Positions 1-64,000 of a DNA stretch of 64,000 bases are shown here, in pieces. Positions within the stretch are counted from its first letter, which is position 1, and every line of letters starts with the position of its first letter. A program made the translations under genes and the position numbers. The notes under the pieces are model-generated. The model saw only the letters and a program-made list of their open reading frames with translations, had not been told where the DNA came from and did no database searches. Origin of the DNA: Spirochaetia bacterium (GTDB lineage: Bacteria > Spirochaetota > Spirochaetia > Treponematales > Rectinemataceae); NCBI GenBank assembly GCA_029975555.1, contig JARKOY010000173.1:1-64000 (forward strand), written 5' to 3'.

Positions 1-1
1 G

Positions 2-274
2 AACGGTGACGATGGCGACAAGTGCTCGGCCGTCTTCACCGCAGGGAACAAGGCAGGCTCACTCTTCGCCGTGCTCAAGGTCTTCGCCGAGGAGCGAATC
101 AACCTCACGCGGATCGAGTCGGTGCCGGACACCCCAGGCAAGTACGCAATTTTCATCGATTTCGAGGGAGCGCTCTCCTCGGAGAGCGTGCAGCGCGCGC
201 TGGCGAAGGTCGCTCCGCTTGCGGAAGATTTCAAGATTCTGGGCTGCTACCATGAAATGAGGGTAGAAGAATGA
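2..274 (+). CDS. pheA: Prephenate dehydratase, C-terminal ACT domain (partial)
   Basis: The reading frame is open from base 2 and enters from outside the window, so only about 90 residues are visible. They form an ACT regulatory domain: a hydrophobic strand, the GSLF turn (AGNKAGSLFAVL), then INLTRIES, which is the phenylalanine-binding ESRP region in variant form (ESVP). In PheA proteins this domain binds phenylalanine and inhibits conversion of prephenate to phenylpyruvate. The stop overlaps the tyrA start (ATGA), so the two genes are translationally coupled. The GTG start at 71 in the ORF track lies inside the domain and is not a real start. Whether a chorismate mutase domain is fused upstream cannot be seen. 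Confidence 0.85.
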   Translation, partial: NGDDGDKCSAVFTAGNKAGSLFAVLKVFAEERINLTRIESVPDTPGKYAIFIDFEGALSSESVQRALAKVAPLAEDFKILGCYHEMRVEE

Positions 275-1047
275 AAATCGCCATACTCGGCGCCGGACGC
301 ATGGGCGCCTGGCTCACAGAAGAACTCTGCTGGCACCACGAGGTGATGGTGCACGACAGCGACCTGCTCAAGATGAAATACTTCATAAAGGTGCACCGGG
401 CGCTCTCCATTCAGGAGTTCGCCGAATTCGGACCCGAGCTCTTCATCAACTGCGTGCCGCTGGGCTGCACGCTCGAGGCGTTCGAGGCCGTCCTGCCCTA
501 CCTTCCAAAAGACTGCATCATCAGCGACATCGCGAGCGTAAAGACGGGTTTTAAAGAGTACTACGAACAGACGGGCAGGCCCTTCGTCTCGAGCCACCCC
601 ATGTTCGGTCCTACGCTCGCCAACATCAGAGACCTCAAGGAAGAGAGCGCCATCATCATCTCCGAATCGAGCAAGGAAGGGGCGGCATTTTTCAGAAACT
701 TCTATGCAAGTCTGAAAATCCGCATCTTCGAGTACAGCTTCGAGGAACACGACAAGACGGTCGCGTATTCCCTCGCCACCCCGTTCGCCTCGACCATGGT
801 CTTCGCCGCCTGCATGAAAAAGCAGGATGCGCCCGGCACCAACTTCAAGCGACACCTCAGCATCGCCAAGGGGCTTTTGTCGGAAGATGACAGGCTCCTC
901 ACCGAAATCATGTTCAACCCGTACACGATCCGCCAACTCGAGCTCATCAACTCCAAGTTGGCCTACCTCACCCACATCATCCGCCAGCGGGACTACGAAG
1001 AGATGAAAAAATTTCTGGACAGCCTGAGGGCCAATATAGGAGAATAG
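271..1047 (+). CDS. tyrA: Prephenate dehydrogenase
   Basis: This 258-residue protein begins with a Rossmann nucleotide-binding loop (GAGRMG, residues 7-12). It carries the SSHPMFGPT motif near residue 110, the conserved His-Pro-Met-Phe-Gly segment of TyrA proteins. It should oxidatively decarboxylate prephenate to 4-hydroxyphenylpyruvate in tyrosine synthesis. It is short and has no C-terminal ACT domain, so feedback control is not evident in this chain. It follows pheA with a 4-base overlap, giving a Phe/Tyr branch-point pair. Cofactor preference (NAD or NADP) cannot be decided by eye. Confidence 0.88.
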   Translation: MKIAILGAGRMGAWLTEELCWHHEVMVHDSDLLKMKYFIKVHRALSIQEFAEFGPELFINCVPLGCTLEAFEAVLPYLPKDCIISDIASVKTGFKEYYEQTGRPFVSSHPMFGPTLANIRDLKEESAIIISESSKEGAAFFRNFYASLKIRIFEYSFEEHDKTVAYSLATPFASTMVFAACMKKQDAPGTNFKRHLSIAKGLLSEDDRLLTEIMFNPYTIRQLELINSKLAYLTHIIRQRDYEEMKKFLDSLRANIGE

Positions 1048-1076
1048 TCCGTACATGGAACCATGAAGGAGGCACC

Positions 1077-2627
1077 ATGAGCACAGACAAGCTTCAACCT
1101 GATCCATCCCGGCAGAGCGCGATAAAGATCGGCAAAAAGGCATTCCTGCTCTCCGCAGGCATCATTTTGGCCCTCATGCTGGTCTCGGGCATCCTGACGA
1201 TCATCCTCCCATCGGGGGAATACGAGAGAGTCGTTCAAGACGGCAAAACCCTCGTCGTCAACGGGACCTACCACGCGGTCCCCAAGCCCGCGTACCCCCC
1301 GTGGCGCTGGCTCACCGCGCCGATCGAGATCCTATTCTCGAAGGACAACCTGACGCTCATCACGATCATCTTCTTCATCGTCTGTGTGGGAGGCTCGATC
1401 TCGATCCTTGAGGGCGCGGGCGTCATGGAAGAACTCATCCACAAGCTCGTCCGAAGATTCTCGAAGCGCAAGTACCTCCTCATCACACTCGTCATTCTCT
1501 TTTTTATGGCGGTGTCGAGCTTTATCGGCGTCTACGAAGGCATGGTGCCGATGATCATCTTTATGGTTCCCCTCGCGATATCGCTTGGCTGGGATTCGCT
1601 CACCGGCCTCGGCATAAGCCTTCTGCCCCTCGCGTTCGGATTCGCCTCGGCGGTCACCAATCCCTTCACGGTGGCGGTGGCGCAGAGGATCGCGGATCTC
1701 CCGCTCTTCTCTGGCTCGTGGCTCAGAATCATCTTCTTCTTCGTGGTGTTCGGAATTGTCACCGCCTTTGTCGTGCTTCACGCGAAGAAGGTGGAGCGAG
1801 ACCCCTCATCTTCTCCCACCTTTAAGGAAGACGAGGCTATCAGGGCAGGGTTGGGCGAACAACAAAGAGCCACATCCGAAGGCGCGGCAGCGTCCGAGGC
1901 CCCCGCAGCCAGGAGCGGCGCTGCATCAGAACCTGCGGCAGATCCCAAGGACCGCACGTCAAAGGCAAAGACGAGGGGACTCGTCTGGTTTGCATGCTGC
2001 ATTGGCATTGCCATGATCATCGTCCTCGCCACCGCCCGGATGCCCGGCCTCTCCGATCTGGCCTTTCCTGTCATGGCGCTCTTGTTCTTGATTGGAGGCG
2101 TAGGCGGCGGCAGGCTTGCACAGATGAAGGCAGGGAATATCGCGAAGACATTCCTCCGCGGTGCAGCCAACCTCGCGCCGGGCATCGTGCTCATCCTCAT
2201 GGCCTACAGCGTCAAGCACATCATCGTCTCCGGCAAAATCATGGACACGATCCTCTACGGCGCGGCGACCCTGATCGCGGCGGCCCCGCCTATGGCTGCC
2301 GCCTTCCTCGTCTACGCCACGACGCTCGTCATGAACTTCTTCATCGGCTCGGCGAGCGCCAAGGCCTTCCTCATGATGCCCCTCCTCACGCCGCTCGCGG
2401 ACCTCGTGGGCATCACGCGCCAGACGGCCGTGCTCGCCTTCGATTTCGGCGACGGCTTTTCTAATATGATCTTCCCGACCAACGCCCTGCTCTTGATCGC
2501 GCTATCGTTTACGGTGGTGAGCTACCCGCGCTGGATGAAGTGGACTTGGAAGCTGCAGATGGTCATCCTCGCGGTCACCTCGGCCTTCCTCGCGCTGGCA
2601 GTGGCGATCAGGTTCGGGCCGTTTTGA
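1077..2627 (+). CDS. YfcC-family membrane carrier
   Basis: This 516-residue polytopic membrane protein has about 12 hydrophobic segments and the N-terminal pattern of the YfcC/DcuC-related family (an LPSGEYER segment after TM1, then a large first loop). The family transports organic anions, amino acids or peptides, and the substrate is not predictable here. A hydrophilic Ala/Ser/Glu-rich linker of about 60 residues (roughly 240-300) splits the two membrane halves. A strong Shine-Dalgarno (AAGGAGG) precedes the ATG. It lies 29 bp downstream of tyrA on the same strand, so co-transcription is possible, and it converges on aroA. Confidence 0.78.
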   Translation: MSTDKLQPDPSRQSAIKIGKKAFLLSAGIILALMLVSGILTIILPSGEYERVVQDGKTLVVNGTYHAVPKPAYPPWRWLTAPIEILFSKDNLTLITIIFFIVCVGGSISILEGAGVMEELIHKLVRRFSKRKYLLITLVILFFMAVSSFIGVYEGMVPMIIFMVPLAISLGWDSLTGLGISLLPLAFGFASAVTNPFTVAVAQRIADLPLFSGSWLRIIFFFVVFGIVTAFVVLHAKKVERDPSSSPTFKEDEAIRAGLGEQQRATSEGAAASEAPAARSGAASEPAADPKDRTSKAKTRGLVWFACCIGIAMIIVLATARMPGLSDLAFPVMALLFLIGGVGGGRLAQMKAGNIAKTFLRGAANLAPGIVLILMAYSVKHIIVSGKIMDTILYGAATLIAAAPPMAAAFLVYATTLVMNFFIGSASAKAFLMMPLLTPLADLVGITRQTAVLAFDFGDGFSNMIFPTNALLLIALSFTVVSYPRWMKWTWKLQMVILAVTSAFLALAVAIRFGPF

Positions 2628-2727
2628 GTGCAGCCACGCGCTTCACGCTGTGGCTCGAAGACCGCACCACATGTGCAACGCCTGCCGCGCATACATCTAC
2701 AGCGATGCCGAGCCCAACCAGGCGCCA

Positions 2728-4050
2728 TTATTTCATTCGGATTGACTCCAACACGTGGAAAAATCTCGGCCACGACTTGGCCACGCATTCCGCGCCTCGA
2801 ATTGTCACGGGGCCGGCGGACCTCAGCGCCGCAATCGCCGCCGTCATCGCGATGCGGTGATCGCCGTGCGCGTCCACCTCGCCACCGCCAATGGCGCCCC
2901 CATGGACCGAGAGACAATCGCGCTCCCTGTCGACCTCGATGCGGACTCCGAGCGCCTTATAGACATCCTGAAGCGTCGCCGCGCGGTCGCTCTCTTTTGA
3001 GGCGAGGCGGTGCACCCCTCGTATGACTGAAACACCTGGGATGGCCGCGGCCAGCGCCGCAAGCGGCGGAAAGAGGTCCGGGCAGTCGGTGGCGTCGAAT
3101 TCGAAGGGCTTGAGCGTTCCAGGCGCAACGCGGCAGAGCCCGCCGCGCCACTCGATCCGCGCGCCCGCCGCATCAAGGACATCGAGAATCGTCCGGTCGG
3201 GCTGCTCCGATGCCGGATCAAGTCCTTCGATTGCAAGGCCCCGGTCCGTCCCCGCAATGGCCGCGGCGACCGCAAGAAACGCAGCCCCACTCCAGTCCCC
3301 TTCGACATCGAACGAGGCCGCGCGGTAGCGCTGGCCCCCGGCGATGTGGAAGCGCAGATGCCGCGCGCCGCCAAGGCCCTCGCGCCCACCGGCTTCGTCC
3401 TCGACCTCGATTCCAACGCCGAAACGCGCGCATATCTGCCGCGTCAGGTCAAGGTAGCCCACGCTGACCGCATTGCGCACCTCGAGCGCCGAGTCCCCGC
3501 TGCACAGCGGCAGCGCGATTAAAAGCCCCGTGATGGTCTGCGAACTGCCCTGGGCATCGATGCTCGCGCTCCCCGCCTTGAGCGGGCCGCGCACGGTAAG
3601 CGGCGGAACGCCCCCTGGCTCACAGGCGCATGTCGCACCGAATGCTGCAAGCGCCTCGGCCACCATGTGCATCGGCCGCTTCAGGAGCGTACCTTCCGCG
3701 TCAAGCCGAACAGTCCGATTTCCCAGCGCAGCAATCGGCGCGTACATCCGCATGCAGAGGCCCGATTCCCCGCACGAGAGCGCGAGCGTCTCCCCCGCCG
3801 CGCCGGCCTCTCTCCACCGCAGGCTGCCCTCGATGACGAGCGTCCCGGGCTCCGGCTGCTGCACGCGGGCGCCCAGCCCCTCGGCAACCCGCAAGGCAGC
3901 CAGCGCATCATTGCAGAGCGTGACACCCCCAAGCGTCGACACTCCTTCCGAGAGTGCGGCGCAGGCGATGGCCCGTTGGAGGGCGCTCTTCGATGCGGGC
4001 GCGCGCGCAAGCCCTTCCACCTTTCCAGGATAGACCACTCGTGTTTCCAT
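2728..4050 (-). CDS. aroA: 3-phosphoshikimate 1-carboxyvinyltransferase (EPSP synthase)
   Basis: This 440-residue protein has the EPSP synthase landmarks: PASKS near the N-terminus, the GSSQTITGLLIALP segment near residue 165, the C-terminal DHRIAMTAAIAAL motif and a final CVAKSWPRFF. It joins shikimate-3-phosphate and phosphoenolpyruvate to make EPSP, the sixth shikimate step. The normally GNAGTAMRP-like loop reads GESGLCMRM, so two positions known from E. coli work to affect inhibitor binding (T97, P101) are naturally different. GGAG lies 8 nt before the ATG. The gene is monocistronic and convergent with the YfcC-type gene. Confidence 0.93.
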   Translation of the reverse strand: METRVVYPGKVEGLARAPASKSALQRAIACAALSEGVSTLGGVTLCNDALAALRVAEGLGARVQQPEPGTLVIEGSLRWREAGAAGETLALSCGESGLCMRMYAPIAALGNRTVRLDAEGTLLKRPMHMVAEALAAFGATCACEPGGVPPLTVRGPLKAGSASIDAQGSSQTITGLLIALPLCSGDSALEVRNAVSVGYLDLTRQICARFGVGIEVEDEAGGREGLGGARHLRFHIAGGQRYRAASFDVEGDWSGAAFLAVAAAIAGTDRGLAIEGLDPASEQPDRTILDVLDAAGARIEWRGGLCRVAPGTLKPFEFDATDCPDLFPPLAALAAAIPGVSVIRGVHRLASKESDRAATLQDVYKALGVRIEVDRERDCLSVHGGAIGGGEVDAHGDHRIAMTAAIAALRSAGPVTIRGAECVAKSWPRFFHVLESIRMK

Positions 4051-4072
4051 GCGACGTCTCCAGATTTTTCTG

Positions 4073-4081
4073 GTTATACCA
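4073..4081 (-). promoter_or_regulatory. Extended -10 promoter element for aroA
   Basis: On the minus strand TGG-TATAAC lies just upstream of the aroA leader. It matches the extended -10 consensus (TGN-TATAAT) at all but one base, and no good -35 is visible. The same TGGTATA word recurs upstream of two other genes in the window. Confidence 0.4.
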
Positions 4082-4127
4082 TACTCGGTAGCCGGCCGTC
4101 ACGCACGGCGCCAATGCCTCACGGAGT

Positions 4128-4156
4128 AAAAAAAGGCGGCCCGATGTAGGGCCGCC
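4128..4156 (-). terminator. Rho-independent terminator of gdhA
   Basis: Reading the minus strand, an 8-bp perfect GC stem (GGCGGCCC / GGGCCGCC) with a 6-nt loop is followed at once by seven T residues. It lies 29 bp after the gdhA stop. Confidence 0.9.
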
Positions 4157-4184
4157 CGATGTTCGTGCGCAAAAAAAGGAAACC

Positions 4185-5531
4185 TCACACGAGGCCTTGC
4201 GCGATCATCGCATCCGCCACCTTCTTGAAGCCTGCGATGTTGGCGCCGACGACATAGTTGCCCTCAAAGCCGTACTTCGCCGCCGTCTCGACGCAGGCCT
4301 TGTGGATATTGATCATGATTTCGTGGAGCCTGTGATCGACTTCCTCGGCGCTCCACGCGAGGCGCATCGAGTTCTGGCTCATCTCGAGGCCGCTCGTCGC
4401 GACGCCGCCCGCATTCGCGGCCTTCCCTGGCGCAAAGGGAATCTTCTTCTCGATGAAGAGCTTCCACGCCTCAGGGGTGCAGCCCATGTTCGACACCTCG
4501 ACCACAATCTTGACGCCGTTTTCGATGAGCATCTTTGCATCCTCGCCATTGAGCTCGTTCTGAATGGCGCAGGGCATGGCGATGTCGATCTTCTGCTCCC
4601 ACGGTTTTTTGCCCTTGTAGAACACGGCCTTCGGGAACTTCTTGACGTAGTTCTCCACCTTGTTGCGGTCGATGATGAGCATCTCCTCGAGGTAATCCCA
4701 CTTCTCCTGGGTGCCCACGCCTTCAGGATCGTAGACATAGCCGTCGGGCCCGGAGATGGTCACGACCTTTGCGCCGAGCTGGCTCGCCTTGATGCAGGCG
4801 CCCCACGCCACGTTGCCGAACCCCGACACCGCGACGGTCTTCCCCTTGAGGGAATCATTCTTGAGCTTGAGCATTTCCTCCGCAAAATAGACCGCCCCGA
4901 ACCCCGTGGCCTCGGGCCGGACCAGCGAGCCTCCAAAGCTCAGGCCCTTGCCGGTAAAGACACCGGTGAATTCATTGGCCAGGCGCTTGTACTGGCCGAA
5001 CATGTAGCCGACTTCGCGTCCGCCCACGCCGATATCGCCCGCGGGGACATCGGTGTCTGGGCCGATGTGGCGGTAGAGCTCGGTGATAAAGCTCTGGCAG
5101 AAGCGCATGATCTCATTGTCGCTCTTGCCGTTCGGGTCGAAATCCGATCCACCCTTGCCTCCACCCATGGGAAGGCCGGTAAGGGAATTCTTGAATATCT
5201 GCTCGAATGCCAGGAACTTGAGCGTAGACAGGGTGACCTTCGGGTGGAAGCGGATACCCCCCTTGTACGGTCCGATGGCCGAATTAAACTGTACGCGGTA
5301 GCCACGGTTGATATGGTATTCTCCCTTGTCGTCGACCCAGGGCACGCGGAACATGATGACGCGTTCAGGCTCCACGATGCGCTCGAGGATCTTCTGCTGA
5401 CGGTATTTCGGCTCTGCCTCGATGAGCGGCGTTATGGATTCCAAGACCTCTTCAGAAGCTTGAAGGAACTCGCTTTCCCATGGGTAACGAGCGCGGAGTC
5501 CATCCAGCACTTCTTTTATGTAGGAATTCAT
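4185..5531 (-). CDS. gdhA: Glutamate dehydrogenase (hexameric, GdhA type)
   Basis: This 448-residue protein is the standard length for hexameric small-subunit glutamate dehydrogenase. It shows the substrate-binding GPYKGGIRFHP segment, the catalytic-lysine motif PMGGGKGGSDFDP near residue 125, PAGDIGVGGRE, and a Rossmann loop (GFGNVAWG) in the second domain. It interconverts 2-oxoglutarate plus ammonia with glutamate and is the main ammonium-assimilation enzyme visible here. AAAAGGAGG precedes the ATG. It is monocistronic, bounded by its own promoter and a strong terminator. The overall resemblance is to NADP-type anabolic enzymes, but cofactor choice is inference. Confidence 0.95.
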   Translation of the reverse strand: MNSYIKEVLDGLRARYPWESEFLQASEEVLESITPLIEAEPKYRQQKILERIVEPERVIMFRVPWVDDKGEYHINRGYRVQFNSAIGPYKGGIRFHPKVTLSTLKFLAFEQIFKNSLTGLPMGGGKGGSDFDPNGKSDNEIMRFCQSFITELYRHIGPDTDVPAGDIGVGGREVGYMFGQYKRLANEFTGVFTGKGLSFGGSLVRPEATGFGAVYFAEEMLKLKNDSLKGKTVAVSGFGNVAWGACIKASQLGAKVVTISGPDGYVYDPEGVGTQEKWDYLEEMLIIDRNKVENYVKKFPKAVFYKGKKPWEQKIDIAMPCAIQNELNGEDAKMLIENGVKIVVEVSNMGCTPEAWKLFIEKKIPFAPGKAANAGGVATSGLEMSQNSMRLAWSAEEVDHRLHEIMINIHKACVETAAKYGFEGNYVVGANIAGFKKVADAMIAQGLV

Positions 5532-5591
5532 GTCTCCCTCCTTTTAGGGATTGTTCGGGGTTGTGTTGCTGGCCCTATGCCAACGGAATTG

Positions 5592-5620
5592 ATTCTATAC
5601 CCACTTATCGAATTGTGCAA
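5592..5620 (-). promoter_or_regulatory. Sigma-70-type promoter of gdhA
   Basis: The minus strand reads TTGCAC - 17 bp - TAGAAT, ending about 60 bp before the gdhA ATG. The -10 matches 5 of 6 consensus bases and the -35 matches 4 of 6. Confidence 0.55.
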
Positions 5621-5651
5621 GCAAAACTAATATTTGAAACGAGGTTTTGAT

Positions 5652-6452
5652 TTATGAAATAACCGAGCCCCTCGCATCGGCATTCTCTTCGGAAGCGGCG
5701 ATGCGATCGACGCGAATCGAGATGATCCTGTGCCCTTCCATCGACTCGACGGTGAAGCGCAAGTCCCCTTCGGCCACCTGCTCTCCCACCGAAGGGATGC
5801 GTTCAAAGAGGTCGAACACATAGCCAGCCAAGCTGTCGTATTCGCCCGATGGCAGCTGGGAACCGATGGCCTCGTTAATGTCTTCGAGGCGAACGCGCGC
5901 GTCGCAGCGCCAGGTGTTTTCGCTGAGCCTTACGATCTGCTCGGTCTCTTCGTCGAATTCATCTTGAATCTCGCCGACGATCTCTTCGATGATGTCCTCA
6001 AGGCTTATGATGCCCGCGGTGCCCCCATATTCATCCACCGCGATGGCGATGTGGACGTGGCGGCGCCTGAACTCTTTGAGAAGAGAATCGATCCGCTTTG
6101 TCTCAGGCACAAAATATGGAGGGCGCATGAGCTTCTTCAAGACGAGAGGCTCTTTTCTCACGAGCGCAGCGAGGACATCCTTCGCATAGAGTATTCCGAC
6201 AATGTTGTCGATGGTGTCCGAATATACGGGAATGCGCGAGTGCCCCGATTCCACCAGGATCTCAAGCATTTTGTCGACCGGCGTCGTATCTTCGACGCAG
6301 ACCGTATCGGTGCGGGGTACCATGACATCCCGGACAATCTTTTCCGGAAGGTGCTCTACCCCTTCGATCATCTCGCGCTGTGCTTCGACGGACTCGTCCT
6401 GGGACGGAACGGTCTTTCCGTGAAAACCGAAAAGGTGCGAAAGAAGACTCAT
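5652..6452 (-). CDS. tlyC: CBS-domain hemolysin/CorC-family protein
   Basis: This 266-residue soluble protein has the CorC layout: a short N-terminal segment, the VRDVMVPRTD motif, two CBS modules (roughly residues 40-155) with VDEYGGTAGIISLEDI, and a C-terminal transporter-associated domain. The DUF21 membrane domain of full CNNM/CorB proteins is absent. In spirochaetes this protein is often named hemolysin C (TlyC), but the fold suggests adenosine-nucleotide or Mg/Co-transport regulation, so the hemolysin label should be treated with caution. Its start overlaps the ybeY stop, making it the last gene of the phoH-pgpH-ybeY-tlyC operon. Confidence 0.85.
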   Translation of the reverse strand: MSLLSHLFGFHGKTVPSQDESVEAQREMIEGVEHLPEKIVRDVMVPRTDTVCVEDTTPVDKMLEILVESGHSRIPVYSDTIDNIVGILYAKDVLAALVRKEPLVLKKLMRPPYFVPETKRIDSLLKEFRRRHVHIAIAVDEYGGTAGIISLEDIIEEIVGEIQDEFDEETEQIVRLSENTWRCDARVRLEDINEAIGSQLPSGEYDSLAGYVFDLFERIPSVGEQVAEGDLRFTVESMEGHRIISIRVDRIAASEENADARGSVIS

Positions 6453-6910
6453 AGAATGATGTCTCCTCCTATGTGGCGCAGCAGCTCCTCCTGCAGCTCC
6501 AGCATGGGCTGGTCAGGAGAAGTATCTTCGTGGTCCATACCGGCCAAGTGCAGAATGCCATGAATGATGAGGCGGCGCAATTCTTCGTCTTCCGAAACCT
6601 CGAATTCGGCGGCATTGCGGCGAAGGGCAGGGATGCTTATGACGACATCGCCCGCAATGTAGATATTTTCTCCTCCATCTACCGGCACGAACGCTCCCAA
6701 CGAAAACGAAAGGACATCCGTCGGCGAATCGATGTGCCTATAGTCGCGATTGAGCGCCTGGATAGTCTCATCGTCGCAGAGTGTCAGAGACACCTGCCAG
6801 TTGCGCTTTTCGAGGCGGTCCAAGACAGAGAGCGCAAAATCGGCCGCCTTCTGAGACCAGGGGGGCTCTTCTATCCCCATAATCGAATAAAACACTTCGT
6901 TTCCGTTCAT
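6449..6910 (-). CDS. ybeY: Endoribonuclease YbeY (rRNA maturation factor)
   Basis: This 153-residue protein carries the zinc-binding signature HGILHLAGMDHE (H-x3-H-x5-H) near residue 120 and the upstream PTDVLSFS motif, both diagnostic of YbeY. It is a single-strand-specific metallo-endoribonuclease acting in 16S rRNA 3'-end maturation and ribosome quality control. The start overlaps the pgpH stop and the stop overlaps the tlyC start, so all three are translationally coupled. PhoH, encoded at the head of the operon, is a frequent YbeY neighbour in many bacteria. Confidence 0.93.
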   Translation of the reverse strand: MNGNEVFYSIMGIEEPPWSQKAADFALSVLDRLEKRNWQVSLTLCDDETIQALNRDYRHIDSPTDVLSFSLGAFVPVDGGENIYIAGDVVISIPALRRNAAEFEVSEDEELRRLIIHGILHLAGMDHEDTSPDQPMLELQEELLRHIGGDIIL

Positions 6911-9108
6911 TGCTTGTCTTGCCCCGGATATTCGATGCGCGTGTGCAGCTGCGACTGCAGTATGCGCAAGAACGCCTGTTCCGCGACGCCTATGTCGCGC
7001 AGCGTGAGTGCGCTCTCGTCGAGCTGGCCGCTCGTGATCTTGTGCAGGATGAGTTGGTGCACCAGCTGTTCCAGCTTCGTGGCGTTTGGGTTTTTAAGCG
7101 AGCGCGAAGCGGCCTCTATGGTGTCGGCGAGCATGACGAGCGCCGCCTCTTTGCTCTTCGGCCGCTCCCCCTGATACCGGTAAGATTGTAAGTCGGACTC
7201 GCTCGTCGAATCCTTGGCCTTACTGACGATGGCTTCCATGACGGAGTTGCCGTGGTGCTGGCCGACGATATCGATGACTTCCTTGGGAAGGCCGATCGCT
7301 CTGGCTCGTTCGATGCCGTCCTTGACGTGGCGGCGGATGATGCTCGCCGACAGCGTCGGGTTGATCTCATCGTGCCGGTTGATGCCTTTCTGATTTTCGG
7401 TAAAGTATTCGGGGTGGTCGATCTTCCCGATATCGTGATAGTAGGCTCCGATTCGGGCCAGAAGGGGGTTCGCGCCGACATCCTTGGCCGCCGCCTCGGC
7501 GAGGTGCGCGACGTTCATCGAGTGCGCGTAGGTGCCGGGCGCATTCGAAAGCATTTCTTTCAAGACAGGTGCGTTGATGTCCGTCAGCTCCATGAGTCTG
7601 AACTGGGTGGACTTGTCGAGGATGCGCTCGAAGAGCGGCAGAAGGAGCAGAATAAAAGAACCCCCCACAAAACCGTTCAACGCGCCCAACCCCATGGACT
7701 GAAAGACTTCTGCCGGTGTGGGTTTTTGGCTGAACAGCAGCACAACTGCTAAACAGGCCTGAATGGCGGCTTGAAACACAGCAGCCCTGGCCAGCATGCT
7801 CCTGGTGCGGGCAGTGCGCATCGTGAGCGTCGCAGAAATCCCCGCCAACAGAATGCCAATCATGAACTGCACGTTGAGGTTCGTGGCAGCTCCGGTCAGG
7901 AAAAATGAGATGAGACTGAAGAAAATGCCGGTCCTCGGCCCATATAGCAGAGAAACGAGGCCGGTGAACAGCGACGCCGGGACCAAGAGGGCCCCGCGCG
8001 AAAGATCCTTTGTCTCGAGGACATTTTGAACAATCAAAATCCAGTAGAACAGTATGAGCATGGAAAGAAGCAGGAATATGAGCGAGGGACGGTCGCTGGG
8101 GAAGTCGGACAGGTCCCGTATGCGCGAGAGGAGGAGCCCCAAAAGCGAGGCGACGAGCAGAAGCCCAAGGTCGGTGAGCAGTATCCCCATGTCGGAGACG
8201 AAGATCGCCGATCTGATCGTCTTTATCTGCTGATAGAGCTCGGGCGTCACGAGCTCTCCCTTCCGCACGAGTACCTCGTTGCGGCTCACGAAGCGGGTGA
8301 CCGGTTCAACCCTCGCGCGCGCGGATGCAAGGCGCTTCTCTGAGCGGCTTTGATCGAAAAAGGTGTTCTCCCTCAGCAGGGCCTTTGCGAGAAGACGGAC
8401 ATACTGCTTCTGAGATTCGGGTATGCGCCGGGCGCTCATCTCATCCTCAAGGCGGCTGCCGAGATTGGCCATGGTGATCATCCCGCTCTCGGCGAGCTGT
8501 TCGCTCTCTTCGCGGTCGTTTATCGTCCTGACGAGCTCATAGTAGTTGGGATTGAAACGGTCGAACACTCCTTCTGGCACCGAGACAATGCCCTTCCCTA
8601 AGAGGCTTTCGACGATGTCGCTCACATAGACAAAGGTCTGCGAGTTCAACCTCGCACGGACGATGGCGGTATACTGCTCCGGCTGCAAAAAATCCGGGAA
8701 GCGGCTCCTCAACAGCAGTGCGAGCGCATCAGGCCCGCCAGACTCTCCGTTGACGAGCTGCAGATAATAGGAACTGAAGGACTCTGCCTTTTCCCGAATG
8801 AGAGAAGTAATCTTGTCGTCCACGACAAAGACTGCCAGGACAAGCCGTTCCTCCGCGAGAATCTTGCGCTGGGTCGCCTCCTTATCCACGTACACCGTAT
8901 CCTTGCCCGCGTAGATGTCAGCCTCGGCGATCTTGCCGGCCTCGATGGACTTGAGGGAGCTGCCCCTCATTATTGAGGACGGCCCCAGCAAAAAAAGTCC
9001 AACCGCTGCCGCCACAATGGCACCCAGGAAAAGCCACATCGACGGCTGTATTGTGCGAAGCCCTCCAGCCAGTCTTTGGAGGGATGCCCCTTCGTTATTC
9101 TTTTTCAT
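6907..9108 (-). CDS. pgpH: 7TM-HD phosphodiesterase (PgpH type)
   Basis: This 733-residue protein has one N-terminal membrane anchor (about 20-40), a large extracytoplasmic domain (about 50-290), seven membrane segments (about 300-490) and a cytoplasmic HD domain. The HD motif is in AHSMNVAHLAE and YYHDIGK near residues 530-565. In Firmicutes PgpH this layout hydrolyses cyclic di-AMP to pApA, and that activity is inferred here. It overlaps phoH by 14 bases and ybeY by 4, so it is the second gene of a tight operon. Confidence 0.85.
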   Translation of the reverse strand: MKKNNEGASLQRLAGGLRTIQPSMWLFLGAIVAAAVGLFLLGPSSIMRGSSLKSIEAGKIAEADIYAGKDTVYVDKEATQRKILAEERLVLAVFVVDDKITSLIREKAESFSSYYLQLVNGESGGPDALALLLRSRFPDFLQPEQYTAIVRARLNSQTFVYVSDIVESLLGKGIVSVPEGVFDRFNPNYYELVRTINDREESEQLAESGMITMANLGSRLEDEMSARRIPESQKQYVRLLAKALLRENTFFDQSRSEKRLASARARVEPVTRFVSRNEVLVRKGELVTPELYQQIKTIRSAIFVSDMGILLTDLGLLLVASLLGLLLSRIRDLSDFPSDRPSLIFLLLSMLILFYWILIVQNVLETKDLSRGALLVPASLFTGLVSLLYGPRTGIFFSLISFFLTGAATNLNVQFMIGILLAGISATLTMRTARTRSMLARAAVFQAAIQACLAVVLLFSQKPTPAEVFQSMGLGALNGFVGGSFILLLLPLFERILDKSTQFRLMELTDINAPVLKEMLSNAPGTYAHSMNVAHLAEAAAKDVGANPLLARIGAYYHDIGKIDHPEYFTENQKGINRHDEINPTLSASIIRRHVKDGIERARAIGLPKEVIDIVGQHHGNSVMEAIVSKAKDSTSESDLQSYRYQGERPKSKEAALVMLADTIEAASRSLKNPNATKLEQLVHQLILHKITSGQLDESALTLRDIGVAEQAFLRILQSQLHTRIEYPGQDKQ

Positions 9109-10087
9109 ACGCTTCTATTATCTTCCGCACGAGGGGACTGCGGACCACATCGCGGGCGTCGAGCCTGCTGACAAACACATCATCGATGTGCTCAAGAAGA
9201 TTCACCGCGTGCACGAGCCCAGATTCTGTCTTCTTGGGGAGATCTATCTGGGTGATATCTCCTGTGACGATCGCTTTCGTGCGCTCGCCAAGGCGCGTGA
9301 GGAACATCTTCATCTGTTCCTTTGTCGTGTTCTGTCCCTCATCCAGAATGACGATGCAGTTTGTGAGGCTCCGACCTCGCATATAGGCGAGGGGCGCGAC
9401 CTCGATGGCCCTACTCTCCTCCAGGCGATGTATGGTCTCGTAAGGGACCAGGGCCTCCATCGCATCGTAGAGCGGCCTGAGGTATGGATGTATCTTCTGT
9501 TCCAAATCTCCCGGCAGATAGCCGAGACTTTCGCCTGCCTCCACGACGGGGCGCGTCAAGACGAGCTTGCGCCTCGATCGCGTCAGAAGTTCGCGCAGCG
9601 CGTAGGCCATCGCAAGATATGTCTTGCCGGTCCCCGCCGGCCCAATTGCAAACACGAGGTCGTGGCCGGCGATGCCCTGAAGGTAGAGGCTCTGTCCGCT
9701 CGAACGCGGAAACACCTTGCCAAAGCCGTTTGGAATCTGAATGCAGGTGTCGAGGAATTTGGACACCTCGCGCTGGCCCTCTACAGGAGCACTGCCCGAG
9801 GCCTCGGAATGATTCGCGCGGCCCTCGGGGGTGAGCTCGGCGTGGAGCGCTATGATGAGCTCAGGGGTCGCGGGCACTCCTTCCTCTATGGACGCTCCTA
9901 TTGCACTGACGAGGCGAGAAAAAAGATCCACAGCCTTCTCATCTTCGCTCTCGATGAAAAGCTCGTTGCCTCTCGTGAGGACGCGGGCACCCAACAGGCT
10001 ACTAATGACGGAGAGATTGTAATCATTCGCCCCGCAGAGTTCAGCGAGTAGCTGGGTATCCTCAAGAACAATATGTGAAGGACTCAA
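9095..10087 (-). CDS. phoH: PhoH-family P-loop ATPase
   Basis: This protein of about 330 residues has Walker A GPAGTGKTYLA near residue 145 and Walker B ILDEGQN near residue 240, as in PhoH/PhoL proteins (the family usually has DEAQN). PhoH proteins are ATPases linked to RNA metabolism and are often encoded with YbeY, as here. The ORF track starts at a GTG (10093), but the GAGGAG ribosome site abuts that codon. A TTG at 10087 has ideal 5-nt spacing, so I prefer it. First gene of the operon. Confidence 0.85.
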   Translation of the reverse strand: MSPSHIVLEDTQLLAELCGANDYNLSVISSLLGARVLTRGNELFIESEDEKAVDLFSRLVSAIGASIEEGVPATPELIIALHAELTPEGRANHSEASGSAPVEGQREVSKFLDTCIQIPNGFGKVFPRSSGQSLYLQGIAGHDLVFAIGPAGTGKTYLAMAYALRELLTRSRRKLVLTRPVVEAGESLGYLPGDLEQKIHPYLRPLYDAMEALVPYETIHRLEESRAIEVAPLAYMRGRSLTNCIVILDEGQNTTKEQMKMFLTRLGERTKAIVTGDITQIDLPKKTESGLVHAVNLLEHIDDVFVSRLDARDVVRSPLVRKIIEAYEKE

Positions 10088-10103
10088 TCGCACTCCTCAT
10101 TGT

Positions 10104-10132
10104 AATATACTATGATACACGACGTCTTTCTA
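10104..10132 (-). promoter_or_regulatory. Probable promoter of the phoH operon
   Basis: The minus strand reads TAGAAA - 17 bp - TATATT, with the -10 ending 10 bp before the GTG/TTG start region. That places transcription start immediately upstream of the GAGGAG ribosome site. Confidence 0.42.
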
Positions 10133-10184
10133 CCCTTTTTTGATGTGCGCCCCTTTCTGATCTGTCCTCGCTTCTGTCTTACGT

Positions 10185-13100
10185 TCAGTCGCCGAATGCC
10201 CCATCGGAATATGAGAGAGAAGTCTTTATCGCAGATATGTCTTTCCAGGTGACCGAAAGGGAGAAGGACAGATCCATCTCGTAATACGGCCGTCCGGAGC
10301 TAGGGGTGACGAGGGTGGGCCCGGCATTGACGCTCGCCGACAAGACCCAGTCGTGGGCATCGACGGAGAGTGCGAGCGAGAGCTTCTGCAATTTGAACAG
10401 CGTGCGCTGAAGCGCGCTCATGTCCCATATCGACAGCGAATCCCAGAGGTCCGAAAAAAAGTCCTTGGCATAGGCCGAGGGATCGAGGGCTCCTACCTTG
10501 GGGAGCAAAAAGGTGTAATATCGCCAGAAGGACGTATTGGCCGACGACAGGGTAAAGCTGAGCGAAAGCCCGGCGGAATTCTTGACAATGAAATTAAAGT
10601 CCGCATTGAACGTCGAATTCGTGTATTTGATCAGATTCTGAGAAAGGGAAAATGCGCCGTCAGTCTCTAAGTACCACACGACGCCGCCAGAAGAGGCCGC
10701 CTTGGGGTTAAGACGGACCACTGGTTTCCAGCTCATCGTCAACGTAGAAGGTCTGAAATAATTTGTTCCGTCCTGAACCCAGGCCCCGCTCTGGAAGGTA
10801 TAGCCGTTCGTCTTCTGGGCGAGCACGCGTGCGTAGAAGGACCATGCCTTTAGCTCTGCGCTGAGGCTCAAGGGGGCATTCGTGTCAAAATCCCACGATG
10901 CGCTCGTGGAAAAGCGGAGATCCTTGAGGGGGCTCAGCGCCGCATTGCCCGTCAAGGAGGTGGACGCGAGGTCCGCCGTAGTGCTCGATCTTGAGATCAC
11001 GTAGGCTGCGCCCACACTTGCGATGCCCGAAGAAGTGGAGGCCTGCATCGTATAGCTTTCGAGGAGGGGTGGCAGTGCGGCCTTGAAACTCAGATGGTTC
11101 GAGCTGGAGCCGAGCTTCGCGGCGAGGTCCGCGACCACGGAATGCTCGGTGATCATATCGGTGTCCCACGACATCCAATACCAGTCGTAGATGGGGTTTG
11201 CCTCGGTGCCGCTCCCATCGAGCCCGACATACTGGAGCTTGGCGATTTTCCCTGTAAACGAATATTTCACGCTCGAGCCTGAAAAAACATCCGAAGTCTT
11301 GAACGGCGACCAACTCATGTTCGTCCCCAGACTCCAGTATGCAGCGTTGTACTCGTAATCGGCGAGCTTATAGGGGTGCACCGTCGTTGGAGAACTGCGC
11401 TCGTCGTAGAGATAGGGCCTATACTGCACCTGGCCCACCATGCCCATGGACGCCTGGAACAGAAGGCCGGCGCTGTCCACGGCGTATGAGGAGTTGAGCG
11501 TCGCACTGCTGCGCGCACCGAAGAGCCAGTACCAACTCTGAAAGTCGATGTCTTCCGGATTTTTCCACGCCGTGCTGTAGAACCGATCTTCGATATAGGC
11601 GGAATTCGAGTTTGTCCAGGTGAGTGAGGCGCTCTGGCCCTTGTAAATCGTGCCAGCAAGGGAAAAACTCGTGTCGAGGGGCCGCGCATTGTAAGGGTAG
11701 AAAAAATATCTTTGTGGATCGACATTGTAGAGCTTCAATGCATTGCCGGTCAGACCCGTGGTGGAGGCGGCCTTGCTCTTCCAGTCCAAGGTCGAAGAGA
11801 GGTTGCTGAGCGAAAACGTAAATCCGCCCGCAGAAGTACGAGGGCGCCATGTCCACGAAAGGCTCGCCTTGTCTGAAAAAGAGGATCGCTGGCTTATGCT
11901 CGACGTCGAGCCGCTCCCAAAGATGGAAAAAAAATCGTAGGATTCACTGCGGTCCAAAAAATCTTGCTCGACAAAGGGGTCGGAATAGAAAGGCAGACTC
12001 ACCTTCCATGTGAGCCCGCTCGTAGTATGCTTCGATGAAGCTTCGAAGTTCGCCACGATTCTCACCGGTAGATCGATGGAGCCGAAGACCCACCGGTTCC
12101 AGACCGAGGCATAGCCGCCGGCAGCGTCGAAGGGCGAATAATACCCCGTCGATTCGGAAAAAATCGAACGCGAAAGGCCGGCGGCCGCAAGCCACGACAG
12201 GTTGATCGGAAAGCTGTCGGCAGCCTTTCCTCTCAACCCCGCGAACAGCCCCAAAGATGAATATGCGTCGGCCAATACCGCGATCGTCGGCTGATCGGCC
12301 TTTTCCCGCGAGGGCTGCGTCTTCGATATATACGTACCGAATGATCCCAGAGCGCCTTGCGTTATCGACAGCGCAGAAGAATTCTTGCTTTCCGTACTCT
12401 GCTGCGTACCGGAAAGATACGTCGTCGTCTGGACGAACCCGCCAGTGCGCGAGCGGTATCCCACTACTGGATGGAACATCGAGGCCTTGGACGGATAATA
12501 GAAAAAAGGCAGCCAGAGCACGGGGATTTTCCCGACATACAGCGTCGCATTGGCGACGGCCCAGTCGCCCGAATCGAAGAGCCATATCTTCTTTGCCCGC
12601 AGCACATAGTGGGGATCGATCGCATCACAGGCGGTCAGGGAACCTTCGGCCAGAGTGAGTACCTCATTCGACCTCGAGACGAGAGCGCCGAAATGCACGA
12701 TTAATGTGCGGCTCTCCGTGCCCGTCGGCTCCATATTGAACGAGCCGTCGACAAAGACGCCCGAGTAATCGTCGAGATTGACTGCGATGGTCTGTCCCTT
12801 GTACGTGTCGGTCCTCGACGTGGACTCGCGGGTATACTCCACGTCCCCCGTGGCCTTGACTTCCCTTGTGTCCCGACTGTAGACGAGGTAGTGGGCCTTG
12901 ATTCTGTGCACCGTTCCCTCGGCGTCGACGAAGCGGATGTCCAAAGGGCCCTGCAGACGGATCTCCTTTGTTCCGTTCTCGAGCGTAAAGTACTCCGCGC
13001 TGGCCGCCCGCTCGATACTCATGGTCACATCGCCCTGACTCTTTATGACTGGGGCAAAACCGAAATGTGCATAGAGACGGGCCCTCAGTTCATCCGCGCC

Positions 13101-13307
13101 TCCCTCGGCCGACAGTCCGTACTCCTTGGCCATATCCCGCAGTTCATAGAGCGTGGCGGAAGCAATCCTGAAGCGGAGCGTCCTGTTCGCCAGATCCTCG
13201 GTCGACACCCCCGCAGGCCCGGACGTCCCGCCTGTGCCGCTCTCCTGGGCCGAGAGCGGCACAAGGAGTCCAAGGAGCACGATCAGCATGCCAAGTATGC
13301 GCCTCAT
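10185..13307 (-). CDS. lptD: LptD-like outer-membrane assembly protein
   Basis: This 1040-residue exported protein has a signal peptide (residues 1-20, ending LSAQ). A helix-loop-helix resembling a SAP motif follows (about 50-80). Then come an OstA/LptA-like beta region (about 95-205), the LptD hallmark segment around LTACD...PHYVLRA (about 225) and LPFFYYPSK (about 265), and a long aromatic-rich alternating stretch to the C-terminus typical of a large beta-barrel. In LPS bacteria LptD inserts lipopolysaccharide at the cell surface. Treponemes are thought to lack classical LPS, so the glycolipid carried is open. I see only one cysteine (about residue 227), so the disulfides of E. coli LptD cannot form. 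It sits 54 bp downstream of uvrA. Confidence 0.85.
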   Translation of the reverse strand: MRRILGMLIVLLGLLVPLSAQESGTGGTSGPAGVSTEDLANRTLRFRIASATLYELRDMAKEYGLSAEGGADELRARLYAHFGFAPVIKSQGDVTMSIERAASAEYFTLENGTKEIRLQGPLDIRFVDAEGTVHRIKAHYLVYSRDTREVKATGDVEYTRESTSRTDTYKGQTIAVNLDDYSGVFVDGSFNMEPTGTESRTLIVHFGALVSRSNEVLTLAEGSLTACDAIDPHYVLRAKKIWLFDSGDWAVANATLYVGKIPVLWLPFFYYPSKASMFHPVVGYRSRTGGFVQTTTYLSGTQQSTESKNSSALSITQGALGSFGTYISKTQPSREKADQPTIAVLADAYSSLGLFAGLRGKAADSFPINLSWLAAAGLSRSIFSESTGYYSPFDAAGGYASVWNRWVFGSIDLPVRIVANFEASSKHTTSGLTWKVSLPFYSDPFVEQDFLDRSESYDFFSIFGSGSTSSISQRSSFSDKASLSWTWRPRTSAGGFTFSLSNLSSTLDWKSKAASTTGLTGNALKLYNVDPQRYFFYPYNARPLDTSFSLAGTIYKGQSASLTWTNSNSAYIEDRFYSTAWKNPEDIDFQSWYWLFGARSSATLNSSYAVDSAGLLFQASMGMVGQVQYRPYLYDERSSPTTVHPYKLADYEYNAAYWSLGTNMSWSPFKTSDVFSGSSVKYSFTGKIAKLQYVGLDGSGTEANPIYDWYWMSWDTDMITEHSVVADLAAKLGSSSNHLSFKAALPPLLESYTMQASTSSGIASVGAAYVISRSSTTADLASTSLTGNAALSPLKDLRFSTSASWDFDTNAPLSLSAELKAWSFYARVLAQKTNGYTFQSGAWVQDGTNYFRPSTLTMSWKPVVRLNPKAASSGGVVWYLETDGAFSLSQNLIKYTNSTFNADFNFIVKNSAGLSLSFTLSSANTSFWRYYTFLLPKVGALDPSAYAKDFFSDLWDSLSIWDMSALQRTLFKLQKLSLALSVDAHDWVLSASVNAGPTLVTPSSGRPYYEMDLSFSLSVTWKDISAIKTSLSYSDGAFGD

Positions 13308-13361
13308 TCCCTAGTATCGTATATGGAAGAGCGAAGAATTGGCAAGAATCCCCAAAAACTT

Positions 13362-16184
13362 TTAGGCGCGGAGCATGGGCCGCAAGTACTGGCCGGTGTA
13401 GGATGCCGGGCACGCAGCGATATCTTCCGGCGTGCCCTCGGCCACGATCATGCCTCCCTTGTCTCCTCCTTCGGGCCCTAGGTCGATGACCCAATCCGCC
13501 TGCTTGATGATGTCGAGGTTGTGCTCGATCATCACCACGGTGTTGCCGCTGTCGACCAGGCGATGGATCACTTCGAGCAGCTGGCGCACATCGGCAAAAT
13601 GCAAGCCCGTGGTCGGCTCGTCGAGAAAATAAAGCGTGCGGCCCGTGGCCCGCCTCGCAAGCTCGAGCGACAGCTTGACCCTCTGCGCCTCTCCTCCGGA
13701 GAGGGTCAGTGCGGACTGGCCGAGGCGGATGTAGCCCAGCCCCACATCGAGCATGGTTTGCAGCTTGTGTGCGATGGATGGCACGTGCGCGAAGAATTCA
13801 CAGGCTTCCTCCACGGTCATGTTGAGCACATCGGCGATATTCTTGCCTTTGAATCGCACATCGAGCGTGTCGGCGTTGAAGCGCTTGCCGTGGCACACTT
13901 CGCAGGTTATGTAGACATCCGGGAGGAAATTCATCTCGATTTTGATCGTGCCGTCGCCTTGGCAGTGCTCGCAGCGGCCGCCTTTGACGTTGAAGCTGAA
14001 ACGACCGGGCTTCCATCCACGGGCTTTCGATTCGGGAAGGCTGGCAAAGAGCTCGCGGATGTGGGTAAAAACGCCCACGTAGGTCGCCGGGTTTGAACGC
14101 GGCGTCCTTCCGATGGGACTCTGGTCGATGTTGATGATCTTGTCGATGTGCTCGAGCCCCTCCAGCTTCTCATAGGCTCCTTCTTTGAGAGAAGAATGCA
14201 TGATGCGGTTGGAGATGGCCGGATAGAGCACGTCCGACAGCAGCGTGCTTTTGCCCGACCCCGACACTCCGGTGATGCAGACGAATTTCCCAAGGGGAAT
14301 CTTGACGTCGATATTCTTAAGGTTGTGCTCGCGCGCCCCCCTCAGCACGACGGCAGCACCGTTCCCTTTTCGGCGCACCTTGGGCACCTCGATCTTGAGC
14401 GCACCTGCAAGATATTGTCCGGTAAGGCTTTGTGGGTTTGCAATAACTTCTGGGACCGTTCCGCAGGCGACAACGTAGCCGCCATGTTCGCCCGCACCAG
14501 GCCCAAGGTCGACGAGATAATCCGCGGTGCGGAGGGTCTGCTCGTCGTGTTCGACGACGAGCAGCGTATTTCCGAGGTCGCGGAGATAGGTGAGCGTGTC
14601 GATGAGGCGCTGATTGTCGCGCTGGTGCAGGCCGATCGAAGGTTCGTCGAGGATGTAGAGCACGCCGACGAGCGAACTGCCGATCTGCGTGGCGAGCCTG
14701 ATCCGCTGCGCCTCGCCGCCCGAAAGGGTCGAAGCCTTGCGCTCGAGCGTCAGATAATCGAGGCCCACGTTGCGCAAAAACCCCAGGCGCGCGACGATCT
14801 CCTTCAAGATCAGCCTCGAAATTTGAAGTTCGGTGTCGGAAAGCCTGAGCGATTCGAAGAACTTCACCGACTCGCCGATGGTCATGCAGGTGAGCTCGTA
14901 AATATTCCTCCCCCCCACGGTGACGGCGAGCGCCTCTGGTCTGAGTCGTTTGCCGTGACAGACCTCGCACTCTTTTTCGACCATGAAGGACTCAAACCAG
15001 TCCTTGATGTCGTCGCTCGAAGTCTCCATGTAGCGGCGGCGCATGTCCGCCAAAATTCCTGGAAATTTCGCCTGATACTCGAAGTGGCCCGTCTTGTCCC
15101 TGTTGTCGTAGCGGACGTGAATATCGTCGTCGCTGCCGTAGAGTATGGCATGCATCACGTCCTCAGGGAGTTTGTCAAAAGGCGTGTTCAGGCTGAAGTG
15201 AAAGTGGTGCGCCAGCGCCTCAAAGCGCGAACGATTCCATGCGGACTGCGGGTTGTAGGGCAGGCAGCCGCCTTCGTTGAACGACAGGCTCTTGTCGGGA
15301 ATGATGAGGTCCGGATCGAACTCCATGTTCATGCCCAGTCCGCCGCAGGCGGGACAGGCGCCCTGGGGTGCGTTGAACGAAAAAAGTCGCGGCTCCATTT
15401 CTGGAAGGGAAATTCCGCACACAGGACAGGCACCCTTCTGGCTGAAGAATTCTTCTTTCTGCTGTCCATCGGTTTCCCGAATGACCGTCACGATACCGTC
15501 GGCGATGCCGAGGGCGGTCTCCACCGCCTCGGCGACGCGGCGCCTGCTCTCCTCCGCAAGCCGGATGCGGTCGACGACAAGCTCGATGGTGTGCTTTTTC
15601 TGTTTCTCCAAGCTGGGGGGCGCCTCGAGATCGACGAATTCTCTGTCGACCCGGGCGCGCAGAAATCCCTGTTTCAGTGCGTCATCGAGCACTTTTCTGT
15701 GTTCGCCCTTCTGCGCCCTTATCACCGGGGCGAGCACCTGCAGTTTGGTGCCGCTCGGCCACGACAGGATGACATCGAGAATCTGGTCCACGCTCTGCTC
15801 GCGGATCTCGCGCCCGCAGGACGGACAGTGCGGCACCCCGATGCGCGCAAACAAGAGGCGCAGATAATCGTAAATTTCCGTGACGGTTCCTACGGTCGAG
15901 CGCGGATTGCGCGTCGTCGTCTTCTGTTCGATGGAGATCGCAGGCGAAAGCCCCTCGATATAATCCACGTCGGGCTTATCCATTTTCCCCAGAAATTGCC
16001 TGGCATAGGCGGAGAGCGATTCCACGTAGCGGCGCTGACCTTCGGCGAAGATCGTGTCGAAGGCGAGAGAACTTTTGCCCGAGCCCGAAAGCCCCGAAAT
16101 GACGATGAGCTTGTTTCTGGGCAATTCAAGGTCGATATTTTTTAAGTTATGTTCCCGCGCACCTTTGATGATGAGCTTTTCCAT
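13362..16184 (-). CDS. uvrA: Excinuclease ABC subunit A
   Basis: This 940-residue protein has two ABC ATPase modules: Walker [15 protein letters not shown] at the N-terminus and [13 protein letters not shown] near residue 640. It has two ABC signature motifs ([23 protein letters not shown]) and several CxxC zinc modules, including CPVCG/CPACGG and [17 protein letters not shown]. It recognises damaged DNA and loads UvrB in nucleotide excision repair. The ORF track starts at a TTG (16205). I prefer ATG 16184, which gives the canonical [17 protein letters not shown] start. It has no Shine-Dalgarno but a promoter lies almost on top of it, suggesting a leaderless mRNA. Confidence 0.95.
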
Positions 16185-16193
16185 GACGACGCA

Positions 16194-16223
16194 ATCATAC
16201 TCCAAGCCTCAAGAGAAGGACAA
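16194..16223 (-). promoter_or_regulatory. Probable promoter of uvrA (leaderless transcript)
   Basis: The minus strand reads TTGTCC - 18 bp - TATGAT. Only 9 nt separate the -10 from the uvrA ATG, so transcription would begin within about 3 nt of the start codon. Confidence 0.5.
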
Positions 16224-16321
16224 GTATGCTTGACGGATGTATAGCATTTTTAACCGTTCGGCAGGTGGCCTGAAAGAGGCCCCGCACACCTTCTTCCTTG
16301 AGGCTGCGCCCAGATGTTCGC

Positions 16322-17428
16322 TTAGACGTTGAACTTGAAGAACATGATGTCGCCGTCCTGGACAACATAGTCGCGCCCTTCCTGGCGCATTCTCCCTGCC
16401 GCGCGGACGGCCGCCTCCGAGCCATACTGGATGAGGTCTTCATAGTGGTACACTTCTGCCTTGATGAATCCCTTTTCGAAATCGCTGTGGATGACGCCGG
16501 CCGCCGTCGGCGCCTTGTCGCCTGCACGGATGGTCCAGGCGCGGCACTCGTCTTCGCCTGCGGTGAAGAAGGTTCTGAGGCCCAAAAGCCTGTAGGCCGC
16601 ATGCGCGAGCGAGGCGAGACCCGGCTCCTTAAGCCCTATGTCCTCCAGAAATGCCGCCCTCTCGGCCGGGTCTTCGATGTCGGCGAGCTCAGCCTCGAAC
16701 TTGCCGCAGATGACCACGGCCTCCGAGCCTTGTCTCTCGGCAATCTTTTTTACGATATCGACATAGGCGTTCCCACGGACGCCCGACTCGTCGACGTTGC
16801 ACACGAAGAGCTCTCTTTTGAGCGTGATGAGAAAGCTGCGCCTTGCGACTTCGCTCTCCTCTGGCTCGAGGCAGACCGTAAACGCGGGCCTCCCCTCTTC
16901 GAGCGCCGGCCTGATCTTGCTGAGCACGGCGATCTCTTTTTCGGTGTCTTTTTTGAGATTCGGATCCTGCACTTTTAGCTGCCGGCCAAGCTTTTCGAGC
17001 CTTTTGTCGAGGCTGTCCAGATCGGCGAGGGCGAGCTCTGTGTGAATCACCTCGATATCGTCGGCTGGGTCTACCCTGCCCGCCACGTGGACGACATCCG
17101 GATCGTCGAAGCAGCGCACGACGTGGGCGATCATGCCCACCTCGCGGATGTGCGAGAGGAACTGGTTGCCGAGACCTTCGCCCTTCGATGCCCCCTTCAC
17201 CAGCCCCGCGATGTCCACAAATTCGACCACCGCCGGCACCCTTCGCTTCGGTTTGAATATCTCGCAGAGGCGGTCGAGACGCTTGTCGGGAAGCGGCACG
17301 ATGCCGAAATTTGGATCGATCGTACAGAAGGGGTAATTCGCCGCTTCTGCCTTCGCCCTCGTGAGCGCCGAAAAGATGGTCGACTTCCCCACATTGGGCA
17401 AGCCGACGATTCCGCAGTTCAGTGGCAT
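16322..17428 (-). CDS. ychF: Redox-regulated ATPase/GTPase YchF (OLA1 family)
   Basis: This 368-residue protein, the usual family length, opens with GIVGLPNVGKSTIFSALT (G1 loop). It has the YchF-specific FVDIAGLVKGASKGEGLG (G3 region), a coiled-coil insertion (about 130-200) and the C-terminal TGS domain ending DYVVQDGDIMFFKFNV. YchF is an Obg-related P-loop protein that prefers ATP and associates with ribosomes and stress responses. It is divergent from the downstream aminotransferase gene, and the two appear to share a palindromic -10 element. Confidence 0.95.
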   Translation of the reverse strand: MPLNCGIVGLPNVGKSTIFSALTRAKAEAANYPFCTIDPNFGIVPLPDKRLDRLCEIFKPKRRVPAVVEFVDIAGLVKGASKGEGLGNQFLSHIREVGMIAHVVRCFDDPDVVHVAGRVDPADDIEVIHTELALADLDSLDKRLEKLGRQLKVQDPNLKKDTEKEIAVLSKIRPALEEGRPAFTVCLEPEESEVARRSFLITLKRELFVCNVDESGVRGNAYVDIVKKIAERQGSEAVVICGKFEAELADIEDPAERAAFLEDIGLKEPGLASLAHAAYRLLGLRTFFTAGEDECRAWTIRAGDKAPTAAGVIHSDFEKGFIKAEVYHYEDLIQYGSEAAVRAAGRMRQEGRDYVVQDGDIMFFKFNV

Positions 17429-17457
17429 ATCGACAATCCTTGTAGTTACCTATTTCT

Positions 17458-17486
17458 TGTTATGCGTCATTTTTCAGAGTATACTA
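17458..17486 (+). promoter_or_regulatory. Promoter of the aminotransferase gene; -10 overlaps a reverse-strand -10 for ychF
   Basis: The plus strand reads TTGTTA - 17 bp - TATACT. The -10 lies inside the 8-bp palindrome AGTATACT, so the minus strand also reads TATACT, with TTGTCG (17500-17505) 15 bp upstream as a weaker -35 for ychF. Confidence 0.45.
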
Positions 17487-17629
17487 CTCTCCGAAATGCG
17501 ACAAGGGCAGGGCCCAGGCTGTTTCATATATTGAAACAACATTACTCAATTCTGAAATCATATATTTACGGATCGCAGGAATTGGAGTACGATATGCCGG
17601 ACCACCCCACCAACAAGGAGGATCGATCG

Positions 17630-18904
17630 ATGCAGGACCTCTCTGTCTACCTCTCGGCCAATGCCCGCACCATGAAAAAATCGGTTATCCGCGAGCTGCT
17701 CAAACTCACGAATCAGCCCGACATCATTTCCTTTGCCGGCGGACTCCCAGCTCCCGAGACCTTTCCGGTCGAAGAGCTCCGTGAGGCGACCGACCGCGTC
17801 TTCAGGCAATACGGCGACAAGATCCTCCAATACGGCACGACAGAAGGGGACAATGATCTTAAGGCACAGCTCGTCGCGTACGAGACGGCACAGGGTCTCT
17901 CCCTCGGTCCACAGAATCTTCTCATAACTTCGGCCAGTCAGCAGGCCCTCGACATGCTGCCTAAACTCTTCCTCGATCCCGGCGACTACGTCATCGCTGG
18001 ACGCCCCACCTATGTCGGCGCAATCCAGGCCATTCAGTCGTACCAGGGCAGAGTGCTCGGCATTCCATTCAGCAGCGCCAACGACGGCTTCGATATGGTC
18101 GAGCTCGAAAAGCGCTATGCGCGCGCAGTCGGTCAAAAGAAGCGCATAAAATACATCTACGTCATCCCAGACTTTCAGAACCCTTCTGGCATCTGTTGGA
18201 GCCTGGAAAAACGCAGGGCCCTCATCGAGTTCGCGTACCGAGAAAACCTCTTCATCGTAGAAGATGCGCCATACCGCGAAATTCGTTTTTTGGGAGAGCC
18301 GATAGACTCTCTTTACAAGCTGGAACAGCAGATGCAGAACCGCGGCATCGTCATCAACCTCAAGACGTTTTCCAAGATCCTCGCGCCAGGAACCCGCATC
18401 GGGTGGGTCATCGCCCGAGAGGACGTCATTCAGAAGATGGTCGTCGCCAAGCAGGCGATGGACCTGTGCACCAGCGTGCTCACCCAGAAAATGATCGCGG
18501 AATTCATGGCCACCGGAAAACTCAAAAGCATCATCGCGCGCACCTGCGGCATCTACCGCGAAAAACGCAACTTCATGCTGGAGAAGTTCGAAACCTACAT
18601 GCCGAAACGCTTCGACCTCACGTGGACGAAGCCTGAAGGCGGACTCTTTCTCTGGCTCTCGCTGCCGCACTACATCGACACGGACAAAATGTTCTACAAG
18701 GCCATCGAGAAGAAAGTCGCCTACGTCGTAGGCAGCGCCTTTTACTTCGACGACCCAGAAACAAACTCGATGCGCATCAACTTCTCGTATTCCAGCTTTG
18801 AACAGATCGAAGAGGGAGTAAAGCGCCTCGCCGATACGATACGCGAAGAGATTGAAGCGCATGAGTCGGGCCCGCGCGGCCAGACAGCCCCAGAAGACAT
18901 ATAA
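17630..18904 (+). CDS. PLP-dependent aminotransferase (class I/II, 2-aminoadipate/aromatic type)
   Basis: This 424-residue fold-type I aminotransferase has SFAGGLPAPETFP near residue 35, TSASQQALDML, the substrate/PLP segment PDFQNPSG, EDAPYREIRF, and the PLP-lysine region NLKTFSKILAPGTRIGW near residue 250. The family includes LysN and MocR-like catalytic domains acting on 2-aminoadipate, aromatic or branched-chain amino acids; substrate is unassigned. The ORF track extends far upstream to 17042, but AAGGAGG (17615-17621) lies 8 nt before ATG 17630, which also gives a normal N-terminus. Given pheA, tyrA, aroA and aroE in the window, a role in aromatic amino acid transamination is possible but unproven. 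Confidence 0.85.
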   Translation: MQDLSVYLSANARTMKKSVIRELLKLTNQPDIISFAGGLPAPETFPVEELREATDRVFRQYGDKILQYGTTEGDNDLKAQLVAYETAQGLSLGPQNLLITSASQQALDMLPKLFLDPGDYVIAGRPTYVGAIQAIQSYQGRVLGIPFSSANDGFDMVELEKRYARAVGQKKRIKYIYVIPDFQNPSGICWSLEKRRALIEFAYRENLFIVEDAPYREIRFLGEPIDSLYKLEQQMQNRGIVINLKTFSKILAPGTRIGWVIAREDVIQKMVVAKQAMDLCTSVLTQKMIAEFMATGKLKSIIARTCGIYREKRNFMLEKFETYMPKRFDLTWTKPEGGLFLWLSLPHYIDTDKMFYKAIEKKVAYVVGSAFYFDDPETNSMRINFSYSSFEQIEEGVKRLADTIREEIEAHESGPRGQTAPEDI

Positions 18905-19067
18905 GGTTGGCGGGCCCCAGGACGCAGTGACAAACCATATAAGCTTTTTAAATCATTAAATTTGCTTAAATATTATTTTTTGTTATGGCTCTGTATTGCC
19001 GCCCCATGCAGAAAATCGCTATTTTCTCACCGGAATACTCCTAAATTTCTGATTCTGGAGCAGCAGC

Positions 19068-19805
19068 ATGCCTATTATCCAATTGCGCAGTGTAAAAAAA
19101 GATTACTTTCTCGGGAAAGTGATCGTCCCGGCGGTGAAGGGCATATCGTTCTCGATCGAGCGCGGCGATTTTGTGTCGATCGCGGGCCCTTCTGGTTCCG
19201 GAAAATCGACCATCCTCAACATGATAGGGCTGATAGACACTCCTACTTCGGGCGAGGTCATCATCGACGGGAAAAACACCAAGGGTCTGTCCGACCAAGA
19301 GCTCACCCGCTTCCGCCACGAAGTCCTCGGCTTCATCTTTCAGTCCTTCAACCTCATCCCCGTACTGAACGTGTGGGAAAACATCGAGTTTCCTCTGCTG
19401 CTCGGCAAGACCCGTGTTCCTAAAAACGAATGGAAAAGCTGGATCGATTTTCTCATCGGAGAAGTGGGGCTGGGAGACTGGCGCGCGCACAAGCCCAACG
19501 AACTCTCCGGTGGCCAGCGCCAGAGGGTGGCCATCGCGCGCGCCCTCGTAACCAAGCCCTCCATCGTGCTCGCCGACGAGCCCACCGCGAACCTCGACTC
19601 GGCGACCGGCGAGCAGATCATCGACCTCATGAAGAAGATCAACCGAGAAATCCAGACGACCTTCATCTTCTCCACGCACGACGCCAAGATCGTCAACATC
19701 GCGGACCACATCATCCGACTCCGCGACGGAACCATCATCGAAAACAGGCGCAACGGCGAGGATGTCGCCGAGGAAGGTGCCGTCGATACACCGGTGGAGG
19801 ACTGA
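19068..19805 (+). CDS. ABC transporter ATP-binding protein (LolD/MacB type)
   Basis: This 245-residue nucleotide-binding subunit has Walker A GPSGSGKSTILNM, the Q-loop FQSFNLIP, signature LSGGQRQRVAIARAL, Walker B VLADEPTANLD and H-loop FSTHD. It has the compact MacB/LolD/FtsE-class architecture that powers mechanotransmission transporters rather than ordinary importers. GGAG precedes the ATG. It is followed after 2 nt by the first of two FtsX-type permease genes, then by LolA-like and beta-barrel proteins. The set points to lipoprotein or lipid transfer to the outer membrane. Confidence 0.9.
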   Translation: MPIIQLRSVKKDYFLGKVIVPAVKGISFSIERGDFVSIAGPSGSGKSTILNMIGLIDTPTSGEVIIDGKNTKGLSDQELTRFRHEVLGFIFQSFNLIPVLNVWENIEFPLLLGKTRVPKNEWKSWIDFLIGEVGLGDWRAHKPNELSGGQRQRVAIARALVTKPSIVLADEPTANLDSATGEQIIDLMKKINREIQTTFIFSTHDAKIVNIADHIIRLRDGTIIENRRNGEDVAEEGAVDTPVED

Positions 19806-19807
19806 CC

Positions 19808-21307
19808 ATGCCCGTCATCCTCAGAATGGCCTTCCGCAACATTAGGGAACACAGGTCCAAAAGCCTCATCATTGGCATTCTTCTGGCACTTGGAGCCATG
19901 ATCCTGGTCGTGGGGACGGCGTTCATCAATGCTTCGGAGGCAGGCATCCGCTCCACGTTCTCCGACGTCTACACCGGCGATGTTTTCATCTCCGGCATCT
20001 CCAGCGAAGGCCCCGTGTCGCTGTTCGGCGTGACATCTCCTGGGGGCATGGCGCAGACACCCATCATCCCCGACTACGAAAAGGTCATGGCCATCGTCAC
20101 ATCGACGCCGCACCTCGCGAAGACTTCCTCGCTCGCGACCGGGTTCGCCATGGTGACGCGCGAAGAATCTTCTCTTCCTAAGGACGCCTCGAAGAGCGAA
20201 ACGCAGCCCCAGGATCGATTCCTCTTCCTGTTTGGAGTCGATGCTGCCTCGTACTGGGACCTCTTCGACGCCGTCGACATCGTCGCAGGCGAAAAACTTA
20301 AGCAAGGGCAGGAAGGGCTCATGATCAGCGAGGCACAACTTGGCAAGCTCTCGGCCTGGCTGGGCAGACCCCTCTCGGTAGGAAACACGCTTCTCATTCA
20401 AGGTTTCTCCTCGATCGGCTTCAGGCTGAGAGAGCTGCCGATCGTCGGCATTTTCCGCCTCAAGAATCAGGGCGCCTCGCCGGAACAGCTCGCGTACATC
20501 GACATAGAATCTCTGCGCGTCATGAGCGGCATGACCGTAGGGGCGAACGAGCCGATACAGCTCAAGCCTGAAGAGACGAGCATGCTTTCGGCGAACGACG
20601 CCGACGCCCTCTTCGGCGAGGATGTGCTCGTCACTTCGGAGACTTCCACGCATTTCGACGTCAACTCGATCGCGGCGGAGTTGTCCAAGCCTGGCGCGGT
20701 CGACCCGCTGAAGGCCGACGAGGGAGCATGGCAATTCATAGTAGGAAAAGTGGACTCGCCCAGAAATGTCGATCGCGTCATCGCCTCGCTCAATCAGACC
20801 TTTGCCAAGCAAGGCATCCAGGCGATTGCAGGCAACTGGCAGAAGGCTTCCGGCCCCTATGGACAGTCGGTGGATGTCGTCAGAATCGTCTTCGCGGTCG
20901 CCATCCTCATCCTATCGATCGTCGCGGTCATCATCATAATGAATACCTTCCTCATTTCAGTGATCGAGAGGACGAGCGAAATAGGCACGATGCGCGCAAT
21001 CGGAGCAGGCAAGGGTTTTGTGCAGCGGATGTTCGCAGCCGAGGCCGTAGTGCTCGCTGCGGTATCGGCGTCGATCGGAGCAGCCCTCGGCCTTGTGGTC
21101 ACGGCGCTGCTGAGGGCCCTCCACATCGAGGCGACCAACCAGTTTTTCCTCGTCCTCTTCGGCGGCAAATACATGAACCCTGTGGCCACCGGAGGGAACG
21201 TGCTTATGGCAATACTGGCGATGGTTCTGGTGGGGTTCATCGCCCACCTCTATCCCGTCTCCCTGGCACTGAAGATACAGCCAGTCAGAGCGATGCAGGA
21301 AGAATAG
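19808..21307 (+). CDS. ABC transporter permease, FtsX/MacB type (first of pair)
   Basis: This 499-residue protein has one N-terminal membrane helix (about 20-42), a large periplasmic domain (about 45-360) and three C-terminal helices in an FtsX domain. The segment SVIERTSEIGTMRAIGAGKG is the coupling-helix motif of LolC/LolE/MacB permeases. The ORF track starts at 19430, which overlaps the ATPase gene. ATG 19808 starts 2 nt after the ATPase stop and yields the expected MPVILRMAFRNI amphipathic N-terminus. It probably pairs with the next permease as a LolCE-like heterodimer. Confidence 0.88.
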   Translation: MPVILRMAFRNIREHRSKSLIIGILLALGAMILVVGTAFINASEAGIRSTFSDVYTGDVFISGISSEGPVSLFGVTSPGGMAQTPIIPDYEKVMAIVTSTPHLAKTSSLATGFAMVTREESSLPKDASKSETQPQDRFLFLFGVDAASYWDLFDAVDIVAGEKLKQGQEGLMISEAQLGKLSAWLGRPLSVGNTLLIQGFSSIGFRLRELPIVGIFRLKNQGASPEQLAYIDIESLRVMSGMTVGANEPIQLKPEETSMLSANDADALFGEDVLVTSETSTHFDVNSIAAELSKPGAVDPLKADEGAWQFIVGKVDSPRNVDRVIASLNQTFAKQGIQAIAGNWQKASGPYGQSVDVVRIVFAVAILILSIVAVIIIMNTFLISVIERTSEIGTMRAIGAGKGFVQRMFAAEAVVLAAVSASIGAALGLVVTALLRALHIEATNQFFLVLFGGKYMNPVATGGNVLMAILAMVLVGFIAHLYPVSLALKIQPVRAMQEE

Positions 21308-21316
21308 GAGGAGCAC

Positions 21317-22645
21317 ATGAACACTGTACTGCCGCGCATCGCCGCACGAAACCTGTTGCGACAGAAAAAACGAACAATACTCCTGGCCGGTGCGATCGCC
21401 TTCGGAATCATGATCGTCACGCTCATCAACGGGTTTGCGGGCTCTTTCATACAGAATGTCTCAGAAAACTTCGCCTACCTTCTGGGTGGCCACGTCTTCG
21501 TGAGCGGATCGGAATATACGGCATCCGGCAGGCGCATATCCGTGATCCGCGACGACTCGGTCATCATGCAGGCACTCTCGAGCTCTGGCCAGAGGTGGGC
21601 GAGCCTCCAAAAAACGAGCGAAACCACGGCGACCTTGATTTTTGAAGGCAAAAGCATACGCCAGAATCTCACCGGCATCGATCTCGCCCACTCGACGATG
21701 CTCAAGGAGCGCCTCGCCCTCATCAATGGAAGCTGGGACAACCTCGCATGGCCAAACGCCATCATCGTCTCTCAGAGCGTCGCGAAAAAACTCAATGTCC
21801 TGCCAGGCGACACCATCGTCGCCCAGTTTCAGACCGTCACGGGCCAAAACAACGTGGGAGAATTCCGACTCGCGGCGGTCACTGTCGATTCGACGAGCTT
21901 CATCGGCTCCATCATGACCTATGTCCAGCTCGACTACCTCAACAGCCTCATCGGATTGGGAAAGGGTGAATACATGTCGCTCGGCATCATGCTGGACAAG
22001 CTCGACAGATCGGAAGCCTTTGCCACTTCGCTCTACACCTCCATGAAGGGCATGGGGTTGAAACTCTTCGACAGGTCGACGCGAGAGAGCGACGGTTCCA
22101 TGACACCATTCCAGGCCATGATCCAGAAACAGAACAGCGAGACGTGGACAGGGACAAAGTATCGAGTCTACACCGTGGATGATGTGCTTGCACAGGCAAA
22201 GCAGATCGTCGTGGCGCTCGACACCGGCAGCGTCGCAATCCTCATCGTCCTCTTTGCAATCGTGATGATCGGTATCTCCAACAGCTTCCGGATGGCCATG
22301 TACGAGCGCATCCGGGAGATCGGGACCATGCGCGCGGTCGGTGTCCAGCGGGGGGAGATACGGTCGATGTTCCTCTATGAGGCGCTCTTCCTCGCTCTCG
22401 CCGGCGCCGTAGTCGGCATAATCCTCGCGCTCATCGTTATGGCCATCCTCAGCCTCATCACGTTCGACCCGCAGTCGCCGGTGTTTCTGATACTCAAGCG
22501 CGGCCACCTCTCGTTCTACCTGCCTCCGCTCCGTGCGCTCGGGAATATCGCGATCATCGCAGTCTTGACGCTCGTCGCAGTCTACGCCCCGGCCAACGCC
22601 GCAGCTAAGATGCCTCCCGCAGAGGCGCTCAGAACTGTAAAGTAG
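21317..22645 (+). CDS. ABC transporter permease, FtsX/MacB type (second of pair)
   Basis: This 442-residue protein shares the layout of its upstream neighbour: ARNLLRQKKRTILLAGAIAF N-terminal helix, periplasmic domain, and three C-terminal helices with YERIREIGTMRAVGVQRGEI as the coupling motif. It is shorter in the periplasmic part. AGGAGG lies just upstream, 9 nt after the previous stop. Two different permeases plus one ATPase match LolCDE stoichiometry, but sequence alone cannot separate lipoprotein release from other MacB-like roles. Confidence 0.88.
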   Translation: MNTVLPRIAARNLLRQKKRTILLAGAIAFGIMIVTLINGFAGSFIQNVSENFAYLLGGHVFVSGSEYTASGRRISVIRDDSVIMQALSSSGQRWASLQKTSETTATLIFEGKSIRQNLTGIDLAHSTMLKERLALINGSWDNLAWPNAIIVSQSVAKKLNVLPGDTIVAQFQTVTGQNNVGEFRLAAVTVDSTSFIGSIMTYVQLDYLNSLIGLGKGEYMSLGIMLDKLDRSEAFATSLYTSMKGMGLKLFDRSTRESDGSMTPFQAMIQKQNSETWTGTKYRVYTVDDVLAQAKQIVVALDTGSVAILIVLFAIVMIGISNSFRMAMYERIREIGTMRAVGVQRGEIRSMFLYEALFLALAGAVVGIILALIVMAILSLITFDPQSPVFLILKRGHLSFYLPPLRALGNIAIIAVLTLVAVYAPANAAAKMPPAEALRTVK

Positions 22646-22661
22646 AAAAGGAGTACGTCAC

Positions 22662-23453
22662 ATGCCCTCTATTTCAACAAAAGGACACAGATACCACAGA
22701 AAAAACATCGCCGTCCTGCTCGCAATCGCGCTCAGTCTCGTAGCCGGGGTTGCCTCGGCCCAGGGCAAGCCCGACCCGAGGGCCCTCCTCAAACAAGTGG
22801 ACAACCTGAGCGACTTTACGGGCAGGGACTTCTCCGCCGTCTTCACCATCGTCACCCAGAAGCCGGGCGAGAAGGACAGCGTGACGCAGGCGCGCGTCTT
22901 TCGCCGAGACCAGAAAAAACAGTTCCTCATCCTCATTCTTCTGCCCGAAGTGAACAAGGGCCAAGGCTACCTCCGCGAGGACGACAATGTGTGGTTCTAC
23001 GATCCCACGAGCCGCAAATTCTCGCACTCGTCGGTCAAGGAAAATCTCCAGAACACCAAGGCGAAGAACTCGGACTTCACCCTCAGCTCTTTTGCGGAAG
23101 ACTACACGGTGACCAGCATGACCGAGGGCATGGTTGGAAAATTTCCGGTCTGGGTGCTCGACCTCAAGGCAAACACGAACGAGGTCGCCTACGACAGGGT
23201 CGTGCTCTACATCCGAAAAGATCCGACGATGCTCTTAAAACGCGAGGACTACTCAGTGAACGGCAGACTCATGCGCACCACCGCCTATCCCAAGTACGTC
23301 GAGCTCGAAGGGAAGCTCCTGCCTTCGCAGATCCTTATCCTCGACGAGATCAACAAGGGTGAGAAGAGCCAAATCACCATGGCGGAACAGTCCGTCACAC
23401 CACTGCCGGACAAGGTTTTCACCAAGGCATTTCTCGAGCAGGTGAGCCGGTGA
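22662..23453 (+). CDS. LolA-like outer-membrane lipoprotein-sorting protein
   Basis: This 263-residue exported protein has a signal peptide (hydrophobic residues about 16-33, ending VASAQG). The mature part resembles the LolA/LolB-like superfamily found beside MacB-type permeases: QARVFRRDQKKQFLILIL, then LREDDNVWFYDPTSRKFS and later AYPKYVELEGKLLPSQILI. This convex beta-sheet fold carries acyl chains through the periplasm. There is no lipobox cysteine, so it is probably soluble and periplasmic. It lies 16 nt after the second permease, and its stop overlaps the track's start for the next gene, so it is part of the same operon. Confidence 0.82.
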   Translation: MPSISTKGHRYHRKNIAVLLAIALSLVAGVASAQGKPDPRALLKQVDNLSDFTGRDFSAVFTIVTQKPGEKDSVTQARVFRRDQKKQFLILILLPEVNKGQGYLREDDNVWFYDPTSRKFSHSSVKENLQNTKAKNSDFTLSSFAEDYTVTSMTEGMVGKFPVWVLDLKANTNEVAYDRVVLYIRKDPTMLLKREDYSVNGRLMRTTAYPKYVELEGKLLPSQILILDEINKGEKSQITMAEQSVTPLPDKVFTKAFLEQVSR

Positions 23454-23476
23454 CATTGCGTGAAGGAGGCATGATT

Positions 23477-24991
23477 ATGAAGTACATCCGTGGCTTTGCG
23501 CTCGCAGGGCTGGCTGTGTTTCTGCTGACCTGCGTCTTCAGCGCGGGGGCCCAAGAGAGCGGCAGCGATATCGACTCGCTCTTCGGTGATGAGGTGCTCG
23601 TGCAGCCCAGCGAGGGGCAGTCGTCTCAGGGCGCACTGGCACAGGGGTCCGGCACGCAGGACAGTACCATCCAGAGCCCTGCGACGGCGTCCAACCCTCT
23701 CCAGGGGCTCCTCAAGACCGAGGCCGTCAAAATAGGCGGCAACCTGACCGGAAAAATCAGCGCGACCTGGACATGGAACGATCCGTGGAACAGTGGCTTC
23801 GATCTTTTTAATCCAAACTCGCAAAAACTGAGTCCAGTCCTCCAGGGCCTCGTATACTTCGACGCGCGGCCTACACAGGAGTTCCGCGTGCACGGCTCGG
23901 TGAAGACAGCATGGCCTTTTTCAAGCACGGGCAGTTTTTTGAATTCGGCGAGCTTGACAACGGTAGGAGGCTCCACCATCTTGACCACGACTTCAGGCTC
24001 CATCACCGTCCCCGACCTGCACATCTTCGAGCTTTTCTCCGACTTCCAACTGGGCGACTCGGTGTACTTCCGCTTCGGCAAGGCCACGGTCAAGTGGGGC
24101 GTCGGCTACTTCTTCAGCCCTGCCGACATCATCAACCTCGAGCCGATCGACATCTTTGACCCGACCGCCCAGCGAGAAGGCCCCTTGCAGTTCCGCGTCT
24201 TCATCCCCTACGGGAAAAGTCAGAACACCCTCAGCTTCTATGCGATTTTCGACGACGGCGCGACGCCAGACTTTTCCAATACGGCCCTCGCCGGAAAGGC
24301 AGAGTTCGTGCTGGGCACTTACGAGCTCGGCATAAGCGGCTACTACCGTTACGACACCACCGAACGCGCGGCGGTCACCCTCACGGGCCCCTTGGGCAAC
24401 CTCGATGTGTTCGCGGAAGGAGTTATCGCCAGAGGCAGCCCTAAGTCGTTCTACACTTCCTTTACGTCGACCGCGCCATACTACAGCGCGGTGAACGCCG
24501 ACGATGTCCGCAAGACGTTCTACCCTTCGGGAACCCTGGGCTTTCTGTACAACGACCAGAACAACAACATCACCGCGGTAGCGCAGTACTACTACAACGG
24601 GGAAGGCTATTCCGACAGCGACCGCACCACCCTCTTCAACTCCTTCAAATCGCTGTCCGCGCCTGTCCAGGCCGCAATCCTCCTCTCCATCGCAAAGGGG
24701 GATATCACGAATTTCCCCTTGTTCACCGGCCGACACTATGCGGCGGCGAACCTCTCCTTCTCAGAGATCGCAGGAAGCGACTTCTCCGCCTCCGCGACAG
24801 GGATCATGAACCTCTCCGACCTCTCGGGGCTCGTACAGCCCAGCCTGAGCTGGCAGATCGCCGACTACCTCAAGCTCACCTTTTCCACGACCTTCGGGTT
24901 CGGTGCGGACAATACGGAATATGGCCTCTTGTTCCACGGCAGACCCGTGATCATAGGGCTGTCGCTTTCGGCGGGCACCGGCAACTTCTGA
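23477..24991 (+). CDS. Predicted beta-barrel outer-membrane protein
   Basis: This 504-residue exported protein has a signal peptide (about 1-27, ending SAGAQ). An acidic, low-complexity Ser/Gln-rich linker follows (about 30-75), beginning DIDSLFGDE. The rest alternates aromatic and polar residues as in a porin-like barrel, with a C-terminal phenylalanine (TGNF), the usual BAM-recognition signal. The ORF track starts at GTG 23450, but GAAGGAGG sits 7 nt before ATG 23477, which directly starts the signal peptide. As last gene of the ATPase-permease-permease-LolA-like operon it may be the outer-membrane partner or client. No named family is recognised. Confidence 0.72.
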   Translation: MKYIRGFALAGLAVFLLTCVFSAGAQESGSDIDSLFGDEVLVQPSEGQSSQGALAQGSGTQDSTIQSPATASNPLQGLLKTEAVKIGGNLTGKISATWTWNDPWNSGFDLFNPNSQKLSPVLQGLVYFDARPTQEFRVHGSVKTAWPFSSTGSFLNSASLTTVGGSTILTTTSGSITVPDLHIFELFSDFQLGDSVYFRFGKATVKWGVGYFFSPADIINLEPIDIFDPTAQREGPLQFRVFIPYGKSQNTLSFYAIFDDGATPDFSNTALAGKAEFVLGTYELGISGYYRYDTTERAAVTLTGPLGNLDVFAEGVIARGSPKSFYTSFTSTAPYYSAVNADDVRKTFYPSGTLGFLYNDQNNNITAVAQYYYNGEGYSDSDRTTLFNSFKSLSAPVQAAILLSIAKGDITNFPLFTGRHYAAANLSFSEIAGSDFSASATGIMNLSDLSGLVQPSLSWQIADYLKLTFSTTFGFGADNTEYGLLFHGRPVIIGLSLSAGTGNF

Positions 24992-25006
24992 ACCGGCAAC
25001 TTCCGA
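24977..25006 (+). repeat. 15-bp tandem duplication at the stop of the barrel gene
   Basis: ACCGGCAACTTCTGA is followed directly by ACCGGCAACTTCCGA. The two copies differ at one base, and that base creates the TGA stop in the first copy. Confidence 0.8.
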
Positions 25007-25045
25007 AAGGTGCGTGTCCGCGCAGTGGCGCAAGGGAAGACCATC

Positions 25046-25054
25046 TGGTATAGT
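25046..25054 (+). promoter_or_regulatory. Extended -10 element upstream of the flavodiiron gene
   Basis: TGG-TATAGT is an extended -10 lying 75 bp before the ATG. No convincing -35 is visible. Confidence 0.38.
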
Positions 25055-25128
25055 CTTAAAGAAAAGAACTGCGCGCCCCCGGTGGTGCACGGTCCATCCG
25101 GTGGAACTATTTCGAAAGGAAAGGGGCT

Positions 25129-26346
25129 ATGAAAGTACACGCGATTACCCAGCGCATCTATGCGCTCCACGCCGACGTACGGAGCGACGATCTTTTTGAA
25201 GGCATTTGGCCCATTCCCTACGGCGTTTCGCTCAACTCGTACCTCGTCAAGGGCGAGAAGACAGCACTCGTCGACCTCGTTCGGGATTGGGTAGGGGCTC
25301 CGCTTGAGCTCAAAAATCAGCTCGCTTCCATAGGCGTCAACCTTGAAGATATCGACTATCTCATCCTCAATCACCTTGAGCCAGACCATACCGGTTGGCT
25401 CGCCGAATTTCTTACGATCAACAAGAAGGCCCGCGTGTTCGCCACTGCAAAAGGCATCAAGCTCGTCGAAAGCTTTTACTTCGAGCATGAGCGCGTGCAC
25501 GCGGTCAAAGACGGCGAGACGCTGGATCTCGGTGCAGGACAGACGCTCCAGTTCTTCGAAACACCGAACGTGCACTGGCCCGAAACCATGATGACATGGG
25601 CGGCGGAAGGCGGGGTGCTCTTCTCCTGCGACGGATTCGGTGCCTTTGGAGCCCTCGGTGACCGTGTGTTCGACGACGAAATCAGCCGAGACGAGCATGA
25701 GTTCTTCGAGGCAGAGTCTCTGCGCTACTATGCGAACATCGTGGCCAGCTTCAGCATCTTCGTAAAGCGCGCCATCGATACGCTCTCTGGCCTTCCCATA
25801 AGGGTCATCGCGCCCAGCCACGGCATCATCTGGAGAGCCCACCCCGAGACCATCATCGGGCGCTATCTGAAGTACGCCAATTACCTGGAAGGCCCCCGCG
25901 AGCGAGAGATCGCCGTGGTCTGGGGCTCCATGTACGGCAATACCGAACGGGGGCTGAAATATGTCATCGAGGGCATAGAAGAAGAAAAAGTCCCCTACAC
26001 CATCCACCGCGTTCCGAACGAGAACGTCTCGTTCGTGCTCGCCGACGCCTACAAGAGCGAAGGCATCGTCATCGCCATGCCCACCTACGAGTACAGAATG
26101 TTTCCGCCCATGGCCTACCTCCTCGACATTCTCGAGCGCAAGCATGTATTTGGACGAAAAGCCCTCCGCATCGGCAGCTACGGCTGGGTCGGCGGAGCAA
26201 AGAAAGAATATGAAGCGAAGATCGAGGCCCTCAAGTGGGACTGCCTCGATTCCGTCGAGTGGGCAGGAGCTCCAAACGAGGAAACAGCAAACACCCTTCG
26301 CGAGCGGGGCCGCGAGCTTGCGAGGCGCGTGAAGGGAGTGCAGTGA
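25129..26346 (+). CDS. fprA: Flavodiiron protein (FprA/A-type flavoprotein)
   Basis: This 405-residue two-domain protein has an N-terminal metallo-beta-lactamase-like diiron domain with all expected ligands: NHLEPDHTG (H-x-E-x-D-H, about residue 80), NVHWPETM, SCDGFGAFG and PSHGIIW. The C-terminal flavodoxin domain has WGSMYGNTERG as FMN phosphate loop. Such proteins reduce oxygen and/or nitric oxide to harmless products in anaerobes. There is no fused rubredoxin, so an external donor is needed. AAAGG precedes the ATG. It is monocistronic and convergent with the oadB-oadG pair. It supports an oxygen-sensitive lifestyle. Confidence 0.92.
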   Translation: MKVHAITQRIYALHADVRSDDLFEGIWPIPYGVSLNSYLVKGEKTALVDLVRDWVGAPLELKNQLASIGVNLEDIDYLILNHLEPDHTGWLAEFLTINKKARVFATAKGIKLVESFYFEHERVHAVKDGETLDLGAGQTLQFFETPNVHWPETMMTWAAEGGVLFSCDGFGAFGALGDRVFDDEISRDEHEFFEAESLRYYANIVASFSIFVKRAIDTLSGLPIRVIAPSHGIIWRAHPETIIGRYLKYANYLEGPREREIAVVWGSMYGNTERGLKYVIEGIEEEKVPYTIHRVPNENVSFVLADAYKSEGIVIAMPTYEYRMFPPMAYLLDILERKHVFGRKALRIGSYGWVGGAKKEYEAKIEALKWDCLDSVEWAGAPNEETANTLRERGRELARRVKGVQ

Positions 26347-26370
26347 GCTTCCTTAAGGGGTAAGGGGCGA

Positions 26371-26517
26371 CTAATGTTTGCCGAAGCGGTCGGCCACCAC
26401 AATCATTATAAAAAAGAAGGCCATGGTCGCAAAAACGCCCACAAGGCCGCCGACAGACACGCCGATCGCCTGCTCTGTGGCGCCCGCGTTCCGAAGAAAT
26501 TCTAAAATTCCATCCAC
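26371..26517 (-). CDS. Small OadG-like membrane subunit (not in the ORF track)
   Basis: The minus strand encodes a 48-residue protein from GTG 26517 to TAG 26371, below the track's size cut-off. It has a short N-terminal amphipathic stretch, one clear membrane helix (about residues 16-40; GVFATMAFFFIMIVV) and a charged tail (ADRFGKH). GGAG is 6 nt before the GTG and overlaps the oadB stop region. Position directly after oadB and the single-helix layout match the gamma (OadG-related) subunit of sodium-pumping decarboxylases, which stabilises the complex. It is much shorter than classical OadG and lacks the long C-terminal zinc-binding tail. Confidence 0.7.
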   Translation of the reverse strand: MDGILEFLRNAGATEQAIGVSVGGLVGVFATMAFFFIMIVVADRFGKH

Positions 26518-26526
26518 GATCGACTC

Positions 26527-27654
26527 CTACTTCACCAACAGCGGCACGAGCGCGAGCACCAGACCGCCCGCGATGATCGAGCCGAGCTGACCCGACACAT
26601 TCGCCCCTATCGCCTGCATCAGAATGATGTTGCCGCGCTCTTCTTCGTTGGCCATCCTCTGAATGACGCGCGCGGACATCGGAAACGCCGAAATGCCGCA
26701 GGCCCCGATCATCGGATTGATTTTTCGGTCCCGGGGCAAAAACAGATTGAAGAACTTGGCGAACAGCACGCCGCCCGCCGTGTCGAAGATGAAGGCGACG
26801 AGCCCCATCGCCAGGATGAGGATCGTATCCCAGTTCAGAAACTTCTCCGCGGACATGGAGCCGCCGATCGTGATCCCCAGAAGCAGCGTCACGAGGTACG
26901 CCAGCTCGTTCTGAGCTGTCTGGGAGAGACGCTCAACCACTCCCGACTCCCGAATCAGATTGCCGAACATCAGAGAGCCCACAAGCGGTACAGAAATCGG
27001 CGCGACGATGCCCGCAGTCATCGTGACCAGAATCGGAAAGAGAATCTTGAGCCACTGTGGCGACTGCTTTTCGTGCAGCGGCATGTGGATGCGCCGCTCT
27101 TCCTTCGTGGTCAGAAGCCGTATCACGGGAGGCTGAATGAGGGGGACGAGGGACATGTACGAATACGCGGCCACCGAGATCGGCGCCAAATAGTCCCTCG
27201 CGAACTTGGTGGCCACGTAGATCGCGGTCGGCCCGTCCGCCGCCCCGATGATGCCTATCGATGCGGCAGTTTTGAGGTCGAACCCCAGAAGCGTCGCGAT
27301 GATCATCGTGGCGAAAATACCGAACTGCGCCGCCGCCCCGAAAAAAATCATGAGCGGATTGCGAAACAGCGGCCCAAAATCGATCATCGCCCCCACCGCG
27401 ATGAAGATGAGCAGCGGAAAGAGCTCGTTCGCAATGCCGGCATCGTACAGAATCCGCAGGAAACCAGGCACGCCTTCGTGTTCCCACGCGATCGCGAGCG
27501 GCAGGTTGACGAGGATAGCGCCGAAGCCGATCGGAAGCAGGAGCATGGGCTCATATTGCTTCTTTATCGCGAGCCAGATGAGGACCCCTCCGATGCCGTA
27601 CATGACGAGCATCTTCCACGTGATTGAAGTAAAACCTATGAATACGTCCTGCAT
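26527..27654 (-). CDS. oadB: Sodium-translocating decarboxylase beta subunit
   Basis: This roughly 375-residue integral membrane protein has about 11 helices and the OadB hallmarks: LLLPIGFGAILVNLP near the N-terminus, the ion-path motif GIIGAADGPTAIY (conserved Asp), and ISAFPMSARV...GANVSGQLGS at the C-terminus. It couples decarboxylation of a carboxybiotin intermediate to Na+ export. The track starts at 27726, but homologues begin near MQDVFIGFTSITWKMLV, so ATG 27654 is preferred, with only a weak AGGGG site. The biotin-dependent alpha subunit is not in the window, so the substrate (oxaloacetate, methylmalonyl-CoA or glutaconyl-CoA) is unknown. Confidence 0.9.
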   Translation of the reverse strand: MQDVFIGFTSITWKMLVMYGIGGVLIWLAIKKQYEPMLLLPIGFGAILVNLPLAIAWEHEGVPGFLRILYDAGIANELFPLLIFIAVGAMIDFGPLFRNPLMIFFGAAAQFGIFATMIIATLLGFDLKTAASIGIIGAADGPTAIYVATKFARDYLAPISVAAYSYMSLVPLIQPPVIRLLTTKEERRIHMPLHEKQSPQWLKILFPILVTMTAGIVAPISVPLVGSLMFGNLIRESGVVERLSQTAQNELAYLVTLLLGITIGGSMSAEKFLNWDTILILAMGLVAFIFDTAGGVLFAKFFNLFLPRDRKINPMIGACGISAFPMSARVIQRMANEEERGNIILMQAIGANVSGQLGSIIAGGLVLALVPLLVK

Positions 27655-27776
27655 GCCCCTAATGTATCCTGCATAGGATGGGCAACACAAGATGATCAAT
27701 GCATCGTACAGGGCCTTTTGCCTCACGTGTGCCGCCTCCGCGCTCCTCGCCGCGCTCCTGGATCAAATCTTTCATC

Positions 27777-27782
27777 TATAGT
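27777..27782 (+). promoter_or_regulatory. -10 element close to the mnmA start
   Basis: TATAGT lies 14 nt before the mnmA ATG. No good -35 and no Shine-Dalgarno are visible, which would fit a very short leader of about 8 nt. Confidence 0.3.
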
Positions 27783-27796
27783 AAAGTACGCATCCT

Positions 27797-28945
27797 ATGA
27801 ATGAGGACATTACGGTCGCGGTCGGGCTGTCCGGCGGCGTCGACTCTTCGCTCGCCGCATGCCTCCTCAAAGAGAAAGGATACAAGGTCATCGGCCTGAC
27901 CATGAAAATATGGAAAGGTGCCTACAAGATCCAGGAGGACTTGAAGCACGCCTGTTTCGGCCCAGGCGAAGAAGAAGACATTGCAGCCTGCGAACGGCTC
28001 TGCGAACAGATCGGCATCCCTTACCACGTCATCGACCTATCGGAGGAATACGAGCGCCACGTCATCGAGTATTTCCGGAAGGAATACCTCGCAGGCCGTA
28101 CGCCGAACCCCTGCATCGTCTGTAACCGCGAGCTGAAGTTCGGCTTTCTGATCGACCGGGCGAAGCAGGCGGGCATCGAGTTCGATCTGTTCGCAACGGG
28201 ACACTATGTGCGAACCATCGCAATGGACGGCACGACATACCTCAGGGCGGCGAGGGATGTGACGAAGGACCAAAGCTACTTCCTCTACGGCCTCGATTCG
28301 TCCCGTCTTTCGCACATCATCTTCCCCTTGGGTGAAATGACGAAGGAAGAGACGCGCGCCGCTGCCCGATCCTACGGCCTCGAAGTCGCCGACAAACCAG
28401 AAAGCCAGGATTTTGTCGGCGGCGGCGACTATGCGCCCCTCTTTGAGCACGACAGCCCCCAGCCGGGCGACATCGTCGATCTGAAGGGCAACGTGCTTGG
28501 CCGCCACAGAGGCCTGCCCTTCTACACCATCGGCCAACGGCGCGGCCTCGGAATATCCATCGGAACAGAGCCGCTCTACGTCCTCGCCTTGGACGCCAAA
28601 AAGAACCAAGTCATTGTAGGACAAGGAAAAGGACTCTTTTCCTCCGGGCTCATCTCATACTCTTTCAGGCTGCAGAATCCCCGAGACTATGGCCGGCTCC
28701 TCGTATGCAGCGCGAAAATACGCCAGAACCACAAACCTGCGGCTGCAACAGTGCTCGTGGACGGCGACGGCAAGGCGCGCATCGATTTCGAAATTCCCCA
28801 GCGGGCCGTGGCGCCGGGCCAATCCGCCGTCCTCTATTCTGAAGACGGCCTCGTGCTCGGTGGAGGAATCATCGACGAGGCGATACCGGATGCCGAAAAC
28901 GAGGCCAGCTCCACGAGAGAGCACTCAAGGCACTGCGAGGGATGA
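27797..28945 (+). CDS. mnmA: tRNA 2-thiouridylase MnmA (atypical cysteines)
   Basis: This 382-residue protein has the PP-loop ATP pyrophosphatase motif GLSGGVDSSLAA, the tRNA-contacting GRTPNPCIVCNRELKF (about residue 100), ATGHYVR, and KDQSYFLYGL. It thiolates U34 of Lys, Glu and Gln tRNAs. Two features differ from E. coli MnmA. The D-x-x-C active-site motif is C-x-x-C here. The second catalytic cysteine, normally in a GICF-like segment, is missing: the aligned stretch reads PESQDFVGGGDY. The DNA shows no frameshift there. Chemistry may therefore involve an iron-sulfur cluster or other sulfur route, which is inference. Confidence 0.88.
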   Translation: MNEDITVAVGLSGGVDSSLAACLLKEKGYKVIGLTMKIWKGAYKIQEDLKHACFGPGEEEDIAACERLCEQIGIPYHVIDLSEEYERHVIEYFRKEYLAGRTPNPCIVCNRELKFGFLIDRAKQAGIEFDLFATGHYVRTIAMDGTTYLRAARDVTKDQSYFLYGLDSSRLSHIIFPLGEMTKEETRAAARSYGLEVADKPESQDFVGGGDYAPLFEHDSPQPGDIVDLKGNVLGRHRGLPFYTIGQRRGLGISIGTEPLYVLALDAKKNQVIVGQGKGLFSSGLISYSFRLQNPRDYGRLLVCSAKIRQNHKPAAATVLVDGDGKARIDFEIPQRAVAPGQSAVLYSEDGLVLGGGIIDEAIPDAENEASSTREHSRHCEG

Positions 28946-28985
28946 CGTCGAGGCGGCAAGTAACTTGGATTTTTACGGACAACGC

Positions 28986-29014
28986 TTGATTTTTTGATGT
29001 ATCTTGCATATCTT
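28986..29014 (+). promoter_or_regulatory. Possible promoter of tmRNA
   Basis: TTGATT - 17 bp - TATCTT ends 17 bp before the mature tmRNA 5' end, leaving room for a short 5' leader removed by RNase P. Confidence 0.33.
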
Positions 29015-29031
29015 TCCACAAAGTGATCCAT

Positions 29032-29385
29032 GGGGGTGCACCGGTTTCGACCTGTGCGGTTCGTGGTGTGCGCTGCAGGTGGAGTGGCTACCCTCCTCAA
29101 AGTGGCAAAACCTTTAAGTGCCAACAACAACGGCGCTCTCGCCCTCGCTGCGTAAGTAGCGGACGACGGACACCACGGCGGGCTGTCTCCGACGCCGTGG
29201 AGGTCTGTGACATTCGGAGGCTCACCCTGAGGCTGGTCCGGAAGCTTTTGGGGACACCAAGCCGGAATACGGAATCGGACGCGCGCCAGTCAGCTCTCCG
29301 GTTCCCGACAATATACCGATTGGCTATACCTGTAGACGCGTGCACTGCACGCCCGGGGACGGGGGTTCAACTCCCCCCACCTCCA
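29032..29385 (+). ncRNA. ssrA: tmRNA (SsrA)
   Basis: This roughly 354-nt transfer-messenger RNA rescues stalled ribosomes. The 5' end GGGGGTG pairs with the 3' CACCTCC as a 7-bp acceptor stem with one G-U pair. The 5' region has the tRNA-like ACCGGTTTCGACC, and the 3' end has a T-arm (GGGGG TTCAACT CCCCC). The tag reading frame (29120-29155) starts at resume codon GCC and encodes ANNNGALALAA followed by TAA; the ALAA ending is the usual protease signal. The CCA tail is not encoded (ACG follows), so it must be added afterwards. The locus sits between mnmA and the convergent dehydrogenase gene. Confidence 0.95.
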
Positions 29386-29482
29386 CGAAATCCCATATTC
29401 GGATGTAGTATGCGTCACACGTATAAGACCCCTTGTGATGGCGTGCGCTGCTATTTCCGCTTACGTCTATCCGTATTGCCCC

Positions 29483-30451
29483 CTATGCCTTGAACATTAT
29501 GGCACCCTTCATGTAGCCGTCGCGCCTGTCCAGCGCGGTCGAAAAGATATCCTTGGCCTCCTCGACCGGCGCCCAGTGCGTGATGAGCTTTTCATTCGAA
29601 AATGTGCCGTTGAGCATGAGGGCGATGGTGCGAGGGAAAAGGTCGCCAAAATGCGGGTTGACGCTCGGCTGGATGTTCAGAATTCGCCAGGCGTTTGTGT
29701 GCCAGGCATCGAGATCGAACTCGTGCATGTGGTGGTGCCACGCGAAATTTTCGATGATGGCGCCGGTTTTTGCAATGGCAAGCGCCATCTCCATGGAAGA
29801 AGGCCGCCCCGCCGTCTCTATGATCACGTCAAAGTGACGCCGGAATTCTTCGGGGATGACTCCGCCCTCGATCTTCACGGTCCGGGTGACGCCGAACTCT
29901 TTTGCAAGAGTGAGGCGCTGTTCATCCACATCGAAGGCGACGACCTCACGCGCCAAGGTTTTTGCAAGCCCCTGCGCAAAGATGAGCCCCATGTACCCAG
30001 CTCCGATGAGGGCCACACAGTCGCCGGGCTGTATCCCGGCATACACGAGGCCGTTCACAATGCAAACGACCGGCTCCACGATCCAATACTTGAGAGGTAT
30101 CGGATTTTCAGGGATGACTGTGACCTTGTCTTCCGTGCGAATCGCATGGCGCGCCATGAGGGCCCCGCCTGGCGTGCCGATTGGTACTTCGTGGCACGCG
30201 ACGCGTTGCCCGACCTTGATTGAGGCGACATTGTCGCCGACTTTGATCACACGCCCCACGCCTTCGTGGCCTGCAGTAAACGGATAGGGGTGGAATTTTC
30301 CGAATTTGCCTGCGAATGCAAGAACATCCCAGCTGCACATCCCACACATCTCTATCTCGACAAGAACTTCGTGGGCTTTGGGCTCGGGGATGTCCACCTC
30401 CCTCAGCTCAACAGAACGTTCTCCCAGATACCACAGCGCTTCTGTCTTCAT
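29483..30451 (-). CDS. Zinc-type alcohol/polyol dehydrogenase (MDR family)
   Basis: This 322-residue medium-chain dehydrogenase has a catalytic-zinc region (EMCGMCSWDV about residue 36, AGHEGVG about 60, VEPVVC about 135) and a Rossmann loop GAGYMG near 160. The four-cysteine structural-zinc loop of typical members is absent, explaining the shorter length. Relatives oxidise sugar alcohols or secondary alcohols with NAD(P). The track extends to 30613, but GGAGG lies 6 nt before ATG 30451. It starts 11 nt after the sugar permease stop, at the end of the LacI-controlled transport operon, so oxidation of an imported polyol or sugar is the likely role. Confidence 0.83.
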   Translation of the reverse strand: MKTEALWYLGERSVELREVDIPEPKAHEVLVEIEMCGMCSWDVLAFAGKFGKFHPYPFTAGHEGVGRVIKVGDNVASIKVGQRVACHEVPIGTPGGALMARHAIRTEDKVTVIPENPIPLKYWIVEPVVCIVNGLVYAGIQPGDCVALIGAGYMGLIFAQGLAKTLAREVVAFDVDEQRLTLAKEFGVTRTVKIEGGVIPEEFRRHFDVIIETAGRPSSMEMALAIAKTGAIIENFAWHHHMHEFDLDAWHTNAWRILNIQPSVNPHFGDLFPRTIALMLNGTFSNEKLITHWAPVEEAKDIFSTALDRRDGYMKGAIMFKA

Positions 30452-30462
30452 TGGATACCTCC

Positions 30463-31401
30463 TCAGTCTTCCCTGGCCCTCAATTGATCGAGCCACACCG
30501 CGCCGATGATGATGAGCCCTTTCACGACCTGCTGGAAATATGGCGAAATGCCTAACAGGTTCATGCCGTTGTTGATAACGCCGATGAGCAAAGAACCGAT
30601 GAATGTGCCCCACACGCTGCCGCGCCCTCCGTTCAGGCTCGCTCCGCCGATGACCACCGCAGCGATGACATCCATTTCATAGCCACTTCCTGCGACAGGC
30701 TCGGCAGAATTCAGCCTCGATGTGAGGATGAGCGCGCTCAATCCCGCCATAGACCCTGAAATGACGTACACCAAGGTCTTGTAAAAATTCGAATTGATCC
30801 CCGAAAGCCGCACTGTCTCTTCATTGCCGCCAATCGCGTAAGTATACCTGCCCAGTTTCGTCTGCGTGAGCACAACGTATGCAATGACGACGATCACAAG
30901 GAAAATAATGATGGGAATCGGCAACCCAAGGATATAACCACCACCAATCAAACGAAATGCGGCAGAAAAACCTGAAATTGGATAGCCCTTTGTATAGATG
31001 AGCGTGAGCCCTCGTGCGATGCTCATCATGCCGAGGGTGACAACAAATGGGGTGATTCTGGCCTTGGTTATGAACATGCCGCTCGCAAAGCCGCACGCAG
31101 TTCCCACGCCGAGCGTCGCAAGGACGACGATCGGTATCGGATTGCCCGCCTTGAGCATTCCCGCGCAAATCGCTCCCGAAACGCCGAGAACCGACCCGAT
31201 CGAAAGATCGATTCCACCTGTGAGAATGACGAAGGTCATCCCAACTGCCATGATGCCGTAAATCGATGTCTGTCGAATTACGTTGATTATATTGTTTACA
31301 GTTAAGAACACCGGAGAAAAAATGGAGAGCGCGACAAAAATAATGAAGAAAGCAAGAATGATACCGTAATTTTTCAATGTCTCGACGAATTTCACTTTCA
31401 T
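30463..31401 (-). CDS. Ribose-type sugar ABC transporter permease
   Basis: This 312-residue protein has 8-10 hydrophobic helices and the RbsC-family motifs GMTFVILTGGIDLSIGSV near residue 55 and AAVVIGGASLNGGRGSVWGT near residue 250. It forms the homodimeric membrane channel of a CUT2-type importer. Its start overlaps the stop of the ATPase gene (ATGA), and the dehydrogenase gene follows. CUT2 systems carry pentoses, galactose, inositol, AI-2 and similar sugars; substrate is not readable from sequence. Confidence 0.92.
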   Translation of the reverse strand: MKVKFVETLKNYGIILAFFIIFVALSIFSPVFLTVNNIINVIRQTSIYGIMAVGMTFVILTGGIDLSIGSVLGVSGAICAGMLKAGNPIPIVVLATLGVGTACGFASGMFITKARITPFVVTLGMMSIARGLTLIYTKGYPISGFSAAFRLIGGGYILGLPIPIIIFLVIVVIAYVVLTQTKLGRYTYAIGGNEETVRLSGINSNFYKTLVYVISGSMAGLSALILTSRLNSAEPVAGSGYEMDVIAAVVIGGASLNGGRGSVWGTFIGSLLIGVINNGMNLLGISPYFQQVVKGLIIIGAVWLDQLRARED

Positions 31402-32933
31402 GATTCAACTCCTGCCCGAAGCGGTGTTTGTTGACCCGTCCTCTCTCGAAGACCAAGGGCATACTCCATGACCGTCTCGCTGTCTACTTCATCCCTGCGG
31501 AATTCTTTGACAATGCTGCCACCGAAGACGACCTCGATCCGATCGCTCATGTTGAGGATCTCCGGCAATTCGGACGAAACCATGATGACGCCCGCCCCTT
31601 CTTTCGCAAGGTTCTGCATCAGCTTATAGATTTCGACCTTTGCGCCGACGTCGATTCCGCGGGTTGGTTCATCGAAAATGTACACTTTGCAGTTGTGCAA
31701 AAACCACTTTGCGAGGATGACCTTCTGCTGATTGCCTCCTGAGAGATACCGCACGAGCTGTTTGGCAGAAGGTGTCTTAATGTTCATTGTCTCGATCATT
31801 TTTCGGACGAGGGCGCTCAATTTTTTCTGTTTTAGAAAACCTAAAACTGATTCCTTGTCGAGAATGGTCATCGTGGCATTATCCTGAACAGACAAGCCAA
31901 GCACGAGACCCTGGTGTTTCCTTTCCTCTGGGATAAGGCCAATGCCCTGTCTCACTGCATCCCGCACACTGCGAATGCGCACTTCTTTGCCATCGATATA
32001 GATTTTGCCAGCATTTTTCTTCATGCGGCCATAGATTGTCTGCATTATTTCGGTGCGCCCCGCGCCGACCAGTCCGGTGAATCCGACGATTTCTCCTTTA
32101 TGGACGTTGAACGAAACGTTTGAACAATAGCCCTTTTTGCTCAAGCCCTCGACGCGCAGCACCTCTTCGCCGATCGGTATGGATATCTTGGGATACTGCT
32201 CGGTGAGCGTCCGCCCAACCATATGTTTGATGATCTCCGCGGTCGTGAGCTCCACCAAGGGCTTTGTCAATATTTTTTCGCCGTCTCGCAGTATAGTAAC
32301 TCGATCGGCAACTTGAGGTATCTCTTCGAGCCTATGAGATATATAGATGATTGAAACCCCGTTTTTCTTGAGATTACGGATGATTTCGAAGAGTTTGTCC
32401 ACCTCATTCCCTGTAAGCGGGGCAGTCGGTTCGTCCATCACAAGAATATCGGATTTGAGAGAGAGCGCTTTCGCAATTTCTACCACCTGCTGATACGCCG
32501 GGCTCAGCATGTACACCTTTGTTTTCGGATTGATATTGACGTTGAAGGGCTTAAGAAGCACCCGCACGTCGCTGTACATTTTCCTCCAGTCGATAAAACC
32601 TCCGGGAAGCATCGGCTCTCTTCCAATAAAGATATTTTCAGCAACCGAAAGCTGGCGAATAAGGTTCAGCTCTTGATAAATAACGGACACGCCGGCATCG
32701 ATCATGGCCTTGATGCCGTGTGCGGTACACTGTTTCCCTTTCAGCCAGATTTCACCTTCGTCTGCGCGGTACAGCCCGGATAATATCTTCATCAATGTTG
32801 ATTTGCCGGCTCCATTTTCGCCTACCAGCGCGTGAACTTCCCCTCTTCTCAATTCGAAATCCACGGATTTCAAGGCCTGGACCCCAGGAAAAGACTTGCT
32901 TATGCCCTTCATCGAAAGCACAATGTCATCCAT
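31398..32933 (-). CDS. Ribose-type sugar ABC transporter, double ATPase
   Basis: This 511-residue RbsA/MglA-type protein has two fused nucleotide-binding domains. Domain 1 has Walker A GENGAGKSTLMK and Walker B LVMDEPTAPL, but its signature reads LSPAYQQ instead of LS-x-G-x-QQ. Domain 2 has a degenerate Walker A (GLVGAGRTE), signature LSGGNQQKV and DEPTRGIDVG, as usual in this family. The degenerate domain 1 signature is unusual because that domain normally supplies the active site. It lies 134 bp after the binding-protein gene, with a terminator-like hairpin between. Confidence 0.9.
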   Translation of the reverse strand: MDDIVLSMKGISKSFPGVQALKSVDFELRRGEVHALVGENGAGKSTLMKILSGLYRADEGEIWLKGKQCTAHGIKAMIDAGVSVIYQELNLIRQLSVAENIFIGREPMLPGGFIDWRKMYSDVRVLLKPFNVNINPKTKVYMLSPAYQQVVEIAKALSLKSDILVMDEPTAPLTGNEVDKLFEIIRNLKKNGVSIIYISHRLEEIPQVADRVTILRDGEKILTKPLVELTTAEIIKHMVGRTLTEQYPKISIPIGEEVLRVEGLSKKGYCSNVSFNVHKGEIVGFTGLVGAGRTEIMQTIYGRMKKNAGKIYIDGKEVRIRSVRDAVRQGIGLIPEERKHQGLVLGLSVQDNATMTILDKESVLGFLKQKKLSALVRKMIETMNIKTPSAKQLVRYLSGGNQQKVILAKWFLHNCKVYIFDEPTRGIDVGAKVEIYKLMQNLAKEGAGVIMVSSELPEILNMSDRIEVVFGGSIVKEFRRDEVDSETVMEYALGLRERTGQQTPLRAGVES

Positions 32934-32961
32934 AATATGCGCCTTTTGCGTGCGATGTTAG

Positions 32962-32989
32962 AAAAAGGACCGGCCTGTTCAGCCGGCCC
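32962..32989 (-). terminator. Attenuating terminator between binding-protein and ATPase genes
   Basis: On the minus strand GGGCCGGC - 7 nt - GCCGGTCC (8 pairs, one G-T) is followed by TTTTTCT. Such intra-operon terminators let binding protein be made in excess of ATPase and permease. Confidence 0.7.
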
Positions 32990-32994
32990 TTTAA

Positions 32995-33030
32995 GAGAGG
33001 CGTCTACCGCTCATTCTTTACACGCCTCTC
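32995..33030 (-). promoter_or_regulatory. Second hairpin in the same spacer
   Basis: A perfect 9-bp stem (GAGAGGCGT / ACGCCTCTC) with an 18-nt loop lies between the binding-protein stop and the terminator-like hairpin. It has no T-run, so an mRNA-stabilising or processing role is more likely than termination. Confidence 0.5.
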
Positions 33031-33067
33031 AGATCAGCAGCCGCTTATTCCAAAATTGCCGTCTAGG

Positions 33068-33961
33068 TTATTTGGTGACAGGCTGCGGGCTGATGAACAC
33101 CACCTTCTGTGGCGGATTCACGTTATTCCTGATCTTGTTGACGAGTGCTTCCAGCGCCATGGCAGCCTGTTTGCCGGGGAACTGGTCGATCGTCGCGTTC
33201 AGTTTGCCTTCTTTCATATAGGTGAAGGCATCGGTGGTCGCATCGAATCCAATCGTGACCTTTGTTGCCGGCTTAATACCTGCGGCGAGCATGGCCTCGA
33301 TCGCACCGATGATCATTTCATCATTCGCACCGAATACGGCGTCAAATTTTGGATAGACCTGCATGAGGTTTTCCATAACAGACTGTGCCTTGGAGCGGGT
33401 AAAGTCGGCGGTCTGCGAAGCGAGTATCTTCACATTCGAAGCCTTCATCACTTCATCGAACCCTTTCTTGCGATCGATCGCCGCGGAAGACCCCGGTGTC
33501 CCCTCCAGCTCGATGACCGTGCCTTTGTTGCCAAGTTTTTCGATAATGAACCTGGCTGCCGCGCGGCCACCTTCCACGTTGTCAGCGCCGACATGGATGA
33601 GCACCTTATCGGTGTTCGCCTTGCGGTCGACGGTTGCGACAGGAATGCCTGCCTTCACCGCGGCCTCAATCGCCGGAACCAGGGAATCCTCTGTCATTGG
33701 CGAAATGAGAATGCCGTCGACCTTCTGAGACACGAATGTCTCTATGGCTGCCATTTGCTTGTCCGACGCATTCTGCGCATCGATAAAGTTTATCTTTACG
33801 CCAAGCTTTGCGGCAGCGGCTTCAGCTTCCTGTTTCATGGTGACGAAGAACGGAAACTGAAGGCCGGGGACTGTCATGCCTATGACGATCTGTTTCTGCG
33901 CAAACACAGAAACAGGAACCAAGGCGGTGACCACCAGCGCCACGAGAAAGACCTTTTTCAT
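33068..33961 (-). CDS. Ribose-type sugar ABC transporter, periplasmic binding protein
   Basis: This 297-residue protein has a signal peptide (MKKVFLVALVVTALVPVSVFA) and a type I periplasmic-binding fold related to RbsB: VIGMTVPGLQFPFFVTM, then VDGILISPMTEDSLVPAI, VGADNVEGG and VFGANDEMIIGAIEA. There is no lipobox, so it is probably soluble in the periplasm. The track starts at 34087, but GGAGG is 5 nt before ATG 33961. It is the first gene of the left arm of the LacI-controlled locus, with a near-consensus promoter and an upstream palindrome. Confidence 0.93.
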   Translation of the reverse strand: MKKVFLVALVVTALVPVSVFAQKQIVIGMTVPGLQFPFFVTMKQEAEAAAAKLGVKINFIDAQNASDKQMAAIETFVSQKVDGILISPMTEDSLVPAIEAAVKAGIPVATVDRKANTDKVLIHVGADNVEGGRAAARFIIEKLGNKGTVIELEGTPGSSAAIDRKKGFDEVMKASNVKILASQTADFTRSKAQSVMENLMQVYPKFDAVFGANDEMIIGAIEAMLAAGIKPATKVTIGFDATTDAFTYMKEGKLNATIDQFPGKQAAMALEALVNKIRNNVNPPQKVVFISPQPVTK

Positions 33962-34003
33962 TGAAGCCTCCTGTTTAAGAAAAAGTTTACATCCTAAGAA
34001 CGT

Positions 34004-34032
34004 ATTATCCGGTGATTTTTTCCAGCTGTCAA
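34004..34032 (-). promoter_or_regulatory. Near-consensus promoter of the sugar transport operon
   Basis: The minus strand reads TTGACA - 17 bp - GATAAT, about 43 bp before the binding-protein ATG. It is the strongest promoter match in the window. Confidence 0.75.
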
Positions 34033-34047
34033 GATTTTTTGATGAAA

Positions 34048-34075
34048 TCATTTGTGCAATCGATTGCACAAATGA
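34048..34075. promoter_or_regulatory. 28-bp perfect palindromic operator, probable LacI-family site
   Basis: The core TTGTGCAATCGATTGCACAA sits inside a perfect 28-bp inverted repeat with a central CG, the hallmark of LacI/PurR-family operators. It lies 15 bp upstream of the -35 of the transport operon, between that operon and divergent lacI. Confidence 0.82.
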
Positions 34076-34156
34076 ATAAAGTTTCATTATAGATCATATT
34101 GAAATATTATTATAATTATTTATTTCTCATTTAATTATTATAGCACTCGATCCGTC

Positions 34157-34185
34157 TTGACAACTTCTGAAATGCGCGGTATCGT
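34157..34185 (+). promoter_or_regulatory. Promoter of lacI-type regulator operon
   Basis: TTGACA - 17 bp - TATCGT lies about 35 bp before the regulator ATG. The half operator begins at the -10 and covers the expected start of transcription. Confidence 0.58.
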
Positions 34186-34196
34186 TTGTGCAATCG
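34185..34196 (+). promoter_or_regulatory. Half-operator overlapping the lacI transcription start
   Basis: TTTGTGCAATCG repeats exactly the left half of the palindrome 137 bp away. The right half is degenerate. Its position suggests autorepression or DNA looping between the two sites. Confidence 0.5.
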
Positions 34197-34220
34197 TTAT
34201 CATGAATCAGGATTGACCAT

Positions 34221-35273
34221 ATGCCATCGTTAAAAGACGTCGCAAGGCTCGCAGGCGTATCGACATCCACGGTGTCGCGGGCGATCAACGGAACTATCCG
34301 CGTGTCCGAAGAAACTCGCCTACGCGTTGAAAAAGCAGTTCGCGACATGGGCTACAAACCAAACCTAGTGGCCCGAAGTCTACGAATAAGAAGCACAAGG
34401 CTCATTGGGCTTGTGGTGCCCGAGATGCAGCACGAAACGTTTATTTCCTTTATCCGTTTTACTGAGGAAGCCGCCGAAGCCAAGGGCTATAATCTCATAA
34501 TTGGCTCGACCAATTCGGACCCCGACCGCGAAGAACGCTTCATCGAAAACCTCATCAGGCGCAACATCGACGGCATCATATTCTCCCGCGTTTCCGACAA
34601 GAGTCACGTGCTCAAAATTCTCGACAGAACGAAAATCCCAGTTGTCATTATCGACCGCACCCTTGAACGAGAAGATATTCCGTCTGTAGTCATGGACAAC
34701 TACGAAAGCGGCAAGCTTGTTGCGGAGCACTTGCTCTCGCTTGGCCACCGGGCCTTCGCGTGCATCACTGGGCCGCTCGACATTGCGATAAATCGCGACA
34801 GGTTGGCAGGTTTTCGAGATACTGTGCTGGCGGGCGGCGGGACCCTAGAAGACAAGTGTATCTATGAAGGCAACTTCAAGTTCGAATCCGGCAAAAAAGG
34901 CATTGCGTATCTCCTCGACACGAGGGCGCAATTCACGGCGCTGTGGGCTCAGAACGACTACATGGCAGTCGGGGCGCTCAATTTGCTCTCCGAACGCGGC
35001 ATCAAAGTTCCTGACGAGATTTCCATCGCGGGGCTCGACAATATCCAGCAGTCGTGGATGATGCGGCCATCGCTGACCACGGTAGCCCAACCGTTCCGCG
35101 AGATGTGCACGCATGCGGTCGATATCATAATCGACCGCACCAGCAGACACGACGAGGCCAAAGAAAAAACCCGGGTAATGCTCAAGCCTGAGCTCATCGT
35201 GCGGGAAACCACAGGCAGGCCACCAGAACGCAGCGTTCCAGCCGAACAAATCAATGGTGAAAGAAGCCAATAA
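34221..35273 (+). CDS. LacI-family transcriptional regulator
   Basis: This 350-residue protein has an N-terminal helix-turn-helix (LKDVARLAGVSTSTVSRAIN, residues 4-23), the hinge-helix region NLVARSLR, and a periplasmic-binding-like effector domain ending in a typical SWMMRPSLTTVAQP segment. It should bind the palindrome between itself and the divergent transport operon, and release it when a sugar or sugar-phosphate binds. The gene heads the right arm, 21 bp before the cupin-isomerase gene, so it is likely autoregulated. Confidence 0.93.
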   Translation: MPSLKDVARLAGVSTSTVSRAINGTIRVSEETRLRVEKAVRDMGYKPNLVARSLRIRSTRLIGLVVPEMQHETFISFIRFTEEAAEAKGYNLIIGSTNSDPDREERFIENLIRRNIDGIIFSRVSDKSHVLKILDRTKIPVVIIDRTLEREDIPSVVMDNYESGKLVAEHLLSLGHRAFACITGPLDIAINRDRLAGFRDTVLAGGGTLEDKCIYEGNFKFESGKKGIAYLLDTRAQFTALWAQNDYMAVGALNLLSERGIKVPDEISIAGLDNIQQSWMMRPSLTTVAQPFREMCTHAVDIIIDRTSRHDEAKEKTRVMLKPELIVRETTGRPPERSVPAEQINGERSQ

Positions 35274-35294
35274 ACATTACAAAGGAGGTATTCT

Positions 35295-36488
35295 ATGGCA
35301 CACGAAAAGCAGCTCGTCGAACAAGCCTTGAATGAAGGTGGTGGCGTATTCAGGCTCGAGCCCGCGTGGGTTCCGCGCTCGTTCTGCATTCCAGGCAGAC
35401 GCCTTAAGCTGCATCCAAACGATTATTACGCATATGGTGCAAACCGCGGTGGCATCGATGAACGGTGGTTCGCCTCGACGACCAAGGCAGACAATGGCCC
35501 TTTGACCACCCCCTTTGAAGGGCTTTCGTTCATCTGGGTGAATGAAAAACAGCATGTGCTGCTGAAAGATGCGATCGAGCTTGCTGGACGAGAAATTCTT
35601 GGCGATGCAATTATGAAAAAACACGGGGGGTGGCGCGCCTATTCGAAATTTTTCGACAATCAGGAACCCCTGCCTCACCACGTGCACCACACCGACAAAA
35701 TGGCTGCCAATATAGGCCAGATGGGGAAACCAGAGGCCTACTATTTCCCGAAGCAGCTCAACAATCACGGCGGATGGTTCCCGTATACGTTCTTCGGCCT
35801 CAACCCGGGCACGACAAAAGACCAGATCAAACAGTGCCTCGCCGACTGGGAGAAAAAGGACAACAATATTCTTGCGCTCTCTCGGGCTTACGTGCTCCAG
35901 CCCGGCACCGGCTGGGATGTGCCGCCTGGAATACTGCATGCGCCGGGCTCCCTTCTCACGTACGAACCGCAGCGCGCCTCGGACGTATTTGCCATGTTCC
36001 AGAATATCGTCTGGAACACCTACACGCCGAAGGATCTCCTACAGAAAGACATTCCCGACGACAAAAAAGACGATCTCGATTATTACGTGGACCTCCTCGA
36101 CTGGGAACTCAACACCGATCCGCTCTTCTACGAGCATCGCTTCATGCCTCCAAGGCCTACCAAGCCGCGAGAAGAGATGCGCGCAGAAGGGTACGAGGAA
36201 TACGACATCGTCTACAAGTCTGAATATTTCTCTGCCAAAGAGCTGACCATTTTCCCAAAGCGCTCGGTGCTCATCAAAGATAAGGGGCCATACGGCGCGA
36301 TAGTCATTCAGGGACACGGGAAATTCGGCTCGCTCGACATAGAATCGCCTGCCATGATCCGCTTCGGGCAGATGACGCACGACGAGCTCTTTGTCACGGA
36401 GCGCGCGGCACGCGAGGGAGTACTGATCGTCAACACGAGCGACACCGACGATCTTGTCATGCTCAAGCACTTCGGGCCTGAAGCCTAA
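35295..36488 (+). CDS. Mannose-6-phosphate-isomerase-like cupin protein
   Basis: This 397-residue protein has a cupin metal motif PHHVHHTDKM near residue 127 and a second cupin-type segment VPPGILHAPGSLLTYEPQ near 215, followed by a C-terminal beta domain. This matches the class I phosphomannose isomerase/cupin superfamily, whose members interconvert aldoses and ketoses using a bound metal. It is not an ordinary ManA by length or motif order. AAAGGAGG precedes the ATG. Position between lacI and mutarotase/epimerase/kinase genes suggests aldose-ketose isomerisation of the imported sugar; substrate unknown. Confidence 0.72.
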   Translation: MAHEKQLVEQALNEGGGVFRLEPAWVPRSFCIPGRRLKLHPNDYYAYGANRGGIDERWFASTTKADNGPLTTPFEGLSFIWVNEKQHVLLKDAIELAGREILGDAIMKKHGGWRAYSKFFDNQEPLPHHVHHTDKMAANIGQMGKPEAYYFPKQLNNHGGWFPYTFFGLNPGTTKDQIKQCLADWEKKDNNILALSRAYVLQPGTGWDVPPGILHAPGSLLTYEPQRASDVFAMFQNIVWNTYTPKDLLQKDIPDDKKDDLDYYVDLLDWELNTDPLFYEHRFMPPRPTKPREEMRAEGYEEYDIVYKSEYFSAKELTIFPKRSVLIKDKGPYGAIVIQGHGKFGSLDIESPAMIRFGQMTHDELFVTERAAREGVLIVNTSDTDDLVMLKHFGPEA

Positions 36489-36501
36489 AGGAGGCAGCAC
36501 G

Positions 36502-37746
36502 ATGCACGGCGCGACGTCTGTTGAACGCATCGCATATTTCGGTCGAAATTCTGTTCTGCTCAGCAATGAAAAAGTGCGCGCAATTATCGATGATCTCGGC
36601 GGCATGATGCCCGAATTCAGCCTTAAAAAAGGAAAAGGCGCGGTCAACGCGCACTGGATACCTGATTTTCGAGGGAATTCCGGCGCGCCTTGGTCTTCGC
36701 GGCTGCATGGACCATACTGGAAAGCCAATATCCTGTATATTCTTGCCGGCGATTTTCCCTGCAGCCCGAATTTTGGCCCCGACTGTACCGTAGACGGCGT
36801 TGAGCTTCCCGCACATGGCTGGACGGCGAACGAGCGGTGGAAGCTGGCATCTTTCGGCACCACGCAGGACGGCAACGCAGCCTACGCGAAATTCACGCTC
36901 GAAAGCCCAGATGCGCGCATGCCGCTTTCCTACACAAAACATGACCTCGTACAGGCAGGAAAACCAGCATACTACAGCGTCATGACCATAGAGAACCGTG
37001 GCGATGTTCCCATCTCCATAAACCTTGCCAGACACAATACGCTGGGCTCTCCTTTCCTCCAGGCTGGGTGCCGCATCTATGTGAGCGCTGAGCGTTTTTT
37101 GACTGCGCCAAAGGACACCGAATTTGACGACACCGGCAGGCTTGCGCAGGGCGTCGAGTTCGACAGCCTGTGCAAGGCGCCAACCCGCGACGGGAAAACG
37201 ATCGACTTGAGCGTGGTTCCGGGCATGATCGGCTATACTGATTTCGTGACGGGCGCAATCTCTACGCACAGGGCTCTGGGATGGAGTTGCGTGGTCAATC
37301 CAGTGCTGAAACTCGCCTATATAACATTTTTCCCTGGCGGCAAGGGGCTGTCAAATGACGAAATCGCGCTCGGCTTCAACGACCTCTGGATGCAGTACGG
37401 AGGACGCAATTTTACGCCCTGGGCTCTGCACGAAGGCGGAGCGGACCGGACATTCTGCCTCGGCACGGAGAACGCCGTCGGAGCCTTTGCCAACGGCCTT
37501 GCATATTCCCGCGCGCATTCCGAATTGCTTGGCTCGCCCACAATGGTGACTATCCCGGCACGAGGCTCGCGCCGACTCAACTACGGAACGGCGCTCGTCG
37601 AATTGGACGATGCGTTGGCGAGCGAGCGCATACTCGATATTGAACCAGAAGGCGACATGCTGGTGCTCAAAGCTGAAAACGCTCACCAGCGAGTACCGCT
37701 CGACGCCTCGTTCTCCGGGCTGCGAGGACTCGTATCGCGCCTGTAG
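36502..37746 (+). CDS. Galactose-mutarotase-like (aldose 1-epimerase superfamily) protein
   Basis: This 414-residue protein is rich in beta strands with a distal HGWTANERWKL segment (His near residue 100) and a NLARHNTLGSPFL stretch, consistent with the galactose-mutarotase fold. Such proteins interconvert anomers or bind sugar rings. AAGGAGG is 7 nt before ATG 36502, so the track's 36454 start is rejected. It starts 13 nt after the cupin gene and ends 2 nt before the epimerase gene. No signal peptide is present, so it acts in the cytoplasm. Family assignment is by general resemblance only. Confidence 0.6.
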   Translation: MHGATSVERIAYFGRNSVLLSNEKVRAIIDDLGGMMPEFSLKKGKGAVNAHWIPDFRGNSGAPWSSRLHGPYWKANILYILAGDFPCSPNFGPDCTVDGVELPAHGWTANERWKLASFGTTQDGNAAYAKFTLESPDARMPLSYTKHDLVQAGKPAYYSVMTIENRGDVPISINLARHNTLGSPFLQAGCRIYVSAERFLTAPKDTEFDDTGRLAQGVEFDSLCKAPTRDGKTIDLSVVPGMIGYTDFVTGAISTHRALGWSCVVNPVLKLAYITFFPGGKGLSNDEIALGFNDLWMQYGGRNFTPWALHEGGADRTFCLGTENAVGAFANGLAYSRAHSELLGSPTMVTIPARGSRRLNYGTALVELDDALASERILDIEPEGDMLVLKAENAHQRVPLDASFSGLRGLVSRL

Positions 37747-37748
37747 CG

Positions 37749-38618
37749 ATGAAAGAGACCCGATCTAGATACCGCTACTCGTTTGGCATATACGAAAAAG
37801 CCATGCCCCCGACGCTCGCTCTCTCTGAAAAGCTGCTGGTGGCGGCGAGGCATGGCTACGATTTTATGGAGCTCAGCATCGACGAGAGCGACGAAAAACT
37901 AGCTCGCCTCGAAGCATCAGCCCAGTGGAAACGGGAGTTACGCGACGCAGCGCAAGATGCAGGCATTCGCATTTGCACCATGTGTTTGTCTGGTCACAGA
38001 AAATATCCTATCGGCAGTGCAGACCGGAGAACCCGCGCGCGCGGCATGGAAATCATGAAAGGCGCGATACTCTTGGCAGCAGACATAGGTATACGAATTA
38101 TTCAGATCGCCGGCTACGACGCCTACTATGAACCTTCGACAGAAACGACGCAGGCGCTCTTCGCTGAAAACCTGGAGGAAAGCGTAGCATTTGCGGCGCG
38201 CCATGGGGTCTGCCTCGCCTTCGAAACGATGGAAACGCCCTTCATGAACACCGTCGAAAAAGCGCTCAGATTCGTGAGAAAAATCGATTCGCCGTTTCTA
38301 CAGGTATATCCCGATGTGGGCAACGTGACGAATGCCTTCTATGGCGATGTTGCGCGTATCACCGAAGACATTTCGAGCGGCGCAGGGCACGTGGTGGCGC
38401 TCCATCTGAAAGAGACGCGGCCTGGCATATTCCGCGAAGTGCCCTACGGCCAGGGGCAGGTCAATTTCGACGCCTGCATTGCTGCGGCTTTTTCTGCAGG
38501 GGTGCGGATGTTTACCTCTGAGTTTTGGTTCCAGGCAGGGGCAGATTGGGAGCTCGATATCGAGCGAGCTTCCACATTTTTGAGAGCAAAACTCGATCCC
38601 ATCAGTCGTGGAGAATGA
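37749..38618 (+). CDS. L-ribulose-5-phosphate 3-epimerase-like TIM-barrel protein
   Basis: This 289-residue protein resembles UlaE/SgbU. The expected metal ligands are all present in order: Glu in FETMETPFMNT, Asp in YPDVGN, His in ALHLKETRPG and Glu in TSEFWF. UlaE enzymes convert L-xylulose-5-phosphate and L-ribulose-5-phosphate by epimerising C3. Next to a FGGY kinase this implies a pentulose-phosphate route, but the usual partners (4-epimerase and 3-keto-L-gulonate-6-phosphate decarboxylase) are absent. The stop lies 2 nt before the kinase ATG. Confidence 0.82.
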   Translation: MKETRSRYRYSFGIYEKAMPPTLALSEKLLVAARHGYDFMELSIDESDEKLARLEASAQWKRELRDAAQDAGIRICTMCLSGHRKYPIGSADRRTRARGMEIMKGAILLAADIGIRIIQIAGYDAYYEPSTETTQALFAENLEESVAFAARHGVCLAFETMETPFMNTVEKALRFVRKIDSPFLQVYPDVGNVTNAFYGDVARITEDISSGAGHVVALHLKETRPGIFREVPYGQGQVNFDACIAAAFSAGVRMFTSEFWFQAGADWELDIERASTFLRAKLDPISRGE

Positions 38619-38620
38619 AT

Positions 38621-40165
38621 ATGCACCACTATTTTCTCGGCATCGACAACGGAGGAACCGTTGCAAAAGCCGCTCTTTTCGATGAAACAGGCGCAGAAAT
38701 AACCATGGCATCCGAAACCGTGCCCTTCTCTTCCCCGAAGCCCGGATTCGTCGAGCGCGACATGCTCGCCCTCTGGCATGCAAATTGCCGAATCATTCGT
38801 GAAGTGCTTCAAAACTCGCAGATCCCTTCAACGCACATAGCGGCAGTCGCATGTACCGGACACGGCAAGGGACTCTATCTCTGGGGAAAGGAGGAACATC
38901 CAGCATACCCTGGCATCGTTTCGACGGATACAAGGGCGTGGGAATACCCACTGCGCTGGGAGAAAAACGGCACGGCCCACGCCGTGTACGCAAAGACCTT
39001 CCAAAGAATACTCGCCTGCCAGCCGGTTTCTCTCCTCGCGTGGTTTAAAGACCATGCGCCCGAGGTCGTCAGTCGTACGAAATGGATATTCGAAGCAAAA
39101 GACTTTATTCGTTTCATGCTAACAGGTGAAGCGCAGGCCGAAATTACCGACTATTCTGGCTCAGGGCTTTTGAACATTCGCGATCGGTGTTTCGACCGCG
39201 AGCTTTTAGACACCTACGGCCTCAGCGATATACATGAGAAGCTGCCTCCGCTTGTGCAATCCACAGAGCTGTGCGGGAAAATCAGCGCACCGGCGGCCCA
39301 CGCCACAGGGCTCATGGAAGGAACGCCGGTTGCAGGCGGCATGTTCGATATCGATGCCTGCGCGGTTGCTTCGGGTGTAATCGATGAGCGCTATGTGGGT
39401 GTTGTGGCCGGCACCTGGAGTATCAATGAGTACGTGTCCAAAAGGCCTGTCACTGATGGAAGCATCATGATGAACTCACTGTTTTGCATACCTGAATATT
39501 ACCTGATCGAAGAATCGAGCCCAACATCTGCGGGCAATTATGAATGGTTCATCAATTTCTTTTTAGACAAAGAAAAAAAAGAAGCTAATGAAACAGGAGT
39601 GAGCATTTTCGAGCTTGCAGAGCGCATGGCCCGGGACATTGCACCTGAGGAGTGTGACCTCGTATTCTTGCCGTTTCTTTTCGGCTCCAACTATAACCCT
39701 GAAGCGCGGGCCTGTTTTGTAGGCTTTTCTGCTCGGCACACCAGGGCACACATGATTCGAGCGGTACTGGAAGGAATTGCCTTCAGCCACAAGACGCACA
39801 TCGACAAACTGGGTGCTACGCGCACACCGCCTCTTGCGATACGGCTCACCGGAGGTGCAGCAAAGTCGAAAGCATGGGTTCAAATATTCGCCGATGTCAT
39901 CGGCCTTCCCGTAGAGACGGTCCTTACATCGGAACCAGGAGCCCTGGGATGCGCCATGTCGGCCGCTGTCGCGTGCGGCCTTTACAAGGACCTGCGTGAA
40001 GCAGTGTCGCATATGGTAAGGCGTGGTGAGCGCGTTGAGCCTGGTGCCAACGCCACCGAGATGTATCAAAAAAAATACAATATTTACAAGGACATCGCCG
40101 ATTCACTCGATCACTCGTGGAAAGGCTTCAGCTCGCAAACTCCTTCGACAGAGCTTCCATCATAA
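38621..40165 (+). CDS. FGGY-family carbohydrate kinase (xylulokinase/L-xylulose-kinase-like)
   Basis: This roughly 514-residue sugar kinase has the N-terminal phosphate loop GIDNGGTVAKAALFDETG, a central VVAGTWSINEY segment and the C-terminal ATP-site motif RLTGGAAKSKAWVQIFADV. FGGY kinases phosphorylate ketoses or polyols such as xylulose, ribulose or L-xylulose. The track starts at 38525. GGAG (38610-38613) is 7 nt before ATG 38621, while the ATG at 38615 is too close. It is the last gene of the right arm of the LacI locus and its 3' end overlaps convergent aroE by 38 bp. Confidence 0.88.
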   Translation: MHHYFLGIDNGGTVAKAALFDETGAEITMASETVPFSSPKPGFVERDMLALWHANCRIIREVLQNSQIPSTHIAAVACTGHGKGLYLWGKEEHPAYPGIVSTDTRAWEYPLRWEKNGTAHAVYAKTFQRILACQPVSLLAWFKDHAPEVVSRTKWIFEAKDFIRFMLTGEAQAEITDYSGSGLLNIRDRCFDRELLDTYGLSDIHEKLPPLVQSTELCGKISAPAAHATGLMEGTPVAGGMFDIDACAVASGVIDERYVGVVAGTWSINEYVSKRPVTDGSIMMNSLFCIPEYYLIEESSPTSAGNYEWFINFFLDKEKKEANETGVSIFELAERMARDIAPEECDLVFLPFLFGSNYNPEARACFVGFSARHTRAHMIRAVLEGIAFSHKTHIDKLGATRTPPLAIRLTGGAAKSKAWVQIFADVIGLPVETVLTSEPGALGCAMSAAVACGLYKDLREAVSHMVRRGERVEPGANATEMYQKKYNIYKDIADSLDHSWKGFSSQTPSTELPS

Positions 40166-40988
40166 CCTCGCGAGGCGCATCGAGTCCTGTCCACAGCGCA
40201 AAGCCTATGACTCCCTGGTTGACCAGCATACCAAGCCCATCGATCGTCCTTGCGCCGCGCGCCTCAGCCTTTTTCAGGAAGGCGGTGTGCGGCGGGTTGG
40301 GAATGACATCGCAGACAACAAGGCCAGGCCTGATTGTCTGATAATCGATATCGGGCAACGCTTCTGTATTTGGGAAAAGGCCGATCGATGTCGCATTGAC
40401 CAGGATATCCGTATCTTCGGGAATTACGAGCCGCCTGTCCCACGGCAGAAACTCGGCGCGACAGTGCGTCGACTCATTCAGCGTCCGGGCCAGGTCCTCC
40501 CCCCGTTTCTCTGTGCGATTCGCAATCACAACCTGCCTGGCGCCGGCGAGTGCCAATTCCACCGCAATGGACCTCGCAGCTCCCCCTGCTCCAAGGAGAA
40601 ACACCTTCGATCCTGAAATGGGTATTCCTCCTTGCTCTCTCAGCGACCGAAGAAAACCCTTCCCATCGGTATTTTCACCATAAAGTTTGCCATTTTTTAC
40701 CACAATTGTATTCACCGCACCAATGAGACGAGCATCCGGAGCAATGTCATCGAGATACTTCATGACCTCGATCTTATGTGGGATTGTGAGGTTGACCCCT
40801 CGCATACCGAAGGCCACAAGACCAGCCACCGCATCTGCGAGATTTTCCGGCTTTACCTCTATGGTGAGGTAGCGCCAATTCAGTCCACATGCACGGAATG
40901 CAGCCTCCATCATGACAACCGTCGGATTTTCTGCCACAGGACAGCCAAACACGCCCACGAGCTCTGCTTTGTAATTGCGATCCAGCAT
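40128..40988 (-). CDS. aroE: Shikimate dehydrogenase
   Basis: This 286-residue protein shows the AroE landmarks: the substrate-binding N-terminal region, GVNLTIPHK (catalytic Lys, about residue 70), the GENTDGKGF motif and the NADP loop GAGGAARSIAVEL followed by ANRT. It reduces 3-dehydroshikimate to shikimate with NADPH. The track starts at GTG 41000, but those bases contain the GGAGG ribosome site for ATG 40988. It is convergent with the sugar kinase (38-bp overlap). aroA lies 36 kb away, so shikimate genes are scattered. Confidence 0.93.
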   Translation of the reverse strand: MLDRNYKAELVGVFGCPVAENPTVVMMEAAFRACGLNWRYLTIEVKPENLADAVAGLVAFGMRGVNLTIPHKIEVMKYLDDIAPDARLIGAVNTIVVKNGKLYGENTDGKGFLRSLREQGGIPISGSKVFLLGAGGAARSIAVELALAGARQVVIANRTEKRGEDLARTLNESTHCRAEFLPWDRRLVIPEDTDILVNATSIGLFPNTEALPDIDYQTIRPGLVVCDVIPNPPHTAFLKKAEARGARTIDGLGMLVNQGVIGFALWTGLDAPREVMMEALSKEFAS

Positions 40989-41100
40989 ATCAACCTCCAC
41001 GTTCTCGTGATAATATACTGCGGGTTTTATGCTGAAGAAATCAGGCGGATTGCCACATGCTGCAAATCAGGATAGTCTTCATCGGAAAAGGAACGGTACT

Positions 41101-41733
41101 ATGCTTCAGATGAATGCAACGACCTCAGACGGCGCGCCTGAAAAACCAATGAGAATCTGCGTATTCTGCGGCTCTTCGCTGGGGAATCGCCCGGCTTACA
41201 CCGAGGCTGCAGTGAAGCTAGGGCAAACGCTGGGAGCACGGGGCATGGTCCTCGTCTACGGCGGGGGAAATGTCGGCCTGATGGGCACTGTGGCCGAAGC
41301 AGCCTTGAGCGCCGGAGGGAAGGTCATCGGCATAATTCCACAGCGGCTCTTCGAGCTCGTCGAACAGCAGGAGCTCACCGAGCTTCTGGTGGTGAAAGAC
41401 ATGCATGAGCGGAAGGCCCTCATGCAGGAAAAGGCCGATGCCTTCATCTCTCTGCCGGGCGGCATCGGCACGATGGAAGAGCTTTTCGAGGTGTGGAGCT
41501 GGAGGTACATCGGGTATCACCGGAAGCCTGTGGCAATCCTCAACATCGAGCGCTACTACGACCAACTGCTCGAAATGCTCCGCCACATGGTCAGCGAAGG
41601 GTTCCTGCACAGAGAAATCTACGAAGACCTCATCGTCAGCGACGATGTTGAGGTTGTCCTGCGCGCCATAGAGGAGAAAGTCGACACCTCAGGCGCCCTG
41701 CCGTTTTTGAAGAGACCTGAGCGCAGAGGTTAA
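41101..41733 (+). CDS. LOG-family nucleotide 5'-monophosphate phosphoribohydrolase
   Basis: This 210-residue protein has the Rossmann-like N-terminus [26 protein letters not shown] near residue 60 and the family signature [15 protein letters not shown] near residue 122. LOG proteins hydrolyse nucleotide monophosphates to base and ribose 5-phosphate; in plants and some bacteria the substrate is cytokinin riboside monophosphate, in others probably AMP or damaged nucleotides. AAGGA precedes ATG 41101. It is monocistronic and convergent with pncB. Often labelled TIGR00730 or, misleadingly, lysine decarboxylase. Confidence 0.9.
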
Positions 41734-41769
41734 AGAGACTGAACCGCACCGACGATGCCTCTTGGACAC

Positions 41770-41802
41770 CGTGGCCTGGCCGCGCGGCTCACGATGCTTT
41801 TT
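41770..41802 (+). terminator. Weak terminator after the LOG gene
   Basis: CGTGGCC ... GGC-T-CACG can pair with one bulge and is followed shortly by five T residues. It lies in the 115-bp convergent gap to pncB. Confidence 0.3.
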
Positions 41803-41848
41803 CGGCGCTGCGCAGCGCTCAAAGACGCGTCGGGGCCTTTGTTACGAC

Positions 41849-43303
41849 CTACAATGAAGTCTCCGATGGCCTCTGCTGAAAAAATGTCTCGATGAGGGAT
41901 ACTTTGAGATTGAACAGCCTGTCGGTGATGGAGACCTTGTAGATGTGGGGGTTGAGCAGGCGAAGGTATGTGGCGTCGAAGGTCTGCATCCTCTCCTTCA
42001 TGAATTTCTGGCTCTGCACGATGTCGGGGAGCTCCTGCGTTCGGCTCCCATGGTCCATCACCTTAAAAAGGAGAGGCTCGACGCGCGCAGGCACGATATT
42101 GAGGTGGCGCCAGTCCGCGCTCGGGTGGTGGACGAGATATTCGGTGCCCTCTCGGATTTCTTCTTCGCCGCACGAGATGAGGTCAAGCCGTGCCGCGCCG
42201 TGCTTGTCGTAGAGCCGCCACAGATTCTTGACGCCGGGGTTCGTCGATTTCTCCGGGTTGTCGGAGAACTTCATGACCGGCCGATTTTCCCCTGCCGGGT
42301 CTATGGCCGACAACTTGTAAACCCCTGTAAATGCCGCGTCGTTTCCGCCCGTCACGAGCTTCGTGCCTACGCCCCACGTGTCGATGGGGGCCTTGTCGTC
42401 GACGAGGCTCTCGATGATCTCCTCGTCGAGTTCGTTGGAGACGGCGATTTTGGCATTGGGAAGACCCGCCTCGTCGAGCCGCTGGCGAATCATCCGCGAC
42501 AGATAGTCGATGTCGCCCGAATCGAGACGAACCCCGAAGGTATACCCCTTCTCTACCAACTTTTTTCCTACTTTTATGGCATTGATGATGCCTGATTCGA
42601 GGGAATTATAGGTGTCGATGAGGAATACCGTGTTCTTGGGATAGATCTCGGCATACGCCTCGAAGGCCTCGAGTTCGTTCGGGTAGGACATGACCCAGGA
42701 GTGGGCCATCGTCCCCAGCACGGGGATTCCGAATTTCTTGCCCGCGAGCGTGTTGGACGTGCCGATGGCTCCGCCGATAAAGGCTGCGCGGCTCGCCGAG
42801 AGCGCACCATCTGAGCCCTGGGCCCTCCGAAGCCCGAATTCCATGATCGCGCCGTGTTTCGAGGCATTCCATATCCGCGCGGTTTTCGTCGCGATGAGGC
42901 TCTGGAAGTTGAGCACATTGAGCACGAGGCCTTCAATGATCTGCGCAGAGATTAGGTCGGCCTCCACGCGGACCAGCGGTTCCTGCGGAAACACGATTTC
43001 CCCTTCGCGGACGGCATAGATGGTGCCCTTAAACGTGAATGTGGACAGATAGTCGAGAAAAGCATCCTCAAAGAGGCCCAGGGTCGAAAGGTATTCCAGG
43101 TCTTCTTTCGAAAAGGAAAAACTCTCGAGCGCCTCTATGAGTGTCCCAAGGCCGGCGAACACTGAGTAGCCGCCGCCAAAGGGGTGTCTGCGAAAAAAGT
43201 AGTCGAAGACCACGGGCATGGTCATGTGGCGCTTCCAGTAGCCCTGCGCCATGGTCAATTCATAAAAATCGGTAAAAAGGGCGGTTTGATAGTTGCAATT
43301 CAT
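41849..43303 (-). CDS. pncB: Nicotinate phosphoribosyltransferase
   Basis: This 484-residue protein is a type II phosphoribosyltransferase: TDFYELTMAQGYW at the N-terminus, EFGLRRAQGSDGALSASRAA near residue 155 (phosphoribosylation-site region), and GVRLDSGDIDYLSR near 265. It makes nicotinate mononucleotide from nicotinate, PRPP and ATP. The track starts at TTG 43327, but AAGGA fits ATG 43303. It follows pncA by 30 bp on the same strand, forming a nicotinamide-to-NaMN salvage operon. Confidence 0.93.
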   Translation of the reverse strand: MNCNYQTALFTDFYELTMAQGYWKRHMTMPVVFDYFFRRHPFGGGYSVFAGLGTLIEALESFSFSKEDLEYLSTLGLFEDAFLDYLSTFTFKGTIYAVREGEIVFPQEPLVRVEADLISAQIIEGLVLNVLNFQSLIATKTARIWNASKHGAIMEFGLRRAQGSDGALSASRAAFIGGAIGTSNTLAGKKFGIPVLGTMAHSWVMSYPNELEAFEAYAEIYPKNTVFLIDTYNSLESGIINAIKVGKKLVEKGYTFGVRLDSGDIDYLSRMIRQRLDEAGLPNAKIAVSNELDEEIIESLVDDKAPIDTWGVGTKLVTGGNDAAFTGVYKLSAIDPAGENRPVMKFSDNPEKSTNPGVKNLWRLYDKHGAARLDLISCGEEEIREGTEYLVHHPSADWRHLNIVPARVEPLLFKVMDHGSRTQELPDIVQSQKFMKERMQTFDATYLRLLNPHIYKVSITDRLFNLKVSLIETFFQQRPSETSL

Positions 43304-43333
43304 TGCATGTATTTCCTTTTTATTCAATACAAT

Positions 43334-43957
43334 TCAGATTTTCGCCAATAATTCGCTCGTCTGGGCAAAGGTGCAGCCCTGCGCTCGCATCTCTTCCTTC
43401 GCTCGTGCGACATCCCCGGAATTTGCGTCTATTCCTCTGACGGCGTCCTCCACCACCACGACGTCGAGCCCTACGCGACGGGCATCCAGCGCAGTCGCCT
43501 TCACGCAGTAATCGGTCGCCAGTCCGCAGACCAGAACTCTCCGCACGCCGAGCGATGCAAGAAGGCCCGCAAGCCCCGTGGGAGTCACGCCATCATTCTC
43601 GAAAAACGCCGAATAGCTGTCGAGTGTCTTCCTCGTCCCTTTGCGCAGGACGAACCTCGCCCTCCAGGTTTGAAGCGCCGGATGGAAGTCGGCCCCTTTG
43701 GTCCCCGCGACGCAGTGGTCCGGCCACAAGACTGAAGGAGGCGTCGCGCTTGTATCGAGCGAGAAAGGAGGCAGCGACTTTGAAGACGCAAAAGAACAGT
43801 GCATGGGAGGGTGCCAGTCCTGGGTCAAAATGCTGAAAGGGTACTCGGCGAGCAGCGCATTCACCTTGGGGATAATGACGTCGCCATCAGGCACCGCGAG
43901 GACACCCCCGGGGCAAAAATCGTTCTGAATGTCGACTGCGATTAAAGCACTTTCCAT
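43334..43957 (-). CDS. pncA: Nicotinamidase (isochorismatase fold)
   Basis: This 207-residue hydrolase has the full nicotinamidase signature: catalytic Asp in AVDIQNDF, metal ligands in QDWHPPMH, catalytic Lys in VLRKGT, and catalytic Cys in CGLATDYCVKATALDA. It deamidates nicotinamide to nicotinate, which PncB, encoded just downstream, then converts to NaMN. GGGAGGAG is 4 nt upstream of ATG 43957; the track's longer version (to 44083) is an upstream extension. Together the two genes recycle NAD breakdown products. Confidence 0.93.
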   Translation of the reverse strand: MESALIAVDIQNDFCPGGVLAVPDGDVIIPKVNALLAEYPFSILTQDWHPPMHCSFASSKSLPPFSLDTSATPPSVLWPDHCVAGTKGADFHPALQTWRARFVLRKGTRKTLDSYSAFFENDGVTPTGLAGLLASLGVRRVLVCGLATDYCVKATALDARRVGLDVVVVEDAVRGIDANSGDVARAKEEMRAQGCTFAQTSELLAKI

Positions 43958-44045
43958 GTTCTCCTCCCGCAAGATTATCTGCATAAAAATGGTATCGCAC
44001 TGGAGAACGTTTGAAAACCACCCGCAGGGGTAAAGGACGACTCTT

Positions 44046-45599
44046 CTACAGAGGAATTTTGACATAGAGGTGTGCAGACGCAATTGAAAATCGTTTCTCT
44101 GCCGCCTTGAAATCGCCGGTTCCCGAGGCCTCTACGAGGAGATGGCCTACCTTTGCCGAAGCGCGGACTTTTATCCGCAGGGCATCAGAATCCGAAGGCT
44201 TAAGAGGAAACTCGACCGCCGTCCGGCAAGAGAAGGCCCCAAAGGCGACACACAGCGATCCGATAGCCCGATCGAGCGTCAATGCGCCTGCCGAGCCTTG
44301 CACAGTGGAGGAGACGTCCTCGGCTGCTTCGTATTCCGAGATGTCGCCGAAGTTCCCATCTACTTCGGAGGCCTTCTCCTGTTCTCGACACGAGGTCTGG
44401 AGCGCGAACTCGAGCCCTACTTTAGGCGCAGGGGCTTGAGGTGCAGCGGACTGCGGGTCGGCCGAGCTCACTGCAAGGGCCCCTAGGCTTCGCACATTTA
44501 GATCGAACGCGAACTTTCCAAACCACGTGCCTGGTTTTTTGACCACCTCCCAGGAAAAAGATGAGTCAAAGATGAGGATTGTACGAAATAGAACACCCCT
44601 CAGCTCCTTGTTCTCTATGCCGAGACGGCCTTCTGCACCGTCCGGCCAATATTTCAATGCAAGAGAATCGGGGAAGGTGCCGAACGACGGAGTCGTTCCT
44701 CCTTCGATCTCGGCCGCGCCCTGCTTGGAAAACACAGAGAGGTCAAGCGAAATTTTTTTGACAAAAGGCACCCAGGAAATATCGGCGACATAATCGATCT
44801 GAACTAGAGCATCGCGGCTGGAGACCTTGCCTGTGCCCGATACGAAGTCCCCTGCTTCTGCATACAGAATCCCCATCATTCTTTGCCGGGGAGCGCGCCA
44901 GGAGATATCCATCCTGCATGCGGCCGCCTTCAGCCAGGCAAAGTCGAAAAAATCGCCGCCGGCTACCTCAAGGCTGGGATATACCTGCGCTCTTGCCAGA
45001 AACAAAACACTGGACACGCGATATCCGACAGCTGAGGCGAACCAGGGCCTCAGACGGTGCACAGCTGAACCTTGGCTTCCCTCCCCCCACAGCGCCCCAA
45101 GACAGACGATCACGTGTGCAGCCCTCTCGAGCAGCATGTACTGCAGGGCGCCACGGGTGTAGAGTTCATCCCTGGCCAGAAAAAGCGACAGCCGCGAAGA
45201 GGCCAGCGCAATGCCTAGGGGATCGCTCGAATTTCCGAGATTTGCGGAACTCAACAACGAGTCTCCGCGGCTCGAAACCACATCAGGCCGCGCCAGAAAC
45301 CCAGCGGCGTCGCCGATCTTGAGGTTTCCGGCAGCGAGGCTGAGCCCGCCGAACTTCCCTTTCACCGTGAACGAAGACGAACGCAAGGCAGCCCCGTCTA
45401 AAGAAAGAGGCGCCGATGCGTTGATGAGCACATCAAAGGGCAACGCCATCGACATATAGGTCCGAGTCCCTGTCGAGGAAACACTGAACGAAATGGTCCC
45501 CGACACAGGGCGAAGGGGCTCTCCGAGACCCTTCGCCGCCACGAGGAGCAGCATACATAGCGGTGCCGCACAGCGCAGTATCCTCTGTCCCACATCCAT
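44046..45599 (-). CDS. Exported beta-rich protein of unknown function
   Basis: This 517-residue protein starts with a signal-like segment (CAAPLCMLLLVAAKGLGEP, cleavage near residue 27). Its body alternates hydrophobic and polar residues, with paired strand patterns at both ends and many Ser/Ala/Gly residues. This suggests an outer-membrane or periplasmic beta-structured protein. It ends HLYVKIPL, without a classical terminal Phe. No family is recognised. It lies 88 bp upstream of pncA on the same strand and is divergent from the glutaredoxin gene. A proline/alanine-rich linker (PQSAAPQAPAPK) occurs around residue 390. Confidence 0.6.
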   Translation of the reverse strand: MDVGQRILRCAAPLCMLLLVAAKGLGEPLRPVSGTISFSVSSTGTRTYMSMALPFDVLINASAPLSLDGAALRSSSFTVKGKFGGLSLAAGNLKIGDAAGFLARPDVVSSRGDSLLSSANLGNSSDPLGIALASSRLSLFLARDELYTRGALQYMLLERAAHVIVCLGALWGEGSQGSAVHRLRPWFASAVGYRVSSVLFLARAQVYPSLEVAGGDFFDFAWLKAAACRMDISWRAPRQRMMGILYAEAGDFVSGTGKVSSRDALVQIDYVADISWVPFVKKISLDLSVFSKQGAAEIEGGTTPSFGTFPDSLALKYWPDGAEGRLGIENKELRGVLFRTILIFDSSFSWEVVKKPGTWFGKFAFDLNVRSLGALAVSSADPQSAAPQAPAPKVGLEFALQTSCREQEKASEVDGNFGDISEYEAAEDVSSTVQGSAGALTLDRAIGSLCVAFGAFSCRTAVEFPLKPSDSDALRIKVRASAKVGHLLVEASGTGDFKAAEKRFSIASAHLYVKIPL

Positions 45600-45662
45600 A
45601 AGACGCAGGGCGGCGGCCGCCTTGCTTCAAATTTTCTGCGGTTGCATGTGAGAAGGTGTCCC

Positions 45663-45691
45663 TTGACGCGCGATTTTATATATATTATTTT
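45663..45691 (+). promoter_or_regulatory. Promoter region of the glutaredoxin gene, inside an AT-rich inverted repeat
   Basis: TTGACG - 17 bp - TATTTT lies about 44 bp before the ATG. Bases 45672-45706 form an AT-rich imperfect inverted repeat (GATTTTATATATA / TATATATAAAAATC) covering the -10. Confidence 0.42.
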
Positions 45692-45734
45692 TTATATATA
45701 AAAATCACACTTACAGAGGATACAGGGAGGACAT

Positions 45735-45965
45735 ATGTCGGTTGTCATCTATACGACACCCAGCTGTAGCTACTGCCGAATGGCAAAGGACTGGTTCCGT
45801 CAGAACGGCATCTCTTTTACGGAGTACAATGTCGCTGCCGATATGCGGCGCGCCGAGGAGATGATGCGCAAATCGGGACAGATGGGAGTGCCCGTCATCG
45901 ACATAAACGGCAGGATCATCGTCGGATTCAATAAGCCCGAAATAGAGAGGGCTCTCCGCCGCTGA
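45735..45965 (+). CDS. Glutaredoxin-like protein
   Basis: This 76-residue thioredoxin-fold protein has the redox motif CSYC at residues 11-14 and the cis-proline loop GVPVIDING near residue 51. It resembles the short NrdH/Grx proteins (YTTPSCSYCRMAKDWF) that reduce ribonucleotide reductase or other disulfides. The GGF-type third motif is only partly kept (IVGFNKPEIE). AGGGAGG precedes the ATG. It is probably monocistronic, 80 bp upstream of the HEXXH protein gene. Confidence 0.88.
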   Translation: MSVVIYTTPSCSYCRMAKDWFRQNGISFTEYNVAADMRRAEEMMRKSGQMGVPVIDINGRIIVGFNKPEIERALRR

Positions 45966-46045
45966 TTTTTCAACCCCTCCCCTCCATTGCAGGCTTGCTG
46001 CCTTATCCATTACTATGGCCTTCAGCAGCCAGGAGGGGAGCGAGC

Positions 46046-46849
46046 ATGAATCAGGATAAGGTCCGTGAAATTCTGGAAGCCATCGAGCCACCGCCTGCAC
46101 CTTTTTCTCTTGTGTTCTCGGGCAAGACGAACAAAAAGGTCAACGGGCTCTACAAGCCTGCAAAGGCCGAGATCGTCATTCACAACCGCAATTTCGATTC
46201 GGACAACCAGCTCATCTATACCGCAATCCACGAGTATGCCCACCACATTCTGTTTACGAGACGCGGGGGCATGCCCATGCCGAGGCCTCACACCCAGGAA
46301 TTCTGGGCTCTTTTTCACGAGCTTTTGGAGAAAGCCGAAAGCCTGGGGTTTTACGCAAATGTCTTCGACACTGTTCCTGAATTCGCTTCTCTTACGGCAC
46401 AGATAAAAGAGCGCTGCCTCGCGGGCAACGGTGCGCTCCTCCTTGAGCTTGGAAGACTTCTCGTGCACGCCGAAGAACTCTGTCGCATCCACCACGCGCG
46501 CTTCGAGGACTATGTCGAGAGAGTGCTCGGCCTGCCCAAGAAGACTGCCTCCACAGCCATTCAGGCTCAGAATCTCAGCCTCGATCCTTCGCTCGGGTGG
46601 GATGGCCTGTCGCTCGTCGCGTCCATCCGCGATCCACAGGCGCGGGCGAAAGCTGCCGAAGCGCTCTCCACGGGAGCCACTCCCCTCATTGCAAAACGGA
46701 TGGCGATGCCCCCCGTCGACGAGGGCAGTGATCCGATCGAAACGCTCATCGCCGAACACAAGCGGCTCGAACGCAGCATCACATCGATGACGGAGCGCAT
46801 GCGCCGCATAGAAGAGAAACTCCACTCAATGGGTGTCTCAGAAATATAG
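46046..46849 (+). CDS. HEXXH zinc-peptidase-like protein, uncharacterised
   Basis: This 267-residue cytoplasmic protein has a zinc-binding motif IHEYAHHILF near residue 65 and a further His in HTQEFWALFHELL about 25 residues on. That spacing resembles SprT/Wss1-type metallopeptidases, which act on DNA-protein crosslinks. The C-terminal 60 residues form a likely coiled coil (EHKRLERSITSMTERMRRIE). Between them is a helical region with no recognised domain. AGGAGGGG lies 7 nt before ATG 46046, so the track's 45995 start is rejected. It lies 48 bp upstream of pyrK. Peptidase activity is inferred from the motif only. Confidence 0.65.
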   Translation: MNQDKVREILEAIEPPPAPFSLVFSGKTNKKVNGLYKPAKAEIVIHNRNFDSDNQLIYTAIHEYAHHILFTRRGGMPMPRPHTQEFWALFHELLEKAESLGFYANVFDTVPEFASLTAQIKERCLAGNGALLLELGRLLVHAEELCRIHHARFEDYVERVLGLPKKTASTAIQAQNLSLDPSLGWDGLSLVASIRDPQARAKAAEALSTGATPLIAKRMAMPPVDEGSDPIETLIAEHKRLERSITSMTERMRRIEEKLHSMGVSEI

Positions 46850-46897
46850 TATCAAAACGTGGCCTAGTTTGATAGAATGCCTCTTCAGGTGGACCTT

Positions 46898-47782
46898 ATG
46901 CGGCAGTTCAACGCACTTGTACTCATCAACGAAGCGATTGCACCGACGTGGATGCATTTGGCATTCGAGTGGCCCTCGAATTTGCCGGCCCCTCGGGCCG
47001 GGCAGTTCTTTACGGTGCTCCCTGCGATGGTGGAGCTCGGTGCTGGGACCATGCTCCGGCGTCCCCTTGCATTTGCAGGATTCGAGCCCGAAGAACGGCA
47101 AAACCGCGCCTCGGCCGCAACAGACAAGGCAATTGCCCATTCAATCTATCAAGTGAGAGGTCCTGGGACGAGGGCCCTGGCATGCCACGTTCCCGGCAGT
47201 CTCATCGATGTCATTGCACCGTTGGGCAACGGCTTTCCTCCACCACTTCTGGAAGAGAAGGCCATCATCGCAGGGGGTGGCATTGGTATCGGCCCTGTGC
47301 TCTTTCTGGCGGCATCTCTCTCCAAAGAGGCTTCTCGGCGGGGCAAGCCTGAGTTTCAGCTCGTGCTGGGATTCCGCAGTGCCTCGCTCATCCCGCTGCG
47401 CGCCGGCTCTGCCGACGACAGCCCCATGGCGTTTCTCTGGAAGGAACTGCTTGCGCAGGCCTTTCTCACCACCGACGATGGCTCTGAGGGCTTCCGGGGA
47501 ACGGTAGTCGACGCCCTCTCTTCGCTGAGAGACAGAGACGGCTCGTCGAAAGAGTGGCATCTCTATGGCTGCGGGCCAGGGCCGATGCTCGCCTCCCTGG
47601 CCAAATTCGCCGATGCCCACCACATCGCTGCACACTGTTCCGCCGAGCAGTGGATGGCCTGTGGGGTCGGGGCCTGCCATGGCTGCGTGCTTCCCGCTAC
47701 GTCGGGCGGTTTTTTGCGCGTGTGCGCTGACGGCCCTGTCTTTGAGGCGAACCAGATCGACTGGGAGGCGAGCTTGCAATGA
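46898..47782 (+). CDS. pyrK: Dihydroorotate dehydrogenase electron-transfer subunit
   Basis: This roughly 294-residue ferredoxin-reductase-like protein has FAD-binding MLRRPLAF, an NAD-binding loop IIAGGGIGIGPVLFLA, and a C-terminal [2Fe-2S] site with four cysteines (EQWMACGVGACHGCVLP plus a later RVCADGPVF). PyrK passes electrons from PyrD to NAD+ in class 1B dihydroorotate dehydrogenase. AGGTGGA fits ATG 46898 better than the track's 46877. The stop overlaps the pyrD start by 4 nt. Confidence 0.9.
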   Translation: MRQFNALVLINEAIAPTWMHLAFEWPSNLPAPRAGQFFTVLPAMVELGAGTMLRRPLAFAGFEPEERQNRASAATDKAIAHSIYQVRGPGTRALACHVPGSLIDVIAPLGNGFPPPLLEEKAIIAGGGIGIGPVLFLAASLSKEASRRGKPEFQLVLGFRSASLIPLRAGSADDSPMAFLWKELLAQAFLTTDDGSEGFRGTVVDALSSLRDRDGSSKEWHLYGCGPGPMLASLAKFADAHHIAAHCSAEQWMACGVGACHGCVLPATSGGFLRVCADGPVFEANQIDWEASLQ

Positions 47783-48756
47783 ACGGCCAAGACACCAAGA
47801 GGACTCCTTCCCTCGATCTCGATCTCTCGGTCCGCATCGGGCAGCTTGTAATGTCCAACCCCGTCGGCGTCGCGTCGGGAACCTTCGGCTACGGCGAGGA
47901 ATACGACGAACTCGTCCACATCGACGCACTGGGGGCCCTCTACACCAAGGCGGTCACCCTTGAGCCGCGACAGGGCAATCCGGCACCGCGCCTTGTAGAG
48001 ACGCCGATGGGCCTCATCAATTCGATTGGCCTTGCGAATCCTGGCGTCGAGCGGTTTTTGCAGGAAAAACTTCCACTTCTGCGACGCCGCCGTTGTGCGG
48101 TCATCGTCAATGTCGCAGGCTCCACCGAGGATGAGTACGCCGCAGTCATAGAGCGCATAGAGGATCACCTCGCGGCCATCGGCCCGAGGCAAGAGGAGCG
48201 GTGCGGAGTCGACGGCTACGAGATCAACGTCTCGTGTCCCAACGTGCACCGAGGAGGCATGTCCTTCGGCATCGACCCTGTGCTGATCGAGCGGCTGACC
48301 CGGTCTCTCAAAGGGCGTACGGCGCGCCCGCTCATCCTTAAACTGAGTCCGAACGTGACGGACATCGCGGATATCGCGCGGGCGGCCGAGGCAGGAGGCG
48401 CAGACGCGATATCCTGCATCAATACGGTGATCGGGATGGTCATAGACACGGAAAAGTTGAGGCCAGCGATCGCGCGGGGCACAGGCGGCCTTTCGGGGCC
48501 TGCTATACGCCCCATCGGAGTGGCAGCGACTTACAGGGTGAGCCGCGCAGTCCATATTCCCGTCATCGGACTCGGAGGGATCGCCCGCGCGGACGACGCG
48601 ATTCAGTACCTCCTCGCGGGGGCCCAAGCTGTCCAGATCGGCACCGCGCTCTTCTCAAACCCCCGCACGCCGCACGAGGTGCTCGAAGGCATCGTCGGGT
48701 GGATGCGCCGCCATGCGGTGCAGCGTGTGCGCGACATAAGGCTGATGCTGCAATAG
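47779..48756 (+). CDS. pyrD: Dihydroorotate dehydrogenase (class 1B catalytic subunit)
   Basis: This 325-residue TIM-barrel flavoprotein has NPVGVASGTFGYG near the N-terminus, the catalytic-cysteine motif EINVSCPNVHRGG near residue 150, LKLSPNVTDI and the FMN phosphate region VIGLGGIARADDAIQYLLAGA. A catalytic Cys rather than Ser, and the adjacent pyrK, place it in class 1B, the NAD-linked soluble form common in anaerobes. It oxidises dihydroorotate to orotate in pyrimidine synthesis. ATGA overlap with pyrK indicates translational coupling. Confidence 0.93.
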   Translation: MNGQDTKRTPSLDLDLSVRIGQLVMSNPVGVASGTFGYGEEYDELVHIDALGALYTKAVTLEPRQGNPAPRLVETPMGLINSIGLANPGVERFLQEKLPLLRRRRCAVIVNVAGSTEDEYAAVIERIEDHLAAIGPRQEERCGVDGYEINVSCPNVHRGGMSFGIDPVLIERLTRSLKGRTARPLILKLSPNVTDIADIARAAEAGGADAISCINTVIGMVIDTEKLRPAIARGTGGLSGPAIRPIGVAATYRVSRAVHIPVIGLGGIARADDAIQYLLAGAQAVQIGTALFSNPRTPHEVLEGIVGWMRRHAVQRVRDIRLMLQ

Positions 48757-48822
48757 GCTCCAAAAGTCCTGCAAGGGCGCCGCACCTCCGATTGTTAATT
48801 TTTCGTCTGTGGGGCTGAAAAT

Positions 48823-48850
48823 TTAACCATTTTTTAACAATTTGTTCACA
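48823..48850 (+). promoter_or_regulatory. Pho-box-like triple repeat upstream of pstB
   Basis: TTAACC, TTAACA and TTCACA start at 48823, 48834 and 48845, exactly 11 bp apart. This is the spacing of PhoB/PhoP direct repeats, and TTAACA is the Gram-positive PhoP consensus. An extended -10 (TGA-TATAGA, 48857-48865) follows. Confidence 0.65.
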
Positions 48851-48884
48851 CTGCACTGATATAGAAAGGATACGGTACATCTGC

Positions 48885-49661
48885 ATGATGCAGGAACCTC
48901 CAACCCAACCCTCCTTTATTCTCGAGACCAAAGATCTCAGTATTATCTACGCCGACGGCCACGAGGGCGTCAGACACGTCTCCATGGGATTCCAAGCGCA
49001 CAGCGTGACGGCCATCATAGGTCCTTCAGGGTGCGGGAAAAGCACGCTTCTGCGCGCCCTGAACCGCATGAACGAGCTGATACCCGGCACTCGCACCTTG
49101 GGAGAAGTATGGTACAGTGGCCAGAACATCTATGCACCTTCGGTGGATCCGGTCCTGATACGCCGGCACATCGGCATGGTGTTCCAGAAGCCCAACCCCT
49201 TCCCCAAAAGTGTCTATCAGAACATCGCGTGGGCAGCAAAAGCGCATGGCTACGCAGGCAGCATGGACGACCTCGTCGAGAACAGCCTGCGCAAAGCGGC
49301 GCTCTGGGACGAAGTCAAAGATAAACTCAAAAAGAGCGCCCTTGCCCTCTCGGGGGGACAGCAGCAACGGCTCTGCATCGCCCGTGCAATCGCGCTTCAG
49401 CCCGACGTGATCCTCATGGACGAGCCGACAAGCGCGCTCGATCCTATCGCCGCATCCTATATTGAGGATTTGATTTCCGAATTGCGAAAGGACTATACTA
49501 TCATCATAGTGACGCACAACATGCAGCAGGCTGGCCGCATTTCCGACTATACTGCGTTTATGCTCTTAGGAGACCTGATTGAAGTCGGCCCCACCAAAAA
49601 ACTGTTCATCGCTCCGGAAGATGAGCGGACCGAGCGCTATCTCACCGGCCGCTTCGGTTGA
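48885..49661 (+). CDS. pstB: Phosphate ABC transporter ATP-binding protein
   Basis: This 258-residue protein has PstB-specific Walker [22 protein letters not shown]-loop [17 protein letters not shown], signature [15 protein letters not shown], Walker [16 protein letters not shown] and [17 protein letters not shown]. PstB powers high-affinity phosphate import. The partner genes pstS, pstC and pstA are not adjacent; here pstB instead heads a pstB-phoU-phoB-phoR operon. A Pho-box-like repeat upstream suggests induction under phosphate limitation by the operon's own response regulator. Confidence 0.93.
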
Positions 49662-49681
49662 GGGGAAAAGGGAGGTACCGT

Positions 49682-50338
49682 ATGCCACGGGAAGCATTTG
49701 AGCGCTCGATCGAAGAGATCAATGCGCGAATCACCGCGATGGGGGCGGCGACCGTCGATGCGCTTCAGAAAGCTATGTTTGCCTTCCGCGAACGCGACCT
49801 CGATTCGGCCAAGAAGATAAAAAAGGCCGACGCTCTCATCGATGTGCAGCAACTAGAAATCGACGACCTGGTCGCGACGACCATGGCCACCCAACAGCCT
49901 GTGGCAAAGGACCTGCGCCTGCTTCTCTGCGCCATTCAGATGGCCTCCGAACTCGAGCGCAGCGCGGATTACGCCGCACATCTGGCCAAAGCGACAAAAT
50001 TCTTCGTGCAGGACCCTCAGTGGCGCCAGACGGCAATGCTCGAGCAGATGGCGAGCATTGGCGCGTCGATGATCACCGACACGGTCAACGCCTTCATCGG
50101 AAGGGACGCCCTCCTCGCCCGCCAGACTTCGCTCATGGACGATCAGATCGATCACCTCCACAAGGGCTTGATCAAGGAGATGGTCCTTCTGCTCGGCACG
50201 CGCCCCGACGATGCGGAAAAAGTGGCAAAATTCATCCAGGTCTCGGGCTACCTTGAGAGGCTCGGCGATCACATGACCAACGCGTGCGAGTCCATACTGT
50301 ATATGGTGGAGGGAATCCACGCCGAACTGAACCCGTAA
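49682..50338 (+). CDS. phoU: Phosphate-signalling protein PhoU
   Basis: This 218-residue all-helical protein has two PhoU repeats, each with the E-x3-D metal-binding pattern (SELERSADYAAHLAKAT near residue 90, YLERLGDHMTNACESI near 195). PhoU links the Pst transporter to the PhoR sensor and dampens phosphate-starvation signalling. GGGAGG is 7 nt before ATG 49682. It sits between pstB and the response regulator, 20 nt after pstB. Confidence 0.92.
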   Translation: MPREAFERSIEEINARITAMGAATVDALQKAMFAFRERDLDSAKKIKKADALIDVQQLEIDDLVATTMATQQPVAKDLRLLLCAIQMASELERSADYAAHLAKATKFFVQDPQWRQTAMLEQMASIGASMITDTVNAFIGRDALLARQTSLMDDQIDHLHKGLIKEMVLLLGTRPDDAEKVAKFIQVSGYLERLGDHMTNACESILYMVEGIHAELNP

Positions 50339-50346
50339 AGCGAACT

Positions 50347-51036
50347 ATGGAAACCATACTGGTCGTAGAAGATGACCGCGACATTGCGCAGATGATTGCG
50401 ACGAGTCTCGGTAAGGCCGGCTACCATGTCGTGATCCAGCAGGACGCCGAGCGCGCCCATGCGTTTCTGAAAAATGGCGTCGTGTCCGCAATTCTGCTCG
50501 ACCTCATGCTGCCGGGCATGGATGGATTTGCATTTATCCGAAAACTCAAAAAAGACCCCGCGCTTTCGTCCATTCCCATCATCATCGCCTCGGCCAAAGA
50601 CGACGACACAGACGTAGTGGCCGGGCTCGAGCTCGGCGCGGAGGACTATATCGTCAAGCCCTTCAGCCTGAAAGTGCTGGAAGCAAGGCTCCGCGCGGTG
50701 CTCCGGCGCCACGACTCCGGCGTTCAGGCTGAGGAGAGCAATCCCCGTCTACAGAAGATGGGCATTCTGCTCGACACGAGCCGGCACGAGGTCAGGAAGG
50801 AGAACGACATCGTCGATCTTTCCGCGACGGAGTTTTCTATTCTCGAGCTCTTGATGAAGAACCCCGGCAGGGTTTTCTCAAGGGAAAGGCTGATCGCAGA
50901 AATCCGCGGCGGCGATGTGGCGGTGACAGAACGTTCTATCGACGTGCACATCCTGGCGATCCGCCGCAAATTGGGCGAAAAAGGCGCCCTCATAGAGACC
51001 GTGAGGGGGGTCGGATACCGATTCAAGGACGAATGA
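50347..51036 (+). CDS. phoB: PhoB-type response regulator
   Basis: This 229-residue OmpR/PhoB-class regulator has a receiver domain with acidic pocket VVEDD, phosphoacceptor Asp52 in ILLDLMLPGMDG and Lys in YIVKPFS. A winged-helix DNA-binding domain follows (about 130-229) with RSIDVHILAIRRKL and ETVRGVGYRF. Operon context with pstB, phoU and a sensor kinase supports the phosphate role. It is the likely binder of the 11-bp-spaced repeats upstream of pstB. The stop overlaps the kinase start (ATGA). Confidence 0.9.
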   Translation: METILVVEDDRDIAQMIATSLGKAGYHVVIQQDAERAHAFLKNGVVSAILLDLMLPGMDGFAFIRKLKKDPALSSIPIIIASAKDDDTDVVAGLELGAEDYIVKPFSLKVLEARLRAVLRRHDSGVQAEESNPRLQKMGILLDTSRHEVRKENDIVDLSATEFSILELLMKNPGRVFSRERLIAEIRGGDVAVTERSIDVHILAIRRKLGEKGALIETVRGVGYRFKDE

Positions 51037-52535
51037 AAACCACAAAAGCCACCGCGGTGCATATTCCACTGAGCGCGAGGCGCCTCTTGTTCTGGGAGGT
51101 GTTTGGACTCTTCTGTTCTGCGCTGATAGCCTTTTTTATTGCAAATGCTTCCAGTATCGTGCTTGCCCTGGCCGTTTTTCTGGTGCTAAGCCTTGGGCTC
51201 TCCGTCGCCCTTTTCGTTCTCCTGAACGCCCTGTACCAGAGGCCGCTTGCCGCGCTCGCATCCAAATTCGCACCCCAGCCTGCTGGCCAGGCGCTGGACG
51301 TCCCCGAAGAATTTGCCCAAATAGCGCAAAACCTCAGCCTTGTCGCGGAGAACCTGAACGCTCGATCGCGCGAGGTCTCGGAGCTTGCGGAGCGGCTCCA
51401 ATCCATCTTTGACGCCACGGAAGAAGCTATCATCGCCATCCGCGCGCCGAACGAGCTTTTGGCCGCGAACACGGCTGCATACCGGCTCTTTGAGCTGCCT
51501 AAGGCCACCACACCGACAGCCGAATCGTTCTTTTTTAAGGCGCCACCCATCATCGGGCTCATAGCAACATGCCTCAAAGAAGGCCAGGCTTTTCTCGATC
51601 AATTCTCGATATTAAAAGAAAAAAATGAGTTGATCCTCACGGCGAGAGGCAAACGGTTCCGCGTGGGCGGTGCTGACGGCGTCGTCGTCGTGATCAACGA
51701 TGTCACATCTCTCAAAAAAATGGAGCTACTGAAAAAGAATTTCGTGGCCAACGTATCCCACGAACTCCGCACCCCCGTCCAGATCATCAAAGGATATGCT
51801 GAACTCCTCGACGGAGCGGACATACATGAAGAGTGCCACAACTGGGCAAGGGTGATAGGACACCAGGCCGCGCGCATGGAACGCATCGTCGCGGACCTCC
51901 TCATGCTGGCCAAGCTGGAACACGATCCAGCCTCTTGGATCGTGAAGGAGAGATTTCCGCTCAAGTCGGTGCTGGCAGAGGCCGTCCGTACCTTGAGGCT
52001 TCAGTATAGCGATGCAGGGGCCATCGAACTCGATTGCCCCGAAGACCTGCAGGTGTACGCAAACCCCGGCCTGATAGAACAGGCGGCGTTCAATCTCATG
52101 GCAAACGCCGTGCAGCATTCCGGTTCCCACGAAAAGATCCTTGTAAGCGCCAGCATGGAAAAGTCTGACGTTGTCCTGCGCGTGAGAGACTTCGGCGCGG
52201 GGATACCTCCAAAGGACCTCGCACATATTTTCGAGCGCTTCTATCGCGCCGACAGGGTTCGCAGCAGCGCAAGCGGGGAAGGAATACCTCGCGCTCCATC
52301 GAGCGGCGGTTCAGGGCTCGGGCTCGCCATTGTAAAACACATCGCACTCGCCCACGGAGGAGCAGTCCGCGCCGAGAGCTGGGCAGGAGAGGGTTCGCTC
52401 TTCGAGTTCAGATTCCCCAATGTTACAGAAGATGCTGTCGCCGCAGATCGGCCAATAGACCAGTCCTCAGCTCCGCCAACATTCTCCGGACCGGCTCCGA
52501 GGCCCAATCAGGATATGTCCAAGGAAGCGCCCTGA
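51033..52535 (+). CDS. phoR: PhoR-type sensor histidine kinase
   Basis: This 500-residue kinase has two adjacent membrane helices (about 18-68) with almost no periplasmic loop, as in E. coli PhoR. A cytoplasmic linker and PAS-like region follow (about 125-225), then HisKA with phosphoacceptor His near residue 243 (VANVSHELRTPVQIIKGYAELL). The HATPase domain has NLMANAVQHS, DFGAGIPPKDL and GGSGLGLAIVKHI. It lacks a sensory extracytoplasmic domain, so it probably senses phosphate via Pst/PhoU. The last 113 bp overlap the convergent DUF4416 gene. Confidence 0.9.
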   Translation: MKTTKATAVHIPLSARRLLFWEVFGLFCSALIAFFIANASSIVLALAVFLVLSLGLSVALFVLLNALYQRPLAALASKFAPQPAGQALDVPEEFAQIAQNLSLVAENLNARSREVSELAERLQSIFDATEEAIIAIRAPNELLAANTAAYRLFELPKATTPTAESFFFKAPPIIGLIATCLKEGQAFLDQFSILKEKNELILTARGKRFRVGGADGVVVVINDVTSLKKMELLKKNFVANVSHELRTPVQIIKGYAELLDGADIHEECHNWARVIGHQAARMERIVADLLMLAKLEHDPASWIVKERFPLKSVLAEAVRTLRLQYSDAGAIELDCPEDLQVYANPGLIEQAAFNLMANAVQHSGSHEKILVSASMEKSDVVLRVRDFGAGIPPKDLAHIFERFYRADRVRSSASGEGIPRAPSSGGSGLGLAIVKHIALAHGGAVRAESWAGEGSLFEFRFPNVTEDAVAADRPIDQSSAPPTFSGPAPRPNQDMSKEAP

Positions 52536-52959
52536 ACTCCCCGTGTTCAAACACCAGCGTCAACTCGGCATAGATCCCGCCTGCAAGAGGAATGCGGTGC
52601 GAGCGGTCCTTGGTGGTGGCGAGGCAGAATCGCGCGGTGCCGAGCATGCCCGGATCGAGGTTGACCTTCCTCAAACCCTGGTCAGCGAGCTTCTGCTCGA
52701 TGGCATTCGTGGCATGCTTCATTGCTGCCAGACTAGAAGGGTCGATCAGCCGTTCGAAACTCCAGTAGGAGCGAAAGATATGCTCCCCCATTTCGGGGCA
52801 ATAATAGGTGGTCCACAGGAAGGGCGCCCTCTCCGACCGAAAACATAGAGGACCGTAACACTCGACCATGGCATCCAACGCAGCAGCCTCCGCGTTCTCA
52901 TCGGACGAGAGCACGCCTACGACGAGACGCTCGGGGATAAACGCTTTTTCAAGTCCCAT
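52423..52959 (-). CDS. DUF4416-family protein
   Basis: This 178-residue protein matches the DUF4416 pattern: KAFIPERLVVGVLSSDE at the start, LWTTYYCPEMGEHIFR, KVNLDPGMLG and ATTKDRSHRIPLAGGIYAE in the centre. The family is found in spirochaetes and delta-type bacteria and has no assigned function. The track starts at 53010; GGAAGG sits before ATG 52959 with suitable spacing. Its 3' end overlaps phoR and its start is 41 bp from the divergent binding-protein gene. Confidence 0.8.
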   Translation of the reverse strand: MGLEKAFIPERLVVGVLSSDENAEAAALDAMVECYGPLCFRSERAPFLWTTYYCPEMGEHIFRSYWSFERLIDPSSLAAMKHATNAIEQKLADQGLRKVNLDPGMLGTARFCLATTKDRSHRIPLAGGIYAELTLVFEHGEFRALPWTYPDWASEPVRRMLAELRTGLLADLRRQHLL

Positions 52960-52964
52960 ATTGA

Positions 52965-52993
52965 TTGCCTTCCGCGCTATTTTATCGCATACT
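52965..52993 (+). promoter_or_regulatory. Possible promoter of the solute-binding protein gene
   Basis: TTGCCT - 17 bp - CATACT ends 7 nt before the ATG, so the transcript would be nearly leaderless. The match to consensus is weak. Confidence 0.28.
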
Positions 52994-53000
52994 TGTGAGT

Positions 53001-54623
53001 ATGAACTCAAGACTTTCGCTGACTGTCCTCGTCTTGGCCATAATCCTTACGCCAGTTTCGGCGCAGGCGCAGGAAACGGAATTCGTCACGGTGTACGGCG
53101 CACAACTGCCCGAACTCGATCCTCAGCGAGCGCTTTTTTCGAACGAGGCGCAGATTCATACGGCGCTCTATGAAGGCCTTTTCACGTATGATCCTCAGTC
53201 GCTCGAGCCAGTGCGGGCGCTTGCCCAATCCTGGGAACGTTCGGCCGATAAGAAGCTGTACCGCTTCACCATCAGAGAAAATGCACGATGGTCCGACGGA
53301 ACGACCATCACTGCCGAAGATTTCGTGCGCTCATGGTTCAGGATGCTTGACCTGAATGCAGATTACGCGACCTTCTTCGACGTGATCGCAGGCGCAAAAG
53401 AGTACCGCACGGGGCGGGACCGAAACCCAGAGCATGTGGGCATCAAGGCCATAGATCTTCGCACCCTCGAGGTGAGCCTGGTGAGGCCCGTCGCCTATTT
53501 TACGCGGCTTCTCTGCCACCAATCCTTCTCCCTCATCCACCCTTCGATGCTGAACGTGAAAGACTGGAGAGCGGCGATTCCCTACCCGGTCAACGGCCCC
53601 TACAAGCCGGTCTCCATAACGGACGATGAACTCGTGCTCGCAAAAAATGATCAATACTGGGACGCCCAGAATGTCAGCATCCCCACTCTGCGCATGATGT
53701 TCACCGATGACGACGCGTTGGCCACATCGCTCTTTAATACGGGGCACGTGCACTGGCTCGCCGGCCCAGGCACGTATGAGGAGATACTGCTTCAGACCGC
53801 GGTGCAAGTTTTCCCCATCTACTCGACGCACTACTGGTTTTTCAACTGTCGATCCGCGCCATGGAACGATCGGAGGGTGAGGCGTGCACTCGCACTCCTT
53901 CTGCCGTGGGACACTATCCGCAGCGGCGACCTCTACAGGCTGCCCGCAAAAACGCTCGTGCTGCCCCTGCCTGGATATGCGAAGACAAAGGGCATAGAAA
54001 AGGCAGACCGCGAGGAGGCGTTGAAGCTTCTCTCCGAGGCCGGGTATCCAAACGGAGAGGGGCTTCCGGAGATTGTCATCGCCTTCGCCGACTACGAGAG
54101 GCCCCGCTCGATCGCCACGTCGTTCAAGACCGAATGGGAGAAGGCGCTTGGCCTGAAAGTCTCACTGAAACCCATGGAGCCTGCCTCGTACTACCAGACT
54201 ATCGGAAGCCGCGCGGAAAGTAGTTCCTTCACCCTCGCGCACGAGACATGGATCGGCGATTTCGCCGACCCAGAGGCCTTCCTCCAGATGTGGACCAGCG
54301 GCGCACCGCTCAACATCGCGGGCTACGACGATCCGGCATACATGGAATCCATGGATCAATCCTACAGCGCTGGCGATGATGCGCGCATGGTCCTCCTCTC
54401 GCAGGCCGAGACTGAACTTTTACAAGGCGCGGCCTGCCTCCCCATCTACCACAACTTCGCCGCCTCGGTCATCGACACCGATTACATTCAAGGTTGGTAT
54501 CAAAACGCCCTCGACGTGCACCCTTACAAGTATTTGCGCTTCGGGACCCCGAGCATCAATCCGAACGTAGCGCGGGCGGGGAGCGCCTCGACCATCGCAA
54601 GGATCACGGCGTCCGTACAATAA
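53001..54623 (+). CDS. Peptide-type ABC transporter solute-binding protein (OppA/family 5)
   Basis: This 540-residue exported protein has a signal peptide (about 1-24, ending VSAQAQ) and the family 5 hallmarks: LPELDPQRALFSNEAQIHTALYEGLFTYDP, RENARWSDGTTITAEDFVRSW, YPVNGPYKP, and WNDRRVRRALALLLPWD. Such proteins bind oligopeptides or other solutes. There is no lipobox Cys, so it is not obviously a lipoprotein. No permease or ATPase genes are adjacent, so it is an orphan that must work with components elsewhere. No clear Shine-Dalgarno precedes ATG 53001. Confidence 0.88.
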   Translation: MNSRLSLTVLVLAIILTPVSAQAQETEFVTVYGAQLPELDPQRALFSNEAQIHTALYEGLFTYDPQSLEPVRALAQSWERSADKKLYRFTIRENARWSDGTTITAEDFVRSWFRMLDLNADYATFFDVIAGAKEYRTGRDRNPEHVGIKAIDLRTLEVSLVRPVAYFTRLLCHQSFSLIHPSMLNVKDWRAAIPYPVNGPYKPVSITDDELVLAKNDQYWDAQNVSIPTLRMMFTDDDALATSLFNTGHVHWLAGPGTYEEILLQTAVQVFPIYSTHYWFFNCRSAPWNDRRVRRALALLLPWDTIRSGDLYRLPAKTLVLPLPGYAKTKGIEKADREEALKLLSEAGYPNGEGLPEIVIAFADYERPRSIATSFKTEWEKALGLKVSLKPMEPASYYQTIGSRAESSSFTLAHETWIGDFADPEAFLQMWTSGAPLNIAGYDDPAYMESMDQSYSAGDDARMVLLSQAETELLQGAACLPIYHNFAASVIDTDYIQGWYQNALDVHPYKYLRFGTPSINPNVARAGSASTIARITASVQ

Positions 54624-54644
54624 ATTGCAACGTGAGGAAGCATC

Positions 54645-55760
54645 ATGCAGCACAACGATGAGACAGGGGAATTCCTCAAAAGCTTGGGCTTTCCACAGCT
54701 CAACATCCATTCGATGAGCCGCCACCACGATTTCATTTCCGCAGGCAAGCGCATCCTCGTCATCGGGCCCATGGGGTCGGGCAAGACCGAGTTTTCGGCG
54801 CGTGTCTGGCGCGACAGCCGGATCGCCCTCAAAAAGAAGGGCGCCGCGGCTCGCCTCACGAGTTCAGGCCACGTCGACCGCAGAGACGTCTTCGTCGTGC
54901 GTTCGGCCCTCGACAAGAGCCGCTTCCCAGAATATCCCGACGACGCCCTCGCGTACCGCGGGGGGTACGAGCGCTGCGGGGATAGGATCGGCTCGGCGAA
55001 GGACTCCTTCAGCCTCGAGATGCTCATCGCCGAAAATCCTGGAGTAGGCACATGGGTCATCGACGAGGCGGCATTTTTCGACGAGCGCATCGCGTATCTT
55101 ATGAAGGACGAGGCAGAGTCCCGCGGGCTCTGCTTCATATCCCCGACGCTCGTGCTCAATTTTCGCCGAGAAATCTTCAACCAGACCGCAAGGTTGCTCT
55201 TAGAGACGGCGACCGACATCGTTCCGCTCACGGCATACTGCGAGCACGAGGAGTGCCTCAAAGATTCGCTCTACACTTACCGCTACTACCTGGTGGACGG
55301 CCAGGAGTGCCCCGCCCTGTACTTCGATCCCCTCATCATCATCGGAGGAGACCGCACCAAACACGACGGCCGCGAGCCGAACTACTGCACGCGCTGCGAT
55401 GAACACCACTACCTGCCGGGCAAGGAATATACGTTCTTTACGCTCAAACCTATGGGGGAGCTGGCTGCACGCGGGAACATTGCCCCCTTGCTCGCGGAGC
55501 TGAGCGCAATGCAAGGGAATATCGAGGAGTCTCGCCTCTATGCCTCGATCGAGAGCCGCTGTCAGGATGGATCGGACCGCGAAGTCCAGATGAACGCGCT
55601 CAAGGTGCCGCTCATCGCCGAGCGTGCGCTAGTCTATCTCTACGCTGAGCAGAATCTCTTGTCCGAAGAGCAGATGCGGTTCTTCATCTCAGAACTCAGC
55701 CTCGATAAGGACTATCTGAGCCAGAGGCTTGCGGACAACAGGCGCCCATTGGAACTTTAA
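54645..55760 (+). CDS. Thymidine-kinase-like P-loop protein (enlarged)
   Basis: This 371-residue protein resembles type II thymidine kinase. It has the P-loop GPMGSGKTEF (residues 41-50), Walker-B-like WVIDEAAFFDERI near 140, and a four-cysteine zinc module split between PLTAYCEHEECLKDSLYTYRYY and NYCTRCDEHHYLPG. It is about twice normal TK1 length: 40 extra N-terminal residues, an insertion after the P-loop (about 60-110) and a C-terminal helical extension of about 100 residues. It would phosphorylate thymidine if active, but the changes leave this uncertain. It starts 21 nt after the binding-protein gene on the same strand. Confidence 0.65.
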   Translation: MQHNDETGEFLKSLGFPQLNIHSMSRHHDFISAGKRILVIGPMGSGKTEFSARVWRDSRIALKKKGAAARLTSSGHVDRRDVFVVRSALDKSRFPEYPDDALAYRGGYERCGDRIGSAKDSFSLEMLIAENPGVGTWVIDEAAFFDERIAYLMKDEAESRGLCFISPTLVLNFRREIFNQTARLLLETATDIVPLTAYCEHEECLKDSLYTYRYYLVDGQECPALYFDPLIIIGGDRTKHDGREPNYCTRCDEHHYLPGKEYTFFTLKPMGELAARGNIAPLLAELSAMQGNIEESRLYASIESRCQDGSDREVQMNALKVPLIAERALVYLYAEQNLLSEEQMRFFISELSLDKDYLSQRLADNRRPLEL

Positions 55761-55790
55761 CATCGAAGTTTTAAAAGCGGCGGGGGCTTT

Positions 55791-57044
55791 TTAATGCTGC
55801 CTTTCCGTCAGCGCCTCTCTCGCGTACTGTGCGAAGGAGGACGCCTGTGCGGGCGATGCGAAGGCCGCCCTGAAAAAGGTCGGGCTTCCGCCTCCTCTGC
55901 CGCCGAGCGCAGCCATCTTTTCTTTTAAGAGCCCTGCGAGGGCCGGAAAACCAGTCTTCTGGCCGACCTGCACCACGACCGTCGAATCGGCCAGAGAGAG
56001 GGCTATGGACGCTCTACCGAGGGCTGACGCGGCTTTGACGAGGGCGGTGCCTCGCTCCGCATCGTCATCCTCGAGCCTGAATTCGAGCACAGCTCCCGGC
56101 GCGGCGCGCGCAATTGCCAGCTCCGCCTCTGCCTCGGCGAGCAGCTGGACATACCGCCTCGCCTTTCTCTCTGAGGAGGCGGCCTTCTCAATGCTGTCCT
56201 CAAGCCGCGCGACCACATCCTCCACGCCAGAACCGAGCAGCAGCGCAGCCTGCTTCGCCTCAGAATATGCCTTACACAAAAGTTCCAGCGCACGACCTCC
56301 CGACGCAAAATACACGCGCACCTTGCCTTTGTACCGCTCCAGCGAAAGGATTTTGAGGGTCCTGAGCTGGCCCGTACGATCCAGGTGGGTGCCTCCACAG
56401 GGAGACCAGTCGTAGCCGTCGACCTCGACGACTCTGATCACCGCCTCGTCAGCAGGCGGCCTCTTTCGCAGCGTAAATGCCGACAAGTCCTCGGGAGGGC
56501 AATAATGGACCCGCACGGGGACATCGCGCTCAATCCAGCCGTCGACCTTCGCCTCGATCTCCGCGAGGGGCATATCCGCCGGACTTTCGGCCGAGACATC
56601 GACGGTGCAGTACTCGGTCCCGAGGTGAAACGAGAGCGTATGGATGCCGTAATCCTGCTCGAGCACCGCCGACAGAAGGTGTTGCCCCGTATGCTGCTGC
56701 ATGTGGTAATGTCGACGCTGCCAATCGATGCAAAGGTGCACACGGGCACCGACCCACAGCCCCTTTGCTTCCAGCACCGCTAGGCCGCCCTCAGCGCCCG
56801 CAGAGATGTCTACAAAGTGCCAAATGCGCCCATCAATCTCCTGTACATCGACGACGGGCACCCTTTCAATGAACCCCAGGTCGGGAGGCTGCCCTCCGCC
56901 CTCGGGATAGAAGATCGTCGTGTCGAGCTGGACGCGGGCCTGCCCCCTCGGATCGTCCACCTCTATCGCCGTGATTACAGCCTCCGCCTCAGAGAGCCAA
57001 GGGTTTTTATAGAAAAGCCTCTCATCGAGCGCGCGAGCATTCAT
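55791..57044 (-). CDS. Alanyl-tRNA editing protein (AlaX family, long form)
   Basis: This 417-residue protein has an N-terminal AlaRS-like beta domain (FYPEGGGQPPDLG). The editing-site zinc ligands are in QQHTGQHLLSAV (H-x3-H, about residue 118) and CGGTHLDRTGQL (C-x3-H, about 217). A C-terminal DHHA1-like domain follows after a coiled segment. Such AlaX-L proteins hydrolyse Ser or Gly mischarged on tRNA-Ala in trans. It is convergent with the TK-like gene and lies 12 bp downstream of smc, probably in the same transcript. Confidence 0.9.
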   Translation of the reverse strand: MNARALDERLFYKNPWLSEAEAVITAIEVDDPRGQARVQLDTTIFYPEGGGQPPDLGFIERVPVVDVQEIDGRIWHFVDISAGAEGGLAVLEAKGLWVGARVHLCIDWQRRHYHMQQHTGQHLLSAVLEQDYGIHTLSFHLGTEYCTVDVSAESPADMPLAEIEAKVDGWIERDVPVRVHYCPPEDLSAFTLRKRPPADEAVIRVVEVDGYDWSPCGGTHLDRTGQLRTLKILSLERYKGKVRVYFASGGRALELLCKAYSEAKQAALLLGSGVEDVVARLEDSIEKAASSERKARRYVQLLAEAEAELAIARAAPGAVLEFRLEDDDAERGTALVKAASALGRASIALSLADSTVVVQVGQKTGFPALAGLLKEKMAALGGRGGGSPTFFRAAFASPAQASSFAQYAREALTERQH

Positions 57045-57056
57045 TGCATCATCCTT

Positions 57057-59966
57057 TCATGCCGGCGAGGCACCTGTCAGCCTCGCGCCTTCTTTATCGT
57101 CGAGCTGGCGCCCCTCCTCGTACTCGACATCTTCTTCCTCGAAGGGCTGATCGGGGACATAGACGGGCCGCACGATGCCGTTCTCATTCTGTACCCGGAT
57201 CGCAATCGTCTTGGTGACGCCCGACTCCTCCATCGTGACGCCGAGGAGCGTATCGGCGCATGCCACGGTCTTCTTGTTGTGGGTGATCACGATGAACTGG
57301 CTGGTAGTGCCGAACTCCCTCAGAAGATTCACCAGCTGAATGATGTTGGCTTCATCCAAGGCCGCATCGATTTCGTCAAGAAAACAGAAGGGCGACGGCT
57401 TGACCATGTAGGTCGCGAAGAGCAGCGCGATCGCGGTGAGCGTCCGCTCCCCGCCCGACAACAGCGATATATTCTCAAGCTTTTTCCCAGGCGGCTGGGC
57501 GTAGATTTCGATGCCGCTCTCAAGCACGTGGTCGGAATCGAGGAGGCGGAGCTCGGCCCGCCCTCCGCCGAAGAGCCTGCGGAACATATTGTGAAAATTC
57601 TTCTTGATTCTGTTGTAGGTATCGACAAAGAGCTGTGCGCTCTCGGTGCGGATCTCGTCGGTGATGCGCACCAGGTCCGCGCGCGCCTTCACCAGGTCCT
57701 CATACTGACCGTTCAAAAATTCATAGCGCTGCCGGACTTCATCGAATTCTTCAGGGGCCATGAGATTGACGGATCCGAGCGAGGCCAGCGACGATTTCAG
57801 CGACGCAAGCTCCTCCCTGATCTCCGAAAGCGGTCTGTGGATTTCGTACATCCTGGTCTCGTACGCCGAAAGGTCGCGCGAATAGAGCTCCGTAAACGTG
57901 TCCTTGATGTTTCTAATCTCGGTCTCGTTCTGCGCGACCGCCATGTGGAGGTCTTCTAGTTCCTGCTGTATCGTCCGCAATTTCTGCTCGAGCTCGGAGG
58001 ACTCCTTGCGCTTCTCCTCGAGGTCGGCAGTGCGTTGGCCGATAGTGCGTTCAAGTTCCGCCATCTCCGCCGAGAGGCGACGGCCCCGCTGCTCAATCTC
58101 GGCGATTTCTTCATCGAGCGTCTCGAGCTCTTCCTCCAGCTCGCCCTGGCGGCGCTGTTCTCCGGCAAGCTCGTTTGCGATCTCTCGACGGTAGGCTTCC
58201 TGGCCGGCAATCTCTCGCCTCAGCACAGAAAGGGCATCCTGGGCAGCCTCCATCTGGGCCTGAATCTTAGCCTTTTCGAGCCGTGCCTCTTCGAGGGTCT
58301 TCCGGTAGGTCTCGATTTTTTTTGCGAGCTCGCCATTCCGCACCGAGAGCACCTGATTTTCTGCATCGATCGCCTTAAGCCGCTCGGCGTGCGCCGCAAT
58401 GGCCGCATCGATGCGCCGCTTCTGTGTCATCACGCCTTCAGGCGCGACAAGTTCGTTGAGAAATCCCGGCGAGACGGCGACATAGCGCAGAAAATCCTCT
58501 TCCAGCGACTTCGACTGCAATGAGAGCTCCCGCAGATCGGCACAGAGATTCTCGATCGTTTGTGCGCGCTCCTCGGCCCGCAGCGAGGCTGCAGCCCGCG
58601 CATAGTCCTGAAGCCTGTCCGCCCGAGATGCCGCCAAACGCGTAATGTCATTAATTTTTTGTCTGATCTGCCCCTCGAGCTTCTGCCGCTGTTCGATCTG
58701 GGTTTCGGACTGGCGCAGGCGCTCGTCGACGAGCTGGGCTATCCTCTCCGTAATCGTGTCGAGTTCGTGGCGCAACTGCGCGGTCTTTTGGCCTATTTCC
58801 TTCGATTCTTCGGCGTTGTGCCTGATGCTTTCCTCATTGGTCTTCACCGAAAGGGCTGCGGCGGAGATGTTCTGGTCGAAGGTCTGGATGTTGGCCTCGA
58901 CATCACGAATCCGTGCCCTGTAGCCCGCATGTTCGGCCTCTTTCTCTCCTTCTTCATCGCGGAGGGACTCGATCTTCGCGGCGATGGTACGATCCCGGCC
59001 CTGGAGCTGCTCGATCTTCGTCTTCAGCTCGCGATGCCGCTCCGCGAGGAGCGCCTTCTGCTTCTCCTTGCCGTTCTTTTCCACTGCAAGCCCGTACAAG
59101 AGCTTCTGCATCTCGACGAGTTTGGCCTCGAGCTCGTTGACGAGATCGAGCCCCTCCGACATCGATGCGCTCATGGCGTCGATGCGCTGCACGAGGGCTT
59201 CGCGTTCCTTCTTCTTCTGATCGAAGGACGCGCTGCTGCGATCGCGTTCTCGGACGTACTGTCGCAGACGCACCAGGTAGAGGTCGAGCTCAGTCTCGAA
59301 TATTTTGTCTTTTAACTGCCTGTACTGAATGGTTTTTTCCGCCTGAACCTTCAGGCTCTCGTAGGAGTTTTTAACTTCCCGGACGATGCCCTCGATCTGG
59401 CGCATGTTCTCTTCGGTCTTCGCGAGCTTGAGCTCTGCCTCGCGCGCGCGGACCTTGTGCTTCGTGATGCCCGCCGCCTCTTCGAAGAGATAGCGCCTGT
59501 CCTCCGGCTTGGACGACAGTATCTGGTCGATGCGCCCCTGTTCCATCACCGAATAGGCCGACTTGCCGATCCCCGTATCCCAGAAGAGTTCCCGTACATC
59601 CTTCAGTTTCGCCAGTTTGCCGTTGATGAAATATTCGTTTTCGCCCGAGCGGTAGAGCCGTCGCTTCACTTCGATCTCGGGCACATCGAGGGGGAGCGCC
59701 CCTCCTTCGTTGCCGATGGTGATCGCCACTTCCGCGACCGACAGAGGCCGCCTGTTCTCCGTACCGTTGAAGATGATGTCCTCCATCGATTCGGCGCGGA
59801 GGCTCTTCGCCGACTGCTCTCCGACGACCCACTTTATCGCGTCGACGATATTGGACTTGCCGCAGCCGTTCGGCCCGAGCAGCGCCGAAATTCCCTGGGA
59901 AAACTCGATGCGCACTCTGTCCGCAAACGACTTAAATCCGAATATTTCAAGGCTTTTCAAATACAC
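57057..59966 (-). CDS. smc: Chromosome segregation protein SMC (no recognisable hinge)
   Basis: This 969-residue SMC has an N-terminal head (LLGPNGCGKSNIVDAIKWV, residues 30-48) and the C-terminal head signature LLSGGERTLTAIALLFA (about 836) and Walker B FCFLDEIDAALDEAN (about 862). Long coiled coils run between the heads (about 165-800). Typical bacterial SMC is around 1150-1190 residues with a globular hinge of about 150 residues in the middle. Here the midpoint (about 489-515, RYVAVSPGFLNELVAPEG) is only a short non-coil turn, and no hinge glycine motif is seen. GTG start with AAGGA. SMC organises and segregates chromosomes as an ATP-driven dimer. Own terminator-bounded transcript upstream. 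Confidence 0.92.
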   Translation of the reverse strand: MYLKSLEIFGFKSFADRVRIEFSQGISALLGPNGCGKSNIVDAIKWVVGEQSAKSLRAESMEDIIFNGTENRRPLSVAEVAITIGNEGGALPLDVPEIEVKRRLYRSGENEYFINGKLAKLKDVRELFWDTGIGKSAYSVMEQGRIDQILSSKPEDRRYLFEEAAGITKHKVRAREAELKLAKTEENMRQIEGIVREVKNSYESLKVQAEKTIQYRQLKDKIFETELDLYLVRLRQYVRERDRSSASFDQKKKEREALVQRIDAMSASMSEGLDLVNELEAKLVEMQKLLYGLAVEKNGKEKQKALLAERHRELKTKIEQLQGRDRTIAAKIESLRDEEGEKEAEHAGYRARIRDVEANIQTFDQNISAAALSVKTNEESIRHNAEESKEIGQKTAQLRHELDTITERIAQLVDERLRQSETQIEQRQKLEGQIRQKINDITRLAASRADRLQDYARAAASLRAEERAQTIENLCADLRELSLQSKSLEEDFLRYVAVSPGFLNELVAPEGVMTQKRRIDAAIAAHAERLKAIDAENQVLSVRNGELAKKIETYRKTLEEARLEKAKIQAQMEAAQDALSVLRREIAGQEAYRREIANELAGEQRRQGELEEELETLDEEIAEIEQRGRRLSAEMAELERTIGQRTADLEEKRKESSELEQKLRTIQQELEDLHMAVAQNETEIRNIKDTFTELYSRDLSAYETRMYEIHRPLSEIREELASLKSSLASLGSVNLMAPEEFDEVRQRYEFLNGQYEDLVKARADLVRITDEIRTESAQLFVDTYNRIKKNFHNMFRRLFGGGRAELRLLDSDHVLESGIEIYAQPPGKKLENISLLSGGERTLTAIALLFATYMVKPSPFCFLDEIDAALDEANIIQLVNLLREFGTTSQFIVITHNKKTVACADTLLGVTMEESGVTKTIAIRVQNENGIVRPVYVPDQPFEEEDVEYEEGRQLDDKEGARLTGASPA

Positions 59967-59990
59967 AAAGCATTTCCTTTCGAATCAAAT

Positions 59991-60031
59991 AAAAAGCACC
60001 CGCAGCAACGCGCCGGCGCACTGCAGGTGCT
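59991..60031 (-). terminator. Rho-independent terminator after the HTH-EIIA gene
   Basis: On the minus strand AGCACC...GGTGCT closes a long GC-rich stem with inner GCGC/GCGC pairing, followed by TTTTTATTT. It separates the HTH-EIIA gene from smc. Confidence 0.68.
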
Positions 60032-60050
60032 CTATCAGAGCGAGTCAGGC

Positions 60051-60704
60051 CTATTGATCCTGCCGGATCAGTAGCTCATACGCCTCATTCGCCGTTTTGC
60101 AGTTCAGAAGCCCATCTCGTAGCTCCACCACCTTGAGCCGCGCGGAAAAGAACGAAAGCGTCTGCAGGTAATATGCATGCTGATTATACGCCGCAGCGAT
60201 CATGAATAGAAGTCGCACGGGCACGTCGTCGAGCGTCTGGAAATCGGTGATATCGCACTTCGAAATGCCAATGGAGATCGCCAGGTCCGTCACGGAGTTC
60301 AGACGAACGTGGGGAATCGCGATACCCTTGCCGATCGCGGTGCTCATGAGCTCTTCGCGGCGAAGGATTTCCGATATCAATTCCTGCTTGTTCTTGATCT
60401 GAGGTGCCGTGGAAAGGTTTTCGGCGAGTGCAATCAGAGCATCGCGCTTCGAGGGGTAATTGAGAAACAAAATGCGATCAGGCGAGATGATGTTCTGAAT
60501 TTTTACGCTGCTGATGAGTGCTACTGGCCGATTTGAAGAAAGGCGCTCATTGACCCACCGCTCGATTTCGCTCTTCTTGAAGCGCCAGACGGTACCGATC
60601 TTGCCGGAAGGTATCTCACCTTTCTGCGCCCAGTCGTACACGGTTCGTTCGGATACTCGCAAGTATTTCGCCACTTCTTCAATGGTCAGGATATCGTCAT
60701 CCAT
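60051..60704 (-). CDS. Excisionase-type HTH fused to PTS EIIA (PtsN-like regulator)
   Basis: This 217-residue protein fuses two modules. Residues 1-55 are a MerR/excisionase-type helix-turn-helix (TIEEVAKYLRVSERTVYDWAQKGEIPSGKIG). Residues about 65-215 are a fructose/nitrogen-type EIIA domain with the phosphorylatable His in GIAIPHVRL (about residue 132). PtsN proteins are phosphorylated by a PTS chain and regulate metabolism; here the fused domain suggests DNA binding controlled by phosphorylation. GGAGG precedes the ATG, with a TTGACA-type promoter and its own terminator. No PTS sugar permease is in the window. Confidence 0.88.
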   Translation of the reverse strand: MDDDILTIEEVAKYLRVSERTVYDWAQKGEIPSGKIGTVWRFKKSEIERWVNERLSSNRPVALISSVKIQNIISPDRILFLNYPSKRDALIALAENLSTAPQIKNKQELISEILRREELMSTAIGKGIAIPHVRLNSVTDLAISIGISKCDITDFQTLDDVPVRLLFMIAAAYNQHAYYLQTLSFFSARLKVVELRDGLLNCKTANEAYELLIRQDQ

Positions 60705-60738
60705 GCGGTACGCCCCTCCGACTTGAAATTTATGACAT

Positions 60739-60768
60739 ATTATTGAATCTTGTTGTAAGGTCTGTCAA
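60739..60768 (-). promoter_or_regulatory. Promoter of the HTH-EIIA gene
   Basis: The minus strand reads TTGACA - 18 bp - AATAAT, with the -10 ending 34 bp before the ATG. The -35 is a perfect consensus. Confidence 0.58.
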
Positions 60769-60788
60769 GTATTGGAAAATAGTATTTT

Positions 60789-61595
60789 TTACTCATCATC
60801 GCTCGCCTCCTTTTCCCACGACTCGAGGAATACGTCGACCGCCTTTGAAGGAAAACCTTCATGCTTCAAATGTGCCCGCAGCAGCGAATACTGTTCGCTG
60901 AAAGACAACAGGTGTGGCTCCGCATCAGCCCCGGTCCCGGGCCTCTGGGAAAGATCGTGTGGCCGGCAGTGTCTTCGACCGATTCCGCGGCCGCCGCGCG
61001 GAAAACGCTGCGTGCGTCTCAGCAGCGCGACGCAGCTTCTGCGGATCGCCTCTTGCATTTCGTCCTCCGCGAGGGAGGCAAAACCGTCGGCGAGTATCGT
61101 TTTTGGGTCTTCGAAGAGGCCTATGCGAGGCCACGCGAGCGCCTTTATGCGGTCCGGGCCCTGCCCCTTCCTCACCATGTGAGACCGCACGAGCATTGCG
61201 ACATAGCGGCGGTCATCGACACAGCGCTGGTCGCAGAGCCACTTGAGGCAGGTGTGGGATATCGCTGGTTCATAGCCTTTATTCAGCAGTTTTCCATACA
61301 GCTGCCTTGAACCCTGTTCGGCGCGCGAAAGGATCGAAAGAGCCTCCTTGCGCGCACGGTGCAGGGCATCGAGGCGGCCAAGCGCGGACACCGCCTCTTC
61401 GTCCAAGGTCTCATCCGTCATGAGCGTGACTGGGCTCGACCCCTCAGCGACGACAAGCGTCCGAACGCCATGGTCGAAGAGATAGCCCAACAGCTCGGCG
61501 TCCTTGGCGTCGAAACGAAACAGAAGGCCTCCGGAGAGCGCCACTTCGAGCGTTCCGGAGGCCTTTTCGCGAACGGACTCGATCCGCACCGCCAT
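60789..61595 (-). CDS. recX: RecX-family regulatory protein
   Basis: This 268-residue protein shows RecX three-helix repeats: ALSILSRAEQGSRQLYGKLLNKGY (about 85-108) and WLCDQRCVDDRRYVAMLVRSH (about 118-138). RecX binds RecA filaments and limits recombination. An Arg/Gly-rich segment of about 40 residues (QRFPRGGRGIGRRHCRPHD, about 195-213 onward) interrupts the region where the later repeat lies. It starts 3 nt after rpsI in the rplM-rpsI-recX operon. Confidence 0.83.
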   Translation of the reverse strand: MAVRIESVREKASGTLEVALSGGLLFRFDAKDAELLGYLFDHGVRTLVVAEGSSPVTLMTDETLDEEAVSALGRLDALHRARKEALSILSRAEQGSRQLYGKLLNKGYEPAISHTCLKWLCDQRCVDDRRYVAMLVRSHMVRKGQGPDRIKALAWPRIGLFEDPKTILADGFASLAEDEMQEAIRRSCVALLRRTQRFPRGGRGIGRRHCRPHDLSQRPGTGADAEPHLLSFSEQYSLLRAHLKHEGFPSKAVDVFLESWEKEASDDE

Positions 61596-61598
61596 AGG

Positions 61599-61997
61599 TC
61601 AGCGCTTGGAGAACTGGAATCTCCGGCGAGCGCCGCGCTGGCCGTATTTCTTGCGCTCCACCATGCGCGGGTCGCGGGTCAAAAGCCCATTGGCCTTGAG
61701 CGATGCGCGGTTTGCAGGGTCTATCTGCGCAAGGGCGCGGGCAAGCCCGTGGGTGCAGGCGCCGGCCTGGCCCGTGGGGCCACCGCCGATGACCGTGATA
61801 TATGCATCGAACTTATTTTCGCTGGCGGTGACGAGGAGAGGCTTGCGGACCTGTGCGACGAGACTCTCGATCGTAAAATATTCTTTGAGATCCCTCTGAT
61901 TGATGATTATCTTGCCTGAACCTTCACGGAGAAACACCCTCGCAACTGCGCATTTGCGGCGGCCCGTACCAATACCAAGGTTGATGTTCTTGACCAT
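61599..61997 (-). CDS. rpsI: Small ribosomal subunit protein uS9
   Basis: This 132-residue protein has the S9 features: [19 protein letters not shown] at the start, [19 protein letters not shown] in the middle and the basic C-terminal tail [24 protein letters not shown] that reaches the ribosomal P site. It follows rplM with a 19-nt gap, the universal bacterial rplM-rpsI order, and is followed after 3 nt by recX. Confidence 0.97.
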
Positions 61998-62016
61998 TTT
62001 GTCTTCCTTCCCTCAA

Positions 62017-62445
62017 TCAAAGATCGATCGCCATCGGCATCTGCGCCGCATGCGGATGATTCGGACCGGCGTATACCTTCACATTCTTGAACAGCTTGCG
62101 GCCGAGCGGCCCTTTGGGAAGCATGCCGCGGATCGCTATCTCCATGGGAGAAACGGGATTTCGATCAATAAGCTCAGCAAAATTGAAGCCCTTGATGCCG
62201 CCAGGGAACCCCGTGTGGTGGTAATACATCTTATTCTGGCGTTTTCGGCCAGTCACCACGACCTTATCGGCGTTGACCACGATGACGTAATCCCCTGTCT
62301 CCTGACTCGGGGTGAATGTCGGCTTATTCTTGCCCCTTAAGATCGACGCGACCTTGGCCGCAACACGGCCGAGAGGCTTGCCGGCAGCGTCGATGATGTA
62401 CCATTTGCGCTCAGCCGTCGCAGGAGTTACAAATACAGTCTTCAT
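62017..62445 (-). CDS. rplM: Large ribosomal subunit protein uL13
   Basis: This 142-residue protein has the standard L13 length and motifs: RKWYIIDAAGKPLGRVA near the N-terminus, GDYVIVVNADKVVVTGRKRQNKMYYHHTGFPGG in the middle and GMLPKGPLGRKLFKNVKVY. It begins the rplM-rpsI-recX operon. Its promoter carries an inverted repeat in the spacer, which could be an operator or leader-control element. Confidence 0.97.
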   Translation of the reverse strand: MKTVFVTPATAERKWYIIDAAGKPLGRVAAKVASILRGKNKPTFTPSQETGDYVIVVNADKVVVTGRKRQNKMYYHHTGFPGGIKGFNFAELIDRNPVSPMEIAIRGMLPKGPLGRKLFKNVKVYAGPNHPHAAQMPMAIDL

Positions 62446-62493
62446 GTATGTATACCTTCACCTTATTGTGGAGTATTCAAAAAATGCGCGTGC

Positions 62494-62522
62494 ATATTCC
62501 CACAGATTGGGAAATCTGTCAA
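62494..62522 (-). promoter_or_regulatory. Promoter of the rplM operon with inverted repeat in its spacer
   Basis: The minus strand reads TTGACA - 17 bp - GAATAT. Within it, 62502-62519 is a perfect inverted repeat (ACAGATT - 4 nt - AATCTGT). Confidence 0.5.
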
Positions 62523-62544
62523 GCATCTCTATATGATATGCAGG

Positions 62545-62796
62545 TTAGTCCTTCTTTTCCTCATTTCCTTCTTGCCCATTTTCCGATTTTTCTTTTTCCT
62601 CTTCTTTCTTCTCTTCAATTTTGTCTTTTATGTCCGCAATGCCGATGAATACTGCCAGAGCACCGATTAACACAGCGAGAACAGGGAGCGCGCCGCGGAG
62701 AAAGGCGAGGACATCATTCCACCAACCCAGAATTCCAGGCAGCACCATGAGCACCGCCACGATGATAAGTCCAATACCAACCAGCAACGCAGTCAT
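62545..62796 (-). CDS. Small membrane protein with acidic/basic tail
   Basis: This 83-residue protein has two hydrophobic helices (about 3-25 and 32-54) separated by a Trp-containing turn (GILGWWND), then a charged Lys/Glu-rich tail (KIEEKKEEEKEKSENG). It resembles small spirochaete membrane proteins of unknown function. The track gives a 411-residue ORF from 63780, but that overlaps the divergent RNase gene. AAGGAG fits ATG 62796. It has its own extended -10 promoter and lies downstream-facing toward rplM. Confidence 0.72.
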   Translation of the reverse strand: MTALLVGIGLIIVAVLMVLPGILGWWNDVLAFLRGALPVLAVLIGALAVFIGIADIKDKIEEKKEEEKEKSENGQEGNEEKKD

Positions 62797-62863
62797 TTCA
62801 TTCTCCTTCGTTCGTATCAATTTTTTAGCGTTCGTCCCGAGCAGACGGATTCTTTGCGAATTC

Positions 62864-62892
62864 ACTATACCATACGTGCCAGAGCTCCGCAA
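62864..62892 (-). promoter_or_regulatory. Promoter of the small membrane protein gene (extended -10)
   Basis: The minus strand reads TTGCGG - 17 bp - TATAGT, with TGG directly before the -10, giving the extended -10 TGGTATAGT. Confidence 0.48.
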
Positions 62893-62911
62893 CGATCTCC
62901 GGTATGTGCCC

Positions 62912-62940
62912 TTGCCTCTCGCTACCTTTAAAGCTATAAC
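62912..62940 (+). promoter_or_regulatory. Promoter of the RNase II/R-family gene (leaderless)
   Basis: TTGCCT - 17 bp - TATAAC ends 6 nt before ATG 62947, so the mRNA would start at or within a base of the start codon. Confidence 0.52.
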
Positions 62941-62946
62941 CAAGGC

Positions 62947-64000
62947 ATGGTCCCGCTTCATTCCCTGGTTATGTACAAAACGAAACCGGCCATCGTGCTC
63001 TCCTGCGATGCCGACAGGATTTTGATCCGTGGGATCGAGGGAGAAGAGCGGCGCGTCAGGCCCAAGGACCTGATTCTTCTCGGGGCAGGCCCCATCAGCG
63101 CCTTTTCTGAGGGGCAGCCTTCGAATGAAGCGCTGGAGGCTCTCGCATTGCTCCAGGAAGAGCATCCTGAGGGGCTTGCGCTCATCGGCTGGAGAGAATT
63201 CGCAGACCTCGCGTGGGGCGACGCACAGGCTGAGCACATCGTTGCGGCGTGGCGCTCGCTTCTTGGCAATCCGGCAGTGGAAATTCTGGACGAGGGCATC
63301 CGGATCCGCAGCCGAGACGAGCATCAAAAATTGCTCGAAAGAGAGGAAAAAAAGAAAAAGGTCGCCGAGAGCAAGACGGCATTCATCGACGCATTCCGTC
63401 GCGCCTGGAAAAAGCGCGACCCCACGCTCATCGACAAAAATCCGTTGTTCCAGCCTTTTTTCGAGGAGCTTGCCAGGTGCGCGCGCGGCCTCAGCGAGGA
63501 AAGTCCACTCGCCCGAGAGCTCGGAATCAAAACGACGCCTCAGGCGATCCACGAAGCGCTTCTGGCAACGGGCTACTGGAACACCACCTTCAACCCATGG
63601 CCCGAACGCAACGGGTGCATCCTTTCCCCGCCTCCTGCGCCCGAGATCTTCGACGAGAGGTCTGAGCTTGAGCTGGAGAGGCTCGATCTGCGAGGGCTGT
63701 CTTCCTACGCCATCGACAACGCGTGGTCGAACGACCCCGACGACGCGATCTCCTTCGACGGAGAGAGGATATGGATTCACGTCGCCGACCCTGCATCGAT
63801 ACTCTTGCCGACCTCCAAACTCGACGACGAAGCGATGGCGAGGGGCTCCACGCTCTACCTGCCGGAGCGAACGATTCCGATGCTACACAGTTCGCTGGTG
63901 CAGGCCCTTGGCCTCGGACTTACCCCCGAATCTAAGGCGCTGTCCTTCGGCGTAAGGTTGAAGGAAGACGGCAGAATCGCTGATACCCTGATCGTCCCAA
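62947..64000 (+). CDS. RNase II/R-family exoribonuclease (5' part, runs off the window)
   Basis: The frame is open from ATG 62947 to the window end (351 codons) and is missing from the ORF track because it has no stop. The N-terminal 230 residues are a lineage-specific region with a helical, Lys-rich stretch. From about residue 255 it enters an RNB domain: SSYAIDNAWSNDPDDAISFD carries the Asp cluster (D-x5-D-x-DD) that binds the catalytic metals, followed by IWIHVADPAS and YLPERTIPML. Such enzymes degrade RNA 3' to 5'. A second ATG at 62971 has no ribosome site either. Divergent from the small membrane protein gene. Confidence 0.85.
   Translation, partial: MVPLHSLVMYKTKPAIVLSCDADRILIRGIEGEERRVRPKDLILLGAGPISAFSEGQPSNEALEALALLQEEHPEGLALIGWREFADLAWGDAQAEHIVAAWRSLLGNPAVEILDEGIRIRSRDEHQKLLEREEKKKKVAESKTAFIDAFRRAWKKRDPTLIDKNPLFQPFFEELARCARGLSEESPLARELGIKTTPQAIHEALLATGYWNTTFNPWPERNGCILSPPPAPEIFDERSELELERLDLRGLSSYAIDNAWSNDPDDAISFDGERIWIHVADPASILLPTSKLDDEAMARGSTLYLPERTIPMLHSSLVQALGLGLTPESKALSFGVRLKEDGRIADTLIVP

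Follow-up and report, generated by a model that had tools for sequence, protein, structure and literature searches.

A spirochaete Smc protein that lacks the globular hinge and carries a conserved distal element in its coiled-coil arm

Introduction

The hinge of SMC proteins is a mixed alpha/beta domain of about 170–200 residues with beta sheets, and it is taught as a constant part of these proteins, where it acts as dimeriser and as a site of DNA contact. MukB, MksB and JetC, which lie outside the canonical hinge pattern, have a reduced hinge that keeps a hinge-related fold, and they work with MukEF-type partners. Part of the recent work on the hinge presents it as a gate for obstacle bypass (PMC12647877). 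In Bacillus subtilis, a Smc carrying the Rad50 zinc hook in place of the hinge supports normal growth on rich medium, which indicates that it matters little which fold the dimeriser has (PMC5344682). As far as we found, naturally hinge-less SMCs had been described in one cluster, obtained by metagenomics from marine Actinobacteria and presented as new in 2025; this clade branches off close to the base of actinobacterial SMCs that are otherwise ordinary (PMC12153180).

Here we describe the Smc protein encoded in a window of 64,000 nucleotides (positions 1 to 64,000 of contig JARKOY010000173.1, assembly GCA_029975555.1) from a Spirochaetia bacterium. It shares with the canonical Smc-ScpAB (B. 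subtilis, TIGR02168) the two head halves with their ABC motifs, an antiparallel arm, the ScpA-binding head surface, scpA-scpB partners and parS-like sites; it differs in having no globular hinge, a shorter C strand, and an apex formed by a plain helical hairpin, below which lies a conserved two-strand element. The marine actinobacterial proteins are the closest precedent, since they too combine SMC heads and a coiled coil with neither hinge nor zinc hook (PMC12153180), whereas the spirochaete trait spans a phylum, co-occurs with ScpAB and comes with a defined conserved element and an arm register. Rad50/SbcC similarly has an arm hairpin with a small distal element replacing the globular hinge, but the spirochaete protein has no CxxC, and its heads, its kleisin/KITE partners and its profile score are those of an Smc. 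Like MukB/MksB/JetC, it is an SMC-type protein outside the canonical hinge pattern; unlike them, it has ScpAB and no hinge. The zinc-hook Smc of B. subtilis is the engineered proof that an unrelated distal dimeriser works in Smc (PMC5344682), whereas the spirochaete case would be a natural and ancient replacement.

Results

The smc gene occupies positions 57,057–59,966 of the window on the minus strand, as do all its parts given below (residue r starts at 59,966-3(r-1) and reads downwards). It has a GTG start, preceded at 7 bases by a ribosome-binding site, AAAGGAA (59,974–59,980), and encodes 969 amino acids. The protein scores 845 bits against the NCBI model TIGR02168 (SMC_prok_B; curated cut-off 567), while Rad50 models give at most 75 bits, far under their cut-offs, and inspection of residues 400–530 revealed no CxxC zinc hook. 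The N-terminal ATPase half-head (residues 1–167; 59,466–59,966) contains an intact Walker A, GPNGCGKSN (residues 31–39; 59,850–59,876), and the C-terminal half-head (residues 776–925; 57,192–57,641) contains an intact signature motif, LLSGGE (residues 835–840; 57,447–57,464), and Walker B, FLDEID (residues 862–867; 57,366–57,383). In structural alignments, both halves match solved Smc heads end to end (5xg3, 3zgx, 5h66, some of these constructs containing the ScpA C-terminal domain), with about 50–60% identity to the B. subtilis and Geobacillus proteins; the matches to the three structures cover residues 1–217, and 5h66_B covers residues 747–928, including the ScpA-binding head surface. A first, sequence-only reading of this locus was thus right to call both ATPase heads intact. 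The protein has the family score, the split ABC ATPase head, the antiparallel arm of conserved length and the ScpA/ScpB partners of a bacterial Smc and is devoid of the globular hinge domain (PF06470): it is a true bacterial Smc, though not a canonical hinge-bearing one. Judged by eye, the gene is flanked downstream by one for an AlaX-like alanyl-tRNA editing protein (55,791–57,044, minus strand), and upstream by genes for an HTH and PTS-EIIA-like fusion (60,051–60,704, minus strand) and a RecX-like protein (60,789–61,595, minus strand).

We then assessed the absence of the hinge, which the same reading had proposed. The SMC_hinge profile (PF06470), designated beforehand as the refuting check, matched neither the 969-residue protein at E ≤ 10 nor any frame of the whole 3.27-Mb genome. 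As a sensitivity control, this profile was run on 14 named genomes and was positive in 10; Caulobacter, in which ScpA and ScpB were matched, was among those missed. Because the Caulobacter control was negative, the profile alone does not prove that the hinge is absent. The stronger argument is that there is neither space for a hinge nor beta structure to form one. In an AlphaFold2 model built from the protein and 22 relatives, no beta strand lies between residues 120 and 802, helices span residues 133–149, 154–165, 168–460, 465–498, 503–506 and 510–642 and onward, and no globular hinge fold appears in the 470–620 region, where a folded hinge would have refuted the reading. In this full-length model pLDDT falls below 50 at residues 500–510, and the shallow alignment also makes the head part poor. 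A second prediction, limited to 220 distal residues from a close relative, reached a pLDDT of 89.9 and consists of helix throughout; its helices end at positions equivalent to residues ~420, ~457/463, ~495, ~500–506 and ~511. A Foldseek search with the distal module gave generic helical matches only (E > 0.009), and no hinge structure stood among the matches listed. The hinge is absent from the window Smc. The reading had further explained the short length of the protein by the loss of a hinge of about 150 residues; the deficit is real, but it is larger than a bare hinge, since the C-terminal strand is also shorter.

The geometry of the arm was examined by mean-field coevolution on 163 related sequences (effective number 120), a modest depth at which the register is well supported and the individual pairs are not. 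A single antiparallel register, i+j = 922–926, links N-strand residues 345–460 to C-strand residues 466–585 with a z of 9.9, against a maximum of 5.0 in 200 permutations and a best value elsewhere of 3.6; nearer the head the register is i+j = 945. The N strand of the arm (residues 168–404; 58,755–59,465), a helix in the AlphaFold2 model, and the C strand (residues 518–775; 57,642–58,415) thereby run antiparallel, and above them residues 422–499 (58,470–58,703) form a distal helical hairpin with a coevolution sum of 925. Its apex, at about residues 459–465 (58,572–58,592), is the one place in the arm where indels concentrate: comparison across families showed virtually no indels in either strand outside a hotspot at residues ~440–485, in a profile that omitted a few atypically long or short sequences. 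Coevolution, the helix break in AlphaFold2 and the concentration of indels coincide at residues ~460–465, and it is well supported that the coiled coil is continuous up to an apex near residue 462. The midpoint turn that had been placed at residues 489–515 is therefore in the wrong position. We also rejected, on coevolution grounds, a model in which the distal module folds back into four helices, as the N strand and residues 424–459 gave no peak at the sum of ~844, and residues 464–498 and the C strand gave only a z of 2.2 at the sum of 1011. The length of the arm is also constrained. Of 65 sequences, 43 place the distal motif exactly 285 residues from the LFGGG landmark of the C-terminal head (range 280–287), as expected for a working SMC arm of tuned length (PMC5344682). 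From head to distal element, each strand covers about 240 residues; when landmarks are mapped to B. subtilis numbering, this would coincide with 238 residues, the mode of prokaryotic Smc arm lengths (PMC5344682).

The best conserved piece of the arm, VSPGFLNELVAPEG, interrupts the helix of the returning strand some 40–45 residues (roughly 6 nm) below the apex. Column identity over residues 500–520 is 0.85, which ranks first among 481 arm windows of the same length. This piece belongs to the C-strand half of a conserved distal element (residues 500–517; 58,416–58,469), which reads PGFLNELVAPEGVMTQKR and bears the signature F-x8-G-x4-K. The N-strand half comprises residues 405–421 (58,704–58,754), with the consensus ITDDIVAALDAGLKEAGYS in relatives and ITERIAQLVDERLRQSE in the window protein, which deviates in having no GYS. 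The two halves coevolve: residues 507–517 with the N-strand half and, among pairs, 409–513, 413–507, 417–509 and 406–517. Hence the segment, read earlier as the turn itself, is instead a conserved element packed on N-strand residues ~405–417. The F, G and K of the signature are invariant in 14 of 14 aligned representatives across classes and in both subtypes; the full pattern matches 65 of 96 sequences, the remainder being off by at least one position. The motif reads TPxFIDEFLAPEGIITKKRxID in the class Spirochaetia and FRSILFDKTGIHAEKExLD or FVDLLFDKEGTYMQKEAID in other classes, with FIDEFVAPQGIMTKKREFE in genome G049. A scan of about 85,000 species genomes, run with the Spirochaetia-type alignment because the mixed-subtype one is too variable for scanning, gave at least 408 confirmed encoding stretches; the best 80 of these came from named spirochaetes throughout, except for one labelled 'bacterium'.

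The lack of a hinge is not a peculiarity of one protein. In a survey of 297 Spirochaetota genomes, each at least 85% complete, the Smc model matched 296 (240 above the cut-off, with two candidates scored per genome), while PF06470 matched five, in none of them inside Smc. Two of the five matches, taken as candidate hinge-bearing spirochaete Smcs (G279 and G103), were rejected, as they sit in a separate MukB/JetC-like SMC protein; the other three, in Borreliaceae-like genomes, are partial, below the cut-off and located in open frames of ~560 amino acids, and L003, the single one of them to be translated, is not an SMC; they were likewise rejected as Smc hinges. In an alignment of 96 sequences from about 45 family-level groups, from which two wrong-frame or broken extractions (L046, L071) were left out of the count, every complete Smc is hingeless. 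The same architecture occurs in single-contig genomes (G049, of 1,139,633 bases, G151 and G175). Comparison with the Smcs of other spirochaetes thus extends the absence of the hinge to the whole phylum survey.

Several deviating sequences were noted along the way. The MukB/JetC-like proteins of G279 (L001) and G103 (L002), two spirochaetes of different families, have a hinge-type match, are near-identical and probably stem from a mobile or defence (Wadjet-like) locus. Longer Smcs, in open frames of ~990–1130 amino acids, occur in families f30, f37, f43 and f40 (L086–L088, L093, L099–L101, L051, L056); they are still hingeless, have about 30 extra N-strand residues near position 405 and, in several cases, long C-terminal parts. 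Three genomes, G135 and G278 (family f9) and G238 (f15), gave no convincing Smc match even with 15 candidates scored per genome, and G135 was also without match to the ScpA and ScpB profiles; a spirochaete lineage may have lost Smc-ScpAB altogether.

Finally, we considered the partners of Smc. In the genome of the window, scpA and scpB are adjacent on another contig. Of the 297 Spirochaetota genomes, 253 have a match to ScpB and 252 to ScpA (85%); those without a match, among the ones listed, are mainly Borreliaceae-like (family f6), along with a few others. The genome also contains a pair of parS-like sites, separated by 89 bases and each differing from the consensus at one position; a reversed-pattern control gave zero sites. 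In family f6 (L059–L064), Smc is only ~820 amino acids long and its distal element is degenerate, with no F-x8-G-x4-K; the ScpA and ScpB profiles had no match in the listed genomes of this family. Judging from these sequences, the distal element and ScpB appear to have decayed together, a correlation that comes from one lineage, and a joint decay of the complex is likely. A study of Borrelia burgdorferi called its Smc canonical, reported ScpB as missing and did not mention the hinge; its Hi-C maps displayed no arm alignment, and long-range contacts were reduced without Smc (PMC10406323).

Discussion

The reading that we favour, with moderate confidence, is that of a working Smc-ScpAB without a hinge that dimerises through the conserved distal element, the hinge having probably been lost early in Spirochaetota. 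The window protein would serve as the housekeeping Smc in a chromosome-organising Smc-ScpAB complex that is otherwise normal. In each Smc the coiled coil would close on itself as an antiparallel hairpin that turns near residue 462, and the place of the hinge would be taken, about 240 residues above the head, by the two-strand element (residues 405–421 and 500–517), with its short amphipathic helix FIDEFL and PEG break, and by the hairpin above it. Two protomers would pair at this element through a conserved hydrophobic face, made up in this protein of F502, L503, L506 and V507, possibly helped by the apex hairpins packing side by side; the ring would be closed at the heads by ScpA and ScpB, and parS loading and ATP-driven DNA translocation would then follow in the usual cycle. 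We infer that Smc homodimerises at the distal element, that the ring closes and that loading and loop formation proceed normally. The pairing of protomers and the closure by ScpAB draw their main support from three considerations: conservation of this strength within a coiled coil suggests an interface, all the retained parts belong to a ring-forming complex, and B. subtilis Smc grows normally on rich medium when its hinge is exchanged for a zinc hook (PMC5344682). Among the means of dimerisation put forward in the sequence-only reading (a minimal turn, another partner or head-head contacts), the conserved distal element fits best. It could instead be an intramolecular kink or the binding site of another protein. 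A secondary coevolution signal at the sum of ~1016–1021 is weak (z 3.9) and might be intermolecular; a local bend can also explain it.

Protomers joined solely by ATP-dependent head engagement and by ScpA-ScpB, with no distal dimerisation, are an unlikely alternative. Such an assembly would stay open, with two arms that bridge DNA or clamp it transiently, and would not encircle it as a closed SMC ring. It agrees with the absence of a recognisable dimerisation domain and of a Cys-x-x-Cys hook near the apex; it leaves, however, the conservation of residues 500–517 and of the arm length in need of another explanation. To our knowledge, moreover, all SMC-type complexes of known structure dimerise distally, which counts against it. 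Borrelia speaks in its favour, with a Smc of ~820 residues, a degenerate element and no ScpB, and with Hi-C maps that lack arm alignment although Smc raises long-range contacts (PMC10406323).

We think it improbable that the arms are joined or tethered by a separate protein, or by a membrane or DNA-bound anchor, to which the distal element would bind. The motif PEGIITKKR, conserved and partly hydrophobic and basic within an otherwise variable coiled coil, would suit such a contact, but the genome encodes no hinge at another locus, no candidate for such a partner came to light, and a homodimer of a single Smc would need none. That a highly diverged or reduced hinge escaped the profiles is very improbable: the imperfect sensitivity of PF06470 (10 of 14 control genomes, Caulobacter negative) would allow it, but the ~110 residues that join the arms, all predicted as helix, leave no room, and the coevolution register passes straight through to the apex at residue 462. 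A deletion in the assembly or a pseudogene, conceivable in a metagenome-type genome split into 179 contigs, can be dismissed, as the reading frame, the start and all motifs are intact and every complete Smc compared has the same architecture, including those from single-contig genomes.

We found no report of a hinge-less spirochaete Smc in the open-licence literature. The study of arm lengths gathered its SMC sequences by hinge homology (PMC5344682); collecting in this way would have left spirochaete Smcs out, and this may be the reason why they escaped notice.

The absence of the hinge may have a part in the lack of Smc-type chromosome-arm alignment in Borrelia. It is possible, and we put it forward tentatively, that an entire phylum runs a Smc-ScpAB condensin without the supposedly universal hinge, having either a newly evolved small dimeriser or neither distal dimerisation nor any hinge gate. 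A natural, phylum-wide hingeless Smc-ScpAB would amount to evolution's own experiment on which roles of the hinge are needed.
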